Of a stretch of DNA of 64,000 nucleotides, positions 1 through 64,000 are shown one piece after another. Each line of letters begins with the position of its first letter. Position 1 is the first letter of the stretch. The stretch comes from Nitrospirillum viridazoti CBAmc (GTDB lineage Bacteria; Pseudomonadota; Alphaproteobacteria; Azospirillales; Azospirillaceae). The stretch lies in contig NZ_CP022110.1 in the NCBI RefSeq assembly GCF_000730165.1, positions 1,309,501 to 1,373,500 on the forward strand, written 5' to 3'. A program made the translations under genes and the position numbers. The notes beneath the pieces were generated by a model. It ran no database searches and was not told the DNA's origin. It saw only the letters and a program-made list of their open reading frames with translations.

Positions 1-48
1 ACTTCTTGGGCGGGAACACGGCGGCATAACAGGAAAGCGGGGATAGAG

Positions 49-1527
49 ATGTTCGGATTTTCTAAAAACAATGATGCCATCAACCGCCAGATTTCGGCGC
101 TCAGCGCGCTGCGCGCCAAGGTGATGGTGGCGGACGTTGATCTCAATATCGTCTACGTGAATCCATCCGTGGTCGCCTTGCTGCGGGACGTGGAGCAGGA
201 CCTGCGCAAGGAATTGCCGCGTCTCAACGTGGACCGCCTGGTCGGCAGCAACATCGACATCTTCCATAAGAACCCGGCGCACCAGCGGGGCATGCTGGCC
301 AAGTTGGCCAAGCCCCACGCCGCCACCATCAAGGTGGCCAGCCACCAGTTCGACCTGCTGGTCACGCCGCTGAACGACGGCGGCCGGCGCATCGGCTTCG
401 TGGTCGAATGGGCGGACGCCAAGGAGCGGCTGGAGAACCTGGATTACGCCGGGCAGATCGCCGCCATCCGGCGGTCGCAGGCGGTCATCGAATTCACCAC
501 CGACGGCATCATCACCAAGGCCAACGACAATTTCCTGACGGTCATGGGCTATCGACTGGACGAGGTCGTGGGCAAGCACCATCAGATGTTCGTAGACCGC
601 GACTACGGCGCCACGGCGGAGTACCGCCAGTTCTGGGAAGCGCTGAAACGCGGCGAGTTCAAGGCCGCGCAGTTCAAGCGCGTCTCCAAGTCCGGCAAGG
701 CCGTCTGGATCGAGGGTGCCTACAACCCGATCTTCGATGAAAAGGGCCAGGTGACCAAGGTCGTGAAATTCGCCGTGGACGTGACGGCCCAGGTCAACCT
801 CCTGAACAACCTGAAGGTCCTGATCGACCAGAACTTCGGCGAGATTGAACGCGCGCTGGAAAAGTCGACGCATGAGACCTCGTCGGCCGGGGCCGCGGCG
901 GGCACCACGGCCAACAGCGTGCAGATGGTGGCGGCCAGCGCCGAGGAGTTGGCGGCCTCCATCGCCGAGATTTCGCAGAGCATGTCGCGCGCCCGCACCG
1001 CCACCGACAGTGCCTTCGACCGCACCATCCAGGTGGGCGAAAGCACCGACCGGCTGGCGGCGGCGGCCCAGGCCATGAACGGTATCGTCGGGCTGATCAA
1101 CAACATCGCCGGCCAGATCAACCTGCTGGCCCTGAACGCCACCATCGAGGCGGCCCGCGCCGGTGAGGCGGGCAAGGGCTTCGCCGTCGTGGCAAGCGAG
1201 GTCAAGAACCTGGCCAACCAGTCGGCCAAGGCCACCGAGCAGATTTCGGGTGAAATCGAGGGGATACAGTCCACCTCCGCCGAGGTGGCCGGAGCCCTGA
1301 ACGCCATTCGCGACGCCGTTTCCATCGTGCGTGAGCATGTGTCCGGGACGGCCGCCGCCGTGGAGGAGCAGAGCGCCGTCACCCGCAGCATGTCCACCAA
1401 CATGCACAGCGCCTCCAGCGCCGTCTCCACGGTGACGACCAACGTCACGGCCATTTCCGCTGCCATCAGCCAGGTCGCCGCCGCCGTGGACAAGACCAAG
1501 GAGGCGGCCCAGGTGCTCGTGCGCTGA
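49..1527 (+). CDS. Soluble methyl-accepting chemotaxis protein with two PAS-like domains
   Basis: This 492-residue chemoreceptor lacks any hydrophobic segment, so it should sit in the cytoplasm and signal to CheA/CheW. Residues about 20-125 look like a divergent PAS sensor and 140-255 like a classical PAS domain containing the HHQMF signature. The rest is a coiled-coil signalling domain whose hairpin tip ([20 protein letters not shown], about 360-380) is the conserved CheA/CheW-binding core. The ATG follows a purine-rich GGGGATAGAG. No che gene is adjacent, so it is an orphan receptor; by family knowledge PAS domains often bind haem or FAD, but the ligand cannot be read here. Confidence 0.93.
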
Positions 1528-1589
1528 CGACAGGTTTGGAGTCTGGATGCCGGCGGCGCGGCCTTGAGGGGACCGCGCCCTTGGCGATC

Positions 1590-2930
1590 TCAGTGCCCGC
1601 CCAACAGCACCACCCCGGTCTCCTCCGTCCTCGCGTGTTCCAGCTCTGCCAGGGCCGCGTCGATGTCGTGTGGCGGGGCCATGAAGCGGCGGAAGACGCC
1701 GCCGGCCGCCGCGGCCAGCGGCGTTGTGGCGTCGCGGTCGAAGTAGGCGGCGAACCCGGCCGCCTCCTCCAGCACCTGGCGCCCCGCGTTCTCGAAGAAG
1801 GTGCCGGCGCCCGCCGATGCGGACCCCGTCTCCCCCTGCCCATCGCGCAGCGGTGACACCATGGCGAGATCGGTGTTGAAGCGGTCCAGTTCCGCCGTCT
1901 CCGCTAGGAAGCGCACGAAGCGCTGAACCTCGGGCCGCGCGGCCGCCCGGGGCGCCACCACCAGCACGTCCTGCGGCACGTCCTCGTAGCGGGGCATGCC
2001 GGAGGTCAGCGTGGGGAAGGGAAAGAAGCCCACATCGTCGCGCACCAGGGGGGAGAAGTGCATGGCAGCGAACCCGCCCAGCAACAGCATGCCGACCTGC
2101 TGGTGATAGAAGTAGGGCAGGGTCTCACGCCAACTGTCCCCGGGCTGGGGCGCGTGGAAGTAACCCCGGTTCAGCAGCAGCTGCCACCGCGCCATCACCG
2201 CGCGCGCGGCCGGGTCGGTGAAGGGGATGTGGCCCGCCAGCAGGCGGCGATGGAAGTCCAGTCCGTTCAGGCGCAGGTCCAGGTAGTCGAACCAGGCGAA
2301 CAGCGGCCAGTTTTCCTGCGCGCCATAGGCGAAGGGGGTGACCCCCGCGGCCTTCAGGCGCGCTGCCACGGCCAGCAGATCCTCCCAGGTGCGGGGCGGC
2401 GCCAGGTTCAGGCGCCGGAACAGGGATTTGCGGTAAAAGAAGCCCCAGGGGTAGGTCGACAGGGGCACGGCCACGACCTTGGCGCCCACGGTGACGGCGT
2501 CGACCGCCGGCGGGCTGAACCGGTCGCGCACCAGCCGGGCCAGATCCGGGGGCAGGGGCGCCACCACCCGCTGGGCATAGCCGTCACGCAGCGCCTTGCC
2601 CGAATCCCAGAACGCGACATCCGGCGCGTCGGGCCCGCCGGCCTTGGCGCCGGCCCGCTGCCAATAGAGGTCCATGGGCACTTCGCGATGGGTGATCTGG
2701 ATGTCCGGGTTGGCGGCGGCGAAGTGGTCCAGCAGGGCGGCCCAGGCGGTGTGCTTGTCCCGGCTGCCCACCATCATGTCGATGGTCAGGTGGCCGGCCC
2801 GTGCCGGGCAAGCCAGGCAAAGGACCAGGACCAGACAGAGAAGAAGGCCCGCGGCGCCGTCCGGCCCCCGGCCCTGCCGGCGCGTGACCGCTACCATCCA
2901 ACGGCCCCCGCCCCGCCTGTCCTGTGCCAT
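1590..2930 (-). CDS. Extracellular solute-binding protein (family 1, sugar-type), orphan
   Basis: The 446-residue product has a hydrophobic signal segment at about residues 26-41 ending in a signal-peptidase-like ARA site. A periplasmic binding-protein fold follows; the stretches AAANPDIQIT, VPLSTYPWGFFYRKSLF and PPRTWEDLLAVAARLKAAG are typical of ABC carbohydrate-binding proteins. It would capture a solute in the periplasm and deliver it to a permease. No permease or ATPase gene lies nearby, so it either serves a distant transporter or acts as a sensor partner. The N-terminus before the signal is long and basic, and an internal ATG at 2897 may be the true start. The ligand is unknown. Confidence 0.8.
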   Translation of the reverse strand: MAQDRRGGGRWMVAVTRRQGRGPDGAAGLLLCLVLVLCLACPARAGHLTIDMMVGSRDKHTAWAALLDHFAAANPDIQITHREVPMDLYWQRAGAKAGGPDAPDVAFWDSGKALRDGYAQRVVAPLPPDLARLVRDRFSPPAVDAVTVGAKVVAVPLSTYPWGFFYRKSLFRRLNLAPPRTWEDLLAVAARLKAAGVTPFAYGAQENWPLFAWFDYLDLRLNGLDFHRRLLAGHIPFTDPAARAVMARWQLLLNRGYFHAPQPGDSWRETLPYFYHQQVGMLLLGGFAAMHFSPLVRDDVGFFPFPTLTSGMPRYEDVPQDVLVVAPRAAARPEVQRFVRFLAETAELDRFNTDLAMVSPLRDGQGETGSASAGAGTFFENAGRQVLEEAAGFAAYFDRDATTPLAAAAGGVFRRFMAPPHDIDAALAELEHARTEETGVVLLGGH

Positions 2931-3133
2931 TTCGATATCATGCTGGATAACCTTGGACAGGGGAACTTTGGGCAGGGGACTTTTTGGCCGCGAACTGGGA
3001 CCGGAGCGCGAGGCCGGGGAAGGGATGCTACCTATACGGTATGGGTGCGGCCAATCCTACATAGAAATCCGGGTGGAATTAGGCCGCCCGGCGCCCCTGG
3101 CCCCCAGGCCCGGCGTCGCGTAGACTGGCCCCC

Positions 3134-4327
3134 ATGTTCAGCACCTTCTTCTTCCAGCTGCGCCAGGCCCGCATTCCCGTGACCCTGCGGGAGTATCTGG
3201 CCCTGATGGAGGCCATGTCCGCGCATGTCGCAGGCTACAGCGTGGAGGACTTCTACCACCTGTCCCGCACCATCCTGGTGAAGGATGAGCGCAACCTTGA
3301 CCGCTTCGACGTCGTCTTCGGCCAAGTCTTCAAGGGACTGGAAGGGGCGGCGGGCGGAGAGGGCAGCGATGTCGCCGCGCGCGACCTGCCCGAGGAATGG
3401 CTGCGCAAGCTGGCCGAGCGGCACCTGACGGAGGAGGAGAAGGCGCAAATCCAGGCCCTGGGCGGCTGGGAAAAGCTGATGGAGACATTGGCCCAGCGCC
3501 TAAAGGAACAGCATGGCCGCCACCAGGGTGGGTCCAAATGGATCGGCACGGCCGGCACCTCGCCCTTCGGCGCCTATGGCTACAATCCGGAGGGCGTGCG
3601 CATCGGGCAAGAGGGTAGCCGCCACCGTCGCGCGGTGAAGGTCTGGGACCGGCGCGAGTTCCGCAACCTGGACGACACGGTGGAGCTGGGCACCCGCAAC
3701 ATCAAGGTGGCGCTGCGCCGCCTGCGCAAGTTCGCCCGCACGGGTGCGGCCGAGGTGCTGGACCTACCCGACACCATACGCGCCACGGCGGCCAACGCCG
3801 GCCACCTGGACCTGAAGCTGCGCCCCGAACGGCACAACGCGGTCAAGGTGCTGCTGTTCCTGGATGTGGGCGGTTCCATGGACGACCACATCCGCCTGTG
3901 CGAGGAGCTGTTCTCCGCCGCCAAGGGCGAGTTCAAGCACCTGGAGTATTTCTACTTCCACAATTGCGTCTATGAGGGCGTGTGGAAGGACAACCGCCGC
4001 CGCCGCACGGAACAGATGTCGACCTTCGACGTGCTGCACACCTACCCGGCGGACTACAAGCTGATCTTCGTGGGCGACGCCAGCATGAGCCCCTATGAGA
4101 TCACCCACGCCGGCGGGGCGGTGGAGCATTGGAACCAGGAGGCGGGGCAGGTGTGGCTGCGGCGTCTGCTGGACGTCTACCGCCGCGCCATCTGGCTGAA
4201 CCCGGTCAGCGAAGGCTATTGGCCTTACACCGCCAGCATCGGCCTGATTAAAAATTTGATGGAAGGCCGCATGTATCCCTTGACCCTGCAGGGGCTGGAG
4301 GCGGGCATGCGGGAACTTAGCCATTGA
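3134..4327 (+). CDS. CoxE-like VWA domain-containing protein
   Basis: This 397-residue protein resembles the VWA/CoxE family, which usually works with a MoxR AAA+ ATPase to mature or remodel metal enzymes. The N-terminal half is helical and charged. The C-terminal half is a von Willebrand A fold whose metal-site motif reads DVGGSM (about 244-249); the first Ser of the canonical DxSxS is therefore Gly. A conserved FVGDASMSPYEI follows near residue 313. No MoxR partner is adjacent, which is unusual for a co-transcribed pair. The gene stands alone between the divergent binding protein and the isocitrate dehydrogenase. Confidence 0.8.
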   Translation: MFSTFFFQLRQARIPVTLREYLALMEAMSAHVAGYSVEDFYHLSRTILVKDERNLDRFDVVFGQVFKGLEGAAGGEGSDVAARDLPEEWLRKLAERHLTEEEKAQIQALGGWEKLMETLAQRLKEQHGRHQGGSKWIGTAGTSPFGAYGYNPEGVRIGQEGSRHRRAVKVWDRREFRNLDDTVELGTRNIKVALRRLRKFARTGAAEVLDLPDTIRATAANAGHLDLKLRPERHNAVKVLLFLDVGGSMDDHIRLCEELFSAAKGEFKHLEYFYFHNCVYEGVWKDNRRRRTEQMSTFDVLHTYPADYKLIFVGDASMSPYEITHAGGAVEHWNQEAGQVWLRRLLDVYRRAIWLNPVSEGYWPYTASIGLIKNLMEGRMYPLTLQGLEAGMRELSH

Positions 4328-4427
4328 TTTATTAACGTTTCTTGGCGCCCACCCACGCAAGTGCAGGGGGGCAGGGACGCCCAAAGCACAGTTGCCGCGC
4401 CGGGCATCCCGGCATAGTGTCCGCGCG

Positions 4428-4446
4428 GGCTCAAAAATTTTGAGCC
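4428..4446. promoter_or_regulatory. Perfect 9-bp inverted repeat in front of the isocitrate dehydrogenase gene
   Basis: GGCTCAAAA and TTTTGAGCC flank a single A, within the 225-nt gap between the VWA gene and the isocitrate dehydrogenase gene. Partial GC-rich symmetry extends outward on both sides. The nearly absent loop argues for a dimeric-protein operator rather than a terminator. No regulator is assigned. Confidence 0.4.
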
Positions 4447-4552
4447 GGACGCGGGCGGCCTTCCCAGACCGTGCCCCAAACCGCGCCCCCAAAACCGCGC
4501 CATGTCCCCCGATGGTTGGGGAAAGGTGCTAGTGCCAAGGATGAAAGAGAAG

Positions 4553-6004
4553 ATGAATTCTCCGACCAAGATCACCATCGCGCGCGGCGACGGTATCGGC
4601 CCCGAGATCATGGACGCCACCCTTGAGGTGTTGGCCGCCAGCGGCGCCAACCTTGAGTATGAGGAAATCCAGATCGGCGAGAGCGTCTATCGCCGGGGCA
4701 TCATGAACGGCATGGAGCCCAGCGCCTGGGACAGCCTGCGCCGCACCAAGGTGTTCCTGAAGGCCCCCATCACCACCCCGCAGGGCGGCGGCTACAAGTC
4801 GCTGAACGTGACCATCCGCGGCGCCCTGGGCCTGTACGCCAACATCCGCCCCTGCGTCTCCTACTCCCCCTTCGTCGCCACCAAGCACCCGTCCATGGAC
4901 GTGGTCATCGTGCGCGAGAACGAGGAAGACCTGTACGCCGGCATCGAATACCGCCAGACGCAGGACGTGACCCAGGCCGTGAAACTGATCTCCCGCCCCG
5001 GGTCGGAGAAGATCATCCGCTACGCCTTCGAATACGCGCGGGCCAACCATCGCCGCAAGGTGACGGCCTTCGTGAAGGACAACATCATGAAGATCTCCGA
5101 TGGGCTGTTCCATCGGGTCTTCGACGAGATCGCCGCCGAGTACCCGGACATCGAGGCGGAGAGCATGATCGTCGACATCGGCGCCGCCCGCCTGGCGGAC
5201 ACGCCGGAGCACTTCGACGTCATCGTCACCCTGAACCTGTACGGCGACATCATCTCCGACATCGCCGCGCAGATCACCGGCTCGGTCGGCCTGGCCGGCT
5301 CCTCCAACATCGGTGACCAGTGCGCCATGTTCGAGGCCATCCACGGCTCCGCCCCCACCATCGCCGGCAAGGGCATCGCCAACCCGTCGGGCCTGCTGCT
5401 GGCCTCGGTCATGATGCTGGTCCACATCGGCCAGTCGGAAGCGGCCGAGCGCATCCATAACGCCTGGCTTAAGATGATCGAGGACGGCATCCACACCGTC
5501 GACATCTTCAAGCGCGGCGTCAGCAAGGCCCGCATCGGCACCCGCGATTTCGCCGCCAACCTGGTCGATCGCCTGGGCGAGCGCCCGGCCACCCTGGTGC
5601 CCGCCAGCTATCCCGCCGGCGTCGCCAGCAGCTTCAGCGGCATCGCCCTGAAGGGCGCCCCGGCCCAGACCAAGAAGCTGGTGGGCGTGGACGTGTTCCT
5701 GGAGCGCAAGGGCGGCACCGGCGACGATATGGCCGCGCTGTTCCAGCCTTTGATCCCCGCCGGCCTGAAGCTGGTGATGGTGTCCAACCGCGGCCAGAAG
5801 GTGTGGCCGGACGGCGCGCCGGAAACCTTCTGCACCGACCATTGGCGCTGCCGTGTCATGGCCGACGGCGCCGATGAGCTGAAGCACGGCCAGGTGGCCG
5901 AGCTGCTGGCCCGCGTCGCCAAGGAGGGCCTGGACTTCGTCCAGAGCTCCAACCTCTACACCTTCGACGGCGCCAACGGCTTCTCCGCCGCCGCCGGCCA
6001 GTAA
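4553..6004 (+). CDS. Isocitrate dehydrogenase, Thermus/Rickettsia-type with C-terminal extension
   Basis: It oxidatively decarboxylates isocitrate to 2-oxoglutarate in the TCA cycle. The 483-residue protein starts with the isopropylmalate/isocitrate dehydrogenase signature ARGDGIGPE (residues 10-18). ENEEDLYAGIEY supplies substrate-binding residues, and HGSAPTIAGKGIANPS is the cofactor loop. Residues about 345-483 form the extra C-terminal domain seen in the long Thermus-type enzymes. The cofactor loop reads Thr-Ile where Lys-Tyr marks NADP and Asp-Ile marks NAD enzymes, so cofactor use is uncertain. I chose the ATG at 4553 because AAGGA lies 11 nt upstream and the conserved domain begins at once; ATGs at 4502 and 4541 would add a non-conserved leader. 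A second, unrelated isocitrate dehydrogenase lies at 6950-8173. Confidence 0.92.
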   Translation: MNSPTKITIARGDGIGPEIMDATLEVLAASGANLEYEEIQIGESVYRRGIMNGMEPSAWDSLRRTKVFLKAPITTPQGGGYKSLNVTIRGALGLYANIRPCVSYSPFVATKHPSMDVVIVRENEEDLYAGIEYRQTQDVTQAVKLISRPGSEKIIRYAFEYARANHRRKVTAFVKDNIMKISDGLFHRVFDEIAAEYPDIEAESMIVDIGAARLADTPEHFDVIVTLNLYGDIISDIAAQITGSVGLAGSSNIGDQCAMFEAIHGSAPTIAGKGIANPSGLLLASVMMLVHIGQSEAAERIHNAWLKMIEDGIHTVDIFKRGVSKARIGTRDFAANLVDRLGERPATLVPASYPAGVASSFSGIALKGAPAQTKKLVGVDVFLERKGGTGDDMAALFQPLIPAGLKLVMVSNRGQKVWPDGAPETFCTDHWRCRVMADGADELKHGQVAELLARVAKEGLDFVQSSNLYTFDGANGFSAAAGQ

Positions 6005-6020
6005 GGTTGCGTGAAACGGC

Positions 6021-6048
6021 ACGGGCATGGGAGTGATCCCATGCCCGT
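6021..6048 (+). terminator. Hairpin terminator after isocitrate dehydrogenase
   Basis: A perfect 12-bp stem (ACGGGCATGGGA / TCCCATGCCCGT) encloses a GTGA loop, 16 nt after the stop codon. The T-run that follows is weak (CATTTTAG). Confidence 0.7.
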
Positions 6049-6133
6049 CGCCATTTTAGGGGGCGCCCGTTCCCTCTTAACTCCCCTTTAATAGGGGATG
6101 AACGAGAGTGGCCCCGCTAGGAATAGTGGCTGT

Positions 6134-6222
6134 GCCTGGGATATACCCACTAAGGAGAGGGGCGGTGGGTTTCCCTAGGCTGCCTGCGGATCTTGGGTGT
6201 GGATTCTGTATCCACGGCCCAA
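6134..6222 (+). other. Two adjacent hairpins upstream of gcrA, possible leader or small RNA
   Basis: Hairpin one pairs GCCTGGGA (6134-6141) and ACCCAC (6145-6150) with GTGGGT (6165-6170) and TCCCTAGGC (6172-6180), with one bulged base. Its loop displays a ribosome-site-like AAGGAGAGG. Hairpin two pairs TTGGG-GTGGAT (6193-6204) with ATCCAC-CCCAA (6210-6222). No known RNA family is recognised. The second stem overlaps a GANTC site. Confidence 0.35.
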
Positions 6223-6237
6223 AAACGAGTCGGAATC
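6202..6237. promoter_or_regulatory. Cluster of three GANTC (CcrM methylation) sites upstream of gcrA
   Basis: GATTC (6202-6206), GAGTC (6227-6231) and GAATC (6233-6237) lie within 36 nt, 164-199 nt upstream of the annotated gcrA start. In Caulobacter and relatives CcrM methylates GANTC, and GcrA with sigma-70 acts at promoters carrying methylated sites. A cluster in front of gcrA itself suggests methylation-coupled control or autoregulation (inference). Confidence 0.5.
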
Positions 6238-6400
6238 ACCTGTTCAGGCTTTGGCAAGTTTGGTAGTGTCACACGCATCTCGATACCAAATCTTGTTGAT
6301 GGGAAATTTCCCGGTATCGACTGCTGGAGCGGGACGCTCGGCGGTGACGGCATGTTTTTGCGCGCCCGCCGATCTCGGGGGCTAAGGAGCGAGGGCTTCG

Positions 6401-6781
6401 ATGGAAGAAGAAAAAGCGTCGATGAGTTGGACTGACGAGCGTATCGAGCGCCTGCGCCAGCTGTGGGGCCAGGGCATGAGCGCCAGCGAGATCGCCGACC
6501 TGCTGGGCAATGTGACCCGCAACGCGGTGATCGGCAAGGCGCACCGGCTGGGCCTCTCGGGCCGGCCGTCGCCCATCAAGAAGAAGCCCACGCGCGGCGC
6601 CACCATCCTGTCGCTGAACGAGCGCATGTGCAAATGGCCGGTGGGCGATCCCAAGCACGCCGATTTCCATTTCTGCGGCTGCCCCTCGCTGCCTGGCATG
6701 CCCTACTGCCGTGAGCACGCGCAGATGGCTTACCAGCCCGCCAAGAAGCGGGATGACGAACGCAAGTTGGTCATGGCCTGA
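6401..6781 (+). CDS. gcrA: GcrA cell-cycle regulator
   Basis: GcrA is an alphaproteobacterial transcription cofactor that binds sigma-70 and stimulates promoters with methylated GANTC sites, coupling transcription to chromosome replication. The product is 126 residues. An N-terminal helix-turn-helix contains SWTDERIERLRQLWGQGMSA and LLGNVTRNAVIGKAHRLGLS. A basic linker and a C-terminal sigma-binding region with CKWPVGDP and FCGCPSLPGMPYCREH follow. AAGGAG lies 11 nt before the chosen ATG. A second ATG at 6422 (MSWTDE) matches the usual start of the family and may be the real one. The gene is monocistronic and ends at a strong terminator. Confidence 0.95.
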   Translation: MEEEKASMSWTDERIERLRQLWGQGMSASEIADLLGNVTRNAVIGKAHRLGLSGRPSPIKKKPTRGATILSLNERMCKWPVGDPKHADFHFCGCPSLPGMPYCREHAQMAYQPAKKRDDERKLVMA

Positions 6782-6810
6782 GGCACTGGTCCTCGCACGG
6801 AATTAAGCGA

Positions 6811-6845
6811 ACCCCCGCCGGCGACGGCGGGGGTTTTGCTTTTGG
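6811..6845 (+). terminator. Rho-independent terminator of gcrA
   Basis: The 10-bp stem ACCCCCGCCG / CGGCGGGGGT with a GCGA loop is followed by TTTTGCTTTT, 29 nt after the gcrA stop. Confidence 0.88.
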
Positions 6846-6882
6846 CGCTGGTGGAACATCGCGAGATCCGAATACGCGCCAG

Positions 6883-6919
6883 CCAAAAGAAAACGCCGGG
6901 CGGTGGGTGCCGCCCGGCG
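6883..6919 (-). terminator. Rho-independent terminator of icd (minus strand)
   Basis: The 10-bp stem CGCCGGGCGG / CCGCCCGGCG (6894-6919) is followed on the minus strand by TTTTCTTTTGG. It lies 31 nt downstream of the icd stop. Confidence 0.85.
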
Positions 6920-6949
6920 TCTCTGTCACATCGCAACCGTTGGCAAGCC

Positions 6950-8173
6950 TCAGGCGGCGAAGCCCATGGCCTTGCGCAGGTTCTCGTCCAGCTTGGCCAG
7001 GAAGTCCTGGGTAGTCAGCCACGGCTGGTCAGGGCCGATCAGGATGGCCAGGTCCTTGGTCATGAAGCCGGACTCGACCGTCTCCACGCACACCTTCTCC
7101 AGCGTCTTGGCGAAGTTGGTGACCTCCGGCGTGCCGTCGAACTGGCCGCGATAGGCCAGGCCCTGCGTCCACGCGAAGATCGAGGCGATGGGGTTGGTGG
7201 AGGTGGGGCGGCCCTTCTGGTGCTCACGATAGTGGCGGGTCACCGTGCCGTGGGCGGCCTCGGCCTCCACGGTCTTGCCATCGGGGGTCAGCAGTACCGA
7301 GGTCATCAGGCCCAGAGAGCCGAAACCCTGGGCCACGGTGTCGGACTGCACGTCGCCGTCGTAGTTCTTGCAGGCCCAGACGAAGGCGCCGTCCCACTTC
7401 AGGGCGGAGGCGACCATGTCGTCGATCAGGCGGTGCTCGTAGACGATGCCCTTGGCCTTGAAGCGCTCGGCGAACTCGGCGTCGAAGATTTCCTGGAAGA
7501 TGTCCTTGAAGCGGCCGTCATAGGCCTTGAGGATCGTGTTCTTCGTGGACAGGTACACCGGATAGCCGCGCTGCAGGCCGTAGTTGAAGCAGGCGCGGGC
7601 GAAGCCGGCGATCGATTCGTCCAGGTTGTACATGCCCATGGCCACGCCGGCCTCGGGGAACTTGAACACGTCGTAGGTGATGGCCTCGCCGCCGTCGTCG
7701 GGCGTGAAGGTCATGGTCAGCTTGCCGGCGCCGGGCACCTTGAAGTCGGTGGCGCGGTACTGGTCGCCGAAGGCGTGGCGGCCGATGACGATGGGCTTGG
7801 TCCAGCCCGGCACCAGGCGCGGCACGTTCTTGCAGATGATGGGCTCACGGAAGACGGTGCCGCCCAGGATGTTGCGGATGGTGCCGTTGGGCGACTTCCA
7901 CATCTTCTTCAGGCTGAACTCGACCACGCGGGCCTCGTCCGGGGTGATGGTCGCGCACTTCACGCCCACGCCGTACTTCTTGATGGCCTCGGCCGCGTCC
8001 ACGGTCACCTGGTCGTTGGTGGCGTCGCGATGCTCGATGCCGAGGTCGAAGTACTTCAGGTCGATGTCGAGGTAGGGCAGGATCAGCTTGTCTTTGATGA
8101 ACTGCCAAATGATGCGGGTCATCTCATCGCCATCAAGCTCGACGACGGGATTGGCAACCTTGATCTTCTGCAT
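6950..8173 (-). CDS. icd: NADP-dependent isocitrate dehydrogenase (eukaryotic-like homodimeric type)
   Basis: It converts isocitrate to 2-oxoglutarate, producing NADPH in the cytoplasm. The 407-residue length matches the family. It begins [20 protein letters not shown], the hallmark of the mitochondrial-like dimeric class, and continues with [37 protein letters not shown] and [12 protein letters not shown]. The ATG at 8173 is preferred over an upstream in-frame TTG (8179) because AGAAGG lies about 8 nt before it. It is transcribed away from the LOG-family gene and converges on gcrA, with its own terminator. It is not a close paralogue of the enzyme at 4553-6004. Confidence 0.96.
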
Positions 8174-8415
8174 TCTCAATGCCTTCTGCGTATAGGTAAT
8201 TTTTATGACAACCGGCGCCGCGTTTGAGCGCGCCTCGATATGCCAGAACCGTTTCCCGGGTAAGAAACGACCGCGATTGGCGGCCAGTATATCGGACGGC
8301 CGGTATAAGAGCCCATTCGGGCCCGGCGATCAAGCAAGCGGGGCGGGGAACCGGCGTGCGGTCCCCGCAACGGTGTCCCCCCGATGGAACCGGGGCCGGC
8401 CGCCCTTGAAACCGG

Positions 8416-9000
8416 CTACAGCCGTTCCACCGCGATCTTCTGCAGGGCGTCCGGCGCGCGGCGCAGGGCCGGCAATATGGCGTGGACGCTGTCGACGAAG
8501 GTGAAATAGCTCTCGATCTCGCCCCGGCCGAAACCGGTGGCGCGGATGTGAGTCAGCAGGTCGCGCAGCGGATCCCAGTAGCCGTCGATGTTGGCGATGA
8601 CCACCGGCTTGTCGTGCAGGCCCAGCTGGCGCCAGGTGATGATCTCGAACGCCTCGTCCAGGGTGCCCAGGCCGCCGGGCATGACGATGAAGGCGTCGGA
8701 CTTCTCCACCATCATGCGCTTGCGCGTGTGCATGCTGTCCACGACGTGCAGCTCGGTCAGGCCGCCGTGGTCGACCTCGCGCACCTGGATGTGGTCGGGG
8801 ATGATGCCCACCACCTCGCCGCCGGCCGCCAGGGCGGCGTCGGCGGTGATGCCCATCAGGCCCACGCGGCCGCCGCCATAGACCAGCCGCAGGCCGGCGC
8901 TGCCGATCAGAGTGCCCAGGTCGTGGGCGGCCTTCTTGTATTCCTCCGACACCTGGCCCGAGGACCCGCAATAGACACAGACGCTACGCACCTTGGACAT
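8416..9000 (-). CDS. LOG-family phosphoribohydrolase (TIGR00730-like Rossmann protein)
   Basis: Members of this family hydrolyse nucleoside 5'-monophosphates such as cytokinin ribotides or AMP to the base and ribose 5-phosphate. The protein is 194 residues with the two family signatures GGGRVGLMG (42-50) and PGGLGTLDE (108-116), the latter carrying the catalytic Glu. The ATG at 9000 is chosen because AAGGA lies 8 nt upstream; an in-frame ATG at 9009 has its purine run directly abutting. In bacteria the role is either purine salvage or cytokinin activation in plant-associated species; the sequence does not decide which. Confidence 0.9.
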   Translation of the reverse strand: MSKVRSVCVYCGSSGQVSEEYKKAAHDLGTLIGSAGLRLVYGGGRVGLMGITADAALAAGGEVVGIIPDHIQVREVDHGGLTELHVVDSMHTRKRMMVEKSDAFIVMPGGLGTLDEAFEIITWRQLGLHDKPVVIANIDGYWDPLRDLLTHIRATGFGRGEIESYFTFVDSVHAILPALRRAPDALQKIAVERL

Positions 9001-9243
9001 TCCTCTCATCCTTATGGAACGGGCGGGATGGGCTTTACCCACCTGATCCCCGCCCGGGGGCCGCCGTCCCGATGACCGCCAGCGGGGCTTGCCGGACGGG
9101 TGACGGCCCGTTACACCATCCTTGCGAGCCGACTGCAAGCCATCCGGCAGGCCGTGCAAGGCGGCGGATGGCATTAGGCGACCCGGACGGGTGGCGGGCA
9201 AGGCCATAGAGATAAGTGGTTACAATCAGGGCAGGAGAGAAGA

Positions 9244-9747
9244 ATGCCGCGTGCTTTTCGTGATGTCCCGCAAGCCTTTCGCGCCGGTTCCGCCGTGCGT
9301 GTCGCCGCCGGCCTGGCCCTGGCCGCCGCCCTTCTGGGCGGCAGCGTCGCCCACGCCGCGCTGGACCCGGCGGAAATCGTCAAGGCCCGCCAGCAGGACA
9401 TGAAGAAGCTGGGCGGCGGCATGAAGGTCTTCATGGGCTACCTGAAGGACGACAAGGGCACCGCCCAGGACGTGGCCGCCGCCGCCGCCGCCATGCAGGC
9501 CGTGACCAAGGGCCTGCCCGACCAGTTCACCGAGGGTACGGCCGTGGGCGTGGGCGAAAGCGAGGCCCTGCCCGTGATCTGGCAGGAGAACGCCAAGTTC
9601 CGCCAGGGCTTCACCGACCTGGCCCAGGCGCTGGACAAGATCCTGGCCCTGCCGGCCACCGCCGATAAGGCCGCCATCGGCCAGGTGGTGCAGGCCGTGG
9701 GCGGCACCTGCAAGCAATGCCACGAGACCTACCGGCAGAAGAAGTAA
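9244..9747 (+). CDS. Cytochrome c' family protein (class II cytochrome c)
   Basis: This periplasmic haem protein of 167 residues has a signal peptide (about 1-38, ending VAHA). A four-helix-bundle cytochrome c' domain follows, with its single haem site CKQCH at residues 156-160 near the C-terminus, as is typical of class II cytochromes c. These proteins bind NO or act as small electron carriers. GGAG precedes the ATG. The gene lies 7 nt upstream of a membrane cytochrome b gene, so the pair is very likely co-transcribed and may form a b-c electron-transfer unit. Confidence 0.92.
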   Translation: MPRAFRDVPQAFRAGSAVRVAAGLALAAALLGGSVAHAALDPAEIVKARQQDMKKLGGGMKVFMGYLKDDKGTAQDVAAAAAAMQAVTKGLPDQFTEGTAVGVGESEALPVIWQENAKFRQGFTDLAQALDKILALPATADKAAIGQVVQAVGGTCKQCHETYRQKK

Positions 9748-9754
9748 GCCGGGC

Positions 9755-10465
9755 GTGGCGCCCGAGGATCAGGGTGGGGGCCTGGGGGAGCGCATCCCCA
9801 TCTGGGACCTGCCCATCCGGCTGTTCCACTGGCTGTTGGTCGCCGATTTGGCCGGGCTGTGGTGGACGGCCACCCACGACGATTTGGCCCTGCATTTCAA
9901 GCTGGGCTACGCCGCCCTGGCCCTGCTGCTGTTCCGCCTGCTCTGGGGGGTGATGGGCAGCGACCAGGCGCGCTTCGCCCGCTTCCTGAAGGGGCCGGCG
10001 GCGGTGCTGAGCCACGTGCGGCACGTGGCCAGCCCCGGCCCGCTGCCACCGCAGCGCGGGCACAACGCGCTGGGCGGCTGGGCCGTGGTAGTCCTGTTGC
10101 TGGTGCTGCTGGCCCAGGTGGGCACCGGCCTGTTCGCCGTGGATGACGACGGGATGGAGGAGGGGCCGCTGGCCCACCGCGTCGGCGCGTCGGCCACCAA
10201 GCTGGCGCGGCGGCTGCACCACGCCAACTTCAGCCTGATCCAGATTGTGGTCGCCGTCCACGTGGCGGCGGTGCTGTTCTATCTGCTGGTCAAGCGCGAG
10301 AACCTGGTGCGCCCCATGGTCACGGGGTGGAAACGCCTTACCTTCCTGCCCGGCGATGGGGCGGGGGAGAGCGACGTGGGCCACGGCTGGGTTCCGCTGT
10401 GGCGGGCGGGCCTATTGGCCGCGGTGGCGGCGGGTTTGGTGGCGGGTTTGGTCGTTTTCGCCTGA
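9755..10465 (+). CDS. Cytochrome b561-type membrane dihaem protein
   Basis: This 236-residue integral membrane protein belongs to the bacterial cytochrome b561/Ni-Fe hydrogenase cytochrome b fold. The N-terminus IPIWDLPIRLFHWLL is the classic first-helix motif containing a haem-ligand His. Four to five hydrophobic helices follow, with further His residues at HVRHV and HHANFS and in the helix near residue 170. It starts with GTG at 9755, 7 nt after the cytochrome c' stop. Family knowledge suggests it passes electrons between the quinone pool and the adjacent cytochrome c'. Confidence 0.9.
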   Translation: MAPEDQGGGLGERIPIWDLPIRLFHWLLVADLAGLWWTATHDDLALHFKLGYAALALLLFRLLWGVMGSDQARFARFLKGPAAVLSHVRHVASPGPLPPQRGHNALGGWAVVVLLLVLLAQVGTGLFAVDDDGMEEGPLAHRVGASATKLARRLHHANFSLIQIVVAVHVAAVLFYLLVKRENLVRPMVTGWKRLTFLPGDGAGESDVGHGWVPLWRAGLLAAVAAGLVAGLVVFA

Positions 10466-10596
10466 CGCGGCGATCTTCCAGGCTTGATCGCGCGGGTGCC
10501 ACCGGGCTATTCCGGGACGGCACCCAGGGTCAACTGGGGGGCTCATGAACCGGCGGCCGGGGGTCAGCCGCCGGGACAATGACAAAGGAACCGACT

Positions 10597-11619
10597 GTGA
10601 CGCAGAACAAGGTCATTGCCGCCGTCGTCGGCGTGGGCGCGCTGGCGCTGCTGGTCTGGGGCTTGTCCCACATGCAGGCCGACCGCACCGCCGGCACGAC
10701 GCAAACCGCCGCCCCGGCCGTGGCCGAGGCCCCGTCCGGCCCCAGCGCGGTTCCCACCTTCGATGTGGTACGCGTCAGCCCCGACGGCACGGCGGTCATC
10801 GCCGGCCGTGCCATGCCGGGCGCTGCCGTCACCATCTCCGACGGCGACAAGGAATTGGGTACCGTCACCGCCGACAAGCGCGGCGAGTGGGTGCTGACCC
10901 CCACCCAGGCGCTGACCCCAGGCTCCCGCACCCTGTCCCTGAAGATGAAGACGGCGGAAGGCGCCGAGGTCACGGCGGATGAGACGGTGACCCTGGTGGT
11001 GCCGGACGCCAAGCGCGACATCGCCGGCCGCAAGCAGAACGAGACCGGCGGCGCCCTGGCCGTCGTCACCCCGCGCCGGGGCGGCAGCCGCGTGCTGCAA
11101 AGCCCGGTCAAGACCGACAAGTCGCTGACCGTCGCCATTGACACCATCGACTACAACCGCGCCGGCGCCGTCACCGTGGGCGGCGACGCGCCGGCCAAGG
11201 CGGAGGTGCAGCTGTACCTGGACAACACGCTGGTGGGCCACGCCACGGCCGACCTGCAGGGCCGCTGGTCCATCACCCCGGAACGCCTGGTCGACCCCGG
11301 CCGCTACACCCTGCGCGTCGATCAGGTGGGGGCCGACGGCAAGGTGGCGGCCCGCGCCGAGGTGACCTTCGAACGCCAGCCCATCGCCGACAGCGACAGC
11401 CGCGCCGTGGTGGTGGTGGCTGGCAACAACCTGTGGACCCTGGCCCGCCACCTCTATGGCGAGGGCATCCAGTACACCACCATCTTCGACGCCAACCAGG
11501 ACCAGATCCGCGACCCCAACCTGATCTACCCCGGCCAGATCTTCATCCTGCCGACCAACGGCCAAGCGGGGGGCGGCCAGGCGAACGGCGGGCAGGCGGG
11601 TGCCGGCGGGCATCACTGA
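10597..11619 (+). CDS. Membrane-anchored LysM peptidoglycan-binding protein with Ig-like repeats
   Basis: The product (340 residues) has an N-terminal transmembrane anchor (IAAVVGVGALALLVWGL) and two beta-sandwich-like repeats (about 60-135 and 185-260; RYTLRVDQVGADGKVAARA lies in the second). A C-terminal LysM motif follows (about 275-325), with NNLWTLARHLYG and LIYPGQIFILP, which would bind peptidoglycan. I start it at GTG 10597, which has AAAGGAA 6 nt upstream; an ATG at 10579 would add six residues. The tail is Gly/Gln-rich. Similar proteins occur widely in Rhodospirillales; the role is envelope-associated but otherwise unknown. Confidence 0.85.
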   Translation: MTQNKVIAAVVGVGALALLVWGLSHMQADRTAGTTQTAAPAVAEAPSGPSAVPTFDVVRVSPDGTAVIAGRAMPGAAVTISDGDKELGTVTADKRGEWVLTPTQALTPGSRTLSLKMKTAEGAEVTADETVTLVVPDAKRDIAGRKQNETGGALAVVTPRRGGSRVLQSPVKTDKSLTVAIDTIDYNRAGAVTVGGDAPAKAEVQLYLDNTLVGHATADLQGRWSITPERLVDPGRYTLRVDQVGADGKVAARAEVTFERQPIADSDSRAVVVVAGNNLWTLARHLYGEGIQYTTIFDANQDQIRDPNLIYPGQIFILPTNGQAGGGQANGGQAGAGGHH

Positions 11620-11635
11620 GCGTGCCGCAAAAGAA

Positions 11636-11668
11636 AACGCCCCGGGGACCGATCTCCGAGGCGTTTTT
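11636..11668. terminator. Bidirectional terminator between convergent genes
   Basis: The stem AACGCCCCGGGGA / TCCGAGGCGTT has one mismatch. It is followed by TTTTT on the plus strand and by TTTTCTTTTG on the minus strand, so it serves both the LysM gene and the minus-strand gene that ends at 11704. Confidence 0.75.
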
Positions 11669-11703
11669 GCTCGGGCGCTGGGCGCCGGTGTCACAAGCCG
11701 GTG

Positions 11704-12168
11704 CTACAAATAGCTGCCGAAGATGCGCAGGTAGGGCCGCGCCTCCTGAATGAACTGCACCGTCTCGTACATCAGGTCGGTCAGGCTGACATGGCCCGGC
11801 ACATCCTGCTGGCTCAGCACCAGCACCTTCTGTTGTTCGTCGACGATGAAGCGGGCGGTGCGCAGGCTGGCCGTGGCACGCAGGATGGACTGCAGCTTGG
11901 CGCGCTTCTCCGGCGCCTCGATGGTATAGGGCAGGAAGCCGACCTCGGCCCAAATCTGGAACAGGGTGCTTTCATCCTGCGGCGTGATCGAGACGTGGAA
12001 CAGCAGGCCGTCCAGACAGAAATGATGGCGTGAGGGCGAACGGTCGCGGTTGAGGCGAACCGTGCCATCCTCGCCGAACAGCAGGGCGTCCTTGCCCAGC
12101 GGCAGGCCCGCCTGGGCGCTTTGCGCCAAGCCGGCGAGGTTCTGGACGGTGACGATCGCCTGTTCCAT
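11704..12168 (-). CDS. Hypothetical protein, possibly YbjN / secretion-chaperone-like fold
   Basis: I do not firmly recognise this 154-residue soluble protein. It alternates hydrophobic strands (ALLFGEDGTVRL, CLDGLLFHVSI, TARFIVDEQQKVLVLSQQDVP) and ends with a helix-rich segment (LMYETVQFIQEARPYLRIFG). That layout resembles the YbjN / type III chaperone fold, but the link is only by pattern. There is no signal peptide or membrane segment. It is divergent from the monooxygenase gene across a 238-nt gap. Confidence 0.6.
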   Translation of the reverse strand: MEQAIVTVQNLAGLAQSAQAGLPLGKDALLFGEDGTVRLNRDRSPSRHHFCLDGLLFHVSITPQDESTLFQIWAEVGFLPYTIEAPEKRAKLQSILRATASLRTARFIVDEQQKVLVLSQQDVPGHVSLTDLMYETVQFIQEARPYLRIFGSYL

Positions 12169-12406
12169 TGACTGAACGCCCTCTCAATGCTTTTAGCGCC
12201 GGTTCGGCAGCAGAACAAACCGGCATCATGCTTACCCTCAGGCGCCGTTGGCCGTCCACCTTAATCCCGGGCGCCTTTGTGAACTTAATGAAGGCGCCCT
12301 ATTGCCAAGGTGCGCATTGCGGCGCGCGTGAAGCGGGAGCATATCGGCAGAGAACTAACAAGAAGTAAGCGGCCAGTTCCTGGGAACCGGGTGGGAGGAC
12401 GCGGAC

Positions 12407-13666
12407 TTGAGCAGCGATATGGATGTGGCGGTCCTGGTGGTGGGGGCCGGTCCCACGGGCCTGGCGCTGGCGGCCATGCTGGGCCGCACTGGCGTGCCCG
12501 TTCGGGTGATCGACAAGGCGGTGGGCCGCTCCCAGAAATCGAAGGCGCTGGGCGTGCATGCCGGCACGCTGGAGGCCCTGTCGGATGTATTCGGCGTGGG
12601 CCTGCCGGCCCGCATGGTGGCCACGGGCCAGCCGGTGCGCACCGTGCATTTCCACCTGGGCGACCAACGGCCCATCCCGGTGGATCTGGGTGGCCTGCCC
12701 AGCCCCTACAACTTCGTCCTGGTGCTGCCGCAGGGAGAGACGGAGCGCCTGCTGGCGGAGCAAGCGGCGGCCTTCAACGTGGCTGTCGACTGGAACCATG
12801 AGTTGGCCGGCCTGCGGCAGGACGGCGACGGCGTGCAGTGCGAGGTGCGCCGGCCCGATGGCGGCATAGAGCTGGTGCGCGCCGCCTATGTCGCCGGTTG
12901 CGACGGCGCCCACAGCGTGGTGCGCCACCAGGTGGGCGCCGGTTTCGCCGGTGGCTCCTATCCCGGCACCTTCCTGCTGGCCGACGTGACGCTGGACTGG
13001 GGCCCGGTCCACGCGGATCTGGGCCACGACTCCGTGCGCTTCTTCAGTACGGAGGTGGGCGCCATGGCCTTCTTCCCCCTGAAGGATGCGGACCATCCCA
13101 CGCTGTGCCGCCTGGTGGTGATTCCCAAGGGCGACCCGCCGGTGCCGGAGGCGGAGATCGACCTGGCCGCCTTCAGCACGCTTGCCCGCGCCGTGTCCGG
13201 CCTGCCCTTGGTGCTGGGGGAGGCCACCTGGCTGACCCGCTTCACCATCCACCACCGCATGGTGCGGCGGCTGCGCCACGGCCGGGTGTTCCTGGCCGGC
13301 GACGCCGCCCATATCCACAGCCCGGCCGGCGGCCAGGGCATGAACACCGGCATCCAGGATGCCCTGAACCTGGGCGCCCGCCTGACGGAGGCGCTGCGCC
13401 GGGGTGGGAGAGGGCGGAAGGACGAGGGCGTGCTGGACCGCTACGCCCAGGACCGCCTGCCCGTGGCGCGGGGCGTACTGCGGGGCACCGACCTGATTTC
13501 CCGCGTGGGCCTGCTGGCCGACGGTTGGTGGGGCCGGCTGCTGCGCCGGCACATTCTGCCCCTGGTCATCGGCACCCCCTTCCTGCGGCGGCGCATCGCG
13601 CTGACCCTGTCGCAACTGCCGGTGTCGCGCCAGGAGCGGCCGGTGCGGCTGGCGGCGCTGGACTAA
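12407..13666 (+). CDS. FAD-dependent aromatic-type monooxygenase (class A)
   Basis: This 419-residue flavoprotein should hydroxylate or epoxidise an aromatic or polycyclic substrate using NAD(P)H and O2. The dinucleotide-binding motif VVGAGPTGLALA lies at residues 11-22. The NAD(P)H/FAD motif is GCDGAHSVVRHQVG, and the second FAD motif is GDAAHIHSPAGGQGMNTG (about 298-315). It starts at TTG 12407, where GGAGG lies 8 nt upstream; an ATG at 12419 would place that site 20 nt away. The last 4 nt overlap the end of the convergent WYL regulator, a natural candidate for local control. Substrate unknown. Confidence 0.92.
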   Translation: MSSDMDVAVLVVGAGPTGLALAAMLGRTGVPVRVIDKAVGRSQKSKALGVHAGTLEALSDVFGVGLPARMVATGQPVRTVHFHLGDQRPIPVDLGGLPSPYNFVLVLPQGETERLLAEQAAAFNVAVDWNHELAGLRQDGDGVQCEVRRPDGGIELVRAAYVAGCDGAHSVVRHQVGAGFAGGSYPGTFLLADVTLDWGPVHADLGHDSVRFFSTEVGAMAFFPLKDADHPTLCRLVVIPKGDPPVPEAEIDLAAFSTLARAVSGLPLVLGEATWLTRFTIHHRMVRRLRHGRVFLAGDAAHIHSPAGGQGMNTGIQDALNLGARLTEALRRGGRGRKDEGVLDRYAQDRLPVARGVLRGTDLISRVGLLADGWWGRLLRRHILPLVIGTPFLRRRIALTLSQLPVSRQERPVRLAALD

Positions 13667-14376
13667 ACCCTGCTGCCGGCCATCTCCCGCGCCACCGCCT
13701 CGCCTTTGGCGCGGCGGAAGTCGACCAGGCGCTTGCCCGGCTCATCCCGGAAGGTCTGGTCCAGCACCTCCGAAGCCCGCAGGCGGTCCAAGCGGAAGCA
13801 GCGGAAGTCCGCCTTCAATTCGCACCAGGCGATCAGCAGCCACACAGGCCCGAAGAAGCTGAGCGACAGGGGGCGGACCGATCGCTCGCTCAGGGTGCCG
13901 TTCAGGGTTTCATAGGTGATGCGCAGGTACTGCCGCCGCTGGGCAGCCCGCTTCAACTGCAGCAGGTCCACCGCCGGCGGGTGGCGGGTCACCCAAGGGG
14001 GCGCCCACAGGATCTCCCGCGCCGCGCTGTCGCGGGCAGCCTTGGGCAGCACGGCCCGGATCTTGGTCAGCGCCATCTCCGCCTGCGCCGCCAGGGCGCC
14101 GTCGCTCCAGATGCTCAGCACCCGGGCGCCGAAGGCCAGGATCTCCGCTTCGTCCTCGGTCAGGGTCAGGGGCGGCAGGAAATAGCCCTGGCCCAGACTG
14201 AAGCCGACACCGGCCTCTCCCCGGATGGGGACGCCGGCGGCCAGCAGCGCCTCGATGTCGCGATAGACCGTGCGGGCGGAAACCTCCAGGGCCTCCGCCA
14301 GGGTGGCCGCCGTCACCACCGGGCGGCCTCGCAGCAGGTCCAGCAGGATCAACAACCTTTCCGCGCGACGCGCCAT
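13663..14376 (-). CDS. YafY-type transcriptional regulator (HTH plus WYL domain)
   Basis: The 237-residue protein has an N-terminal winged helix-turn-helix (MARRAERLLILLDLLRGR, then SARTVYRDIEALLAAGV) and a C-terminal WYL ligand-sensing domain. WYL proteins often bind nucleotides or small molecules and repress or activate nearby genes. The stop codon overlaps the stop of the convergent monooxygenase by 4 nt. Regulation of that enzyme or of the divergent DUF4287 gene (14469) is possible but not shown. Confidence 0.9.
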   Translation of the reverse strand: MARRAERLLILLDLLRGRPVVTAATLAEALEVSARTVYRDIEALLAAGVPIRGEAGVGFSLGQGYFLPPLTLTEDEAEILAFGARVLSIWSDGALAAQAEMALTKIRAVLPKAARDSAAREILWAPPWVTRHPPAVDLLQLKRAAQRRQYLRITYETLNGTLSERSVRPLSLSFFGPVWLLIAWCELKADFRCFRLDRLRASEVLDQTFRDEPGKRLVDFRRAKGEAVAREMAGSRV

Positions 14377-14468
14377 CTTGCCACCATGCTGTCAACAGGC
14401 TGACCATAGAATGCATGACGGCGCTGGCTCTCGGGAAGACGGTGCGGGTGCCGAAGCAGGGAACAGGA

Positions 14469-15038
14469 ATGGGGGCAGCCATGGCGTCGGTGGAAGACGC
14501 GATCGCGACTATGGAACGGAACATCGAGGCGGCGTCGGGGCAGCCGGTGGCCGTGTGGGTGGCGCGCATCCGGGCGCAGGGCCTGACCAAGCACGGGGAA
14601 ATGGTGACTTGGCTGAAAGCGGAACATGGCTTCGGCCACGGCTATGCCAACCATGTCGCCAAGCGTGCCTTGGCTGACGCGACACCGCGCTCGGCCGACG
14701 ATCCCGTGGCGCACTTGTTCGAGGGCAAGGCGGGGCTGCGCCCCCTTTATGACGCGCTGGTAGCGGCGGTGACGGCTGTCGGGCCCGACGTCGAGGTGGC
14801 GCCCAAGAAGGCCAATGTCAGCATCCGCCGGCGCAAGCAGTTCGCCCTGATCCAGCCGTCGACGCGCACCCGCCTCGACCTCGGCCTGGTGTTGAAGGCC
14901 CGTCCGCCGCAAGGCCGGCTGGAGGCGTCGGGCAGTTTCAACGCCATGTTCACCCACCGGGTGAGGCTGGAGGCCGTGGCCGACGTGGATGCCGAAGTGC
15001 TGGGCTGGCTGAAGGAGGCGTACGATGAGGCGGTTTGA
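14469..15038 (+). CDS. DUF4287 / DUF5655 domain protein
   Basis: The protein is about 189 residues. The N-terminal part (VEDAIATMERNIEAASGQP and LTKHGEMVTWLKAEHGFGHG) is the DUF4287 helical domain. The C-terminal part (SIRRRKQFALIQPSTRTRLD and the following strands) is DUF5655. Function is unknown; such proteins often accompany uptake or stress genes. Alternative starts are ATG 14415 and 14481; GGGA lies 6 nt before 14469. It overlaps the next gene by 14 nt, suggesting co-translation. Confidence 0.78.
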   Translation: MGAAMASVEDAIATMERNIEAASGQPVAVWVARIRAQGLTKHGEMVTWLKAEHGFGHGYANHVAKRALADATPRSADDPVAHLFEGKAGLRPLYDALVAAVTAVGPDVEVAPKKANVSIRRRKQFALIQPSTRTRLDLGLVLKARPPQGRLEASGSFNAMFTHRVRLEAVADVDAEVLGWLKEAYDEAV

Positions 15039-15534
15039 GCGCGGCCTGGCTGCGGCCGCGCTGATGGTGGCGGCGTTGATGCCCCCCGCGAAGGCGGCGG
15101 AGTCGCTGGCGGCCCTCTCATTCCTGGTGGGCGAACGCGTCGCCGACTCCGCTCCTGGTGCGCGGCCCAATCAGGGGGGCACGTCGGAAATCAGGCCCGA
15201 CCTGAACGGCAGCCTGCTGGTGCGCCGCGACCGCACCCACATGGCCGAGGGCGGCGACCTGGACATGGTCATGACCATGTATGTGGAAGGCGGGCACCTG
15301 CGCGCCGATTTCTTCGACACGGCTGGGCACGTCATCCACTATCATGTGACGGAATTGGCGCCGGGCCGGCGCGTCCAGTTCACCAGCGATCCGGCGCCGG
15401 CGGCCCCCACCTTCCGCCTGACATATGAGGGGCTGGCGGGCGGCCGCCTGGCTGTCCGGTTCGAGATCGCGCCGCCGGGGCCGCAGCCGTCCTTCACGCT
15501 GTTCACCGAGGGGACCTTGTCGCCGGCGCCGTGA
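15025..15534 (+). CDS. Secreted protein of lipocalin-like DUF1579/THAP4-type appearance
   Basis: The 169-residue product has a signal peptide (about 1-24, ending AKA) followed by an antiparallel beta-barrel-like domain. Segments such as SEIRPDLNGSLLVRRDRTHM, MVMTMYVEGGHLRADFFDTAGH and FEIAPPG resemble small periplasmic barrel proteins, but I cannot assign a function. The start codon lies inside the preceding DUF4287 gene (14-nt overlap), so the two are probably one operon. Confidence 0.7.
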   Translation: MRRFERGLAAAALMVAALMPPAKAAESLAALSFLVGERVADSAPGARPNQGGTSEIRPDLNGSLLVRRDRTHMAEGGDLDMVMTMYVEGGHLRADFFDTAGHVIHYHVTELAPGRRVQFTSDPAPAAPTFRLTYEGLAGGRLAVRFEIAPPGPQPSFTLFTEGTLSPAP

Positions 15535-15681
15535 TGAGTGCTGTCCAGGCGGATCCATCCCCTTCTGCCCCCTTCTGCCCCCTTCGGCGCATGCCGCCCG
15601 TCCATCGGCGGCGCTTTGATCCGCCGGGTAGCCTGGGTATACAGGAGGGGTGCGGTGCCCTAGCGACAGGATGGCATACCG

Positions 15682-16185
15682 GTGGTCAGACGTGTCTATT
15701 CCCGCAAGGAAGTGGTGGGCCTGCTGGACGCGTTGGAGCGTCAGGCGCGCGAATCCACCCAGCTGGCCAAGCAGGCCGAAGCCGCCGCCGCCCGCGACAG
15801 CTTCGAGGCCTACAACGCCTTCCGCAACAAGGTGGGGGAGTTCCGCGCCCTGTGCATCTTGGTGGAAGGCCGCCTGCGCAGCATGGACGGCCCGGTGGAT
15901 GATGTGCGCGAGCGCTACGCCCAGCTGGACACCCTGATGCTGAGCCTGCTGGTGCGGGCCAGCATGCGCTTTTTCTTTGTGCTGTCGGCCAAAACCGTGC
16001 TGCCCCTGGGCGCCCGCGAGATCTTCGTGACGGAGTTGCGCAGCCTTTATGAGGCCAGTGAAAAACTGCGCAAGCCCGAATACGCCAGCCGCCTGAACGA
16101 ATCCATCCGCAGCGAGCTGGAGACGGCCGAGATGATCCTGGAAGAGATCATCGACAAGGCGCCGTCCATGCTGCAGTTCAGTTAA
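15682..16185 (+). CDS. Hypothetical helical protein, 167 residues
   Basis: I do not recognise this soluble, mostly helical protein. It starts at GTG with ACAGGA 11 nt upstream. The N-terminal half is coiled-coil-like (SRKEVVGLLDALERQARES and following), a hydrophobic helix lies around residues 85-105, and the C-terminus is acidic and helical (SELETAEMILEEIIDKAPSM). Codon use matches its neighbours. It stands alone between the secreted protein and the convergent DUF2189 gene. Confidence 0.62.
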   Translation: MVRRVYSRKEVVGLLDALERQARESTQLAKQAEAAAARDSFEAYNAFRNKVGEFRALCILVEGRLRSMDGPVDDVRERYAQLDTLMLSLLVRASMRFFFVLSAKTVLPLGAREIFVTELRSLYEASEKLRKPEYASRLNESIRSELETAEMILEEIIDKAPSMLQFS

Positions 16186-16310
16186 GTTTTCCCTCAATCG
16201 CCGGGCGGCGGCATCCGCCGCCTTGGCTATCCGCCCTTTTCAGTCCGTTGCCGCTCCCCGAAAAGGTCCGGCGGATGCGGTCGCATCCTATGGAGGCATG
16301 CGGTTCTTTC

Positions 16311-17132
16311 TCAGGCCTCCGATGGGATTGACGTGATTGCGGCGGGTAAGCGCACCACGTCGCGGTAGGCGTGCCAGCTGGCGTGCCCGATCAGGGGCAG
16401 CAGCGGCACCAGGCCGATGAACAGCGTGACCATGCCCAGTGCCACGGCCCCCGCGATCAGGGCGGCCCACAGCAGCATGGCGCGGGGGCTGGCGCGCACC
16501 GCCGTGATGCTGGTGGCGACGGCGGTGAGGACGCCGACGTTGCGGTCCAGCAACAGGGGCAGGGTCACCACGCTGATGGTGAAGGTGGCCAGCGCCAGGG
16601 CGGCGCCCAGCAGGGTGCCGACGATCAGGAAGGGCAGGGCCGCCGGAGTCAGCAGCACGGCGGGCAGGCCGTCCGGCGGCACATGCACATCGCCCAGCAT
16701 CAGGGCATAGAGCAGGGTGGCCAGCCGCACCCAGAACAGGTGCATCAGCAGCAGCACCACGCCGAAGGCGCCGATGCCGGACAGGTTGCCGCGCCAGGCG
16801 TTCAGGCAGGCGGCGGCGTCGGGCGGCAGGCCCCGCTCGCGCCGGCGCGACGCCTCGTAGAAGGTGACGGACAGCAAGGGCGCCAGCAGCATGAAACCGC
16901 CGGTCAGCGGCAGCAGCAGGGCCAGCCAGCCGTCCAGGATGGCCACCGCCGTGGCGAAGAAGCCCACCGCCGCCAGTATCAGGCCGTAGCCCAGGCTGAT
17001 GGGGGGCGTCGCCGCCATGTCGGCCCACCCCAGCCGCAGCCAGTGCCAGGGCCGGTCCATCGGCACCCGCCGCACCGCGGGTGAGGGGTGGGTGAAAACC
17101 GGGATCAGGGTCCCGTCCGTCATCGCCGTCAT
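16311..17132 (-). CDS. DUF2189 integral membrane protein (first copy)
   Basis: This polytopic membrane protein of about 273 residues has six hydrophobic helices and belongs to the DUF2189 family, recognisable from ATPPISLGYGLILAAVGFF, TLPLLLDRNVGVLTAVATS and GLVPLLPLIGHASWHAYRD. Family members are often encoded beside cytochrome oxidase genes; this one is divergent from the ccoN operon. ATGs at 17132 and 17123 are both possible starts; AAGG and GGAG lie just upstream of the first. A second DUF2189 gene lies at 50485-51354. Confidence 0.85.
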   Translation of the reverse strand: MTAMTDGTLIPVFTHPSPAVRRVPMDRPWHWLRLGWADMAATPPISLGYGLILAAVGFFATAVAILDGWLALLLPLTGGFMLLAPLLSVTFYEASRRRERGLPPDAAACLNAWRGNLSGIGAFGVVLLLMHLFWVRLATLLYALMLGDVHVPPDGLPAVLLTPAALPFLIVGTLLGAALALATFTISVVTLPLLLDRNVGVLTAVATSITAVRASPRAMLLWAALIAGAVALGMVTLFIGLVPLLPLIGHASWHAYRDVVRLPAAITSIPSEA

Positions 17133-17432
17133 GGCCTTGTGCCGCTCCGCCCAGGGGTTGCAATGCCAACCGCGTCCCGGAGGCCTTCTTGCCGGGCCTT
17201 CCGTCACTCACCCAACCATACGCCAGGTTGATGGATGGCGGCTTGACGCAGGTCAATGCGGCAGGGTGTGCCCACCATCACAGTGCCGACGCTGAGGAGC
17301 ATCGGCCCCGTCGCCCGACGGACACCGCCTGGGAAGCCAGGCCCGCCGATGCCCGCAATCGTTGTCTTAAGAGACGAGATCCGGGGGTTCAACCCGGGTC
17401 CCTGCCGCTTGAGCCCATATTCGGGGGGTGTC
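17133..17432. other. 300-nt divergent promoter region between DUF2189 gene and ccoN
   Basis: It holds a perfect FixK/FNR-type box (17243-17256) and otherwise nothing I recognise. The distance from the box to the chosen ccoN start is 176 nt, so the ccoN transcript should have a leader of over 100 nt. Confidence 0.6.
17243..17256 (+). promoter_or_regulatory. FNR/FixK box upstream of ccoN
   Basis: TTGACGCAGGTCAA fits TTGA-N6-TCAA exactly and is a perfect 5-bp inverted repeat around GCAG. Sites of this kind activate cbb3 oxidase genes under low oxygen in alphaproteobacteria. Confidence 0.8.
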
Positions 17433-18914
17433 ATGAGTGTAGCGGTTTCCGGGGGGGTGCCCATCACGGCGGCCCGTCCCGCCAGCCGGGAAGCCTATGT
17501 GGAGGATGTGGTCCGCGCGTTCACCATCGCGACCATGTTCTGGGGCATCGCCGCCTTCACGGTCGGCGTCCTCATTGCCTTTCAGTTGGCGTTTCCCGCG
17601 CTGAATTTCGGTTTGGAATGGACCAGCTTCGGCCGCGTGCGGCCGCTGCACACGTCCGCGGCCATCTTCGCCTTCGGCGGCAACGCGCTGCTGGGCACCT
17701 CCTTCTTCGTGGTCCAGCGCACCTGCCGCGCCCCCCTGTTCGGCGGCGCGCTGCCGGCCTGGTTCATCTTCTGGGGCTATCAGCTGTTCATCGTGCTGGC
17801 CGGCACGGGCTACCTGATGGGCATCACCCAGGGCAAGGAATATGCCGAGCCCGAGTGGTACACCGACCTGTGGCTGACCATCGTCTGGGTCGCCTACCTG
17901 ATCGTGTTCGCCGGCACGCTGATCAAGCGGCGTGAGCCGCACATCTACGTGGCCAACTGGTTCTACCTGGCGTTCATCATCACCATCGCCATGCTGCACA
18001 TCGTCAACAACCTGGCGGTGCCCGTCAGCTTCACCGGCACGAAGAGCTACGGCGCCTTCGCCGGCGTGCAGGACGCGATGATCCAGTGGTGGTACGGCCA
18101 CAACGCGGTGGGCTTCTTCCTGACCGCCGGCTTCCTGGGCATGATGTACTACTTCATCCCCAAGGCGGCGGAGCGGCCGGTTTACTCCTACCGCCTGTCC
18201 ATCATCCACTTCTGGGCCCTGATCTTCCTCTACATCTGGGCCGGCCCGCACCACCTGCACTACACGGCGCTGCCGGACTGGACGCAGACCCTGGGCATGG
18301 TGTTCTCCATCATGCTGTGGATGCCCAGCTGGGGCGGCATGATCAACGGCATCATGACCCTGTCGGGCGCCTGGGACAAACTGCGCACCAACCCGTCGCT
18401 GCGCTTCACGGTCACCGCCGTCGCCTTCTACGGCATGAGCACCTTCGAAGGCCCCGTCATGTCGGTGAAGCCGGTGAACGCGCTCAGCCACTACACCGAC
18501 TGGACCATCGGCCATGTGCACTCCGGTGCCCTGGGCTGGGTCGCCTTCGTCACCTTCGGCGCCATGTACTACCTGGTGCCGGTGCTGTGGCGGCGTAAGG
18601 GGCTGTGGAGCCAGACGCTGGTGGAATGGCACTTCTGGACCGCCACCCTGGGCATCGTGCTCTACATTACCTCCATGTGGGTGTCGGGCATCATGCAGGG
18701 CCTGATGTGGCGCGCCTACGACGACATGGGCTTCCTGCAGTACTCGTTCGTCGAGACGGTGGCCGCCATGCACCCCTACTACATCATCCGCGGCATGGGC
18801 GGCGTCCTGTTCCTGACCGGCGCCATCATCATGGCCTTCAACCTGATCCGCACCGTGAAGCATGGCCAGCCGCTGGCGGAAGACCGGCCCGCGGGCCTGG
18901 TCGCGGCCGAGTGA
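17433..18914 (+). CDS. ccoN: cbb3-type cytochrome c oxidase catalytic subunit I
   Basis: The catalytic subunit reduces O2 to water with high affinity and pumps protons across the inner membrane. The 493-residue protein has about 12 transmembrane helices. Conserved His-rich stretches ([52 protein letters not shown]) hold ligands for haem b, haem b3 and CuB. I start it at ATG 17433 because the conserved N-terminus begins shortly after; the reading frame stays open upstream but is not conserved. It is the first gene of ccoNOQP. Confidence 0.96.
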
Positions 18915-18929
18915 GCGGAGGGACCGAAA

Positions 18930-19655
18930 ATGAAATTCTCTCACGCCATCGTCGAAAAGAACGTCGTCATCCTGGCGCTGCTGACCCTGATCACCGTGTC
19001 CATCGGTGGCCTGGTGCAGATCGTGCCCCTGTTCTCCATCGAAACCACGATTGAGCGGGTGGGCGGGGTGCGCCCCTACACCCCGCTGGAGCAGATGGGC
19101 CGCAACATCTACATCCGCGAGGGCTGCTACGTCTGCCACAGCCAGCAGATCCGCACCTTCCGCGATGAGGTGGAGCGCTATGGTCCCTACAGCCTGGCGG
19201 CGGAAAGCATGTACGACCATCCCTTCCAGTGGGGGTCCAAGCGTATCGGTCCGGATCTGGCCCGCGTCGGCGGCAAGTATTCCAACGACTGGCACGTCGC
19301 CCACCTGAAGGACCCGCGCGCCGTGGTGCCGGAATCGATCATGCCGACCTACGCCTTCCTGGCCAGCCGTCCGCTGTCGGTGCCCAACATCCAGGATCAC
19401 CTGAAGACCCTGCGCACCGTGGGCGTTCCCTACACGGACGACATGATCGCCAATGCCGCCGCCGACCTGAAGGCCCAGGCCGACCCGGACGCCGACACCA
19501 GCGGCTTGCTGAAGCGGTACCCGAAGGCGGTGGTGGGCAAGTTCAACACCGAAAGCCCCGAGCTGACGGAGATGGACGCCCTGGTGGCCTACCTGCAGAT
19601 GCTGGGCACGCTGGTCGAGTTCAGCAAGCTGCAGCCCGAAGACCTGCACCAGTGA
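18930..19655 (+). CDS. ccoO: cbb3 oxidase monohaem cytochrome c subunit
   Basis: CcoO is a membrane-anchored cytochrome c that passes electrons from CcoP to the CcoN haems. The 241-residue product has one N-terminal transmembrane helix (about 10-33), the haem c site CYVCH (66-70) and a distal Met in the SIMPTYAFL segment. It begins 15 nt after ccoN, and the following ccoQ starts 10 nt after its stop. Confidence 0.96.
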
Positions 19656-19665
19656 GGGGGATGCC

Positions 19666-19872
19666 ATGGAAGAGTTCCACGCCCTGATCTCGCAGGTTTG
19701 GCTGCTGTGGTTCGTGGCCTTGTTCAGCGGTATCGGCATCTGGGCCTATTGGCCCTCGCGCCGGCGCCGCCTGGACGAGTGCGCCCGTATCCCGCTGCTG
19801 GATGACGCCGACCACCCGCTGCCCGAGCGGCGGCGGCCCCTACGGCGGACAATGCCGACTATGAAAGGCTGA
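19666..19872 (+). CDS. ccoQ: cbb3 oxidase small subunit
   Basis: This 68-residue single-span membrane protein stabilises the cbb3 complex in organisms where it has been studied. It has one hydrophobic helix (about 10-29, VWLLWFVALFSGIGIWAYW) followed by a basic cytoplasmic tail rich in Arg and Pro. The tail is longer than in many CcoQ proteins. Position between ccoO and ccoP confirms the call. Confidence 0.9.
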   Translation: MEEFHALISQVWLLWFVALFSGIGIWAYWPSRRRRLDECARIPLLDDADHPLPERRRPLRRTMPTMKG

Positions 19873-19880
19873 GGTCCCCC

Positions 19881-20774
19881 ATGTCGACCAACACTGACAA
19901 CCATGCCCATGCGGGCACGGAAAGAGACGCCCACACGGGCCGGGAGACCACCGGCCATGAATGGGACGGCATCAAGGAGTTGAACACGCCGCTGCCCAAG
20001 TGGTGGCTGTACACCTTCTACGCCTGCATCGCCTTCGCCCTGGTCTACACCGTGCTCTATCCCGCCTGGCCCAGCCTGCACTCCCACACCAAGGGCGTGC
20101 TGGGCTGGACCCGGCGCGACACGGTGAAGTCCGAGCTGGACACCCGCCAGCAGGCGCTGGCGCCCTTGAAGGCCAAGCTGCTGGCCACGCCCATCGGCGA
20201 CGTCGAGAAGGATCCGGAACTGCGCGGCTACGTGCAGGCCGCCGGCCACATCGCCTTCGCCGAGAACTGCGCCGCTTGCCACGGCGCCGGCGGCGCCGGG
20301 GGCAAAGGCTTCCCCAACCTGGCCGACGACGATTGGCTGTGGGGTGGCACGCCGGAGCAAATCCTGCAGACCGTCACCTACGGCGTGCGCAATTCCAACC
20401 CGGACTCCCGCGTGTCGGACATGCCCCGCTTTGGCGCGGACGGCCTGCTGACCAAGGAGCAGATCAACGACGTGGCGGAATACGTGCTGAGCCTGTCGAA
20501 CACCGGTACGGACAAGGCGGCCGCCGGCCGCGGCGCCCAGGTGTTCGCGGACAACTGCGCCGCCTGCCATGGTGACAAGGGCGACGGCAACCCCGACGTG
20601 GGCGCCCCCCGCCTGAACGACGCCATCTGGCTCTATGGCGGGGACAAGGCCACGGTCGTCCAGACCATCACCTACGCCCGGCGCGGCAGCATGCCGGCGT
20701 GGAGCGAGCGTCTGGATCCCGCCACTGTCAAGCTGCTGGCCGCCTACGTGCACACCCTGGGTGGTGGGAAGTAA
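19881..20774 (+). CDS. ccoP: cbb3 oxidase dihaem cytochrome c subunit
   Basis: CcoP accepts electrons from soluble cytochromes c. The 297-residue protein has an N-terminal hydrophilic stretch, one transmembrane helix (about 40-60, WWLYTFYACIAFALVYTVLY) and two cytochrome c domains. Each domain carries CAACH (near residues 130 and 225) and a Met-containing loop (DMPRFG, SMPAWSERL). It closes the ccoNOQP operon and is followed by a terminator about 85 nt later. Confidence 0.96.
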   Translation: MSTNTDNHAHAGTERDAHTGRETTGHEWDGIKELNTPLPKWWLYTFYACIAFALVYTVLYPAWPSLHSHTKGVLGWTRRDTVKSELDTRQQALAPLKAKLLATPIGDVEKDPELRGYVQAAGHIAFAENCAACHGAGGAGGKGFPNLADDDWLWGGTPEQILQTVTYGVRNSNPDSRVSDMPRFGADGLLTKEQINDVAEYVLSLSNTGTDKAAAGRGAQVFADNCAACHGDKGDGNPDVGAPRLNDAIWLYGGDKATVVQTITYARRGSMPAWSERLDPATVKLLAAYVHTLGGGK

Positions 20775-20857
20775 GGCCGGCGGGGGGTGGGACCATCCTT
20801 CCCCCCATTCCCCGACGACCCGCTTCCAAGGGACCCCGCCCAGGGTCCGCACGAGAG

Positions 20858-20895
20858 AACCCCCGCCGCGTCCCCATCCGGCGGGGGTTTTTCTT
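20858..20895 (+). terminator. Rho-independent terminator of ccoNOQP
   Basis: The stem AACCCCCGCCG / CGGCGGGGGTT with a 10-nt loop is followed by a T-rich tract (TTTTTCTTT). Confidence 0.85.
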
Positions 20896-20982
20896 TGCCC
20901 GGATCACAGTTGCGGCGCTTTGCAAGCGGTTGTTTTCACGCCTGTGACCTGCCGTCGCGGCGCGGCAACGGCCGGCGGGCGG

Positions 20983-20996
20983 TTGATCTATCGCAA
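20983..20996 (+). promoter_or_regulatory. FixK2-type box upstream of ccoG
   Basis: TTGATCTATCGCAA fits the relaxed FixK2 pattern TTG(A/C)-N6-(T/G)CAA, and has one mismatch to the strict FNR box. It sits 97 nt before the ccoG start. Confidence 0.55.
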
Positions 20997-21092
20997 GGCG
21001 AGGGACGCGGCGCGGGCATAGGGTCCGTCCATATCCGCGTTGGTGGCCCAACCATTGGGGCTGGCCCGCGTATGGTTACTAGGATGGATCCC

Positions 21093-22643
21093 ATGGAAAC
21101 CAATCCCCAGGACGGCGGCTTACTGGAACGCCCGGTCGAACAACGCAAGGCGCCGCCGCGTGACGGCCGCCCGCAGTCGATCAAGGCCAGCCGTGACAGC
21201 CAGGAAGGCGGCCTGTATGCCGAGCGGGTCAAGGTGTACCCCAAGGCGGTTTCCGGGCCCTTCCGCACGCTGAAATGGGCGATTTTGGTCTTGTGCCTGG
21301 CGGTCTATTACACCGTTCCCTGGGTGCGGTGGGACCGCGGGCCCGGGGCGCCCAACCAAGCGATCCTCATCGACCTCGCCGCCCCGCGCGCCTATTTCTT
21401 TGGCATCGAGATTTGGCCGCAGGAGGTCTACTACATCACCGGCCTGCTGGTGTTGGGGGCCGTGGGCCTGTTCCTGGTGACCTCGCTGGCCGGGCGTGTC
21501 TGGTGCGGCTACACCTGCCCACAGACAGTGTGGACCGACCTGTTCATGGCGGTGGAGCGCTGGATCGAGGGTGACCGCGGCGCCCGCATCCGTCTGGATA
21601 ACCAGCCTTTGAACCGGGAAAAGCTGCTGCGCAAGACGGCCAAGCACGCCGCCTGGCTGGCCATCTCCCTGGCCACCGGTGGGGCCTGGGTGTTGTACTT
21701 CGACGATGCGCCCACGGCGCTGAAGGCGCTGCTGACCGGTCACGCCACCATGCGTGAATATTTCTTCGTCGGCCTTTTCACCACCACAACCTATGTCCTG
21801 GCCGGTTGGGCACGCGAGCAGGTCTGCACCTATATGTGCCCATGGCCCCGTTTCCAGAGCTCGATGCTGGACGTGCATTCCCTGGTGGTGACCTATGAGG
21901 CCTGGCGCGGCGAGCGGCGCGGGCCGCACAAGGCCGGCACCAGCTGGGAAGGCCGGGGCGACTGCATCGATTGCGGCCAGTGCATCGCCGTCTGCCCCAC
22001 CGGCATCGACATCCGCGACGGCCAGCAACTTGAGTGCATCGGCTGTGGCCTGTGCATCGACAGCTGCAACGAGATCATGACCAAAGTGGGCCGTCCGCCC
22101 AACCTGATCCGCTTCGACACCCTGGCCAACCAGGAGACAAAGGCGGGCGGGCAGGCCAATCGCTATCGCCTGCTGCGGCCGCGCGTGGTGATCTACACCC
22201 TGGTGCTGGCGATCGTGGCGGGGGTGATGCTGACCGCCCTGGAAACGCGCGCCACCATGGGCATCAGCGTGCTGCGCGACCGGGCGCCGCTGTATGTCAC
22301 CCTGTCGGACGGCTCCTTGCGCAACGGCTACACCATCAAGGTCATCAACAAGCGGCGGGGCGAAAGCGCCTTCCAATTGGGCGTGGTCGGCCAGCCGGGC
22401 GCGACCCTGGTCGTACAGGATGTGGGCGAGGCCCATGGCAGCGACGGCGTGACGCTGCCGGTGCACGGCGACGCCGTCGCCACCTTCCGCGTCTTCGTCA
22501 GCCTGCCGCGCCAGTCGATGACGCGCGACGGCGGCGCCCAAGGTTCCATCCCCCTGGTGTTCAGCCTGACGGAGCAGGGGCCGGCCCCCGCCCGCCCCAC
22601 CTTCTACGAGGGCGTCTTCATGGGCCCCGGCGCCAAGCCCTGA
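21093..22643 (+). CDS. ccoG: cbb3 oxidase accessory ferredoxin-like protein
   Basis: CcoG (FixG/RdxA) is a membrane-bound iron-sulphur protein implicated in reducing copper during cbb3 oxidase assembly. The 516-residue product has several transmembrane helices in its N-terminal half. WCGYTCPQTVWTDLF and CTYMCPWPRFQ are conserved Cys motifs. Two 4Fe-4S clusters follow (CIDCGQCIAVCP near 291 and CIGCGLCIDSC near 315), and the C-terminal half is an immunoglobulin-like periplasmic domain. The ATG at 21093 has AGGA 8 nt upstream; ATG 21084 is an alternative. Confidence 0.94.
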   Translation: METNPQDGGLLERPVEQRKAPPRDGRPQSIKASRDSQEGGLYAERVKVYPKAVSGPFRTLKWAILVLCLAVYYTVPWVRWDRGPGAPNQAILIDLAAPRAYFFGIEIWPQEVYYITGLLVLGAVGLFLVTSLAGRVWCGYTCPQTVWTDLFMAVERWIEGDRGARIRLDNQPLNREKLLRKTAKHAAWLAISLATGGAWVLYFDDAPTALKALLTGHATMREYFFVGLFTTTTYVLAGWAREQVCTYMCPWPRFQSSMLDVHSLVVTYEAWRGERRGPHKAGTSWEGRGDCIDCGQCIAVCPTGIDIRDGQQLECIGCGLCIDSCNEIMTKVGRPPNLIRFDTLANQETKAGGQANRYRLLRPRVVIYTLVLAIVAGVMLTALETRATMGISVLRDRAPLYVTLSDGSLRNGYTIKVINKRRGESAFQLGVVGQPGATLVVQDVGEAHGSDGVTLPVHGDAVATFRVFVSLPRQSMTRDGGAQGSIPLVFSLTEQGPAPARPTFYEGVFMGPGAKP

Positions 22644-22665
22644 TCTGAGGCCCCGAATCCGAGGA

Positions 22666-23190
22666 ATGACCGTCATGACCGTCATCGACATGCCCCGCCG
22701 CCAGCCGCTCAAGCCCAAGCGCTCCCTCATCCCCTGGATCTTCGTGGGCGGCATGGGCGTGGTGATCGTGGTGAATAGCATCCTGATCTACTACGCCATG
22801 CACAGCTGGACCGGCATCGTCACCGCCAAGCCCTATGAGCGGGGCATCGAGTACAACAAGGTGCTGGAGGCGCAGGCCCAGCAGGACGCCCTGGGCTGGG
22901 TGTTCGACGCGGATATCGAGCCGGCCGCCGACAGCGCGAAGGGGACGGGTGTGCTGACCGTGCGCATCACCGACCGCGACGGCGCCGTCCTGGACGGGAT
23001 GGCCCTGACCGGCCGCCTGGTCCGGCCCATCGACATCATGCCCGACGTGCCGCTGACCTTCACCGCCAGCGGCAACGGCCGCTACACGGCCACGGTCGCC
23101 CTGCCCAAGCATGGGCAGTGGGACCTGAAGCTGAAGGCGGAGAAGGGCCCCCACTGGTACCACCTGACCCGCCGGCTGTTCGTGAAGTAA
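22666..23190 (+). CDS. ccoH: cbb3 oxidase accessory protein FixH/CcoH
   Basis: FixH is a single-pass membrane protein needed for cbb3 oxidase assembly. The 174-residue product has one transmembrane helix (about 22-45, WIFVGGMGVVIVVNSILIYY) and then the characteristic YERGIEYNKVLEAQAQQDALGW motif region (conserved Tyr, Glu, Gly, Asn and Trp) followed by a beta-rich periplasmic domain. Starts at 22666 and 22675 (both ATG) are close together. It lies 22 nt after ccoG. Confidence 0.93.
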   Translation: MTVMTVIDMPRRQPLKPKRSLIPWIFVGGMGVVIVVNSILIYYAMHSWTGIVTAKPYERGIEYNKVLEAQAQQDALGWVFDADIEPAADSAKGTGVLTVRITDRDGAVLDGMALTGRLVRPIDIMPDVPLTFTASGNGRYTATVALPKHGQWDLKLKAEKGPHWYHLTRRLFVK

Positions 23191-23209
23191 GGCGGATAGG
23201 ACGCGACCC

Positions 23210-25618
23210 ATGCCCTTGGACAGCCTGACGACGCACTGCCGGCATTGCGGCCAGCCCCTGCTGGGGGCGGCGACGGAGCGGGGCGCTTTCTGCTGCCAGG
23301 GCTGTGCCGGCGCCTACACCCTGATCCATGACCTGGGGCTGGATGCCTATTACGACCGCCGGCCGGCGGAGGCCGCCGCTCCCGCCGTGGCGGATGACGG
23401 GGATGGCGCCGATCCCCTGCTGGGCCTGCCCGACGCGGTGGCGGTGGCCCCGGACGGCAGCTGCCTGCTGCGCCTCAGCGTCGACGGCTTGCACTGCGGT
23501 GCCTGCCTGTGGCTGATCGAGGCGGCGGTGACCAAGCACCATCCCGAGGTGCAATCCGCCCGAGCCAACCTGACCACGCGCTGCCTGACCCTGCGCTGGA
23601 CGGGCACGCCCGCCCAGGCTGTGGAGTACGCCCGGCTGGTGACGGGCCTGGGGTATCGCGTGGCGCCCTTCGGCGGCGCCGGCGCGGGGGCCGACCCGGC
23701 GGCGGCGCAGGAACGGGCGCTGCTGCGCCGTCTGGCGCTGGCGGGTTTCGCCGCCGCCAACGTCATGCTGCTGTCCGTGTCGGTCTGGTCCGGCGCCGAT
23801 GCCATGGGCGACGCCACCCGCACGCTGCTGCATTGGGTGTCGGCGCTGATCGCCCTGCCCACGGTGGCCATTGCCGGCCAGCCCTTCTTCCAGTCGGCGC
23901 TGGCGGCGCTGCGCGCCGGCCGCACCAACATGGACGTGCCCATTTCCGTGGGCGTGCTGCTGACCACGGGCATGAGCGTGGTGATGACGGCCCAGCATGG
24001 GGAGCACGCCTATTTCGACGGCGCCGTTATGCTGCTGTTCTTCCTGCTGGTGGGCCGCTACCTGGACAGCCGGGCCCGCGGCCGAGCCCGGTCCGCCGCC
24101 GCTCACCTGCTGGCGCTGAACCAAGCGCCCGTGTCGGTGCTGGGTGCCGACGGCCTGCCCCAGGTCCTGCCCCCCGCCCGTGTGCCCCTGGGCGGCACGG
24201 TGCTGGTGGCAGCGGGGGAGCGCATCGGCGTGGACGGCACGGTGGCCGAGGGCGTGTCCGACCTGGACGCCAGCCTGGTGACGGGCGAGACGCTGCCCCT
24301 GGCGGTGGCGCCCGGCACCCAGGTCTTCGCCGGCATGATCAACCGCACCGCCCCCTTGCGCCTGACCGCCACGGCCAGTGGCGAGGGCACGCTGCTGGCC
24401 GAGATGGTGCGCCTGCTGGAGGCGGCGGAGCAGGGGCGGGCGCGCCATGTCCTGCTGGCGGACCGTGTTGCCCGGGCCTACACGCCCGTGGTGCACCTGA
24501 CGGCGCTGGCCACCTTCCTGGCCTGGGTTTTCCTGGGCCATGCCGTCTGGTACCAGGCGCTGCTGATCGCCGTGTCCGTCCTGATCATCACCTGCCCCTG
24601 CGCCCTGGCGCTGGCGGTGCCGGCGGTGCAGGTGGCGGCCAGCGGCCGGCTGATGCGGCAGGGCATCCTGCTGAAGTCCGCCACCGCCCTGGAGCGTCTG
24701 GCCCCCATCGACACCGTGGTGTTCGACAAGACCGGAACCCTGACCCTGGGCCGGCCCGACCTGGTGGCCGATCCCACCCTGGCGGTGGAGGAACTGGAAC
24801 TGGCCGCCCGCCTGGCCCGCGCCTCGCGCCACCCCCTGTCGCGGGCGCTGGCCCGCGCCGCCGGTCCCGGTCCCGTGGCCGAGGGCGTGGTGGAGGTGCC
24901 GGGCGGCGGCCTGCGCTGGCTGGGGCCGCAGGGCTTCGTCCGCCTGGGATCGCGCGCCTTCTGCGGCGTGCCAGACTTTGCCAATGGGGATACCGACGAG
25001 GGGCGGGCGGGGCCGGAGCTGTGGTTCAGCCGCTGTGGCCAGCCGCCCCGGCGCTTCCTGTTCACCGACCGGCCCCGCCGCGACGCCGCCGCCGTGGTGG
25101 CGGAGCTGAAGGCCGCCGGCTACCGGGTGGAGCTGCTGTCCGGCGACCGCGCCGTCACCGCCCAGGCCCTGGCGGCGGAGGTCGGCATCGATATCGTGCG
25201 CGCCGACGCCCGGCCGGCCGAAAAGTGCGCGCACCTGGCGGCGCTGCGGGCGGAAGGGCGGAAGGTGCTGATGGTGGGCGACGGGCTGAACGACGCCGCG
25301 GCCCTGGCCGCCGCCGATGTCTCGCTCAGCCCCGCCAGCGCCGTGGACGTGACCCAGACCGCAGCCGACGTGGTGTTCCAGGGCGACGGCCTGGCGGCGG
25401 TGGCGGAGACGCTGGCCGTGGCCCGGCGGGCCCGCGCCCTGGTGCGCCAGAACCTGGCCTTCACCCTGCTGTACAACCTGTGCGCCGTGCCGGTGGCCAT
25501 CGCCGGCTTCGCCACGCCGTTCGTGGCCGCCGCCGCCATGTCGGGATCATCCCTGGCGGTCATGGCCAATGCCCTGCGCCTGGGAAGCAAAAAGCCCCGC
25601 GATGGAGGTTACCGATGA
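23210..25618 (+). CDS. ccoI: Copper-exporting P-type ATPase for cbb3 oxidase assembly
   Basis: CcoI (FixI) is a P1B-type ATPase that moves copper out of the cytoplasm to supply the CuB site of cbb3 oxidase. The 802-residue protein starts with an N-terminal Cys-rich segment (CRHCGQ and CCQGC). A heavy-metal-associated domain with CGAC (near 96) follows, then eight predicted helices. The metal-gating CPCAL (near 462), the phosphorylation motif DKTGTLT (near 506) and the hinge motif GDGLND (near 690) are all intact. Its stop overlaps the ccoS start by 4 nt. Confidence 0.96.
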   Translation: MPLDSLTTHCRHCGQPLLGAATERGAFCCQGCAGAYTLIHDLGLDAYYDRRPAEAAAPAVADDGDGADPLLGLPDAVAVAPDGSCLLRLSVDGLHCGACLWLIEAAVTKHHPEVQSARANLTTRCLTLRWTGTPAQAVEYARLVTGLGYRVAPFGGAGAGADPAAAQERALLRRLALAGFAAANVMLLSVSVWSGADAMGDATRTLLHWVSALIALPTVAIAGQPFFQSALAALRAGRTNMDVPISVGVLLTTGMSVVMTAQHGEHAYFDGAVMLLFFLLVGRYLDSRARGRARSAAAHLLALNQAPVSVLGADGLPQVLPPARVPLGGTVLVAAGERIGVDGTVAEGVSDLDASLVTGETLPLAVAPGTQVFAGMINRTAPLRLTATASGEGTLLAEMVRLLEAAEQGRARHVLLADRVARAYTPVVHLTALATFLAWVFLGHAVWYQALLIAVSVLIITCPCALALAVPAVQVAASGRLMRQGILLKSATALERLAPIDTVVFDKTGTLTLGRPDLVADPTLAVEELELAARLARASRHPLSRALARAAGPGPVAEGVVEVPGGGLRWLGPQGFVRLGSRAFCGVPDFANGDTDEGRAGPELWFSRCGQPPRRFLFTDRPRRDAAAVVAELKAAGYRVELLSGDRAVTAQALAAEVGIDIVRADARPAEKCAHLAALRAEGRKVLMVGDGLNDAAALAAADVSLSPASAVDVTQTAADVVFQGDGLAAVAETLAVARRARALVRQNLAFTLLYNLCAVPVAIAGFATPFVAAAAMSGSSLAVMANALRLGSKKPRDGGYR

Positions 25619-25779
25619 ACAGCCTGCTTTTCCTCATCCCCGCCGCCCTGCTGCTGGGCGGGCTGGGGCTCTGCGCCTTCCTCTGGGCGGTGCGCGACGG
25701 CCAGTTCGAAGACCTCGACGGCTCCGCCACCCGCATCCTGTACGAGGATGAAACGCCGCTGCCCAAGCGGCACACCTGA
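25615..25779 (+). CDS. ccoS: cbb3 oxidase maturation protein CcoS
   Basis: CcoS is a small membrane protein needed for haem and copper incorporation into CcoN. The 54-residue product has one N-terminal helix (LLFLIPAALLLGGLGLCAFL), then the conserved AVRDGQFEDLDGSATRIL motif and a short acidic tail. Translation is coupled to ccoI by an ATGA overlap. Confidence 0.95.
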   Translation: MNSLLFLIPAALLLGGLGLCAFLWAVRDGQFEDLDGSATRILYEDETPLPKRHT

Positions 25780-25804
25780 TCCGTTTAGTCTGATGGAGTG
25801 AGTC

Positions 25805-26020
25805 ATGAAAGCGTCCAACACCCTGCCGGCGATCTTCGTTCATGGCATGGGCATCATCGTGGCCGTGCTGGGCCTATTTTTCGCCGCTGGGTCCACCGAC
25901 TTGGCGGGCTACATCGACGGCCTGCTGTTCGTCGCCTTCGGCGTGCTGGTCAATTTCTTCACCATCGCCCGCACCGTCGGCGGGCATACGGACGAGCTGG
26001 CACAGCAGCCGGCGGAGTGA
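25805..26020 (+). CDS. Small two-helix membrane protein downstream of ccoS, unrecognised
   Basis: The 71-residue product has two hydrophobic segments (about 8-28 and 36-55) separated by a short AGSTDLAGYID loop, and a hydrophilic C-terminal tail. It begins 25 nt after ccoS, with a GGAG upstream, so it is probably the last gene of ccoGHIS. I do not recognise it as a standard cbb3 factor. The position suggests a role in oxidase assembly or stability, but that is inference. A hairpin (AGGCCCC / GGGGCCT, 26046-26063) lies just downstream. Confidence 0.72.
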   Translation: MKASNTLPAIFVHGMGIIVAVLGLFFAAGSTDLAGYIDGLLFVAFGVLVNFFTIARTVGGHTDELAQQPAE

Positions 26021-26130
26021 GGCCAGCGGCGATCCACGACGCTATAGGCCCCGACCGGGGCCTCCCGGCGTCTGAGGGAAAAAAGACATGATCACTGGCG
26101 CGGGGTGGGGGGCATCCCTATCTTTGCGCC

Positions 26131-26661
26131 ATGCTGATCCCCGACGTTCTTGTTCCCGGCCTTCACCTGGTGTTCTGCGGTACGGCGCCCAGCCGCGCGT
26201 CCATGGCGGCCAAGGCCTATTACGCCAAGCCCGGCAATGCCTTCTGGCCCAGCCTGCATGCCGCCGGGTTCACGCCCACGCGCCTGACGCCCCAGGAATA
26301 TCCCGGCCTGCCGGGCCTGGGCCTGGGCCTGACCGACCTGAACAAGACCCAGTTCGGCAACGACGTCGATCTGGACCCCGCCGCCTATGACGTGGCGGCC
26401 TTCGTGGAGAAGATGCGACGTCATCGCCCCGGCGCTGTGGCCTTCACCAGCAAGACGGCGGCGTCCGTCTTCCTGACAGGGCATTACGGCCTGGTCGGGA
26501 GCCCAGTGTATGGCCGCCAGGCCCAGGATTTCGAGGGCATCGCCCTGTTCGTCCTGCCGTCCCCCTCCGGCCAGGCGCGGCGCTTCTTCACGCTGGACCC
26601 CTGGCGGGAGGCGGCGGCCTTTGTGGCCGGCCGCCGCGCCGCTTCCGCCGGGCTCCCCTGA
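26131..26661 (+). CDS. mug: Mismatch-specific uracil/thymine-DNA glycosylase (Mug family)
   Basis: The enzyme removes uracil or thymine from G mismatches in base-excision repair. The 176-residue length fits the family. The N-terminal catalytic region FCGTAPSRASMAAKAYY followed by NAFWPSLHAAG matches the family's NPG...FW block. The later PSPSGQARRFF is the mismatch-recognition motif. The usual catalytic Asn position reads Ala (GTAPS in place of GINPG), as in some Mug subfamilies, which may change substrate range or activity. Confidence 0.85.
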   Translation: MLIPDVLVPGLHLVFCGTAPSRASMAAKAYYAKPGNAFWPSLHAAGFTPTRLTPQEYPGLPGLGLGLTDLNKTQFGNDVDLDPAAYDVAAFVEKMRRHRPGAVAFTSKTAASVFLTGHYGLVGSPVYGRQAQDFEGIALFVLPSPSGQARRFFTLDPWREAAAFVAGRRAASAGLP

Positions 26662-26850
26662 TTTTGCAGACCTGCATTTCCAGGTAGCGCGTGGGCATCG
26701 TCCACTCCGGTAACAGTTGTGTGCTAGTATCATCGCTGGGTTCCGGTGTTCAGTTGACGGATTTATTCCTGCTGTCCTGTCGCGGGCGCCCCGGTCGATG
26801 CCATGGGGAATATCCGGCCGTTATCGGTATTGCGCGGCGGTGGAAGTGAA

Positions 26851-28074
26851 ATGCATGTCCTGACACTTCTCGACGTGAATATTCTGCTGCATGTCATCGC
26901 CGCCTTCTGCTTGTTTCCCGTCGGTCGTACACTGAAGGCGGGCAGGGCGGTCTGGTTCTGGGTTTCCTCGAACCTGTTCAATGCCGCTGGCTTGCTGATC
27001 GTCCTGACGCCTCACGCCAACCGGCCCATACCGGCGTTCAGTTTGATCGGCAACCTCTTGCTGGATTGGGGAACGATGCTGGCTTACGTCGGCATCCTGT
27101 CGTTCCTGGACCGGCCCCGGCGGACCCTCTGGCTGTTGCTTCCGGCTGCGGCGCTGTCGTGCGCCAAGATCGGCCTTTTCCTGGGGGTCGGTCTGAACTT
27201 GCCCATCAACGTCATCCTGGGTTGTGGCTGCCGCCTCCTGCTGGCGACGGGCTGCGCCTGGCTGCTGCTCCGCCATGCGGAGCGCGACCTGAGGATCGCC
27301 GCCTGGACGATGGCGGGATTCAACCTGGCTTGGGCGGCGGTGCTGCTGACTCGCATGGGTTGGGAAGCGCTGATGGTGCTGCCGCACGGCCAGGTGGTGA
27401 TCGGTGATGTGCGTGATTCCACCACCTCCATAGGGCTGATGCTGCGGGCCGGCGTCACCTTCACGCTGACCCTCGGCTATTTGTGGATGGTGGGGCAGCG
27501 GTTGCAGGCGCGCCTGATCCGCCTGGCGGAGCAAGACCCCTTGACCGGCATCGCCAACCGCCGCGTCCTTTGGGAAAAGGGGGAGCGTTTGGTGGCGCGG
27601 GCCCAGCAGCGGGGCGGCATGCTGGCGGTGCTGATGGTCGACATCGACCATTTCAAGGCTATCAACGACCGGTGGGGCCATGGCGTGGGGGACATGGTGA
27701 TCACCCGTGTCGCGCAAACCATCGCCGGCGTCATCCGTGCGACGGACATCCTGGGTCGCGTCGGGGGCGAGGAATTCGCGGTCGCCCTGCCTGACGCCGA
27801 CGCCGCTACGGTAGCCGCCGTGGCGGAGCGTGTCCGCCAGGCGGTGGCCGACCTGGTCGTGGACCCGCAAACGCCGCTGCGATGCACGGTCAGTGTCGGC
27901 CGTGCCACTCTCGCGCCCGGCGTGGATTGGGCCGCCCTGGTCCATGCCGCCGACCAGGCGCTCTACCGCGCCAAGGCCGGCGGCCGCAACCGGGTGGAGG
28001 CGCACCTGTGGGGTGAGGCGGGACGGGACGCCGACGCGGAAACCCCCGGACTGGCCGCGGCCTGCTGGATATAG
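26851..28074 (+). CDS. Membrane-bound diguanylate cyclase (GGDEF domain)
   Basis: It makes cyclic di-GMP from two GTP. The 407-residue protein carries six or seven hydrophobic helices in residues 1-210 (an uncharacterised MASE-like sensor) and a GGDEF domain from about 230. The domain shows DPLTGIANRR, DIDHFKAINDRWGH and an active-site GGEEF near 305, so it should be catalytically active. I see no inhibitory RxxD just upstream of GGEEF. I prefer ATG 26851 (GGAAG upstream) to ATG 26803. It is probably a separate transcript from the following fliN. Confidence 0.93.
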   Translation: MHVLTLLDVNILLHVIAAFCLFPVGRTLKAGRAVWFWVSSNLFNAAGLLIVLTPHANRPIPAFSLIGNLLLDWGTMLAYVGILSFLDRPRRTLWLLLPAAALSCAKIGLFLGVGLNLPINVILGCGCRLLLATGCAWLLLRHAERDLRIAAWTMAGFNLAWAAVLLTRMGWEALMVLPHGQVVIGDVRDSTTSIGLMLRAGVTFTLTLGYLWMVGQRLQARLIRLAEQDPLTGIANRRVLWEKGERLVARAQQRGGMLAVLMVDIDHFKAINDRWGHGVGDMVITRVAQTIAGVIRATDILGRVGGEEFAVALPDADAATVAAVAERVRQAVADLVVDPQTPLRCTVSVGRATLAPGVDWAALVHAADQALYRAKAGGRNRVEAHLWGEAGRDADAETPGLAAACWI

Positions 28075-28198
28075 GCCCCGGCCGCTCGGATGCTCTCGCC
28101 GGGGCATCCGTCCAAATCGCTGCTCCCTTGGCTGCCGGGCCATGGTAATGTCATCCGGCATCCCACGGGCGGGACTTGCGAATACGGGATCCGGCGAC

Positions 28199-28501
28199 AT
28201 GAGCAACCAGGACGATATCGACGCCATGTTCGGCGGTGGCGGCGCCACCATGTCATCGGCCCCCGAACTGTCGGCCATCTATGACACGGTGGTGGAGGTA
28301 TCGGTGGTGCTGGGCACCTCCACCATCCGCGTGCGCGACCTGCTGAAGCTGGGCCGCGGCGCCATCGTGGAACTGGACCGCAAGATCGACGACCTGTCCG
28401 ACATCATCGTTTCCGGCCGCACCGTCGGCCGGGGCGAGGTCACCATCGTCGAGGACAAGATCGCCGTGACCTTCCGCGAGTTCACGCGGGTGAACGGCTG
28501 A
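28199..28501 (+). CDS. fliN: Flagellar motor switch protein FliN, solitary gene
   Basis: FliN forms part of the C-ring of the flagellar motor and sets rotation direction with FliM and FliG. The 100-residue product has a short acidic N-terminus (SNQDDIDAMFGGGG) followed by a SpoA/FliN domain (VEVSVVLGTSTIRVRDLLKL, GAIVELDRKIDD, VDxxVxG-like IIVSGRTVGRGEV and VTF). No other flagellar gene is nearby. It may be the only FliN of the motor or an accessory copy. It lies next to a c-di-GMP synthase gene. Confidence 0.88.
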   Translation: MSNQDDIDAMFGGGGATMSSAPELSAIYDTVVEVSVVLGTSTIRVRDLLKLGRGAIVELDRKIDDLSDIIVSGRTVGRGEVTIVEDKIAVTFREFTRVNG

Positions 28502-28552
28502 TGTCGTTCACCTGAGAACCAGGGCCTGAGAACCAGGGGAGGGGCGGGGCAC

Positions 28553-28996
28553 ATGATGGCGGACGGCGGCGCGGTGGAGACAGGTACGGAGGGCTGGGCC
28601 CTGTGCCCCGTGACCCCCGGCTTCATCGCCCATATCGGCCCCTTCTGGGAGGGCCGGCCGGCTCGCGGCGGCGGGGATGGCGGCTGGGTCCGCGCCTTCG
28701 TGGCGGATGAACGTCATTTGGCCGGCACGGGCCAGATCCACACCTCCGTCCTCTCATCCTTCGCCGAGCTGGTCTGTCTGCGCGCCATCAGCGACGAAGG
28801 CGTGCCGGAGGGGGAGGCGGTGCTGCTGAACCTGACCCTGAACCACCTGGGCAGCGGTCCGCGCGGCACCCTGGTGCAGGGTGAGGCGCGGCTGATCCGC
28901 CGCAACTGGTCCCAGCTGGTGACCGAGGTCCGCATCCACGACGGCGACCGTCCCCTGGTGGCCGGCACCGCCCTGTGGAGCCTGGCCGGCGCCTGA
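28553..28996 (+). CDS. PaaI-type hotdog thioesterase-like protein
   Basis: The 147-residue protein resembles the acyl-CoA thioesterase superfamily. Supporting segments are FIAHIGPFW near the N-terminus, RHLAGTGQIHTSVLSSFAE (the hotdog central-helix region with an Asp/Glu-like active position) and LNLTLNHLGSGPRGTLVQGEARLIRR (strands). Substrate unknown. Two ATGs (28553 and 28556) are adjacent. The gene converges on the giant repeat gene with 33 nt between stops. Confidence 0.72.
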   Translation: MMADGGAVETGTEGWALCPVTPGFIAHIGPFWEGRPARGGGDGGWVRAFVADERHLAGTGQIHTSVLSSFAELVCLRAISDEGVPEGEAVLLNLTLNHLGSGPRGTLVQGEARLIRRNWSQLVTEVRIHDGDRPLVAGTALWSLAGA

Positions 28997-29029
28997 GAGC
29001 CGCCCTTCGTCCCCTTTCGGTCCTCAGGC

Positions 29030-32000
29030 TCAGGACGTGCGGGCCGTCTGCCACGCGTTGGTCTGGTCCGAGGTGAACACGCCCAGCTGGTCGCCGCTGA
29101 AGGCGTTGGCCTGGTCTGACGACATCGCCACGATCTGATCGGTGCTGAAGCCCGGGATTTGGTCGGTGGTAAACATCGGCACCTGGCTGACCGTGAACTC
29201 CCGGATGTCGTCCGTGGTCAGGGCGCTGATCTGCGTCGTGCTCAGGGCGTCGATCTGGGTGCTGTTCAGCAGAGCGACCTGGGTGCCGGTGAGCGCCGAC
29301 AGGTTGCCGGTGCTGAGGCCCGCCAACTGCGCCGTGGTCAAGGCCGTCACCTGCGCCGGCGTCAGGTTCACGATGCGGTCGGTGGCCAGGGCGTCCAGCT
29401 GCGCCGTGCCCAGCGCCTTCACCTGGGCCAGCGACAGGCCGGAGACCTGGGTGGTGGTCAGCGCCGCCGCCTGGGCGGTGGTGAGGGCCCCGACCTGCGC
29501 CGTGCTCAAGCCCGCCACCTGCGTCGCCGTCAGGGTCGACACGTCGTCCGTGGTCAGGGCGGATATCTGGCTGGTGGTCAGCGCGCCCAGCTGGCTGGCG
29601 GACAATTCGCGGATATCGGCGGTGGACAGCGCGATCAACTGGCTGGTGGTCAGCGCCTGGATCTGCGCCGTGGTCAGCACGGTGGCCTGCGGGCCGCTCA
29701 ATGCCGACAGGTTGTCGGTATCCAGACCCGATATTTGCGCCGTGGTCAGCGCGGCGATGAGGGTGGGCGACAGGCCCCTGATTTGCGACGTGCTCAACGC
29801 GTTCAACTGGTCGGTGCTGAGCGTCTGGATCTGGGTGGCCGACAGGCTGCTCAGCTGCGTGTTGCTCAGCGCCGTCAGCACCGTGGTGCTGAGGCCGGAG
29901 AGCTGCGCCGTCGTCAGGGCGGCCAGCTGCGTGGCGGACAGCGCGCGGGCGTCGCCGGTCGACAGGGCGTTCAACTGGTCGGTGTTGAGCGTCTTGACCT
30001 GGGTGGCCGACAGGCCGGCCACCTGGGCCGTCGTCAGACCGCCGATTTGGGCGGTGGTCAGGGCGCCGACCTGCGCCGTGGTCAGCGCCGCGGTCTGGGT
30101 GGTGGTCAGGGCCGCGACGTGGGTGGTGTCCAGGGCCGACAGCTGGCTGGTGGTCAGCAGGGCGACCTGGGCCGCCGTGAACTCGGTGACGTCCGATGTG
30201 GTCAGGGCGTTCAGCTGACCGGTGCCCAGCGACTGCAGCTGGGCGCTGGTCAGGCTGTTGACCTGCGTGGCGCTCAAGGCCGACAGGTTGTCGGTGCTGA
30301 AGCCGGCGATCTGGTCGGTGGACAGGGCGGTCAGCTGGGTGGCGGTCAGGGCGCGGGCGTCGGCGGTGGACAGCGCGTCCAGCTGGTCGGTGGACAGCAC
30401 CTTGACCTGGGCGGCGGTCAGGTTGGACACCTGGGTGCTGCTCAGGGCCTGCAGGAAGTCGGTGCCCAGGCCGCTTACCTGATCGGTGCCCAGGCTGCTC
30501 AGTTGCGTCGCCGTCAGGGCCCGCGTGTCCGCCGTGGGCAGGGCGTTCAGCTGGTCGGTGCCCAGGGCGTGCAGCTGCAGGGTGGTCAGGCTGGCCACTT
30601 GGCTGGTGGTCAGGGTGGACAGGAAGGAGATGCCGAGGCCACTGATCTGGTCCGTGGTCAGGGCGGCGACCTGGGTGCCCGTCAGCGTCCGCACCGTGTC
30701 GGAGCTCAGCGCGTTGATCTGGTCGGTGGACAGCACCTTGACCTGGGCGGCCGACAGGCTGGTGACCTGCGCCGTCGTCAACACCCCCACCTGGCCGGTG
30801 GTCAGGGCGCTGACCTGGGCCGTGGTCAGGCTGGGCACCTGGCTGGTTGACAGGGCGGCCAACTGGTCGGTGCCCAGGACGGACAGCTGCGCCGTGGTCA
30901 GTTGGCCCACCTGGGCCGCGGAGAACTCACGCACGTCGGCGGTGGTCAGGCTGTTCAGCTGGCCGGTGGTCAGGGCCTGCACCTGGGCGCTGTTCAGGGT
31001 GCCCACCTGTGTGGCGCTGAGCGCCGACAGGGCGTCGCTGCCCAGGCTGGCGACCTGGGCGGTGGTCAAGGCCTGGACCTGGGTGGCGGTCAGGGCGCGG
31101 GCGTCGGCGGTGGGCAGGGTGTTCAGCTGGTCGGACGTCAGCACCTTGATCTGCGCGGCCGACAGGTTGCTGATCTGCGTGGTGCTGAGTGTCGCCAGGA
31201 AGCTGGTGCTGAGCTGGGACACCTGGGCGGTGGTCAGGGCCTGGATCTGCGTGGCGGTCAGGGCGCGGGCGTCGGCCGAGGAGAGGGTGTTCAGCTGGTC
31301 CGTGGTCAGCGAGGCCACCTGCGTCGCCGTCAGGCTGCCTACCTGGGCGGTGGTCAGCGCCGACAGGTTGGTGGTGCTGAGGCCCGCCAGCTGGGCCGTG
31401 GACAGGGCGGCCACCTGCGTGCCCGTCAGCGTCCGCACCGTGTCGGTGCTGAGCGCGTCCAGCTGGTCGGTGGTCAGGGCCTTGACCTGGGTGGCGGTCA
31501 GGCTGGAGACCTGGGCGGTCGTCAGGGTGGCCACTTGGTCGGTGGTCAGGGTGTTCAGCTGGGCGGTCGTCAGGCCGCCGATCTGGGTGGCCGACAGGGC
31601 GGTCAGCTGGGACGTGCCCAGGGCGGACAGCTGGGCCGTGGTCAGCTGCCCCACCTGGGTGGCGCTGAACTCACCGATGTCGGCGGTACTCAGGCTGTTC
31701 AGCTGGGTGCTGGTCAGGGCCTGGATCTGGGCGCTGCTCAGGCTGGGCACCTGGGCGCTGCTGAAGGCCGCCAGGTTGGCGGTGCCCAGGGCGGCGATCT
31801 GCGCCGTCGATAGGAAGCCGACCTGGGTCCCCGACAGCTCGCGGATATCCGCCGTGGACAGGCTGTTCAGCTGGTCGGTGGTCAGTGACCGGATCTGGGC
31901 GGAGGTCAGGCCGGCCACCTGCGTGGCGTTCAGCGCCGACAGGGCGTCGCTGCTGAGCGCCGCCACCTGGTTGGTGGTCAGGGCCGTCACCTGGGTGGCG

Positions 32001-35000
32001 GTCAGGGCGCGGGCGTCGGCCGTGGGCAGGGTGCCCAGCTGATCGGTGGTCAGGGCCTTGACCTGGGTGGCCGACAGGCTGGCCACCTGGGTGCTGCTCA
32101 AGGCCGTCAGGAAGCTGGTGCCCAGCGCCGCCACCTGGGCGGTGCTGAGGCTGGTCAGTTGCAGGGACGTCAGGGCCCGTGCTTCCGCCGTCGACAGGGT
32201 GTTCAGCTGGTCGGTGGTCAAGGCGCCCACCTGGGCCGCCGTCAGGCTGACCACCTGGGCCGTGGTCAGTGCCGTCAGCGTGCCGGTGGCCAGGCCCGCC
32301 ACCTGCGTGGTGGTCAGGGCCGACACCTGGGTGGCCGTCAGCTTCTGCAGGTTGGCGGTGGGCAGGGCCGACAGCTGGTCGGTCGTCAGCGCCTTGACCT
32401 GAGTGGCCGACAGGGTGACCAGCTGCGCCGTGCTCAGGGCTGCCACCTGGTCGGTGGTCAGGGCCCCCACCTGGGCGGTGGTGAGGCCGGTCAGCTGCAG
32501 GGAGGTCAGCGCCGTCAGCTGGCTGGTGCCCAGCGCGGACAGCTGCGCGGTGGTGAGCGCCCCCACCTGGGTGGCGCTGAGCTCCCGCACATCGGCGGTG
32601 GTCAGCGCGTTCAGTTGGTCGGTGGTGAGCGATCGGATCTGGGCGCTGGTCAGGCTGGGCACCTGGGTGCTGCTGAGCGCCGACAGGTTGGCGGTGCCCA
32701 GGCCGGACACCTGGTCCGTCGTCAAGCTCGCCACCTGGGCGGCTGAAAACTCGCGGATATCGGCGGAGGTCAGGCTGTTGAGCTGGTCGGTGGTGAGGGC
32801 CTTGACCTGGGTGCTGGTCAGGCCCGTCACCTGGGTGGCGCTCAGCGCCGAAAGGGCGTCGCTGCCCAGGGCGGACAGTTGCGCGGTGGACACGGCCGCC
32901 AGCTGGGTGGCCGTCAGGGCGCGGGCGTCGGCGGTCGACAGCGTGCCCAGCTGGTCCGTGGTCAGCGCCCGCACCTGGGCGGTGGTCAGGGCCGCGACCT
33001 GGGCGGTGCTTAGCGCCGCCAGAGTGTCGGTCCGCAGGCCGGCGACCTGGGCGGTGGTCAGGGCCGCGATCTGGCCCGGCGCGAATTCCCTGAGGTCGGC
33101 GGCCCCCAGCGCGTTCAGCTGGTCGGTCGTCAGCGACTGGACCTGCGCGTTGGTCAGCTTCTGCACCTGCGCACTGTTGAGCGCGGACAGGGCGTCGGTG
33201 CCCAGCGTGGCGATCTGCCCCGTGGTCAGGCCGGGAATCTGGAGAGAGGTGAGGGCGCGCAAGTCCGCCGTGGTCAGGGCGGACAGCTGGTCCGACGTGA
33301 GGGTGCGCAGCTGGGCCGTGGTCAGGTTGGCGACCTGGTTGGTGCTGAGCGCCGCCAGCGCGTCGCTGCCCAGGCCCGCCACCTGATTGGTGGACAGCTG
33401 GCTCACCTGCGTCGCGGTGAATTCGCGGATGTCGGCGGAACTCAGCGCGTTCAGCTGGTCGGTGGTCAGGGCGCGGATTTGCAGGCTGCCCAGCACGGCC
33501 ACCTGCGCGCTGTTCAGCGCCGACAGGTTGTCGGTGGACAGACCGGCGATCTGCGCCGTGGTCAGCGCCGCCACCTGGGCCGGCGTCAGCTTCTGCACCG
33601 ATGCCGTGCCTAGGGCGCTGAACTGGTCCGAACCCAGGCCCTTCAGCTGCACGGCCGTCAGGCTGGCCAGCTGGGCAGTGTTCAGGGCCGCGACCTGGTC
33701 GGTGGTCAGCGCCGCCACCTGGGTCGAGGTCAGGCCCGTCAGCTGCGCTGTGGTCAGCGCCGCCACATTGTCGGTATCCAGCGTGGCGATCTGCGCTGTG
33801 CTGAGCGCCGTCACCTGGGTGGCGGCGAATTCCCGCACATCGGCGGTGGTCAGGCCGTTCAGCTGGTCCGTCGTCAGGGCGCGGACCTGGGCGGTCGACA
33901 GCTTCTGCACCTGGGCGCTGGTCAGGGCTGACAGGTTGCCGGTGCTGAGGCCGGCGATCTGTGCCGTGGTCAGGGCGGTCAGCTGGATGCTGGACAGCGT
34001 TCGCACCGCGGCCGTGCCCAACGCGTCCAGCTGGTCGGTCGACAACGCCTTGACCTGGTTGGCCGAGAGGTTCGCCACCTGCGCCGTCGTCAGTCCCGCG
34101 ACCTGGTCGGTGCCCAGGGCCGCCACCTGGGCGGTGCTCAACGCCGACGTCTGGATGGTAGTCAGGGCGGCCAAATTCCCGGTGCTGAGGCCCGAGATCT
34201 GCGCGGTGGTGAGGGCCGCCACCTGCAGGCTGGTGAATTCCCGGACATCGGCCGTGGTCAGGCTGTTCAGCTGATCGGTGGTCAGCGCCTTGACCTGGGC
34301 GGTGGAGAAGGCGGCGACCTGGATGGAACTGAGCGTCGACAGCACATTGCTGGTCAGGAAGGGAACTTGGCCGGTGCCTAGCGCCGACAGCTGTGTCACC
34401 GACAGGGCCTTGGCGTCGGCCGTGGACAGGGCCGACAGCTGGTCCGAGGTGAGCGAGCGGATCTGCGCCGTGGTCAGGCCCGCCACCTGCGTGGTGGTGA
34501 GGGCGGCCACGGCGTCCGTCGTCAGGCCGGCGGTCTGGCCGGTGCTCAGGGACGCGATCTGGGTGGCGCTGAATTCCCGGATGTCGGCGGTGGTCAGCGA
34601 CGCTAGCTGGTCGGTTGTCAGGGCCTTGACCTGGGCGGCGGTCAGGCTGGTCGTCTGCGTGCTGTTCAGGGCTGACAGGTTGTCAGAGCCCAGGCCCGCC
34701 AGCTGGGCCGTTGTCAAGCCGCTCAGCTGCGTGACGGTCAGGGCGCGGATGTCGGCGGTGGACAGGGCCGCCAACTGGTCGGTGGTCAGGGCGCCGATCT
34801 GCGCCTTGCTGAATTCCTGGATGTCGGCAGTAGTGAGGGCGGACAGCTGATCCGTGGTCAGCGCCTGTATCTGGTTGGAGGTGAGGCCGGCGACCTGGGT
34901 GGATTTCAGGGCCTTGAAATCGTCCGTACCCAACGCCGTGATGTCGGCTTCGCTGAACGCCTGCAGCTGAGTCGCGCTGAACACCATTTGGCTGACCTGG

Positions 35001-35143
35001 AAGGCCGCCGCCTGCTGCGTCGTCATCGCCTTGATTTGGGCGGTCGTCAGCGCCTGGACGTCCTGCGTCGTCAGCCGCTGGATGTTCGTGGTCGTGATGG
35101 CGGCGAACTGCGCCGGCGTCAGAAGACCGATCTGCGAAACCAT
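29030..35143 (-). CDS. Giant octapeptide-repeat protein (2037 residues)
   Basis: The whole protein is built from an 8-residue unit, roughly x-Q-[VIL]-x-x-L-[TSG]-[TS]. From residue 3 to 2033 I count 253 octads and a single 7-residue unit (SQMVFSA, 51-57), with no other phase change. Octads group into modules of 7 (56 residues) or 10 (80 residues), each opening with an Asp/Arg-type octad such as ADIREFSA and closing with DQLNALST-like octads. A 10-7-7-7 block of 248 residues occurs twice in succession (1154-1401, 1402-1649). I see no Cys or Tyr, one Trp (near the C-terminus) and two His. No signal peptide, membrane helix or other domain is visible. GGAGG lies 5 nt before the ATG. T-x-x-Q fits an N-capping box, so a superhelix of short helices is plausible (inference). 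Function unknown. Confidence 0.9.
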   Translation of the reverse strand: MVSQIGLLTPAQFAAITTTNIQRLTTQDVQALTTAQIKAMTTQQAAAFQVSQMVFSATQLQAFSEADITALGTDDFKALKSTQVAGLTSNQIQALTTDQLSALTTADIQEFSKAQIGALTTDQLAALSTADIRALTVTQLSGLTTAQLAGLGSDNLSALNSTQTTSLTAAQVKALTTDQLASLTTADIREFSATQIASLSTGQTAGLTTDAVAALTTTQVAGLTTAQIRSLTSDQLSALSTADAKALSVTQLSALGTGQVPFLTSNVLSTLSSIQVAAFSTAQVKALTTDQLNSLTTADVREFTSLQVAALTTAQISGLSTGNLAALTTIQTSALSTAQVAALGTDQVAGLTTAQVANLSANQVKALSTDQLDALGTAAVRTLSSIQLTALTTAQIAGLSTGNLSALTSAQVQKLSTAQVRALTTDQLNGLTTADVREFAATQVTALSTAQIATLDTDNVAALTTAQLTGLTSTQVAALTTDQVAALNTAQLASLTAVQLKGLGSDQFSALGTASVQKLTPAQVAALTTAQIAGLSTDNLSALNSAQVAVLGSLQIRALTTDQLNALSSADIREFTATQVSQLSTNQVAGLGSDALAALSTNQVANLTTAQLRTLTSDQLSALTTADLRALTSLQIPGLTTGQIATLGTDALSALNSAQVQKLTNAQVQSLTTDQLNALGAADLREFAPGQIAALTTAQVAGLRTDTLAALSTAQVAALTTAQVRALTTDQLGTLSTADARALTATQLAAVSTAQLSALGSDALSALSATQVTGLTSTQVKALTTDQLNSLTSADIREFSAAQVASLTTDQVSGLGTANLSALSSTQVPSLTSAQIRSLTTDQLNALTTADVRELSATQVGALTTAQLSALGTSQLTALTSLQLTGLTTAQVGALTTDQVAALSTAQLVTLSATQVKALTTDQLSALPTANLQKLTATQVSALTTTQVAGLATGTLTALTTAQVVSLTAAQVGALTTDQLNTLSTAEARALTSLQLTSLSTAQVAALGTSFLTALSSTQVASLSATQVKALTTDQLGTLPTADARALTATQVTALTTNQVAALSSDALSALNATQVAGLTSAQIRSLTTDQLNSLSTADIRELSGTQVGFLSTAQIAALGTANLAAFSSAQVPSLSSAQIQALTSTQLNSLSTADIGEFSATQVGQLTTAQLSALGTSQLTALSATQIGGLTTAQLNTLTTDQVATLTTAQVSSLTATQVKALTTDQLDALSTDTVRTLTGTQVAALSTAQLAGLSTTNLSALTTAQVGSLTATQVASLTTDQLNTLSSADARALTATQIQALTTAQVSQLSTSFLATLSTTQISNLSAAQIKVLTSDQLNTLPTADARALTATQVQALTTAQVASLGSDALSALSATQVGTLNSAQVQALTTGQLNSLTTADVREFSAAQVGQLTTAQLSVLGTDQLAALSTSQVPSLTTAQVSALTTGQVGVLTTAQVTSLSAAQVKVLSTDQINALSSDTVRTLTGTQVAALTTDQISGLGISFLSTLTTSQVASLTTLQLHALGTDQLNALPTADTRALTATQLSSLGTDQVSGLGTDFLQALSSTQVSNLTAAQVKVLSTDQLDALSTADARALTATQLTALSTDQIAGFSTDNLSALSATQVNSLTSAQLQSLGTGQLNALTTSDVTEFTAAQVALLTTSQLSALDTTHVAALTTTQTAALTTAQVGALTTAQIGGLTTAQVAGLSATQVKTLNTDQLNALSTGDARALSATQLAALTTAQLSGLSTTVLTALSNTQLSSLSATQIQTLSTDQLNALSTSQIRGLSPTLIAALTTAQISGLDTDNLSALSGPQATVLTTAQIQALTTSQLIALSTADIRELSASQLGALTTSQISALTTDDVSTLTATQVAGLSTAQVGALTTAQAAALTTTQVSGLSLAQVKALGTAQLDALATDRIVNLTPAQVTALTTAQLAGLSTGNLSALTGTQVALLNSTQIDALSTTQISALTTDDIREFTVSQVPMFTTDQIPGFSTDQIVAMSSDQANAFSGDQLGVFTSDQTNAWQTARTS
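30197..31684 (-). repeat. Tandem 744-bp repeat (two 31-octad blocks) inside the giant repeat gene
   Basis: Two successive blocks, 31684-30941 (residues 1154-1401) and 30940-30197 (1402-1649), share the same order of modules: one 10-octad then three 7-octad modules. Marker octads match at the same places (ADIGEFSA/ADVREFSA, DTVRTLTG/DTVRTLTG, ADARALTA/ADTRALTA, ADARALTA/ADARALTA). This implies block duplication on top of the 24-bp unit. Confidence 0.8.
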
Positions 35144-35674
35144 ACCCACCTCCGACCGCATCTCTTTGAGACGCTTCGTATTCGGCGTAAACCCACACCC
35201 CTTCTGGGTGTCGCCACGGACCGGTGGCGATGACGTCCGCCTTTTCCCCCGCCCCCTACTGGATGCCCGGGAAAAGGTACTGAGACACGGATCACCCCGG
35301 CGCCCCTTTGGGGTCGCCATGACCGGGCGACGCGATGCCAATCACAGGATTGCATTCAAGGGATGAATGTATCCGTTTTTGTAGTGCTTCGCATCCACGA
35401 ATGCACGGGGCGGCTTAGTGCCGCGCAAGAGGCGCAAAGGGATGGGATGGTCGGCGGCCGCGGCCGCCGGCGGACCAAAAAAAACGCCGGCTGTCTCGAA
35501 GACAGCCGGCGAAGATGAAGGGAGCCTCATAAGGAGGTTGAAGGCTTGAGAGTGTCAAATCCGTCACGGTCAAGCCCCTCCTATATAGCTCCGACGCTGA
35601 TTGATGAAAAGTTAAAAAACCGTGGCAAGCGTGTCACACTTCAAAAAACTGACCTCATGGTTAACCCCAAAGGC
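35144..35674. other. 531-nt intergenic region upstream of the giant repeat gene
   Basis: No gene is supported. On the minus-strand leader of the repeat gene there are two adjacent hairpins: ACACCC/GGGTGT (35195-35211) and TCGCCAC/GTGGCGA (35211-35230). A further hairpin, CATTCA/TGAATG, lies at 35353-35369. A strong minus-strand terminator lies at 35476-35511. The promoter of the giant gene should lie between about 35230 and 35475. Confidence 0.6.
35476..35511 (-). terminator. Strong minus-strand rho-independent terminator
   Basis: The 11-bp stem CGCCGGCTGTC / GACAGCCGGCG (35485-35511) is followed on the minus strand by eight T residues. It ends transcripts coming from the Crp-type gene (stop at 35675) or from an RNA starting in between, and insulates the giant gene. 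Confidence 0.88.
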
Positions 35675-36367
35675 TCAGTCGCCGCGCACTTCCTCCACCA
35701 TCTCCTCCAATCGGGCGAAGTCGCGGACGAGAAGGGAGTTGTCCTGGCGGATGACCAACTTGTCGCGCGACAGGTCGCCCAGCACGCGGGCGACCGTTTC
35801 GCGGGTGGTGCTGACCCGGGCGGCGATGTCGCTGTGAATCGGGATGGGGGAGATGGCGGCGGTGTTGTCGCCCTTCAGGTTGGGCTTGGCCAGGCGCAGC
35901 AACTCCGCGTGCACCCGGTTGTTGGCGCCCAGGGTCGACAAATCCATGATCCGTCCGGTGGCGGAACGAACGATGCTGGCCAGGCGGGTCATGACGCCCC
36001 AGGCGATGGTGGGGTTTTGGGTCACCACCTGCTGGAACAGGCGCGGCGACATGAAGGCGACCATGACCTCGCTCAGCGCCACGATGCTGGCCGATCGCGC
36101 CTCGCCGTCGATAGCGGACAGTTCACCCAGATAGCCGCCGGCCTCCACATCGTCGAAGGTGACCTCGCGGCCGGAGAGGGAGTAGTTTACCACCCGCACC
36201 CGGCCCTCGACGATGAAGCAGACGTCTCGGCTGTCCGACGCGCGGTCGATCACCTGTTCCTGCGGGTGGAAATGGCGCCAGCTGCATTGCTTGGCCAGGC
36301 TGGCGCGCTGGTCGGCCGTCAGGGGGGCCAGCAGTTCGATGCTGTCGAGGGACGCGGCTTCGATCAC
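35675..36367 (-). CDS. Crp/Fnr-family transcriptional regulator (Crp-like)
   Basis: The 230-residue protein has an N-terminal cyclic-nucleotide-binding barrel and a C-terminal winged helix. The barrel contains the phosphate-binding cassette GELSAIDGEARSAS (with the Glu, Arg and Ser that contact cAMP), and the helix-turn-helix reads SDIAARVSTTRETVARVLGDL. It lacks the N-terminal Cys cluster of oxygen-sensing FNR and is therefore Crp-like rather than an oxygen sensor. I start it at GTG 36367, with GGAG 8 nt upstream; the frame is open further upstream but unlike the family. It may control the PKS operon or the repeat gene (inference). Confidence 0.88.
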   Translation of the reverse strand: MIEAASLDSIELLAPLTADQRASLAKQCSWRHFHPQEQVIDRASDSRDVCFIVEGRVRVVNYSLSGREVTFDDVEAGGYLGELSAIDGEARSASIVALSEVMVAFMSPRLFQQVVTQNPTIAWGVMTRLASIVRSATGRIMDLSTLGANNRVHAELLRLAKPNLKGDNTAAISPIPIHSDIAARVSTTRETVARVLGDLSRDKLVIRQDNSLLVRDFARLEEMVEEVRGD

Positions 36368-36563
36368 GGGGTGGGCTCCGGATAGGGGCGTTTGCGGCGT
36401 GGCTGCCGGTCCGGCATCCGCGCCCGGCCCCCACACAGATCCGGGGGCCTTGCTCAAGGGCTGGCCGGACAATAACGATCCGCGCGCCCGCCGTAAACGG
36501 CCCCACGCCTTTTGGTGGCGGCTGTTAACCAAAGAGGGGGAGGCCTCGGAGCCGGGCCGGCGC

Positions 36564-37091
36564 TCAGGGGTGCGCCGTCGCCCCCCGCCGGGGGGCCAGC
36601 GCCGTCTCCTCCACCCGGATGCGGTGGGCCAGCAGCAGGGCATTGGCGATAGAGAAGATCAGGGCCAGGTGCCAGGCGCCGAAGGCCAGGGGCACGGTCG
36701 CGATCTCCGCCACCACCACGCAGTAATTGGGATGCCGCACCCAGCGGAAGGGGCCGCCCTGGATCAGCGGGGCTTGAGGCAGTGTGATGATGCGGGTTGT
36801 CCAATAAGGGCCCAGGGTGCGGATGACCCAATAGCGCGCCAGTTGCAGGGGGATCAGCAGGGCCACCAGGGGCCAGACGATGGGCGCGTCGGCCGGGACG
36901 AACAGGAACAGTGCGGCCAGCCAGGCGCTGTGCAACACGATGAACAGCGGGTAGTGCGCCCGCCCCACCTCCTGGCCGCCCTGGGCCAGCAGGCGGCGGG
37001 TGTTGCGATTGGCCACCCGCAGCTCCGCCAGGCGCTGCACGGCCAGCAGCAGGACCACGATTTGCGGGGGGCCGAAAGCGAGTCCGTCCAT
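36564..37091 (-). CDS. Isoprenylcysteine-carboxylmethyltransferase-family membrane methyltransferase
   Basis: The 175-residue protein has four to five transmembrane helices and the ICMT signature GPFRWVRHPNYCVV followed by an essential-looking RIRVEE near the C-terminus. It would use S-adenosylmethionine to methylate a lipophilic substrate. The gene starts 3 nt after the stop of the type III polyketide synthase, exactly the arrangement of Bacillus bpsA-bpsB, where the ICMT-like partner O-methylates alkylpyrones. Methylation of an alkylpyrone or alkylresorcinol is therefore the best guess. Confidence 0.87.
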   Translation of the reverse strand: MDGLAFGPPQIVVLLLAVQRLAELRVANRNTRRLLAQGGQEVGRAHYPLFIVLHSAWLAALFLFVPADAPIVWPLVALLIPLQLARYWVIRTLGPYWTTRIITLPQAPLIQGGPFRWVRHPNYCVVVAEIATVPLAFGAWHLALIFSIANALLLAHRIRVEETALAPRRGATAHP

Positions 37092-37094
37092 GGC

Positions 37095-38210
37095 TTAGAA
37101 CCGCATCAGGCCCAGGGCGGCGATGAAGCCGGGCCCCAGGGCGGACAGGAGGTGCAGGCCCCGCGCGCCCTGGCGCACGCGGCGCTCCAGCACGAACAGC
37201 ACGGTCGCGGCCGACATATTGCCATGCTGGCGCAGCACGTCGCGGGCGTCCGCCAGCCCATCGGTGGCCGGGGCCAAAACCTCCTCCAGCGCGTCCAGCA
37301 CCTTGGTGCCGCCGGGATGGCAGATGGTTCCGGCCAGATCGGACAGCGTCATGCGCTGGCGATCCAGGAAGCCGGCCACCACCTCGGGCAGTTTCTCCCG
37401 CACCAGGGTGGGGATGCTCTGGGCGAAGATGACGCCCATGCCGTCGTCCTCCACCTGCCAGCCCATGATGCCCAGGCTGTCGGGCCAGCGGTGCTCCGCC
37501 GACGCCAGGAAGGCGGGGGCCCCCTCATGGTTCGCGTCGCGGCCTTTGGGATCCGCGCGCAGGATGGCCGCGGCACCGCCGTCGCCGAACAGGGCGGTTG
37601 CGATGACGTTGGCCTTGGACAAATCGCCCCGGCGGAAGCTGAGGGCGCACAGCTCCACCACCAGCAGCAGGACATTGGCGCCGGGCCGGGCGGTGGCCCA
37701 GGTGGCGGCCCGCGCCAGGCCCAGCACGCCGCCGGCGCAGCCCAGGCCGAACAGGGGCATGCGCTCCACATCCGCCCTCATGCCCAGGCGCTGCATGATC
37801 AGCGCGTCCAGGCTGGGCGTGGCGATGCCGGTGGAGGAGACGGCGACGATGGCGTCCACGTCTGTGGGTTTCAGGCCCGCCTGGTCCAGCGCCTGGGTGG
37901 TGGCGCGGGCCAGCACGTCGACCGCGTGCTCCAGGTACAGCCTGTTGCGCTCCGCCCAGCCGTGCGGCTCCAGATACCATTCCAGCGGCACGCAGGAGGC
38001 GCGGCCCTCGATGCCGGCATGGGTGAAGACGGGCGCCAGCCGGTCGAAATCGCGCAGCCGGTGGGCGAAGACCTGGCGGGCACCGGCCAGCGCCTGCTCC
38101 TGCGTCAGGCGGTAGGGGGGCAGGGCGGTGGCGATGGACAGCAGACGGGCGGGCGCCGGCGGGGTGGGCAGCGGGGTATTGGATGTGGGTGCGGCGCTGG
38201 CCATGGTCAT
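37095..38210 (-). CDS. Type III polyketide synthase (chalcone/stilbene-synthase fold)
   Basis: The 371-residue enzyme should condense an acyl-CoA starter with malonyl-CoA units. The catalytic triad is intact: Cys158 in FGLGCAGGVLGLA, His298 in ICHPGGTK and Asn331 in HGNMSA. Other family marks are SSTGIATPSLDA and ALFGDGGAAA. With the downstream ICMT-like gene it forms a two-gene operon. Bacterial homologues make alkylpyrones or alkylresorcinols, membrane-modifying phenolic lipids in Azotobacter cysts and in Bacillus and Streptomyces. AAGGA precedes the ATG at 38210; ATG 38204 is an alternative. Confidence 0.93.
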   Translation of the reverse strand: MTMASAAPTSNTPLPTPPAPARLLSIATALPPYRLTQEQALAGARQVFAHRLRDFDRLAPVFTHAGIEGRASCVPLEWYLEPHGWAERNRLYLEHAVDVLARATTQALDQAGLKPTDVDAIVAVSSTGIATPSLDALIMQRLGMRADVERMPLFGLGCAGGVLGLARAATWATARPGANVLLLVVELCALSFRRGDLSKANVIATALFGDGGAAAILRADPKGRDANHEGAPAFLASAEHRWPDSLGIMGWQVEDDGMGVIFAQSIPTLVREKLPEVVAGFLDRQRMTLSDLAGTICHPGGTKVLDALEEVLAPATDGLADARDVLRQHGNMSAATVLFVLERRVRQGARGLHLLSALGPGFIAALGLMRF

Positions 38211-38458
38211 GTGTGTCCTTCCCCTTGTGTCAGTCTACAATAAGGCCACCGACCGGCGATGGTTCATGTGGCGTTGCCGGGGCATGCCCCGGACGCCATC
38301 ATGCTAAGGGGAAGGCGGGCCCCCAACATCCGCCACTTTGGCGGGGTGGGCCGTCCGGCAACGGTTGGAATAAAGCCAGGCGCCGCTTCGTCAGGACGTG
38401 CCGGAACGGCCGGCCGCGCTATATCGATGCGGGTCATTCCTGCGAAGGACGCCCGCTG

Positions 38459-38869
38459 GTGAACGTGGAAGCCTCACACCATGTCGACTGTTCCGACATC
38501 GGACCGGACGGATATTACGATTATTATTATGCCTACACCATCTGGCGCTTTTCCGACGGGGGGCCGCGTGTCCTGATCGTGCGGGGCTATGATGATGAAA
38601 CGGACGCCACCTTAAAGGCTTGGGAGAACCTGGACGGTACCCGCGGCCCTGTGGGCGCGGTCGACCTGTTCCATCCCCTGGTCCGCCAGGCCATGGAGCA
38701 TCTGCGCCGCGAGGGGCGTTCGGTCCAACGGCTCAGCCGCCATGGCATCGTGCCGGCCACCCCCATCCGGGGGTGGGCCCGGGCTTGTGTGCTGGGGCTG
38801 GGCTATTGGCTGGGCTTGCGGGCTGAGGTGGTCAAATCATCGCCAGGACCATCAACCCCAGAAGGATAA
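38459..38869 (+). CDS. Hypothetical protein, 136 residues
   Basis: I do not recognise this protein. A GTG start has GAAGGA 9 nt upstream. The N-terminal half is rich in aromatic and acidic residues (DIGPDGYYDYYYAYTIWRFSD) with strands around VLIVRGYDDETDATLKAWENL. The C-terminal half is basic with a hydrophobic stretch (ARACVLGLGYWLGL) that might be a membrane anchor. Its 3' end overlaps the convergent next gene by 38 nt. Confidence 0.55.
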   Translation: MNVEASHHVDCSDIGPDGYYDYYYAYTIWRFSDGGPRVLIVRGYDDETDATLKAWENLDGTRGPVGAVDLFHPLVRQAMEHLRREGRSVQRLSRHGIVPATPIRGWARACVLGLGYWLGLRAEVVKSSPGPSTPEG

Positions 38870-39179
38870 GGGCCAGCGGCGCCAAGCCCAGGGTCAGGCG
38901 TAGCCGGCCGATGGGGCTGGGCTGGTCCGGCGGGATGGAGCGGGCGCGATAGACGCCGAATAAGATCATGATCGCCATGCCGCCCAAGGCCCCGCCGATG
39001 ATGGAGCCGACCAGGGCGCTGCGGCTGCCCATCGGCTGGTGCTGGTGCGACATCACGGTGAAGACCACGGGAACGAGGCCAAGACCCAAGCCGAGCAGGG
39101 CGTGCTTGACGACCGTCAGGGTGCGCAGGCTGACCTTGCCGGCCGACGGGCCGGCGGGGAAGGCGGACGCGGTATCCAT
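38832..39179 (-). CDS. Small membrane protein, unrecognised
   Basis: The 115-residue product has three hydrophobic segments (about 26-46, 55-78 and 95-115: LLGLGLGLVPVVFTVM, LVGSIIGGALGGMAIMILFGVY and LGLAPLALILLGLMVLAMI) and a short Ser/Pro-rich N-terminus. No function is apparent. It overlaps the end of the convergent 38459 gene by 38 nt and is followed upstream by a 313-nt gap before the chemoreceptor gene. Confidence 0.6.
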   Translation of the reverse strand: MDTASAFPAGPSAGKVSLRTLTVVKHALLGLGLGLVPVVFTVMSHQHQPMGSRSALVGSIIGGALGGMAIMILFGVYRARSIPPDQPSPIGRLRLTLGLAPLALILLGLMVLAMI

Positions 39180-39492
39180 GGGATGGCTCCGGAACAAGGT
39201 TGGCGACCCGATGGGAGATACGGCGGCCCCGCGGCCCCGCAACTGGACGGAGGAAATAAGCCGCGAGTCCACCATCCGGACTGGCTGAGGCCCCTCAAGG
39301 CAGCTCAGTCCGCGGATGGGGAGTGTATAAATGGAATCGCCACCAGTAATGGTGGCGGCATCTAACCTTCCGGATAGGTAATGGCGCCTGCTTCGTTAAT
39401 CCAATATTAATGCCGCACGGCGACTTTTGGTCTTGATATCTGCCTGGCAGTGGCGATGGGGCGGCGTGGTCCTGTTCCGGAACGGAGACGTG
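39180..39492. other. 313-nt divergent intergenic region
   Basis: It separates the small membrane protein from the second chemoreceptor. One hairpin is visible (CGCCACC / GGTGGCG with a 6-nt loop, 39338-39357), not followed by T residues. An AT-richer stretch around 39390-39445 may carry the chemoreceptor promoter. Nothing else is recognised. Confidence 0.5.
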
Positions 39493-40779
39493 ATGTTTGT
39501 TTTGCGTAGCGCTGTGAAGAAGCTGGCCGAAAAGGTCGAGTGGCTAGACATCCTGGCCGGCCATTCCGGCGTCGGGCTGTGGGATGCGATTCTGTACAAC
39601 GGCGACGCCATGCATGAAAAGGCGCGCTGGACCTGGTCCCCGGAATTCCGCCGCTTGTGCGGCTTCTCCAGCGAGCGGGAATTCCCCAACGTCGTGCACT
39701 CCTGGTCCGACCGCCTGCACCCCGAGGATGCCGGGCCGACCTTCGCCGCCTTTGCTGCCGCCCTGAAGAGCGGGTCCACCTATGACGTCACCTATCGCCT
39801 GAAGGTCAAGGACGGCAGCTACCGCTGGTTCCGCGCCACCGGGGGCGTGATCCTGGATGAGCGGGGCGTGCCCCGGCGCGCTTGCGGCTCGCTGGTCGAT
39901 GTCCATGCCGTCAAGCAGGCGGAGCAGGATCGCCGGGCCGCGATGATGGCCCTGGCCGCCCGGTTCGAGGCATCCATCAGCGCCATCGTCACCAGCGTCA
40001 GCGCCCAGGCGACCGACCTGCACGGCACGGCGCAGTCCATGGCCGGGACCGCCAGCGAGACCGCGCGGCAGTCGACGGCGGTGGCCACGGCGGCGGGAAC
40101 GGCCACGAATAACGTTACCACCGTCGCCGCCGCGATCGAGGAACTGTCCGCCTCGGTGCGGGAGATCGCGCAGCAGACCGATCAGGCCACCCAGATGATG
40201 GGGCAGGCCGTGGTCCGGGCCGACGGCGCGAACACCCAGGTGCAGGGCCTGGCCATGACGGCGCAGAAGATCGGCGAGGTGGTGCAACTGATCAATGGCA
40301 TCGCCAGCCAGACCAACCTGCTGGCCCTGAACGCCACCATCGAGGCCGCACGGGCGGGGGAGGCCGGCAAGGGCTTCGCCGTCGTGGCGTCGGAGGTCAA
40401 GGCCCTGGCCAACCAGACGGCGGCCGCGACCGAGGAGATCCAGGCCCAGGTCACGGCCATCCAGCAAGCCACCGGCATCTCCGTCCGCGCCATCCAGGAC
40501 ATCACCGAGACCATCACCACGATGAACGCGACGACGCAGTCCATCGCGGCCGCCGTCGGCGCCCAGGGGGAAGCCACCCGGGAAATCGCGGAGAATGTGG
40601 CGCAGGCGGCCCAGGGCACGGCGGAGGTGACGGCCAACATCGCCGGCGTCAGCGATGCCGCCCGTCAGACCGGCGCCGCCGCCACCCGGATGCTGTCCTC
40701 GGCCGGCGACCTCAGCCGCAGCGGTGACGCGCTGAAGGCGCAGGTGGACAGCTTCCTGCAGGAAGTGCGCACCGCGTGA
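39493..40779 (+). CDS. Soluble PAS-domain methyl-accepting chemotaxis protein (second copy)
   Basis: The 428-residue chemoreceptor has no transmembrane helix. A PAS domain spans about residues 30-140 ([38 protein letters not shown]). The signalling domain follows, with the tip motif [20 protein letters not shown] at about 278-297. The ATG at 39493 has GGAG 5 nt upstream; an upstream in-frame start at 39427 lacks support. It differs from the first chemoreceptor in having one PAS domain of the PAS-3 kind with the WFRATGG motif. No che genes are adjacent. Confidence 0.93.
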
Positions 40780-40783
40780 GGGA

Positions 40784-42865
40784 TCAACCGGACCGCAGCG
40801 TCTTGACCGCCTCATCCCGCTGGAACAGGTAGAGCAGCACGCGCAGGGCCTGGCCGCGCGGGGTTTCCAGGTCGGGGTCGCGGGCCACCATCAGGCTGGC
40901 GTCGTCGCGGGCGGTGGCCAGCAGGTCTGCGTGCACGGTGATGTCGGCCATGCGGAACTCCGGCAGGCCGGACTGGCGGGTGCCCAGCACCTCGCCCGCG
41001 CCGCGCAACTCCAGATCCTTCTCGGCGATGATGAAGCCATCCTCCGTTGACGTCATGACGTCCAGGCGGGCGCGGGCGGTCTCGCCCAGCGGGGCGGTGT
41101 ACAGCAGCAGGCAGGCGGACGCGCGCTCGCCGCGCCCCACGCGGCCGCGCAGCTGGTGCAGCTGGGCCAGGCCGAAGCGCTCGGCATGCTCCACCACCAT
41201 GATGGTGGCCTCCGGCACGTTCACCCCCACCTCGATGACGGTGGTGGCCACCAGCACGGACAGCTCGCCGGCGGCGAAGCGGGCCATGACGGCGTCCTTC
41301 TCCGCACCCTTCATCTTGCCGTGCACCAGGCCGACGCACCCGCCCAGCCGTTCCATCAGCGTGGCATGCCGCAGGGTGGCGTTGGCGAGGTCCACCGTTT
41401 CCGACTCGTCCACCAGGGGGCAGACCCAATAGACCCGCTGGCCGGTCTTGATGGCGGCGGCCACGCGCTCCACCACTTCCTCGATGCGGTCCGCGGCAGC
41501 GGCGCGGGTCACCACCGGCTTGCGCCCCGGCGGCTTTTCCATCAGGCGGCTGACGTCCATGTCGCCATAGGCGGTCAGGGTCAAGGTACGCGGGATGGGG
41601 GTGGCGGTCATGACCAGGGTATCGACGCCGCGGCCCTTGGTCGCCAGGGCCAGGCGCTGGTGCACGCCGAACTTGTGCTGTTCATCGATGATGGCCAGCG
41701 CCAGGTCGCGAAAGGCCACGTCCTCCTGGAACAGGGCGTGGGTGCCGATCAGGATGTCGATCTCCCCCGACGCCAGGCGATCCAGCACCTGCTGGCGCGC
41801 CTTGCCCTTGTCGCGGCCGGTCAGCAGGGCCAGGCGGATGCCGGCGGTTTCGGCCAGGTCGGCCAGGCTTTCGGCGTGCTGGCGTGCCAGGATTTCCGTG
41901 GGCGCCATCAGGGCGGCCTGGGCGCCGGCCTCCACCGCCGTCGCCATGGCCATCAGCGCCACGATGGTCTTGCCGCTGCCCACGTCGCCCTGCAGCAGGC
42001 GCAGCATGCGCTCCGGCTGCGCCATGTCGGCGTCGATCTCAACCAGCGCCTGCGCCTGCGCGCCGGTCAGCTGATAGGGCAATGCCGCCTGGATGCGGGT
42101 GCGCAAGGTGCCGTCACCCACCGTGGCGCGGCCGGCCAGCCGCCGCTGGTGCCAGCGCACCAGGGCCAGGGCCAGCTGGTTGGCCAGCAGCTCGTCATAG
42201 GCCAGGCGCTGGCGCAGGGGGCTCAGCGGGTTGACGTCCTTTTCCCCCTTGGGGTCGTGCGCGCCGGCCAACGCCGCCTTCCAGGTGGGCCAGCCCTGGC
42301 GCTCCAGCCAGGCCGGATCCTGCCATTCCTCCAGATCCGGCGCGCGGGCGAGGGCGGCCTGGATGGCGGTGCGCAGCGGCTTGGGGTTCAGGCCGCCGGT
42401 CAGGGGATAGACCGCCTCCACCTCCTGCGGTGGGGCGCCTTCCTCCACCGGGGCGAAATGGTCGGGGTGGGGCATCTGCAGCAGGCCGTTGAAGCGCTCC
42501 ACCTTGCCGCTGACCACCACCATGGCCCCCTGGGGCAGCTTCTTCTCCAGCCAGTCGCCCTTCACATGGAAGAACACCAGCTCCATCTCCCCGGTATGGT
42601 CGGTGCAGCGCACGCGGTAGGGGCGGTGGCGCTGCACCGGCGGCATGTGGCCGTCCACCCGCACCGTCAGGGTGACGATGCGGCCCTCCGGCGCCTCGGC
42701 AATGCTGGGGGCGTTGGCGCGGTCCAGGATGCCGGTGGGCAGGTGCCACAGGATGTCCGCCACGTGCGGACCGGTCAGCCGCTCCGCCAGCTTGCCCAGG
42801 CGGGGCCCCAGGCCCGGCAGGCTGGTGATGGGCGCGAACAGGGGATAGAGGACGGGCGGACGCAA
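40784..42865 (-). CDS. recG: ATP-dependent DNA helicase RecG
   Basis: RecG remodels stalled replication forks and branch-migrates Holliday junctions. The 693-residue length is typical. The N-terminal wedge/OB domain carries YRVRCTDHTGEMELVFFHVKGDW. Helicase motifs include GDVGSGKTIVALM (Walker A), DEQHKFG (motif II), TATPIPRTL (motif III) and QLRGRVGRGE (motif VI), with the C-terminal signature GTRQSGLPEFRMAD. It is divergent from the toxin-antitoxin pair. Confidence 0.97.
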   Translation of the reverse strand: MRPPVLYPLFAPITSLPGLGPRLGKLAERLTGPHVADILWHLPTGILDRANAPSIAEAPEGRIVTLTVRVDGHMPPVQRHRPYRVRCTDHTGEMELVFFHVKGDWLEKKLPQGAMVVVSGKVERFNGLLQMPHPDHFAPVEEGAPPQEVEAVYPLTGGLNPKPLRTAIQAALARAPDLEEWQDPAWLERQGWPTWKAALAGAHDPKGEKDVNPLSPLRQRLAYDELLANQLALALVRWHQRRLAGRATVGDGTLRTRIQAALPYQLTGAQAQALVEIDADMAQPERMLRLLQGDVGSGKTIVALMAMATAVEAGAQAALMAPTEILARQHAESLADLAETAGIRLALLTGRDKGKARQQVLDRLASGEIDILIGTHALFQEDVAFRDLALAIIDEQHKFGVHQRLALATKGRGVDTLVMTATPIPRTLTLTAYGDMDVSRLMEKPPGRKPVVTRAAAADRIEEVVERVAAAIKTGQRVYWVCPLVDESETVDLANATLRHATLMERLGGCVGLVHGKMKGAEKDAVMARFAAGELSVLVATTVIEVGVNVPEATIMVVEHAERFGLAQLHQLRGRVGRGERASACLLLYTAPLGETARARLDVMTSTEDGFIIAEKDLELRGAGEVLGTRQSGLPEFRMADITVHADLLATARDDASLMVARDPDLETPRGQALRVLLYLFQRDEAVKTLRSG

Positions 42866-43014
42866 CGGGGCAGGCTCCAGGACGCAAAACCGTGGGCATA
42901 TGCCTATATGTTAGCGGGCCGGCTTGTCGACGGGCTACCCTCGTGTCGAGGGGTATGTTTACGATGTGTTCCTGGTGGTGTATGATGCCGTCCCTTCCAA
43001 GCGGTGGAACTGTC

Positions 43015-43290
43015 ATGACGAAAACGATGCCTGTCGCCGTCAATCTCGAACCGGAGCTGAGCGATCAGGTCATTGCGGTCGCTGCCGCCCTTGACCGCCC
43101 TGCCGCATGGGTTGTCGAACAAGCGGTCAAGGATTTCGTCGCCCTCCAGGAATGGCAGCTCGCGGCGATAGACGAAGGAATTCGCGCCGCCGATGCCGGT
43201 GAGGTCGTGGCCCATGAGGACGTCGTGGCATGGGTCCGCTCATGGGGCACATCCCATGAGTTGCCCATGCCTGCGCCTAAGTCCGACTAA
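43015..43290 (+). CDS. Ribbon-helix-helix antitoxin (CopG/ParD-type)
   Basis: The 91-residue protein starts with a ribbon-helix-helix DNA-binding segment (MPVAVNLEPELSDQVIAVAA, then DRPAAWVVEQAVKDFVALQE) and ends with an acidic tail that would cover the toxin. It lies 6 nt upstream of a RelE/ParE toxin gene, the standard antitoxin-first order. It should repress its own promoter, in the 149 nt downstream of the divergent recG start. No clear operator palindrome was found. Confidence 0.86.
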   Translation: MTKTMPVAVNLEPELSDQVIAVAAALDRPAAWVVEQAVKDFVALQEWQLAAIDEGIRAADAGEVVAHEDVVAWVRSWGTSHELPMPAPKSD

Positions 43291-43296
43291 ACCAGC

Positions 43297-43590
43297 ATGC
43301 GTATCGTTTGGACCATTCCCGCCTTAAGGGATTTGACGTCCATTCAAGCTTATATCACCCAGGATAGCCCATTGGCGGCGGCCCAGCAGGTCGAGGCCGT
43401 GATTGCATCCGTGTCGGATCTGCTAGCGCGTTTCCCGCAGGCTGGGCGAAATGGCCGTCGTGCCAACACGCGTGAGCTTGTCATCCAAAAAACGCCATAT
43501 CTGGTCGCCTATCGGTTACGGGGTGACACGATTGCCATTCTGCGGGTACTCCATGGCCGGCAACGTTGGCCGAGGCTCCCGCCAGGTTAG
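43297..43590 (+). CDS. RelE/ParE-family toxin
   Basis: The 97-residue protein shows the RelE/ParE layout: an N-terminal strand (RIVWTIPALRDL), two helices (IQAYITQDSPLAAAQQVEAV), then FPQAGRNGRRANTRELVI, PYLVAYRLRGDTIAILRVLHGRQRWP. The last motif with conserved Arg/His is the usual C-terminal family mark. RelE-type members cut mRNA on the ribosome and ParE-type members poison gyrase; the sequence does not settle which. It is paired with the antitoxin at 43015. Confidence 0.87.
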   Translation: MRIVWTIPALRDLTSIQAYITQDSPLAAAQQVEAVIASVSDLLARFPQAGRNGRRANTRELVIQKTPYLVAYRLRGDTIAILRVLHGRQRWPRLPPG

Positions 43591-43642
43591 TGCGGGTGTG
43601 GTGAGGCCCCGTTTTCAGAACCATCTTCAAGGTCCCTGTTCC

Positions 43643-43939
43643 ATGTCCATCACCACTGATATCACCGAGGACGACGCCTCGCAGAATGCCCTAGCCGTGC
43701 GGCGCAAGCGCCTGATCTTCCGCAGCTGGCATCGCGGGATGAAGGAGATGGACCTGCTGATGGGTACCTTCGCCGAAAAGCATGTGCCGGCCTTCACGGT
43801 GGAACAGCTGGACCGCTATGAGCATTTGCTGGATCTGAACGACCCGGACGTCTTCGACTGGCTGCTGGGCCGCGCACCCTTCCCGGATGACCTGGATGCG
43901 GACCTGATGGCCCTGCTGCAGGCCCACCGCGTCGCCTGA
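43643..43939 (+). CDS. sdhE: Succinate dehydrogenase flavinylation factor SdhE (DUF339)
   Basis: SdhE promotes covalent attachment of FAD to the succinate dehydrogenase flavoprotein. The 98-residue protein contains the key family motif RSWHRGMKEMDLLMGTF (with the essential Arg-Gly-x-x-Glu) and FDWLLGRAPFP further on. In many alphaproteobacteria it lies between recG and mfd; here a toxin-antitoxin pair separates it from recG. Confidence 0.93.
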   Translation: MSITTDITEDDASQNALAVRRKRLIFRSWHRGMKEMDLLMGTFAEKHVPAFTVEQLDRYEHLLDLNDPDVFDWLLGRAPFPDDLDADLMALLQAHRVA

Positions 43940-43947
43940 TTTTTTTT
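43919..43947 (+). terminator. Terminator-like hairpin overlapping the sdhE 3' end
   Basis: CAGGC (43919-43923) and GCCTG (43934-43938) pair across a 10-nt loop and are followed by eight T residues. The hairpin overlaps the last codons of sdhE, 30 nt upstream of mfd, and could reduce read-through into mfd. Confidence 0.45.
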
Positions 43948-43976
43948 CGTCACCGCTTACGCCTGGCTGTTGCCCC

Positions 43977-46900
43977 ATGCCCGACACTGTCCTGCCGTCC
44001 GCCCTGCTTTCCGGCCTGAACCCCGACACGCCGCGCCGCCTGCTGGTCGCCGGCGCGCCGGAGGGGCATGACGCGCGCGTGCTGGCCGACCTGGCGCGCC
44101 GGGCCGGGGCCTCCGGCCTGCTGCACGTGGCGCTGGACGACACGCGCATGGCCCGGGTGCAGGAGGCTTTGGCCTTCTTCGCGCCCGACGTGGCGGTGCT
44201 GCCTTTCCCGGCGTGGGACTGCCTGCCCTATGACCGCGTCTCGCCCAACGGCGACATCGTGGCCCGGCGCATCGAGACGCTGACGACCCTGCTGGGCGCG
44301 CGGCCGAAAGGCCCCTTCATCGTCCTCACCACCCTGAACGCCGCCCTGCAGAAGGTGCCGCCGCGCCTGGCCTTCCGCAACGCCACCTTCGGCGCCAAGG
44401 TGGGCGGCCGCCTCAACGTCGATGAGCTGCAGCGCTTCCTGGCCAACAACGGTTACACCCGCGCCCAGACGGTGCGTGAGCCGGGCGAGTACGCCGTGCG
44501 CGGCGGCATCATCGACCTGTTCCCCCCGGCGACGCCGGAACCCTTGCGCCTGGACCTGTTCGGGGATGAGCTGGAAGGCGTGCGCGCCTTCGACCCCATG
44601 ACCCAGATGACCACGGAGAAGCGGTCGGGCGTGGACCTCAAACCCATGTCGGAGGTGTTCCTGGACGACCCCTCCGTCCAGCGTTTCCGCACCGGGTACC
44701 GGGAGCTGTTCGGCGCCGTCACCGACAGCGACCCGCTGTATGAGGGCATCAGCGCCGGGCGCAAGATGCCGGGCATGGAACATTGGCTGCCCCTGTTCCA
44801 CGCCGGCCTGGACACGCTGTTCGACTATGTCCCCGCCGCCGTGGTCAGCCTGGACGCCCAGGCGGAGGAGGCGCGCGACGCCCGCCTGTCCCAGGTGGCG
44901 GACTTCTACGAGGCCCGCCGCACCTTCCAGGAGGTGGAGAAGAAGTCGGGCACGCCGGTCTACAAGCCGGTGCCGACCTCCGCCATGTTCCTGGATGGTG
45001 ACGCCTGGGACCGGCACCTGGCCCTGCGCTGCGTGGCGCAGCTGTCGACCTTCGCCGCTGTCGCCCGTGAAGACGAAAAGGGCGGGTCCAACCCCAACCT
45101 GACCGACGCCGGCGGCCGCCGGGGGCGGGACTTCGCCGACGCCCGCGCCAACCCGGACGTGAACGTCTTCCGCGCGCTGGGCCAGCACATCGACCAGATG
45201 CACGCCGACGGCCGCCGCGTGGTGGTGGCGGGCTACAGCCAGGGTGCCCGCGACCGCCTGGCCAAGATGCTGAAGGAACACGGCATCGACCCGGCCCTGA
45301 CCGCCGACACCTGGGCGGAGGTGGGGGCGCAGGAATCGCGGGCCACCGCCGTCATCGTGCTGGGCATCGACACCGGCTTCACCACCGGCGACCTGGCGGT
45401 CATCACCGAACAGGACATCCTGGGCGACCGCCTGGCCCGCCCGTCACAGAAGAAGCGCCGCGCCGCCAACTTCATCGCGGAGGCCGCCAGTCTGTCGCCC
45501 GGCGACCTGGTGGTGCACGTCGATCACGGCATCGGCCGGTACGACGGTCTGGAGACGCTGACCGTCACCGGGGCCCCGCACGACTGCCTGCGCATCCTCT
45601 ACGACGGCGGCGACAAGCTGTACGTGCCGGTCGAGAATATCGAGGTGCTGTCCCGCTTCGGGTCCGAGGAATCGGGCGCGCAGCTGGACAAGCTGGGGGG
45701 GGTCGGCTGGCAGTCGCGCAAGGCCCGCGTCAAGAAGCGGCTGAAGGACATGGCCGACGCGCTGCTGCGCATCGCCGCGGAGCGCGCCCTGCGCAAGGCC
45801 CCGCCCATCGAGGTGCCGGACGGCGTCTATGACGAATTCGCCGCCCGCTTCCCCTATGCCGAGACGGATGACCAGCTGAAGGCCATCGAGGACGTGCTGG
45901 AGGATTTGAATTCCGGCCAACCCATGGACCGCCTGGTGTGCGGCGACGTCGGGTTTGGGAAGACCGAGGTGGCCTTGCGCGCCGCCTTCGTCGCGGCCAT
46001 GAGCGGCTTGCAGGTGGCGGTGGTGGTGCCCACCACCCTGCTGGCCCGCCAGCACACCCGCACCTTCGAGAAGCGCTTCGCCGGCCTGCCCGTGCGCCTG
46101 GGGCACTTGTCGCGCCTGGTGACGGCGAAGGAATCCGCCCAGACCAAGGCCGGCCTGGCCGATGGCACCATCGACATCGTGGTCGGCACCCACGCCCTGC
46201 TGGCCAAGAGCATCCAGTTCAAGCGGCTGGGCCTGGTCATCGTGGACGAGGAACAACATTTCGGCGTGAAGCAGAAGGAACGGCTGAAGGAACTGCGCAC
46301 CGACGTGCACGTCCTGACCCTGACCGCCACGCCCATTCCCCGCACCCTGCAATTGGCGCTGAGCGGCGTGCGGGAGCTGTCGCTGATCGCCACCCCGCCG
46401 GTGGACCGCCTGGCCGTGCGCACCTTCGTGCTGCCCTATGACCCGGTGGTGATCCGCGAGGCCATCCTGCGCGAGCATTATCGCGGCGGGCAGAGCTTCT
46501 ACGTCTGCCCGCGCATCGAGGATCTGCCCAAGCTGCAGGAACGGCTGGCCGAGCTGGTGCCGGAGGTGAAGATGATCACCGCCCACGGCCAGATGCCGGC
46601 GGCGCAGTTGGAGGAGGTGATGACCGCCTTCGATGAGGGCAAGTACGACCTGCTGCTGGCCACCAACATCATCGAAAGCGGTCTGGACATCCCCAGCGCC
46701 AACACCCTGATCGTCCACCGCGCCGACATGTTCGGCCTGGCGCAGCTGTACCAGGTGCGCGGCCGCGTGGGCCGGTCCAAGGTGCGGGGCTACGCCTACC
46801 TGACCTATCAGCCCAAGACGGTGCTGTCGCAGACGGCGCAGCAGCGCCTGCACGTCATCGAGACGCTGGACAGCCTGGGGGCGGGCTTCCAGCTGGCCAG

Positions 46901-47660
46901 CCATGACATGGACATCCGTGGTGCCGGCAACTTGCTGGGTGAGGAGCAGTCCGGCCAGATCCGTGAGGTGGGCGTGGAACTCTACCAGCAGATGCTGGAG
47001 GAGGCGGTGGCCGCCGCGCGCGGCGGCCTGACGGAGGCGCAGGCGGCGGAGGAGCAGTGGACGCCGCAGATCCAGCTGGGCATGCCGGTGCTGATCCCGG
47101 AAGACTACGTCGCCGATCTCGGCATCCGCCTGTCGCTCTACCGCCGCGTGGCCGACCTGGTGGACCGGGCGGAGATCGACGCCTTCGCCGCCGAGATGGT
47201 GGACCGCTTTGGCACCCTGCCGGGGGAGGTGGAGAACCTGCTGCGCCTGGTGGAGATCAAGCGCCTGTGCCGCGACGCCGGGGTGCAGACCCTGGACGCG
47301 GGCCCCAAGGGTGCCGTCATCGGCTTCCGCAACAACGAGTTCAAGAACCCCGCCGCCCTGGTGGGGTTCATCCAGCAACAGGCCGGCACCGCCAAGATCC
47401 GGCCGGACCACAAGCTGGTGCTGCTGCGCCCCTGGGACAGCGCGGAGACGCGCATGGACGGCGTGCGCAAGCTGATGAGCGACCTGGCCAAGATGGCGGC
47501 GGGTGAGATGGTGAAGACCGACCCGCCCCCGCCACCGCCGCCACCCCCGCCGCCCAAGCCGCAGGGCAAGCCCGTCTCCGCCTGGGGGCACAAGCCGCCG
47601 CTGCCGGCCAGCAAGCTGAACCGCCCGGGCTTCTCCGCCCCGCCGCGCAGCCGGCGGTAG
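43977..47660 (+). CDS. mfd: Transcription-repair coupling factor Mfd
   Basis: Mfd displaces stalled RNA polymerase and recruits UvrA/B to the lesion. The 1227-residue protein has the UvrB-like N-terminal module and an RNA-polymerase-interacting domain (DHGIGRYDGLETL). A RecG-like translocase follows (GDVGFGKTEVALRA near 656, DEEQHFG near 757, TATPIPRTL, QVRGRVGRS), then the C-terminal TRCF domain. The extreme C-terminus carries an unusual run of eleven prolines and a Lys/Pro/Arg-rich tail not typical of the family core. Confidence 0.97.
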   Translation: MPDTVLPSALLSGLNPDTPRRLLVAGAPEGHDARVLADLARRAGASGLLHVALDDTRMARVQEALAFFAPDVAVLPFPAWDCLPYDRVSPNGDIVARRIETLTTLLGARPKGPFIVLTTLNAALQKVPPRLAFRNATFGAKVGGRLNVDELQRFLANNGYTRAQTVREPGEYAVRGGIIDLFPPATPEPLRLDLFGDELEGVRAFDPMTQMTTEKRSGVDLKPMSEVFLDDPSVQRFRTGYRELFGAVTDSDPLYEGISAGRKMPGMEHWLPLFHAGLDTLFDYVPAAVVSLDAQAEEARDARLSQVADFYEARRTFQEVEKKSGTPVYKPVPTSAMFLDGDAWDRHLALRCVAQLSTFAAVAREDEKGGSNPNLTDAGGRRGRDFADARANPDVNVFRALGQHIDQMHADGRRVVVAGYSQGARDRLAKMLKEHGIDPALTADTWAEVGAQESRATAVIVLGIDTGFTTGDLAVITEQDILGDRLARPSQKKRRAANFIAEAASLSPGDLVVHVDHGIGRYDGLETLTVTGAPHDCLRILYDGGDKLYVPVENIEVLSRFGSEESGAQLDKLGGVGWQSRKARVKKRLKDMADALLRIAAERALRKAPPIEVPDGVYDEFAARFPYAETDDQLKAIEDVLEDLNSGQPMDRLVCGDVGFGKTEVALRAAFVAAMSGLQVAVVVPTTLLARQHTRTFEKRFAGLPVRLGHLSRLVTAKESAQTKAGLADGTIDIVVGTHALLAKSIQFKRLGLVIVDEEQHFGVKQKERLKELRTDVHVLTLTATPIPRTLQLALSGVRELSLIATPPVDRLAVRTFVLPYDPVVIREAILREHYRGGQSFYVCPRIEDLPKLQERLAELVPEVKMITAHGQMPAAQLEEVMTAFDEGKYDLLLATNIIESGLDIPSANTLIVHRADMFGLAQLYQVRGRVGRSKVRGYAYLTYQPKTVLSQTAQQRLHVIETLDSLGAGFQLASHDMDIRGAGNLLGEEQSGQIREVGVELYQQMLEEAVAAARGGLTEAQAAEEQWTPQIQLGMPVLIPEDYVADLGIRLSLYRRVADLVDRAEIDAFAAEMVDRFGTLPGEVENLLRLVEIKRLCRDAGVQTLDAGPKGAVIGFRNNEFKNPAALVGFIQQQAGTAKIRPDHKLVLLRPWDSAETRMDGVRKLMSDLAKMAAGEMVKTDPPPPPPPPPPPKPQGKPVSAWGHKPPLPASKLNRPGFSAPPRSRR

Positions 47661-47676
47661 GGCTGCGGCGATAGGG

Positions 47677-48261
47677 CTATAAGGCTCCATGCCGTTCCAA
47701 TGCCGCGCGCAACAGGCCCTTCATGGGCGCCTGGGGCACGGCGTCCTGCTTCTTCAGCACGGCGGTGAAGGCGGGCGCGCCGCCGTAGGCGGACTGGTAG
47801 CGCTCCACCACCTCGTCCGCCAGGCGGGACACGGCGTCGGCCGGAACGCCGTTGGGAAACTGGAAGAAGGCACGGATGGGGCCCAGCAGGGTGCAGCCGT
47901 CGGCCGTCAGCGCCACGACCGCGCCCTTGGGCACCACGATGGGCTTGTCCTTGCGCCGCACCACCACCTCGCCGCCCAGCGCCCAGTATTGGGTGCCGTC
48001 CACGTCCGTGCGACCGAAGACGCGGATGCGATCCCCCAGGTCGGCCTGGGCGAGGCCGGGGCAGCGGCCGGGCAGAGTGTCGGGCGCTTGCTCGAACACC
48101 ACGGTCTGCGGGTCATAGATCAGGCCGAACACCGGTTCGATCATCTCTTCGGCATGGGCGCCGCCCGCCGTGGCCAGCAGCGTGGCCAACAGGCCGATCT
48201 TGGCCAGGGAACTCTTGAGCAGGGGGACCTTGGTGAACAGGGAAACCTTGGGCATTTTCAC
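47677..48261 (-). CDS. Secreted hypothetical protein
   Basis: The 194-residue product has a signal peptide (about 1-37, KIGLLATLLATAGGAHA) and a beta-rich mature part (DRIRVFGRTDVDGTQYWALGGEVVV, KPIVVPKGAVVALTADGCTLLGP). Two Cys residues in the mature part could form a disulphide. Function unknown. It is convergent with mfd, 16 nt between stops. Confidence 0.68.
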   Translation of the reverse strand: MKMPKVSLFTKVPLLKSSLAKIGLLATLLATAGGAHAEEMIEPVFGLIYDPQTVVFEQAPDTLPGRCPGLAQADLGDRIRVFGRTDVDGTQYWALGGEVVVRRKDKPIVVPKGAVVALTADGCTLLGPIRAFFQFPNGVPADAVSRLADEVVERYQSAYGGAPAFTAVLKKQDAVPQAPMKGLLRAALERHGAL

Positions 48262-48440
48262 GCTCCGGCAGCTGAACTGTCTTACGGCTGCAAGGAAGGG
48301 TAGGGGCGGTGTGTGGCCGGAAAAGGGCGTGGCCGGTATCGCGATACGGCTATGCCGGCAGGCGTACCGCCCAGTCCGACCTTCCCGTCGCCCCCTGGCC
48401 GGGTTAGGCTCCGTTCAGCGCTTTTTGAAGGGAGGCCTTG

Positions 48441-49019
48441 ATGGCCGAGGCGCCGGATCCGCAGGAACTGCTGAACCAAGCCGCCGCCGCCCGCCGGGTG
48501 GGAAGGCTGCCGGAGAGCCTGGACGCGGCCGGCCAGGCCGTGGCCTTGCTGCGCGCCGCCGGGGCGGCGGGAGATTTGGCCCACGCTTTGACGCGCTTGG
48601 CGCAGGCCTGGCGCGACCTGGGGCGTTACGGCGACGCCCGAAGCGCGCAGGAAGAGGCGGCCGCCCTGTTGCGCCGCGCGGATAATGGCCTGCTCCTGGC
48701 GAGTGCCTTGCGGCACCTGGGTGGCATCCTCGACGACCAGGGCGCGCATGCGGAGGCGGCACCGGTCTATGCCGAGATGATGGTCTTGTACCAGGCGGCG
48801 GACACCGCCCCGCTGGAGATGGCCAACGCCGTGCGTGCCCTGGCCTGCAATGCGGAGGGGCGCGGGGACCGGGGTGAGGCCGAAGTGCGATGGCAGGAGG
48901 CGCTCGACCGTTACGCCGCGCTCGATAATCTGTTCCAGCGCGACTATGGCCTGCCGGACAACCCCGGCGTCGCGGAGGCGCGGGCCCGCCTTGCCCGGCT
49001 GAGCGCCATGTCGCCGTGA
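48441..49019 (+). CDS. Tetratricopeptide-repeat protein
   Basis: The 192-residue soluble protein is an array of about four TPR-like helical pairs (ELLNQAAAARRVGRLPESLD, ALTRLAQAWRDLGRYGDARS, SALRHLGGILDDQGAHAEAA, AVRALACNAEGRGDRGEAEV). TPR arrays mediate protein-protein contacts; the partner is unknown. AAGGGAGG lies 5 nt before the ATG at 48441; a TTG at 48438 is less likely. It lies upstream of metY but is separated by an AT-rich region. Confidence 0.82.
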   Translation: MAEAPDPQELLNQAAAARRVGRLPESLDAAGQAVALLRAAGAAGDLAHALTRLAQAWRDLGRYGDARSAQEEAAALLRRADNGLLLASALRHLGGILDDQGAHAEAAPVYAEMMVLYQAADTAPLEMANAVRALACNAEGRGDRGEAEVRWQEALDRYAALDNLFQRDYGLPDNPGVAEARARLARLSAMSP

Positions 49020-49059
49020 GGCAACCCGGAATCGAGCGAGGCGGGACATCTGCCCAACC

Positions 49060-49115
49060 ATTCAGGTAAATAAATGAAATAATTTAATAAGCTGCACTCT
49101 GTGGGTGCAATTTTT
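49060..49115 (+). promoter_or_regulatory. AT-rich region and small hairpin upstream of metY
   Basis: Positions 49064-49090 form an AT-rich island unlike the surrounding GC-rich DNA. It is followed by TGCAC/GTGCA (49093-49109, 7-nt loop) and TTTTT (49111-49115). The island could hold the metY promoter, and the hairpin with its T-run may be an attenuator or a weak terminator of the TPR gene. No SAM riboswitch class could be matched with confidence. Confidence 0.35.
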
Positions 49116-49168
49116 GGAGCTTGCGGCACAATCGGCGCCAGTCCAATAAGAGATGGGAGAACGCCGCC

Positions 49169-50461
49169 ATGGCCGTAGACAGCAAGCACCCCGAGACCCT
49201 GGCCCTGCACGCCGGGTACCGCGCCGATCCCGCCACGGGCGCCGTGGCCGTGCCCATCTACCAGACGACATCCTATCAGTTCCGCGACACGGAGCACGCC
49301 GCCAACCTGTTCGCGCTCAAGGAACTGGGCAACATCTACACCCGCATCATGAACCCCACCACCGACGTGCTGGAACAGCGCTTGGCGGCGCTGGAGGGCG
49401 GGGTGGCGGCCCTGGCGGTGGCGTCGGGCCAGGCGGCCAGCACCTTCGCCATCCTGAACGTGGCCAGCGCCGGCGACAACTTCGTCACCTCCACCGACCT
49501 GTACGGCGGCACCTGGAACCTGTTCGCCAACACCTTCAAGCAGTTGGGCATCGAGGCGCGCTTCGTCGATCCGTCGGATCCGGAGAACTTCCGCCGCGCC
49601 ACCGACGACCGCACCCGCGCCTATTACGCCGAGACGCTGCCCAATCCCAAGCTGCGCGTCTTCCCCATCGCCGAGGTGGCGGCCATCGGCCGCGACTTGG
49701 GCGTGCCGCTGATCATGGACAACACGGCCACGCCCATCATCGCCCGCCCGCTGGACCATGGGGCGGCCGTTGTCGTCTATTCCACCACCAAATACATCGG
49801 CGGCCATGGCACCAGCATCGGCGGCGCCCTCATCGACGGCGGCAATTTCGATTGGGAGGCGCATGCCGATCGCTTCCCCCTGCTGAACCAGCCGGACCCC
49901 AGCTATCACGGGGCGGTGTGGACGCAGGCGGTGAAGCCGCTGGGCCCCATCGCCTACATCCTGCGCGCCCGCGTTACCCTGTTGCGCGACGTGGGCGCCC
50001 CGCTCAGCCCCTTCAACGCCTTCCAGGCCATCCAGGGGCTGGAGACCCTGCCGCTGCGCATGCGGGAGCATAACCGCAACGCCAGCGCCGTCGCCGCCTT
50101 CCTGGCGGACCATCCCAAGGTGTCGGACGTCATCCACCCCAGCCGGCAGACGGGGGAACTGCGCCGCCGGGCAGACGCCGTGCTGAAGGGCGGCCATGGC
50201 GCGCTGGTGGGCTTCGAACTGAAGGGTGGTGCCGACGCCGGCCGCCGCTTCATCGACGCGCTCAAGCTGTTCTACCACGTCGCCAACATCGGCGACGCCC
50301 GCAGCCTGGCCATCCATCCGGCCAGCACCACCCATTCCCAGCTCTCGGCCGAGGACCAGGCGGCCACCGGCGTCACCCCCGGCTATGTCCGCCTGTCCAT
50401 CGGCATCGAGCACATCGACGACATCCTGGCCGACCTCACCCAGGCGCTGGCCCAGGCCTAA
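49169..50461 (+). CDS. metY: O-acetylhomoserine sulfhydrylase (Cys/Met PLP enzyme)
   Basis: The enzyme makes homocysteine (or methionine) from O-acetyl- or O-succinylhomoserine and sulphide in methionine biosynthesis. The 430-residue protein has the family start HPETLALHAGYRADPATGAVAVPIYQT (conserved His, Gly and Pro residues) and YTRIMNPTTDVLEQRLAALEGG. The pyridoxal phosphate Lys lies in VYSTTKYIGGHGTS (near 206), and SLAIHPASTTHSQL in the C-terminal domain. The ATG at 49169 has GGGAGA upstream. Confidence 0.95.
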   Translation: MAVDSKHPETLALHAGYRADPATGAVAVPIYQTTSYQFRDTEHAANLFALKELGNIYTRIMNPTTDVLEQRLAALEGGVAALAVASGQAASTFAILNVASAGDNFVTSTDLYGGTWNLFANTFKQLGIEARFVDPSDPENFRRATDDRTRAYYAETLPNPKLRVFPIAEVAAIGRDLGVPLIMDNTATPIIARPLDHGAAVVVYSTTKYIGGHGTSIGGALIDGGNFDWEAHADRFPLLNQPDPSYHGAVWTQAVKPLGPIAYILRARVTLLRDVGAPLSPFNAFQAIQGLETLPLRMREHNRNASAVAAFLADHPKVSDVIHPSRQTGELRRRADAVLKGGHGALVGFELKGGADAGRRFIDALKLFYHVANIGDARSLAIHPASTTHSQLSAEDQAATGVTPGYVRLSIGIEHIDDILADLTQALAQA

Positions 50462-50484
50462 CGGGCGCAGGCGCCCGGCGGAAG

Positions 50485-51354
50485 TCAGACCACCAGCCGG
50501 CGGTAGAGATGCCAGGTGCTGTGGCCCAGCACCGGCATCACCACGATCAGGCCGACGAAGGCGGGCAGGGTGCCCGCCAGCAGGCTGCCGGCCACGATCA
50601 GGCCCCACAGCGTCATGACGCCCGGGTTGCGCCACACCGCCCGCATGGAGGTGGCGACGGCGGTGTGCAGCGGCACGTCGCGGTCCAGCAGCAGGGGGAA
50701 GCTGATGGCGGCGATGGCCAGCACCACTGCCGCGAAACAGGCGCCCACGGCGCAGCCCATCGCGATCATGGTCCAGCCGGCGCTGCTGCCCGCCACGTCG
50801 GCCGCGAATTGCGCCACCGAGGCCGGCGGCTGCGGGCCCAGCGTGGCGTCATAAATGCCCTGGGCGGCGTAAAGCCACGCGAAGTAGATGACCGTCAGCA
50901 GGAAGCCCAGGGCCGCGATGGCGGCGATGGCCGGCGAGCGCAGGGGGCCGAACGCCTCCCGCCAGCTGGGCTGAGCGCCGCGTTCCCGCTGCCGGCTCAT
51001 CTCCAAGAGGCCGATGGACGCCACCGGACCCACCAGCACGAAGCCGGAGGCCAGCGGAAACAACATCGGCAGCATGTTCAGGTTCACCGCCGCCCGGGCC
51101 AGCACACAGCCCAGGATGGGGTAGATGATGCACAGCGCGAAGACGTCGGTGCGGAAGGCGCCGAAGTCGCGGAAGCCGGCGGCGATGGCCTCGCCCAGGT
51201 CGGCCACGCCGATGCGCCGCACCAGGGGCGCCTCCCGCGCCCGTAGGTCCTCCATATGCCCGATGGCCCGGCCCACGGACGCCACGCCCGCCGCCGCTTC
51301 ACCCAGCCGTTCCCATGTCCATTCCACGGGATTGCGTATGGTCTCTTGTGTCAT
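50485..51354 (-). CDS. DUF2189 integral membrane protein (second copy)
   Basis: The 289-residue protein has six hydrophobic helices and the same family pattern as the gene at 16311-17132 (ISFPLLLDRDVPLHTAVATSM and VVMPVLGHSTWHLYRRL), but with a longer, charged N-terminus (MEDLRAREAPLVRRI). AGGAGG lies 7 nt before the ATG at 51354. Function unknown. It is convergent with metY, 23 nt between stops. Confidence 0.87.
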   Translation of the reverse strand: MTQETIRNPVEWTWERLGEAAAGVASVGRAIGHMEDLRAREAPLVRRIGVADLGEAIAAGFRDFGAFRTDVFALCIIYPILGCVLARAAVNLNMLPMLFPLASGFVLVGPVASIGLLEMSRQRERGAQPSWREAFGPLRSPAIAAIAALGFLLTVIYFAWLYAAQGIYDATLGPQPPASVAQFAADVAGSSAGWTMIAMGCAVGACFAAVVLAIAAISFPLLLDRDVPLHTAVATSMRAVWRNPGVMTLWGLIVAGSLLAGTLPAFVGLIVVMPVLGHSTWHLYRRLVV

Positions 51355-51635
51355 GCCCGATCCTCCTGAACGCATTGCGGTTTCAGGCAGGGGCCCAGAG
51401 ATCAGCGGGGCCCAAGGCAGGGATGTTTTGCCGCGACCGAGGCCCAATGGCCAGGGTCCGGCCGCGCAGGGCGGTTAAGCGCCGCTCCTGTTTTCGCGGG
51501 AAGTGTACGCCGGTTGGTTGGTCTTGTTAATGGGCGTGGGAATAGGGGACCGGACGTGGAGAAGCGGTTTCCAATATCCGGTCCCGGCGCCTTCTGCGCG
51601 CCCGTCTTGTCGAGACGGGGGCGCCCGTGCGGGGG

Positions 51636-52049
51636 CTAGGACTGGGGCGGGAGTTGGGCAGTGTCCATGAAAAGCGGCTCCCAGACATGGCCGTCCGGGT
51701 CTTCGAAGCTGCGGCTGTACATGAAGCCGAGGTCCTGCTTGGGGTTCACGTCGGCCTTGCCGCCGTGCCGGCTTGCGGTCTCGGCCATGGTGTCCACGGC
51801 GGCGCGGTCGTCGCAGGACAGCGCCAGCATCAACGCCCCGCTGGCGTGGGTGTCGGTGATGGGCTTCTGGGTGAAAACCCGCCACTTATCGTGGGTCAGC
51901 AGCATCACGAAAATGGTGTCGGAAAACACCATGCAGGCGGCGGTCTCGTCGGTGAACTGCGGATTGTTCACCGCGCCGATGGCGGTATAGAACGCCATCG
52001 CCTTGGGCAGGTCGCGCACCGGCAGGTTGATGAAGATTTGCTTGGGCAT
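51636..52049 (-). CDS. VOC-superfamily (glyoxalase/bleomycin-resistance-like) protein
   Basis: The 137-residue protein has the paired beta-alpha-beta-beta-beta modules of the vicinal oxygen chelate fold (IFINLPVRDLPKAMAFYTAIG, SGALMLALSCDDRAAVDTMAE, SFEDPDGHVWEPLFM). The FEDPDGHVWE segment provides a typical metal-binding Glu. Substrate unknown. Start at ATG 52049 with GGAG 7 nt upstream; an ATG at 52061 is also in frame. Confidence 0.87.
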   Translation of the reverse strand: MPKQIFINLPVRDLPKAMAFYTAIGAVNNPQFTDETAACMVFSDTIFVMLLTHDKWRVFTQKPITDTHASGALMLALSCDDRAAVDTMAETASRHGGKADVNPKQDLGFMYSRSFEDPDGHVWEPLFMDTAQLPPQS

Positions 52050-52162
52050 TGTCCTCTCCATTCAGGAAGCAGTACCCGAAGGACGGGCCGGGCCATCCGG
52101 AACCGACAGGGCCCCGAAAATTTTTCTTTCGGTGGGGGCGGCCGGCATCCATGTCGGGTTCT

Positions 52163-52581
52163 TCAGCACGCCGCCTTCTTCTCCACCCGGGCCATGAAGC
52201 GGGCGTAGTCGATCACGCCCCGGCTGTGGAAGCCTTCGCCGATCAGGCCGGTGGCATCAACGGCGGCGACCTTGAAGCGCAGGGCGCGGCCGTCGAAGGC
52301 GATCAATTCCACGGTGGCGGTGACGGTCATGCCCACGGGCGTGGCGGCCACGTGGCTGACGTCGACATGGGTGCCGACGGTGCGCTCCCCCGGTTCCAGA
52401 TAGGGCGCCAGCGCCTGCACGCAGGTCCATTCGATGAAGGCCACCATCTGCGCGGTGGCAAAGACCGGCGGCATGTCGTGGAAGCCACCGAAGGCGGCGC
52501 GGGCAGGGCGGGCACCAGCATGCTGGCGTCAACGGTCAGGCTTTCGCTGTGGCGCAGGCCGGGTTGCAGGCAGGATTTCAT
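52163..52581 (-). pseudogene. FlK-like (fluoroacetyl-CoA-type) thioesterase with apparent frameshift
   Basis: Two reading frames together restore one hotdog thioesterase. The N-terminal part starts at ATG 52581 (MKSCLQPGLRHSESLTVDAS then MLVPALPA). The C-terminal part, in another frame, runs from about 52495 (AFGGFHDMPPVFATAQ) to the stop at 52163 (VIDYARFMARVEKKAAC). The family continues directly from the first to the second segment. The break lies in a GC-rich run near 52495-52508 and is explained by one missing base. It could be a real inactivation or a sequencing error. If the second frame is translated alone from 52474, it lacks the first strand. Confidence 0.7.
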
Positions 52582-52639
52582 GCGTTGACTGCTCCTCACC
52601 GACAGCCGTTCCGGGCTGACCTCGGCGGACGCCGGCGGT

Positions 52640-52960
52640 TCAGAATTCGATAACCAGCGTGGTGATGCCCTGCCCTGCCTCCTGGATGGGTGTGATGGTG
52701 GGATGGGGGGCGCCGACCGTGGATGTGGCGGGATCGCTCAGGCAGACGTTAGCGCTCGGGCCGGTGCGCATCTGCGCCAGCAGCGAGGCGGGGGTGATGT
52801 TGCACGCCGCGACCACAGTCACGGTCACGGCCATGGGCGCCGCCATGATGCCTGTGGCCTTGGCGAAGGGCGAAACGGCGACCAGGGCCAGCGGCACCAT
52901 GAGGAGGAGGGGCAGGAGCTTTCGGTGGGCGCGTCGCGTCGGCTGCATCGGTTCAGGCAT
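52640..52960 (-). CDS. Short secreted spore coat U-like protein, last gene of the pilus operon
   Basis: The 106-residue product has a signal peptide (about 14-36, LLPLLLMVPLALVAVSPFAKA) and a mature part beginning VTVTVVAACNITPASLL, which matches the start of spore coat U (SCPU) pilins. It ends GITTLVIEF, like the C-terminal donor-type strand. The middle is much shorter than in normal SCPU subunits (about 60 mature residues instead of about 140), so it is either a shortened subunit or a reduced, unusual component. It lies 183 nt downstream of the last full SCPU gene. Confidence 0.6.
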   Translation of the reverse strand: MPEPMQPTRRAHRKLLPLLLMVPLALVAVSPFAKATGIMAAPMAVTVTVVAACNITPASLLAQMRTGPSANVCLSDPATSTVGAPHPTITPIQEAGQGITTLVIEF

Positions 52961-53143
52961 GGGGGTTCCGCCTTCCTGTACGACCGCCGCGCTCGGGAGT
53001 AGCCGGCGGAAAGTTCACCCCGTCAAAATATCACGGCGACCGTGACGGTGTCCAAATATGCTCCCGCCCCCGCCATCCGTCCGGCCGCCCATCCGCCGCG
53101 TCCGCTATGGTCGCGCTGCCCCCCGGCCTGGGGGTGGCCATCC

Positions 53144-53641
53144 TCAGTATATGACGGTCACGGTGATCGTGTCGGAATAGGCCCCCGGCTGGACGATCTG
53201 GCCGGCCGGCATGCTGCCGTAGATGGGGTGGACGGTATGGCAGGGCGACAGGCAGTCGCCGACGACGGTACGGGTGGAACCGCTGCCGTCACCCCATATG
53301 TTGGACCGCAGGGAGTCGGTGAAGAGCTGGTAGTTCAGGTTATAACCGCCGTACAGCATGCGGCGGCTGCTGTAGCTGCCGCTGTTGCCGCTGCTCAACG
53401 TGACGGTATAGCCGGCCGGCAGGGCCGCCGTGCAGTCCACCGTAACGCCGCCCGTGCTGTTCGTGGGGAAGGCACGGAAGGGGATATAGGTGCCATAATT
53501 CAGGGTGGTGACCGATACCGTGCACTGGGCCTGGGCCCTGTGGGGTATCAGCAGAAGGGCCAGCGCCAGCAGCAGGGCGGTGGGCAGCCATGTGCGCCAG
53601 CCGCGCGTCCGGCGGCGCTGGGGCAAGGGACGGCGGGTCAT
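53144..53641 (-). CDS. Spore coat U-domain pilus subunit (tip or minor subunit)
   Basis: The 165-residue secreted subunit has a signal peptide (about 18-39, ending AQA) and a spore coat U domain (CTVSVTTLNYGTYIPF, VTVDCTAALPAGYTVTLSSG, QPGAYSDTITVTVIY). Cys pairs are present. In archaic (Csu-type) pili the SCPU subunit encoded after the usher is typically the tip adhesin, suggesting CsuE-like function. It overlaps the usher gene by 4 nt (translational coupling). Confidence 0.85.
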   Translation of the reverse strand: MTRRPLPQRRRTRGWRTWLPTALLLALALLLIPHRAQAQCTVSVTTLNYGTYIPFRAFPTNSTGGVTVDCTAALPAGYTVTLSSGNSGSYSSRRMLYGGYNLNYQLFTDSLRSNIWGDGSGSTRTVVGDCLSPCHTVHPIYGSMPAGQIVQPGAYSDTITVTVIY

Positions 53642-56037
53642 GGCACCTCCTTCCGGCAGAGCAGGGGACCGAGGGTGGGGATGTCGTCCGGCCGGTCCTG
53701 ATAGTCGAATTCGGCCATGCAGCGCCGGCGGTTGGGCAGGGTCACCGTCAGGCGGTTGCGCGCCGACAGGTCCAATACGTAGGCCAGGCCGTCATATCCC
53801 ACCGGCGTCCGCGCCCCGGTGGCGTCCAGTATGGCCTCGCTGCCCATGGGCAGGGGCTGGCCGTCCTCATCCACCAGGCGCAGCAGCGCGCCGTGGGCGC
53901 GGCGCAGGGGGAAGCGCACCACCACGCCCGACCGGTCCTGCGGCCGCACCGTCTGGGCCGTGGTGGCGGCATCCATGTCGATGGGCAGGTCCGTGGGATC
54001 GATGGCCAGCTGGTTGGCATCGAAGGAGCGCAGATCCGGAACCAGCAGGCGGCCGCCGCCGTCGGTCACGCCCACCGGACGGTTTTCCCCCAGGACGTGC
54101 AGGCCGGCGGTGCCATCGGCATCCACCACGGCGAAGCTGTCGTTGATGGGGGTGGAGGCGAACAGGGCACCGTCCAGCAGCGACAGGGCGCCCTGGATCT
54201 CGGCCCGACCGGCGGTCTCCTCGCCGCTGTGGTCCACGCCGCCCGACAGCAGGGCCCAGGGCGCGCGGTACTGCAGGTCGGCGAAGGCGTGGGTTTGCTG
54301 TCCGCCGGCGGCGTAGGCCTGATAGCCGTAATCCCCTGTCTCGTTGGCCGATTGATTGGCCTGCAACTGACCGTAGAGCCCGCTGGAGCCGCCGCCCAGG
54401 CTGGCGCTGGCCGAACTGCGGCTGCCCAGCGGCAGGGTCAGCGTCAGCAGAAGGCCGGTGCTGCGTCCGGTGGCGAAATCATGGAAGCCGGTAGCCGCGA
54501 GGGTCAGTGATCCCAGTTGCGCCGAATAGCTGCCCGACAGCACATGGGCGTGGGTGGCCGGCGACACCGACACGGTGGTGCCCGACAGCAAGGTGTCGCG
54601 GGCATAGAAGGTCAACGGCGTGGCGCTGGCGTCGCGGTCCAGTCCGGTATAGCTGAGCGCCAGTGAGCCGTAGGGCCCCAGCGCGAAACTCAGGCCTGCG
54701 TTGATCTGCTGGTGGGCCACGCCATCGCCGGTCAGTGCCGCGATGTCGCGGTAGCCCCGGTTGGCGCGGGTGATGGAGGCATTGAAGCTGATGTCCTCGC
54801 CCATGCGCTGGAACCCGGCGGAGAATTGGGCACCATTGCCGGCACTGCCGGCGGCACTGAGCGTCAGCACGCCGAAGTCGGCCACGTTCACGGCTGCGCC
54901 GATGCCGCCCATGGCCAGGCCGCCGGCCCCCTCGACATGGCCTTCCACCGTGACCGCGTTTGACAGGCCGCGGCGGTAGGTGGCCGACCCCGTGAGCCGT
55001 CCATAATTGTTGCTCTGCAGGCCCCAGTCGCGGCGCACCGCCCCCACCTCCGCCGAATAGGCCTGCAGCCCGGCGGACAGCAGGTTGCTGCTGGCGTAAA
55101 AGGGCAGGCGACTGGTCACCTGGTGGCCCAGGGCATCGGTCAGGGTCATGGCCACCGTGCCCGCGCCGGTGATCATCGGCAGGGTGGGCACCTGGAAGGG
55201 CCCCGCCGTCACCTGGCTGGAGAACAGGCGCGTGCTGTTGACCATGACATCGACGGTCGAGGGAACGGCGGCGGAGCCCAGAACGGAGGGGACGGGGAAG
55301 GTGGTCAGGTCCGGCCGCATTGAGAAGTCGGAATTGATCTGCACGCCGCCAAGGCGCACGGGCCGGGTCCAGGCGGTGCCGCCGCCGACGAAGTCGCCCA
55401 GGCGATAGCGGCGCAGGCTGTCGGGGTCGGAATAGACGTAGGCGCTGTCCAGACGCAGCGCCTGGAAGGCGCCGTTGCTGCCCGTGGTGCCGCCAGCGCG
55501 CGCCAGCAGGCCGGTGGAAATCACGCCCCAGGGGGAGAAGCCACGCAGGTCGAACAGGCCCGTGGCCAGACTTTGGCTGCCGCTGGGGCCGCCGCTGGTG
55601 CTGCCGGCCAGGTCATAGTTCAAGGTGGCGCCGGTGGCGCTTTGCACGGTGCCGGCCGGCGGCTGCGGCTGGTGTGCGGGGAGCAGCAGGGCCGGCACCA
55701 GCCGCTCATCCGTCGCCGTCACGTACAGGGTCTGGGTGCTGGCTTCCATGCGGATATCCAGCCCAGGCGTCCCCGCCAACGGCACCAGTCCTTGGGCATC
55801 CGCCGGCGTCTCGGGCGGTAGTCGCAGCCCCAGGTCCCGCAGCTGGTCCAGACGGGCGAAAAGGGCACCGTCACGCATCACGAACTCCCCGATCTTGCCC
55901 GTGGGGTAGCCGTTGATCACGATCTCCAGCAGGCGGAGTTCATCGGCCATCGCCATAGGCAGCGTCAGCACGGCCTGAGGCAGCAGGGCGATGGCCGCAG
56001 CGGCGCAGGCCCGCCGCAGCCATCGGGGCGGGCTCAT
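53638..56037 (-). CDS. Outer-membrane usher of an archaic chaperone-usher pilus
   Basis: The usher forms the outer-membrane pore through which pilus subunits are assembled. The 799-residue protein has a signal peptide, an N-terminal chaperone-binding domain (LRLLEIVINGYPTGKIGEFV) and a transmembrane beta barrel with plug. A C-terminal region follows with the conserved pattern ending CMAEFDYQDRPDDIP and two late Cys residues. It is the CsuD-type member of the operon, overlapping the chaperone and SCPU genes by 4 nt at each end. Confidence 0.93.
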   Translation of the reverse strand: MSPPRWLRRACAAAAIALLPQAVLTLPMAMADELRLLEIVINGYPTGKIGEFVMRDGALFARLDQLRDLGLRLPPETPADAQGLVPLAGTPGLDIRMEASTQTLYVTATDERLVPALLLPAHQPQPPAGTVQSATGATLNYDLAGSTSGGPSGSQSLATGLFDLRGFSPWGVISTGLLARAGGTTGSNGAFQALRLDSAYVYSDPDSLRRYRLGDFVGGGTAWTRPVRLGGVQINSDFSMRPDLTTFPVPSVLGSAAVPSTVDVMVNSTRLFSSQVTAGPFQVPTLPMITGAGTVAMTLTDALGHQVTSRLPFYASSNLLSAGLQAYSAEVGAVRRDWGLQSNNYGRLTGSATYRRGLSNAVTVEGHVEGAGGLAMGGIGAAVNVADFGVLTLSAAGSAGNGAQFSAGFQRMGEDISFNASITRANRGYRDIAALTGDGVAHQQINAGLSFALGPYGSLALSYTGLDRDASATPLTFYARDTLLSGTTVSVSPATHAHVLSGSYSAQLGSLTLAATGFHDFATGRSTGLLLTLTLPLGSRSSASASLGGGSSGLYGQLQANQSANETGDYGYQAYAAGGQQTHAFADLQYRAPWALLSGGVDHSGEETAGRAEIQGALSLLDGALFASTPINDSFAVVDADGTAGLHVLGENRPVGVTDGGGRLLVPDLRSFDANQLAIDPTDLPIDMDAATTAQTVRPQDRSGVVVRFPLRRAHGALLRLVDEDGQPLPMGSEAILDATGARTPVGYDGLAYVLDLSARNRLTVTLPNRRRCMAEFDYQDRPDDIPTLGPLLCRKEVP

Positions 56038-56813
56038 CGCGCGGCGGCCACCGTGACCGGCTGATCCAGCGCGCCGCTGTCGGCCCGCGCCGTCAGGCGC
56101 AGTGTGCTGCCGGCGGCGGGGGCGGCCAGCCCGGGCATGCGCCAGCGGCGCGTGGACCCCGGCAGGATGTAGGGCGATACATTGTCTTCCGCCTTCACGG
56201 CGCGACCGTCGGGCGCTGTCAGGACGATATTGCGGACGGTCTCATGCCGGTTGCCGTCATTGGTGGCCACCAGGTAGGCCTCGCCGCCGTTATTCTCCAC
56301 CTGCCAGCGCACATGGGATGCGATCCGGGTGCTGGGTTCGGCAAAGATGGGGATGGACAGGCGCAGGGCGATGCGGACGGTGCCGGGGTCGGCCGGCGGC
56401 GGGATCTGGTCCAGCAGAATGCGGTAGCTGGCTTCCCGGCCCTGTGGCGGGTGGCGCACGGCGATGCGGACCACTTGGCTGGTGGCGGCGGGAATGGTAC
56501 CGATGGGTGGGCTGGCCAGCAATTCCTCGGTCGGCGTCAACTGATCGTTGCCGTCCACCTGGCTCCAGCGGAAGCCGCGGATCTGGTACGAGGCCTCGGT
56601 GTCGCTCTGGTTGATGACGGTGAAGGCCACCGCCGTCTGGCCCGGGGCCAGCTGCATGGTCACCGGCAGCACCGTGAGGCTTTGGGCCCCGGCGGCCGGC
56701 GAAAGTGCCGCCACCGCAACCAGGGCTACCCCGCCCAACAGCGATCGCCAGAGGGGGGCGGAACGGGGCACGCCATGCGGGCGTCGTCGAGACGGGTTCC
56801 GGGAATCCTTCAT
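56034..56813 (-). CDS. Periplasmic pilus chaperone (PapD/CsuC-like)
   Basis: The 259-residue protein has a signal peptide (about 20-43, ending AGA) and two immunoglobulin-like domains. Subunit-binding strand residues lie in LTVLPVTMQLAPGQTAVAFTVINQ, and the hinge region is near VRIALRLSIPIFAEP, both family marks. It would hold pilins in a folded, assembly-ready state. Gene order (major SCPU, chaperone, usher, SCPU) is that of Csu pili. Confidence 0.92.
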   Translation of the reverse strand: MKDSRNPSRRRPHGVPRSAPLWRSLLGGVALVAVAALSPAAGAQSLTVLPVTMQLAPGQTAVAFTVINQSDTEASYQIRGFRWSQVDGNDQLTPTEELLASPPIGTIPAATSQVVRIAVRHPPQGREASYRILLDQIPPPADPGTVRIALRLSIPIFAEPSTRIASHVRWQVENNGGEAYLVATNDGNRHETVRNIVLTAPDGRAVKAEDNVSPYILPGSTRRWRMPGLAAPAAGSTLRLTARADSGALDQPVTVAAAR

Positions 56814-56881
56814 TTTGCCCCCACGCGTTTCGAGAGATGGAGCCGATAGGGAGTGGCGGGCGATGCTGCGCCCTGCCGTGG

Positions 56882-57376
56882 TCAGTAGCTGACGGTCGCG
56901 GTGATGGTGTCGGAGTAGGCCCCCGGCGTGACGAACTGCGATGCGGGCAGCCGGCCGTAGACAGTCACCGTTTGCAGGGAACCGGAGCCAATGCCGGTGA
57001 CCGTGTCGGTGCCGACGGTGATGCCCCAGTTCTGGCTATGGCCGGTATCGCGGTAGAGCCCATAGTTCAACATGTCGCCGGACGGGCCCGTCATCTGCCG
57101 GGTGGTGACCGTGGCGCCCGGGGCACTGCCGGCGTCCAGCCCGATGTTATAGGCCGTCGTGTTGGTGCAGGTGACGGAAATGATGGACGTGGCGTCCACC
57201 GAGGCCCCGGTATAGGTGCCGAAGGCGAGGGCTGTGGCGCTGACCTGGCAGGTCGCCCGGACGGTTGCCGTCACCTGGAACGTGGTGGTCGCCGTTGCCT
57301 GCGCGTGGGCCATCCGCGCCGGGGACCAAGTGATAAGGGCGATGCCGAAGAAGACGAAGCTAAGTAACCGAGGCAT
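56882..57376 (-). CDS. Major spore coat U-domain pilin (CsuA/B-like)
   Basis: The 164-residue secreted protein begins with a signal peptide (about 1-25, ending AHA) followed by TTFQVTATVRATCQVSATAL, the typical donor strand and first strand of CsuA/B pilins. It ends SQFVTPGAYSDTITATVSY. A spore coat U domain is complete, including the two Cys. As the first gene of the operon it is the best candidate for the major rod subunit. Upstream, the AT-rich stretch 57450-57490 probably carries the promoter. Confidence 0.87.
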   Translation of the reverse strand: MPRLLSFVFFGIALITWSPARMAHAQATATTTFQVTATVRATCQVSATALAFGTYTGASVDATSIISVTCTNTTAYNIGLDAGSAPGATVTTRQMTGPSGDMLNYGLYRDTGHSQNWGITVGTDTVTGIGSGSLQTVTVYGRLPASQFVTPGAYSDTITATVSY

Positions 57377-57531
57377 GGCGGTACCCCCTTGTTGGAGAGT
57401 TCCGCATGCTTATTCCGCCACCCAGCCCCTGTCCTTGATTTGGCGCAGTCAGGGGTTGATTTAATCGATCCTATGAACCGGAAAATTTAGGGAACGTTTC
57501 CCCCATGCCTACCGGCGCGTTGGCGGCCTGC

Positions 57532-58593
57532 TCATGGCATGGCCTTCAGGATGGACAGCAGAATATCCTGCGACCGGCGCTGGCCATAGCCCTTGCCGTA
57601 GGCGCTGGAGGTAACGGCTACCACCAAGTCCAGCGATGGCACCACGTAGATCTTGTTGCCGCCGTTGCCCGAGGCGAAGTGGACGGGCACGATGCGGCCA
57701 TCGCCCAGGGGCTCATCCTTGGCGTACCACATATAGCCATAGAAATCGGCGTAGGGGTCGCTGGCGGCAATGGGGTGGATGCGGGCCAGACTGTCGCTCA
57801 GCCACCGTTGGCTGATGACACGTCGGCCGTTATGGGTCCCCTGATTCAGGACCATCTGGCCGATGGTGGCGGCGTCGCGGGCGGTGATCGACAGGTTGCC
57901 CTGGCCGGTGCCGTGGCGGCCGGGAAGCTGGCGCCAGCTGTGGGCCGCGATGCCCAGCGGGCCGAACAGGGCCTCCTGCGCCAGCCTGTCAAGGCTTTGG
58001 CCCGTGGCGCACTCCACAATCAGCCCAACCAGGAAGGCATTGAGGGAACAGTACTGATAGGTGCGGCCCGGCGGCTCGCGCACCGGCACGGCCAGGGCGG
58101 CGCCGGCCCAGTCGCCGGTCTTCTCCCCCGCCTCATCCAGCGTGTCCTCATTGCCGGGCGAGGCGGGGTCGGTGTCGTCGGCCGCCAGGCCGGAGCGCAT
58201 GGTCAGCAGGTCGCGAATGGTGATGGCCTCCCATCCTGAGGGTAGGGGGCTTGGCAGGTAGCGCGCGATGGGGGCGTCCACGCCTGCCACCCGGCCGCGA
58301 TCGATGGCGATGCCCATCAGCAGGCTGGTAAGGCTTTTGGTGGCGGAGCGGATGTCGTGCAGGGTGGTGGCGTCATCGCCGTTGTAATAGGCCTCGGCGA
58401 TGCCCCGGCCATGCCGCAGCACCACCACGCCCTTGAGGTCGGGATGGGGATCATCGCGCCGGCTGTCCAGCAGGGCGGTCAGCCTGGCCGAGGAAACCTC
58501 CCCCGCGCCGGCTGTTGCGGGCGTGACGCCCATGAACGCCGTCCCCGCCAAGCCACCCAGCACCGCCCGCCGGCTGCACCATCCCCCGTCCAT
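57532..58593 (-). CDS. Serine hydrolase of the class C beta-lactamase / esterase family
   Basis: The 353-residue enzyme has a twin-arginine-type signal (SRRAVLGGLAGTAFMG), suggesting export as a folded protein. Catalytic motifs are SATK (83-86, nucleophile Ser and general-base Lys) and a YCS at 181-183. HFASGNGGNKIYV in the C-terminal part takes the place of the KTG box. It could be a penicillin-binding-protein-like esterase or peptidase; true beta-lactamase activity is not implied. It is divergent from the DUF1080 gene. Confidence 0.87.
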   Translation of the reverse strand: MDGGWCSRRAVLGGLAGTAFMGVTPATAGAGEVSSARLTALLDSRRDDPHPDLKGVVVLRHGRGIAEAYYNGDDATTLHDIRSATKSLTSLLMGIAIDRGRVAGVDAPIARYLPSPLPSGWEAITIRDLLTMRSGLAADDTDPASPGNEDTLDEAGEKTGDWAGAALAVPVREPPGRTYQYCSLNAFLVGLIVECATGQSLDRLAQEALFGPLGIAAHSWRQLPGRHGTGQGNLSITARDAATIGQMVLNQGTHNGRRVISQRWLSDSLARIHPIAASDPYADFYGYMWYAKDEPLGDGRIVPVHFASGNGGNKIYVVPSLDLVVAVTSSAYGKGYGQRRSQDILLSILKAMP

Positions 58594-58731
58594 ACCGCCA
58601 CTCCCCCTTGGTTGAGGGGCGCAGCCTTGCCGAGTCCGGTGATGGGGACAACGGCCATCCGCGCATGGAGGGGTGGGGCCACTTCGCGTCGGCGGAATGA
58701 ATTCCCTGACGTTTCGCCCGCATCGCTGCTA

Positions 58732-58745
58732 TGAAATCGATAACA
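58732..58745. promoter_or_regulatory. LacI-family-like operator upstream of the DUF1080 gene
   Basis: TGAAATCGATAACA is an imperfect palindrome centred on CG (4 of 6 arm positions match), the shape of LacI/GalR operators, 33 nt before the ATG of a sugar-degradation-type gene. No LacI regulator is encoded nearby. Confidence 0.35.
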
Positions 58746-58777
58746 TTTAGACAATCACCAAGGTTTTGGGAGGCGAC

Positions 58778-59743
58778 ATGGCGATGCGGGCGGCGTGGGC
58801 ACTGGTTCTGGCGGTAGGGATGGGGATGGGGATGGGCGGCGCGGCCCCGGCCCGGGCGGCGGACAAGGCGGCGGACAATCCGGCGCTGGAGGCCGTGCTG
58901 GCGGGGGATCCGCCGTTCCAGCCGCAAAGCCTGCGCCTGGTGGACGTGCCGGCCCCAGCCGGTCCGGCGGTCAGCCTGTTCAACGGCCGCGACCTGAATG
59001 ATTGGGACGCCTGGCTGGGCTATCCCGATCCGGCGCGCACCTACCTGGCCCAGCCCGGCCAGAGCTCCATCGGCGCCGACAAGGCCGCCATCGCCAAGAT
59101 TTTCCATGTGGTGACGGAGGAGGGGGAACCGGCGATCTTCATCACCGGGCAGACCTGGGGCGGCATCGTCAACCGGGGCGACTACGCCAACTATCATCTG
59201 CGCCTGGAATACAAGTGGGGCAAGACCCGCTACGCCCCGCGCCTGGACCTGCCCTGGAACAACGGCCTGCTGTACCATAGCCATGGCGCGCCGGGCGCCG
59301 TCTACGGCACCTGGATGGCGGCGGCAGAGTTCGAGATCATGCTGGGCTCCGTCGGCATGGTGGTGCCCGTGGGCCCCAACGTGACGGCGATGACCGAGGT
59401 GGGGCGCGACCGTGCGCTGATCGATCCCCAGCGCCGCTACATGATGGGCGGCCGGGCGGTCACCGTGCAGCAGCCGGCCTGGAACGTGGAGGCCGGCAGC
59501 AACGCCGAAAAGCCGGTGGGGGAGTGGAACGTGCTGGACCTCTATGTCGTGGGCGACCAGGCGGTGCACGTGGTGAACGGCGTGCCGGTGATGGTGGTGC
59601 GCGACCTGCGGATGCGGGAGGGCGCGGGCTGGATGCCTCTGACCCACGGCCGCATCCAGCTGCAGTCCGAAGGAGCGGAAACCTATTTCCGCCGCATCAC
59701 GCTGGAGCCGATCACGCGCTTGCCCAGGGTGGTCCAGGATTAG
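58778..59743 (+). CDS. DUF1080 (3-keto-disaccharide hydrolase-type) secreted protein
   Basis: The 321-residue protein has a signal peptide (about 5-28, ending ARA) and a laminin-G/concanavalin-like fold marked by SLFNGRDLNDWDAWLG, FHVVTEEGEPAIF, YHLRLEYKWG and WNVLDLYVVGDQAVHVVNG. DUF1080 proteins hydrolyse 3-keto-glycosides or bind sugars in the periplasm. ATG 58778 has GGGAGG just upstream. An upstream LacI-like operator suggests sugar-responsive control (inference). Confidence 0.85.
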   Translation: MAMRAAWALVLAVGMGMGMGGAAPARAADKAADNPALEAVLAGDPPFQPQSLRLVDVPAPAGPAVSLFNGRDLNDWDAWLGYPDPARTYLAQPGQSSIGADKAAIAKIFHVVTEEGEPAIFITGQTWGGIVNRGDYANYHLRLEYKWGKTRYAPRLDLPWNNGLLYHSHGAPGAVYGTWMAAAEFEIMLGSVGMVVPVGPNVTAMTEVGRDRALIDPQRRYMMGGRAVTVQQPAWNVEAGSNAEKPVGEWNVLDLYVVGDQAVHVVNGVPVMVVRDLRMREGAGWMPLTHGRIQLQSEGAETYFRRITLEPITRLPRVVQD

Positions 59744-60019
59744 GGTCAGAACCGGAACTGAACCTCGGTTCAACGGCGGGGTCCTGCATCTCCGCATCAC
59801 CATCGCGCATATCAAGTTTATGTTAATGACATTCGCGCACCCAGTACGCGTTTTTCGCGTAGTGCGACTATCTTTCATAGAAACCGTATTATGATTGACT
59901 CCTATTGCGTGTGGGTCCAGTCTCTCGTGGCACACCTAAAAAGATCGGGCCAAGCCCGACGGCAGACCAACCGCCAGCGGCTGGACAAGATACCTTGTCC
60001 AGAAACGAGGAGACACGCC

Positions 60020-61294
60020 ATGAATATGATCGCCTACCGGCAGGTTAATGCTTTCGCCCAAGCTGTTTCGGCGCCCACACTGCAATATGCCCAAACTCTT
60101 TTTCATGAGAACAACACTGCGTTCGTTGCGTCCCCTAAGATCTATAAGCGCTTTCCCCAGGTAAAGATTGATGATTTTTCCACAATACTGGCCGCTGTCT
60201 GGGCCGACAGCGTTTCCGGTGCAGGCTCCATCAAGGCTTGGCTGCGTGCCTCTACCGCCGGTTGGTCCGACATCGAGATCACCAATGCGGCGAATGTCAC
60301 CTACGCCAGCTGGCACGGCCTGTTGGTCCGCAAGAACCTGCAAGACGTCGGGAAATATCCGGCCGTTACCAATGACTATTACAGCTCCCCGGACGTGATC
60401 GCCCGCCGCCAGCGCGTGGACGACCCCGGCACCTTCCTGACCGCCCAATCCTATGGCACCAATCCATGGGAACAACCGGTGCGTGGCCTGAACTATCTCT
60501 ATCTGCGGGCCAAGAACCTCTACCCGGGTGGTCTTGAAGGTAATTTCGTCGCATACAACTACAAAGGGTCAGTGACTCCGCCGTCCAAGTGGAACCCACT
60601 GAGCACGGAGACAGGCAGCTCGACATCCGCGATCAAGGCCAGTTCGATCAGTCCCGTCCTGCCTTCCGGCCAGATCGGCGTGACCTTCGACCCGTTCCTG
60701 TTTAACTTCGCCGCCGATCCGGGCGAGCATAATTGCATCTCCGTGCTGGCCCAGACGGCCTATTATACCAACCCCCTGCCCGACGACGCCAATTTCAGCA
60801 TCGCCACCTGGTTGCTTAACGATCTGGCGTCAGCCTGGCACAATGTCGCGCAGCCGACCCAGTCCAAGAACTTCCTGTATTTCACGAACCGGGACGATAC
60901 GCCGGAGCGCTTTCGTTTCGAAGCGCATGTCTCCAACCTGCCCCTTGGCTCCGTCGTCCAGCTCCGGACCGAGGAGAAACAGCACGGGGGGGTGGAAATC
61001 AACAGCGGTCCCGTCCACATCTCCAGCGCCAGCGCCGTGATCATCGCCGAGGGTGTAATCAATCCCAAATATGACGGAAGGCTGGAAGTGACGCTGGACG
61101 TGCCGGGCCTCAACGGACGGCTGCCCCCGGAAGCTGTCGTCGAGATCCGCACCTTCTGGCAGGTGCAGGACGACAATCCGAACCATGCCAAAGCCGTTGT
61201 CCTGGCGGCCCGCAACCATCGGACGTTGCTGGATGGCGATGCGGCCGAACTGTTTCTGGGATCGTTCACCTTCGTCGGTGGCAGCCCGGATTGA
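60020..61294 (+). CDS. Hypothetical protein, 424 residues, unrecognised
   Basis: I do not recognise this protein. It has no signal peptide or membrane segment and begins MNMIAYRQVNAFAQAVSAPT. The first half is mixed helix/strand with many aromatic residues (AAVWADSVSGAGSIKAWLRA, SWHGLLVRKN, LNYLYLRAKNLYPGG). The second half is strongly beta (IGVTFDPFLFNFAADPGEH, LPLGSVVQLRTEEKQHGG, GRLEVTLDVPGLNGR). Synonymous codon choice is looser than in neighbours in places (more A/T-ending codons in 60050-60180). CGAGGAG lies 8 nt before the ATG and a terminator follows, so it is monocistronic. Confidence 0.72.
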   Translation: MNMIAYRQVNAFAQAVSAPTLQYAQTLFHENNTAFVASPKIYKRFPQVKIDDFSTILAAVWADSVSGAGSIKAWLRASTAGWSDIEITNAANVTYASWHGLLVRKNLQDVGKYPAVTNDYYSSPDVIARRQRVDDPGTFLTAQSYGTNPWEQPVRGLNYLYLRAKNLYPGGLEGNFVAYNYKGSVTPPSKWNPLSTETGSSTSAIKASSISPVLPSGQIGVTFDPFLFNFAADPGEHNCISVLAQTAYYTNPLPDDANFSIATWLLNDLASAWHNVAQPTQSKNFLYFTNRDDTPERFRFEAHVSNLPLGSVVQLRTEEKQHGGVEINSGPVHISSASAVIIAEGVINPKYDGRLEVTLDVPGLNGRLPPEAVVEIRTFWQVQDDNPNHAKAVVLAARNHRTLLDGDAAELFLGSFTFVGGSPD

Positions 61295-61328
61295 ACATCC
61301 TCGGCGCATCGATATCGACAACAGAGCG

Positions 61329-61362
61329 AGCCCGGCTCCCGAAGGGGCCGGGCTTTCTTCTT
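61329..61362 (+). terminator. Rho-independent terminator after the 424-residue gene
   Basis: The stem AGCCCGGC / GCCGGGCT with a 10-nt loop (61329-61354) is followed by TTCTTCTT. Confidence 0.75.
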
Positions 61363-61430
61363 AGAGTCTGTCTGACAACTTTATGGGTGTGCGAGGCCTC
61401 TGAAGAGGAGGCTGGACATGGCAATCAGGA

Positions 61431-62342
61431 TCAGGCCCCTGCCATCTCCGTCCCCAAGAAATCCAGCAGCAGGCGACTGACCTCATCATGCGCCTCGCGC
61501 GTCGGGAAGTGGCCCACGCCGGGCAGCACCACGCGGCGGTAGGGGCCGGTGAAATGGCCCTCATTGACCTCCGTCGTAGCGGGCAGGGTGCAGCGGTCGT
61601 CCCCGCCCTGGATCATCAGGGTGGGCACGGCCAGGGTGCGGGCGGCGCGCTGGCGCTTTTCCATCTCGGTATAGCGCGGGTCGGGTTTGGCCTCGTCCCA
61701 GCGCACGCGGTAGGAATGCAGGGTGATGGCGGCCCAGTCGGGATTCTCGAAGGCCGCCGCCGTCCGTTCGAACTCCGCCTCCTCATACCACCCGGCGGGG
61801 CTCCAGCTGTCCCATTGATAGCGGGCGAACGCCTTGCCGTCGTGGCAGATGGTTTCCGCCCCGCGCTCCGTCGTCAGGAACCACTGGTACCAGTAGCGCT
61901 GGGCCTGGGGCAGGGGTGGAGTGGGCAGGCTGCCCGGCTCCCACCCCACCGACAAGGCGGCGATGCGGCAGAGGCGGTCGGGCGCCACGGCGGCCAGGAA
62001 ATAGGCGATGCGGGCGCCCCAGTCGTGACCAATGATGCTGAAGCGCTGCCAGTCCAGGGCGTTGGCGAGGTCCAGAGCGTCGTGAGCCAGGGCGGCGATC
62101 TGGCCGGAGCGGGTGGTCTGGCTGGACAGGAAGCGCGTGGGGCCGAAGCCGCGCAGCCAGGGCGCCACCGTTTTGTACCCCGCTTCCCACAGGGCCGGCG
62201 CCACCCGGTCCCAGGTGTGGGCGTCGTCCGGCCAGCCGTGCAGCAGCATCACCGGCGGCCCGTCGGCCGGCCCGCCGGTGATGTAGGCCACGTCCAGCAG
62301 CGGGGTGGCGATATGGGCGATCTCGGGTTCGGTAGTCGACAT
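61431..62342 (-). CDS. Epoxide-hydrolase-like alpha/beta hydrolase
   Basis: The 303-residue enzyme has the alpha/beta-hydrolase fold with HGWP (35-38, oxyanion hole), the nucleophile elbow GHDWG (Asp107) and the catalytic His in LPGVGHFP near the C-terminus. The Asp nucleophile with a Trp after it is typical of epoxide hydrolases and some haloalkane dehalogenases. A tyrosine-containing cap domain (QAQRYWYQWFLTTERG) fits an epoxide hydrolase. Start ATG 62342. The physiological substrate is unknown. Confidence 0.88.
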   Translation of the reverse strand: MSTTEPEIAHIATPLLDVAYITGGPADGPPVMLLHGWPDDAHTWDRVAPALWEAGYKTVAPWLRGFGPTRFLSSQTTRSGQIAALAHDALDLANALDWQRFSIIGHDWGARIAYFLAAVAPDRLCRIAALSVGWEPGSLPTPPLPQAQRYWYQWFLTTERGAETICHDGKAFARYQWDSWSPAGWYEEAEFERTAAAFENPDWAAITLHSYRVRWDEAKPDPRYTEMEKRQRAARTLAVPTLMIQGGDDRCTLPATTEVNEGHFTGPYRRVVLPGVGHFPTREAHDEVSRLLLDFLGTEMAGA

Positions 62343-62488
62343 GGCTATTAAACCTAGCAGCGCGCAGGCCTGTTCCCAACAGGGCAGGCATCTCCGTGTG
62401 CATGAAAATTGCTGAAAAGTTGCCGGCCCGGCGCTGCCCTTCCTTGGATAAAGGTGGGGCTGGTGAGGCGTATGGGTATGGGGAAACA

Positions 62489-63019
62489 ATGAAGATTGGG
62501 GATAATGCCGCGTGCAGGCCTGCGGGACGGTGGCGGCTCCTGCTTCAGCCGGTGGGGGCGGTGCTGGTCGGCAGCACCATCGTATCCCTGATGCCGACGC
62601 CAGGGCCCGTCTGCCTCTCCTTTCTCATCGGTGGCCCGATTGTGCTGTGGGGATTGGGCCGGCTTTTCTGTCTGTTCCTGTTCCAAGATGCGCTGCGCGG
62701 GCTGATCATGATGGTGGTGGTCTGGCCGCTGATGGCGTTGGCCATGACCGCAGGCGACTACCTGCACTTCGCCCTGTGCGTTCCCTACTACGTCTGGGTG
62801 GTTGCGGATATCCCGCCAGGCCAGCCCCGGCATATGGAATTTCATTGGGGCACCTTCGGCGTAGTGGGCGGCCCAGAAAGAGACAAGACCCTGATCTATG
62901 ATCCGGCCAAGGCACGAACCGTGCGCTCCCGATGTGACGCCATGCCGGATTGGACGCCCGGGCCGTTGCTCTGCGTCTCGCCCTTGTTGGGTGGATTCTA
63001 CATGGTCAGTCTGCAATAA
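62489..63019 (+). CDS. Hypothetical membrane protein, 176 residues
   Basis: The protein has about four hydrophobic helices in its first two-thirds (VGAVLVGSTIVSLM, LSFLIGGPIVLWGLGRLFCLFLF, LIMMVVVWPLMALAMTAGDYL, ALCVPYYVWVVADI). A soluble C-terminal part with WGTFGVVGGPERDKTLIYDP follows. No family is recognised. A purine-rich GGGGAAACA precedes the ATG at 62489. It is divergent from the epoxide-hydrolase gene. Confidence 0.68.
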   Translation: MKIGDNAACRPAGRWRLLLQPVGAVLVGSTIVSLMPTPGPVCLSFLIGGPIVLWGLGRLFCLFLFQDALRGLIMMVVVWPLMALAMTAGDYLHFALCVPYYVWVVADIPPGQPRHMEFHWGTFGVVGGPERDKTLIYDPAKARTVRSRCDAMPDWTPGPLLCVSPLLGGFYMVSLQ

Positions 63020-63038
63020 CGTTGCCGATGGTTCCGGT

Positions 63039-63695
63039 TCAGCCCGCGGCGCTGGCCACCACGCCCTCCGCCCCCGCCAGGTCCAGCAGGGGCAGGAAGG
63101 CGCCCGGTTCCTGGGCGCCGGATAGGGAATAGAGGCGGTTGAAGATGAAGCAGGGCACCGCCTGGATGCCCAGCTGGCGCACGGTGGCCAGCGACTGGCG
63201 CAGGGCGTCGCGGTCGGCATCGCTGTGCAGAAAGGCGGCGGCGGCATCGGCGTCCAGCCCCGCCTCCCCGGCGATGGCAGCCAGCACGGCGCGGTCGCCG
63301 ATGTCGCGGCCGTCGCGGAAGAAGGCGGCCTGCAGCGCGGCGGCCAGCTTCTGGGTGTGGGCGCCCCCTTGGCCGTCGGCGTGGCGCAGCAGGCGATGGG
63401 CGTCCAGCGTGTTGGGCGTCCGGCGGATGCGGTCCAGGTTCAGGGTCAGGCCCTCGGCCGCCGCCGTCTGTTCCAGCAGGGCGTTCACCTGGCGGATGCG
63501 CTCAACGCTGCCGAACTTGGCCAGTTGGTCGATGGTGCGGTCGACGCCGCTGGGCGGCGTGTCGGGGTCCAGCTGGAAGGGCAGCCAGCGCACCTCCGGC
63601 TGTTGTGTCGGGCGCTGGGCCAGTGCGCGCTCCAGCCGGCGCTTGCCGATGTAGCACCACGGACAGACGAAGTCGGCGACGATCTCGATCAGCAT
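63039..63695 (-). CDS. DsbA-family (FrnE-like) thioredoxin-fold oxidoreductase
   Basis: The 218-residue protein starts directly with the active-site strand MLIEIVADFVCPWCYIGKR; CPWC (11-14) is the redox motif, and the cis-Pro lies in QAVPCFIFN near residue 176. A helical insertion domain follows the CPWC. There is no signal peptide, so it is cytoplasmic, like FrnE and 2-hydroxychromene-2-carboxylate isomerase relatives. Role: disulphide exchange or polyketide-type isomerisation. Confidence 0.92.
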   Translation of the reverse strand: MLIEIVADFVCPWCYIGKRRLERALAQRPTQQPEVRWLPFQLDPDTPPSGVDRTIDQLAKFGSVERIRQVNALLEQTAAAEGLTLNLDRIRRTPNTLDAHRLLRHADGQGGAHTQKLAAALQAAFFRDGRDIGDRAVLAAIAGEAGLDADAAAAFLHSDADRDALRQSLATVRQLGIQAVPCFIFNRLYSLSGAQEPGAFLPLLDLAGAEGVVASAAG

Positions 63696-64000
63696 GGGGG
63701 TGTCGTGGTGGGGGCCAGGTCGCGAGCGTGGAGGGACTATACGGCGGTGGTGCCGGCCTGCCGAGCCTCATCCGATGGTTTATACACCAAGGATGGTTAC
63801 AGCGCGGCGGCGGCCCGCGGATGCGGACAGTTTCTTTTCCATTCCGGTTCAAGGCCTCCTGCGCTAAACTTTTCTTATCTCTGCCATATATGGGCATGCC
63901 GCCGGCTTTGGTCGATGGCGCCAGATGGTGAGTGCGCGGCGATTTAGAAAGGCTGGTCCGGCGTGGACCGCCGCCCGGTGGGGGCCCGTTCCATGAGCGA
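63696..64000. other. Right-edge intergenic region with a possible truncated gene start
   Basis: No complete gene lies in this 305-nt stretch. GTG 63963 and ATG 63993 are in the same frame, with a GAAAGG about 10 nt before the GTG, so a plus-strand gene may begin here and run out of the window. Only about a dozen residues would be visible, too few to identify. Confidence 0.3.

Follow-up and report, generated by a model that had tools for sequence, protein, structure and literature searches.

What kind of molecule is encoded by a reading frame built almost entirely of eight-residue repeats, and how much of its shape can be read from those repeats? The question is raised by a gene in a 64 000-nucleotide stretch of the Nitrospirillum viridazoti CBAmc genome (contig NZ_CP022110.1, positions 1 309 501–1 373 500; hereafter the window, to which all coordinates refer). 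The gene occupies 29030..35143, as the original prediction had stated, and lies on the minus strand, a detail which that prediction had left out; its ATG is at 35143 and its stop codon at 29030–29032. On the plus strand the same interval is interrupted by several stops and holds no gene. The open frame encodes a group A paralogue of 2037 amino acids whose start and length are kept in three other strains. A Shine–Dalgarno-like GGAGGT (35148..35153, minus strand) was recognized 4 nt ahead of the ATG; it is the same in three of four aligned strains, the remaining one having GGGGGT. No sigma-70-like promoter match was obtained within 28500–36700. The product (205 kDa, pI 4.2) contains one Trp, two His and, as expected from the earlier reading, neither Cys nor Tyr. 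Inspection by eye and a Pfam scan gave no signal peptide or membrane helix.

Independent segmentation of the protein yielded the 253 octads that had been claimed, the first beginning at residue 3 and the last ending at residue 2033. The strict form x-Q-[VIL]-x-x-L-[TSG]-[TS], which had been given for all of them, was found at 137 places, every one in the same register; the other octads hold this register with substitutions. Eight residues was the dominant period in a periodicity analysis, with an identity of 0.353 at lag 8 (mean 0.122 and maximum 0.149 in 1000 residue shuffles) and with the 17 top lags up to 139 all being multiples of eight. The first six octads form an N-terminal block (residues 3–50; 34994..35137, minus strand) and are followed by a single seven-residue unit, SQMVFSA (residues 51–57; 34973..34993, minus strand), which is the sole break in register, again as predicted. 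SQMVF is common to all 11 rows of an N-terminal alignment and the following Ser to ten of them. From residue 58 to residue 2033 the register is unbroken for 247 octads (29045..34972, minus strand). When C-termini were compared, the NAW of the last ten residues, TNAWQTARTS (29033..29062, minus strand), was seen again as an NAW or EAW ending in the paralogues and in the relative L022.

The proposed strong selection for a regular fold was borne out by comparison with three orthologues, which gave dN/dS values of 0.20–0.33, omega values by octad position of ≤0.01 for Gln and 0.07–0.12 for Leu, and not one internal indel. A functionless expansion, in which a repetitive frame simply grew by slippage, would suit the variation in length among paralogues and more distant orthologues, but the same constraint and absence of indels largely refute it, and we give it hardly any weight. 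Misassembly is likewise an unlikely source of the array, as judged from the sequences, because the proteins of three other Nitrospirillum strains are 2037, 2037 and 2039 residues long and align with no internal gap.

The octad unit itself is not new. The protein matched PF20080 (ALTTAQ repeat) in a Pfam scan with 1201.9 bits against a gathering score of 26.4, in 78 stretches; the match was also recovered in a genome scan, and the eight-residue register spans most of the chain. Matches to CAAP1, DUF4351, LRR_EndoS, Sigma70_r4_2 and other Pfam families were attributed to composition, the ALTTAQ scores being more than ten times higher. A leucine-rich repeat unit comprises about 20–29 residues and includes a β-strand. 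Such a repeat was rejected here, since the weaker matches were taken as composition effects and the structural model contains no strand, only a single helix for each octad. The closest sequence in the PDB is HeliScrew4 (entry 9zem, 120 residues; E = 2.7e-15, residues 460–567), so the known repeat family has a solved relative; it is designed-looking and, judging by its name and sequence, is probably a designed protein. Searches of the open-licence literature with the family name, PF20080 and motif strings recognized no paper on the ALTTAQ family or its function, and none was found there under the name HeliScrew; in the accessible part of a solenoid-design paper checked for a link (PMC12775518), the string 'screw' is absent.

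A slice of the protein (residues 378–705, 328 residues; 33029..34012, minus strand) was modelled with AlphaFold2 at a pLDDT of 95.0 and a pTM of 0.84, and residues 1–192, which include the N-terminal block, at a pLDDT of 91.8. The slice contained 41 helices for 41 octads. Thirty-nine of these start at octad position 7, and the N-cap would therefore be the first Thr/Ser of the pair, at position 6, with the nearly invariant Gln at position 1 as its capping-box partner at N3; the suggested helix N-capping box is thus upheld in the model. Each octad is accordingly modelled, with high confidence, as one short helix of mostly 5–6 residues, and we consider this fold very probable, bearing in mind that AlphaFold2 can be over-confident on repeats, according to the portion of PMC11795689 available. 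A 22-sequence alignment that included distant members was gapped and was left out of the modelling.

What is new in the finding is a slower rhythm in residue usage, a second-order period that spans 3.45 octads (27.6 residues). It is accompanied by harmonics and holds its phase over the 246 octads analysed. In the spectrum a frequency of 0.2899 per octad had a mean power of 11.5, whereas 300 shuffles of the octads never exceeded 2.52; its second and third harmonics account for the peaks at 0.4200 and 0.1303, respectively. When the chain was divided into eight blocks of some 31 octads, each block lay within 19° of the overall phase. Charged residues fell from 1.84 per octad at 210–240° to 0.00 at 300–330°, while Thr plus Ser rose from 1.53 to 3.24 over the same sectors, with the uncharged Thr/Ser-rich octads in the sector neighbouring the charged one. 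Among 24 representatives of the family, the window protein included, 21 had a peak at 0.28–0.30 above all 40 shuffles, and in 20 of 24 a peak at 3.38–3.46 octads exceeded the shuffles. Charge followed the period above each chain's own shuffles in 20 of the 29 chains analysed; the distant members L041–L048 and L053 did not pass this test, and several of them follow a rhythm of two octads or lack a clear period of 3.4. As regards Thr/Ser, many members do not track the period more strongly than their shuffles do.

This second period fits a superhelix, and from the sequence pattern one superhelical turn probably corresponds to 3.45 octads, or about 104° per octad. Toy backbone scans produced compact right-handed superhelices with the best score at about 2.4–3.0 octads per turn and allowed 3.3–3.6 at a lower score; as 3.45 is feasible there and not favoured, the scans were set aside as support. 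Helix lengths in the AlphaFold2 model were not significantly periodic, the peak being equalled by 24% of shuffles. An unlikely alternative is that the rhythm is a mere fossil of segmental duplication in units of 7, 24, 31 and 38 octads and has no structural meaning. Autocorrelation peaks at 7, 14, 17, 24, 31 and 38 octads agree with this, as do L023, L029 and L022, with pronounced tandem units that measure 24, 38 or 62 octads (mean identity 0.79–0.91 at those lags), and duplication lengths that keep phase would be favoured simply because similar octads pair. Against it, differing duplication lengths in differing proteins all fit one non-integer period, and the little-duplicated L027 and L013 show the period above shuffles, as does L024 in its longest run alone, though not with runs pooled; the window protein keeps its blocks within 19° despite a best-lag identity of merely ∼0.50–0.56.

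Changes in length bear on the superhelical reading. Indels between more distant orthologues measured 24, 17 (net), 45, 24 and 7 octads and tandem duplication units 24, 38 and 62 octads; their mean distance from a whole turn was 0.039 against 0.251 expected, a value reached in none of 200 000 draws, the period having been derived in part from the same proteins. Some gaps came out of the aligners in fragments (1–4, 7 and 10 octads) with totals of 17 or 24; L050 and L067 supplied the net value of 17. Excluded from the test were the gaps, among them pieces of 1, 2 and 6 octads, of the paralogue pairs L029–L072 and L071–L072 and of L067–L069, which holds a frame lacking a repeat-protein start; the gaps of L029–L074 (7, 3, 4 and 10 octads before a contig end) and of L028–L067 (24, 10, 4 and 3 octads) were not entered as such.

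The neighbours of the gene that were tested in the window encode metal transport, signalling, methyltransferase and polyketide functions; neither GT41 nor type I secretion genes are among them. Plasmid relatives from Cereibacter, Pseudomonas, Rhizobium and others (37–45% identity over 91–100% of the query in the 25 matches listed of 64) carry record names such as large exoproteins involved in heme utilization or adhesion, ice nucleation and hypothetical. A phage origin was discarded, the phage matches being two records of one phage with 26% identity over 8% of the query. A GT41 gene is annotated near the repeat gene in eight of 12 annotated plasmid records; four of the 12 have neither a GT41 nor a type I secretion gene annotated beside it. 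GT41 also occurs near L029 (the third paralogue in the genome that holds the window), L022 and L023. ABC transporter and HlyD genes accompany four of the 12 records and L023. Only closeness was counted: a GT41 is found in 80 of the 82 genomes from the taxonomic family, which makes its mere presence uninformative. HlyD and ABC genes usually, though not obligatorily, stand beside a type I secretion substrate.

For the ALTTAQ relatives an exported, glycosylated fibre is plausible; for the window gene specifically we hold it tentatively, at slightly below even chance. An intracellular scaffold or spacer, neither exported nor glycosylated, is rather less probable. It would accord with the lack of a signal peptide recognizable by eye and with the tested window neighbours, but in several lineages relatives adjoin GT41 and HlyD/ABC/TolC genes, and the absence of Cys and the acidic pI suit an exported protein. 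Ice nucleation proteins are an octapeptide family. It is conceivable, and in our view improbable, that the uncharged Thr/Ser sector binds ice, a mineral or a polysaccharide instead of bearing glycans. The sector, which would be straight, has almost no charge and about three Thr plus Ser per octad, and the annotation of some relatives reads ice nucleation protein, probably through low-complexity octad similarity; yet no ice-nucleation profile was among the seven Pfam families matching up to E = 10, the GT41 neighbours favour glycosylation, and Thr/Ser fails to follow the period in many members.

The best explanation overall, which we favour with modest confidence, is a rod with a written-in twist that is glycosylated and exported. 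The ALTTAQ-repeat protein would form one very long, thin rod; with a turn of 3.45 octads the charged and Thr/Ser sectors would therefore form straight strips along it, and length changes would survive mainly as whole turns since a change of any other size would twist the strips out of alignment. In the relatives, a partner GT41 enzyme with TPR repeats may O-glycosylate Thr/Ser in the cytoplasm; the chain would then leave the cell, through a type I system in several lineages, and act as a spacer or fibre at the surface. Nitrospirillum has three GT41 genes, and among its ALTTAQ paralogues it is the third that has a GT41 neighbour; the product of the window gene would use enzymes encoded elsewhere. 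The most detailed version, to which we assign an even chance, is that the sequence carries the twist in phase through about 71 turns, that length evolves mainly by whole turns, and that two straight strips are thereby kept in line on a rod tens of nanometres long, one of them charged and the other a Thr/Ser strip on which a dedicated O-glycosyltransferase lands.

If this is true, a repeat family for which the searches gave no described function becomes a readable molecular ruler, with its pitch, faces and permitted length changes legible from sequence alone; rotational phase would decide which insertions and deletions persist in a solenoid, and nature would offer a template for protein fibres that are straight and one-sided. 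The nearby GT41 genes suggest that several lineages of proteobacteria have a system which O-glycosylates and exports such rods.

Among known systems, PF20080 has the same octad and register as the 2037-residue protein, and its model of 38 positions is too short to describe a coherent 3.45-octad period along the whole chain. HeliScrew4, with octads such as LTPEQIAAL, aligns without gaps over 108 residues, but differs in being short, in having Pro at N1 and in its many charged residues. Several of the plasmid relatives sit in loci with GT41 and type I secretion genes, whereas the window gene does not. The GT41 neighbours of relatives combine TPR with PF13844. In the part of PMC7591256 consulted, Caulobacter FlmG is described as a protein of 596 residues with an N-terminal TPR region and a C-terminal glycosyltransferase, which O-glycosylates flagellins in the cytoplasm ahead of export. 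The likeness, drawn from that partial description, lies in the TPR plus glycosyltransferase architecture and serves as a working analogy with no homology of substrates: the substrate of FlmG is flagellin, whereas here it would be a repeat rod.

The window gene lies on the minus strand (35143..29030) as an open frame of 2037 amino acids, with GGAGGT 4 nt ahead of its ATG; a plus-strand frame over the same interval was rejected as it is broken by stops. The product was assigned by Pfam to the ALTTAQ repeat family (PF20080, 1202 bits), and the single NCBIfam match listed lay far under cut-off. The top PDB sequence match was HeliScrew4 (entry 9zem, E = 2.7e-15); among the other PDB matches listed, all at E = 8e-7 or weaker, leucine-rich repeat proteins predominated. 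The original prediction had divided residues 3–2033 into 253 eight-residue units (octads) with a single break at 51–57; this segmentation was reproduced, but the strict pattern claimed for all octads matched in only 137 places. Its octad periodicity was borne out by a lag-8 identity of 0.353 (shuffle mean 0.122, maximum 0.149; 1000 shuffles).

AlphaFold2 modelling of residues 378–705 (11 sequences; pLDDT 95.0, pTM 0.84) predicted 41 helices for 41 octads, in agreement with the earlier proposal of one short capped helix per octad. Because 39 of the 41 predicted helices begin at octad position 7, position 6 (Thr, Ser, Gly, Asn or Asp) would be the N-cap and the Gln at position 1 would be N3. In the model of residues 1–192 (pLDDT 91.8, pTM 0.84) a three-residue helix (50–52) overlaps the 7-residue unit with undiminished confidence, which drops only over the last 20 residues. 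PMC11795689 cautions that repeats can yield confident yet unrealistic β-solenoid models, and this caution still applies to the predicted fold, though the octad model consists of helices and there is a solved structure of a related chain. We regard it as fairly probable that the window protein forms a long rod built from short capped helices.

The dN/dS values against three orthologues were 0.20, 0.20 and 0.33, and the orthologue alignment was gap-free bar two additional C-terminal residues in one strain. In these comparisons ω was ≤0.01 for the Gln at octad position 1 and 0.07–0.12 for the Leu at position 5; positions 0, 3 and 6 were the least constrained. The 7-residue unit is conserved too: every one of the 11 rows of the N-terminal alignment, other paralogues included, has it at the same position. 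In the relative L022 a 7-residue break follows the opening nine octads, and in the relative L021 the register is lost in the same neighbourhood.

A second-order rhythm of residue usage was superimposed on the octads. Octad-to-octad identity had maxima at 7, 14, 17, 24, 31 and 38 octads, which are near-multiples of one non-integer period. When residue indicators from 246 octads were Fourier-analysed, the mean power was 11.5 at f = 0.2899 per octad, a period of 3.449 octads (27.6 residues); 300 octad shuffles, scored on a frequency grid coarser than that of the real sequence, reached 2.52 at most. The peaks next in height, at 0.4200 and 0.1303, were the second and third harmonics after aliasing. 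In five overlapping 82-octad segments the period was 3.43–3.46 octads, and eight consecutive blocks departed by −15 to +19° from the phase of the whole. DQLNALTT-like octads fell in a sector near 120°, ADARALTA-like octads with 1.84 charged residues each at 210–240°, and TQVAALTT octads with zero charged residues and 3.24 Thr+Ser at 300–330°.

Among 24 representatives, chosen by the author from the fetched proteins, 21 showed a peak at 0.28–0.30 that exceeded every one of 40 octad shuffles; L024 (pooled runs), L045 and L047 did not. Among the 21, L081 has a run of only 44 octads and a peak at the band edge (3.57); with it set aside, the period was 3.38–3.46 octads in 20 of the 24. The median over 21 values (L024 included; L045, L047 and L081 excluded) was 3.41 octads, range 3.38–3.46. 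The strongest peak lay elsewhere, often at a two-octad rhythm or near harmonic, in L023, L041, L043, L055, L057, L080, L083, L045 and L047. In 20 of 29 chains charge tracked the period more strongly than in shuffles of the chain itself; this set counts close orthologues, and L013 was too short for it. The nine misses were L041–L048 and L053. A two-octad (16-residue) alternation replaces or accompanies the 3.4-octad period in the distant relatives L042, L043, L044, L045, L046, L047 and L053.

Judged from these sequence patterns, the 3.45-octad period would most simply be one turn of the rod; given 3.45 octads per turn, the sectors would form straight strips. Toy backbone scans favoured fewer octads per turn, a modelled preference which counts against exactly 3.45. 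At a rise of 2.8–4 Å per octad, taken from compact toy models, the rod would measure about 70–100 nm, which is a guess.

Length changes were compared with this period. Between complete orthologues of the second paralogue, the length difference was 24 octads for L028 and L050 and a net 17 for L050 and L067 (24 opposed by 7 in the alignment); for the third paralogue it was 45 (L029 and L071). The copies in genomes G349 (L072) and G350 (L073) were taken as orthologues of the window gene since the same conserved upstream RNA-like element adjoins them; the former differs by 24 octads (one gap via the relative L011, five pieces if aligned directly) and the latter by one 7-octad gap ahead of the contig end. 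Tandem units measured 24 octads in L023, L025 and L049, 38 in L029 and 62 (also 31) in L022. When the period was set at 3.44 octads (the median over six proteins, a value partly dependent on the proteins tested), these eight lengths averaged 0.039 turn from a whole number, compared with 0.251 for lengths uniform over 2–70 octads (0 of 200 000 draws as good; indels alone p = 1.2e-4, tandem units alone 9e-4). Homologous pairing of similar octads during duplication would favour such phase-keeping lengths even in the absence of protein-level selection.

Relatives were found in N. amazonense BR 11880, BR 12005 and BR 11622 (95, 95 and 76% identity) and in Caulobacter sp. Root343 (37%). The genome of the window gene encodes two more members, in open frames 3324 and 3477 codons long, and an N-terminal probe gave three matches each in six of seven genomes of the genus and none in one. 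Under strict single-repeat limits, the repeat family was seen in at least 14 of the 82 genomes from the taxonomic family (E = 1e-11), at least 6 of 289 from the class (E = 1e-8) and at least 8 of 398 from the phylum (E = 1e-9), each count including the own genome. It also occurs in 64 of 72 556 plasmid records. In Pseudomonas asturiensis (L060, 10004–17295) the repeat region is annotated as three successive frames. Octad-like repeats in a Spiroplasma endosymbiont plasmid (CP117533.1, 13387–14448, hit H84; 27% identity, 11 places) are candidate relatives.

A candidate small RNA (35478–35585, minus strand) lies between the Crp/Fnr gene and the repeat gene. It is nearly invariant across four strains, folds with −48.6 kcal/mol (z = −5.4), is closed by a strong terminator (35511–35485) and contains ACCUCCUU, which resembles an anti-Shine–Dalgarno sequence; no Rfam match was found. 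Of 39 genomes from five genera, 16 contain similar DNA, one of the 16 having no match to the repeat-gene probe.

Window-gene neighbours with a Pfam match were a P-type ATPase, a uracil-DNA-glycosylase-like protein, a GGDEF protein, a thioesterase, a Crp/Fnr regulator, an ICMT methyltransferase and a type III polyketide synthase; the last three are consecutive (35675–38210, minus strand), an ordinary-looking cluster. None of the neighbours tested indicates export or glycosylation, so that for the window protein both rest on the paralogue and relatives. Of 13 hand-picked plasmid records, 12 were counted (Rhizobium lusitanum is unannotated). A GT41 O-glycosyltransferase gene (PF13844 with TPR, Pfam-confirmed) lay near the repeat gene in eight (Cereibacter, Rhodovastum, two Pseudomonas, Rhizobium daejeonense, Pseudorhizobium, Pseudoroseomonas and Rhizobium CCGE532), and HlyD and ABC genes in four. 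By annotation names, no GT41 gene was found near it in the Shinella, Roseateles, Thioclava and Polaromonas plasmids; a Pfam scan of one Shinella neighbour protein gave no match. GT41 genes also lie near L029 (the third paralogue of this genome), L022 and L023, the last with ABC and HlyD genes besides; L025 has an ABC gene nearby. GT41 genes occur in 80 of 82 genomes of the taxonomic family and are sparse in this 7.4 Mb genome (six domain matches in three frames).

Annotated near repeat genes were a UDP-glucuronic acid decarboxylase (L082, 3248–4222) and UDP-galactopyranose mutases (L078, 17541–18698; L083, 3513–4670), with epimerase-like frames, judged by their first residues only, in L022 (14563–15504) and L049 (15618–16577); such sugar-nucleotide genes may give a clue to the donor sugar. 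Three family members have flagellar export or structural genes in their vicinity: L021 (16734–17846) has FlhB nearby with a histidine kinase between, and the Rhodovastum and Pseudorhizobium plasmids have annotated flagellar genes (L056, 1–6090, and L078, 5687–9697, among the flagellar loci). Per these three lineages, some repeat proteins may use or serve the flagellar system.

The repeat family (in Pfam) and a solved related chain are already known. Judged by title, no paper on the family was recognised in the open-licence literature, most subscription journals lying outside this scope; within the reach of such searches, the second-order period and its phase coherence are undescribed, and so are the whole-turn indels and the GT41 neighbourhoods. 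The likely path in the relatives would be cytoplasmic O-glycosylation by the GT41 neighbour, followed by export. For the glycosylation step, the GT41 neighbour and repeat protein may be likened to FlmG and the flagellins, which FlmG O-glycosylates in the cytoplasm according to PMC7591256.
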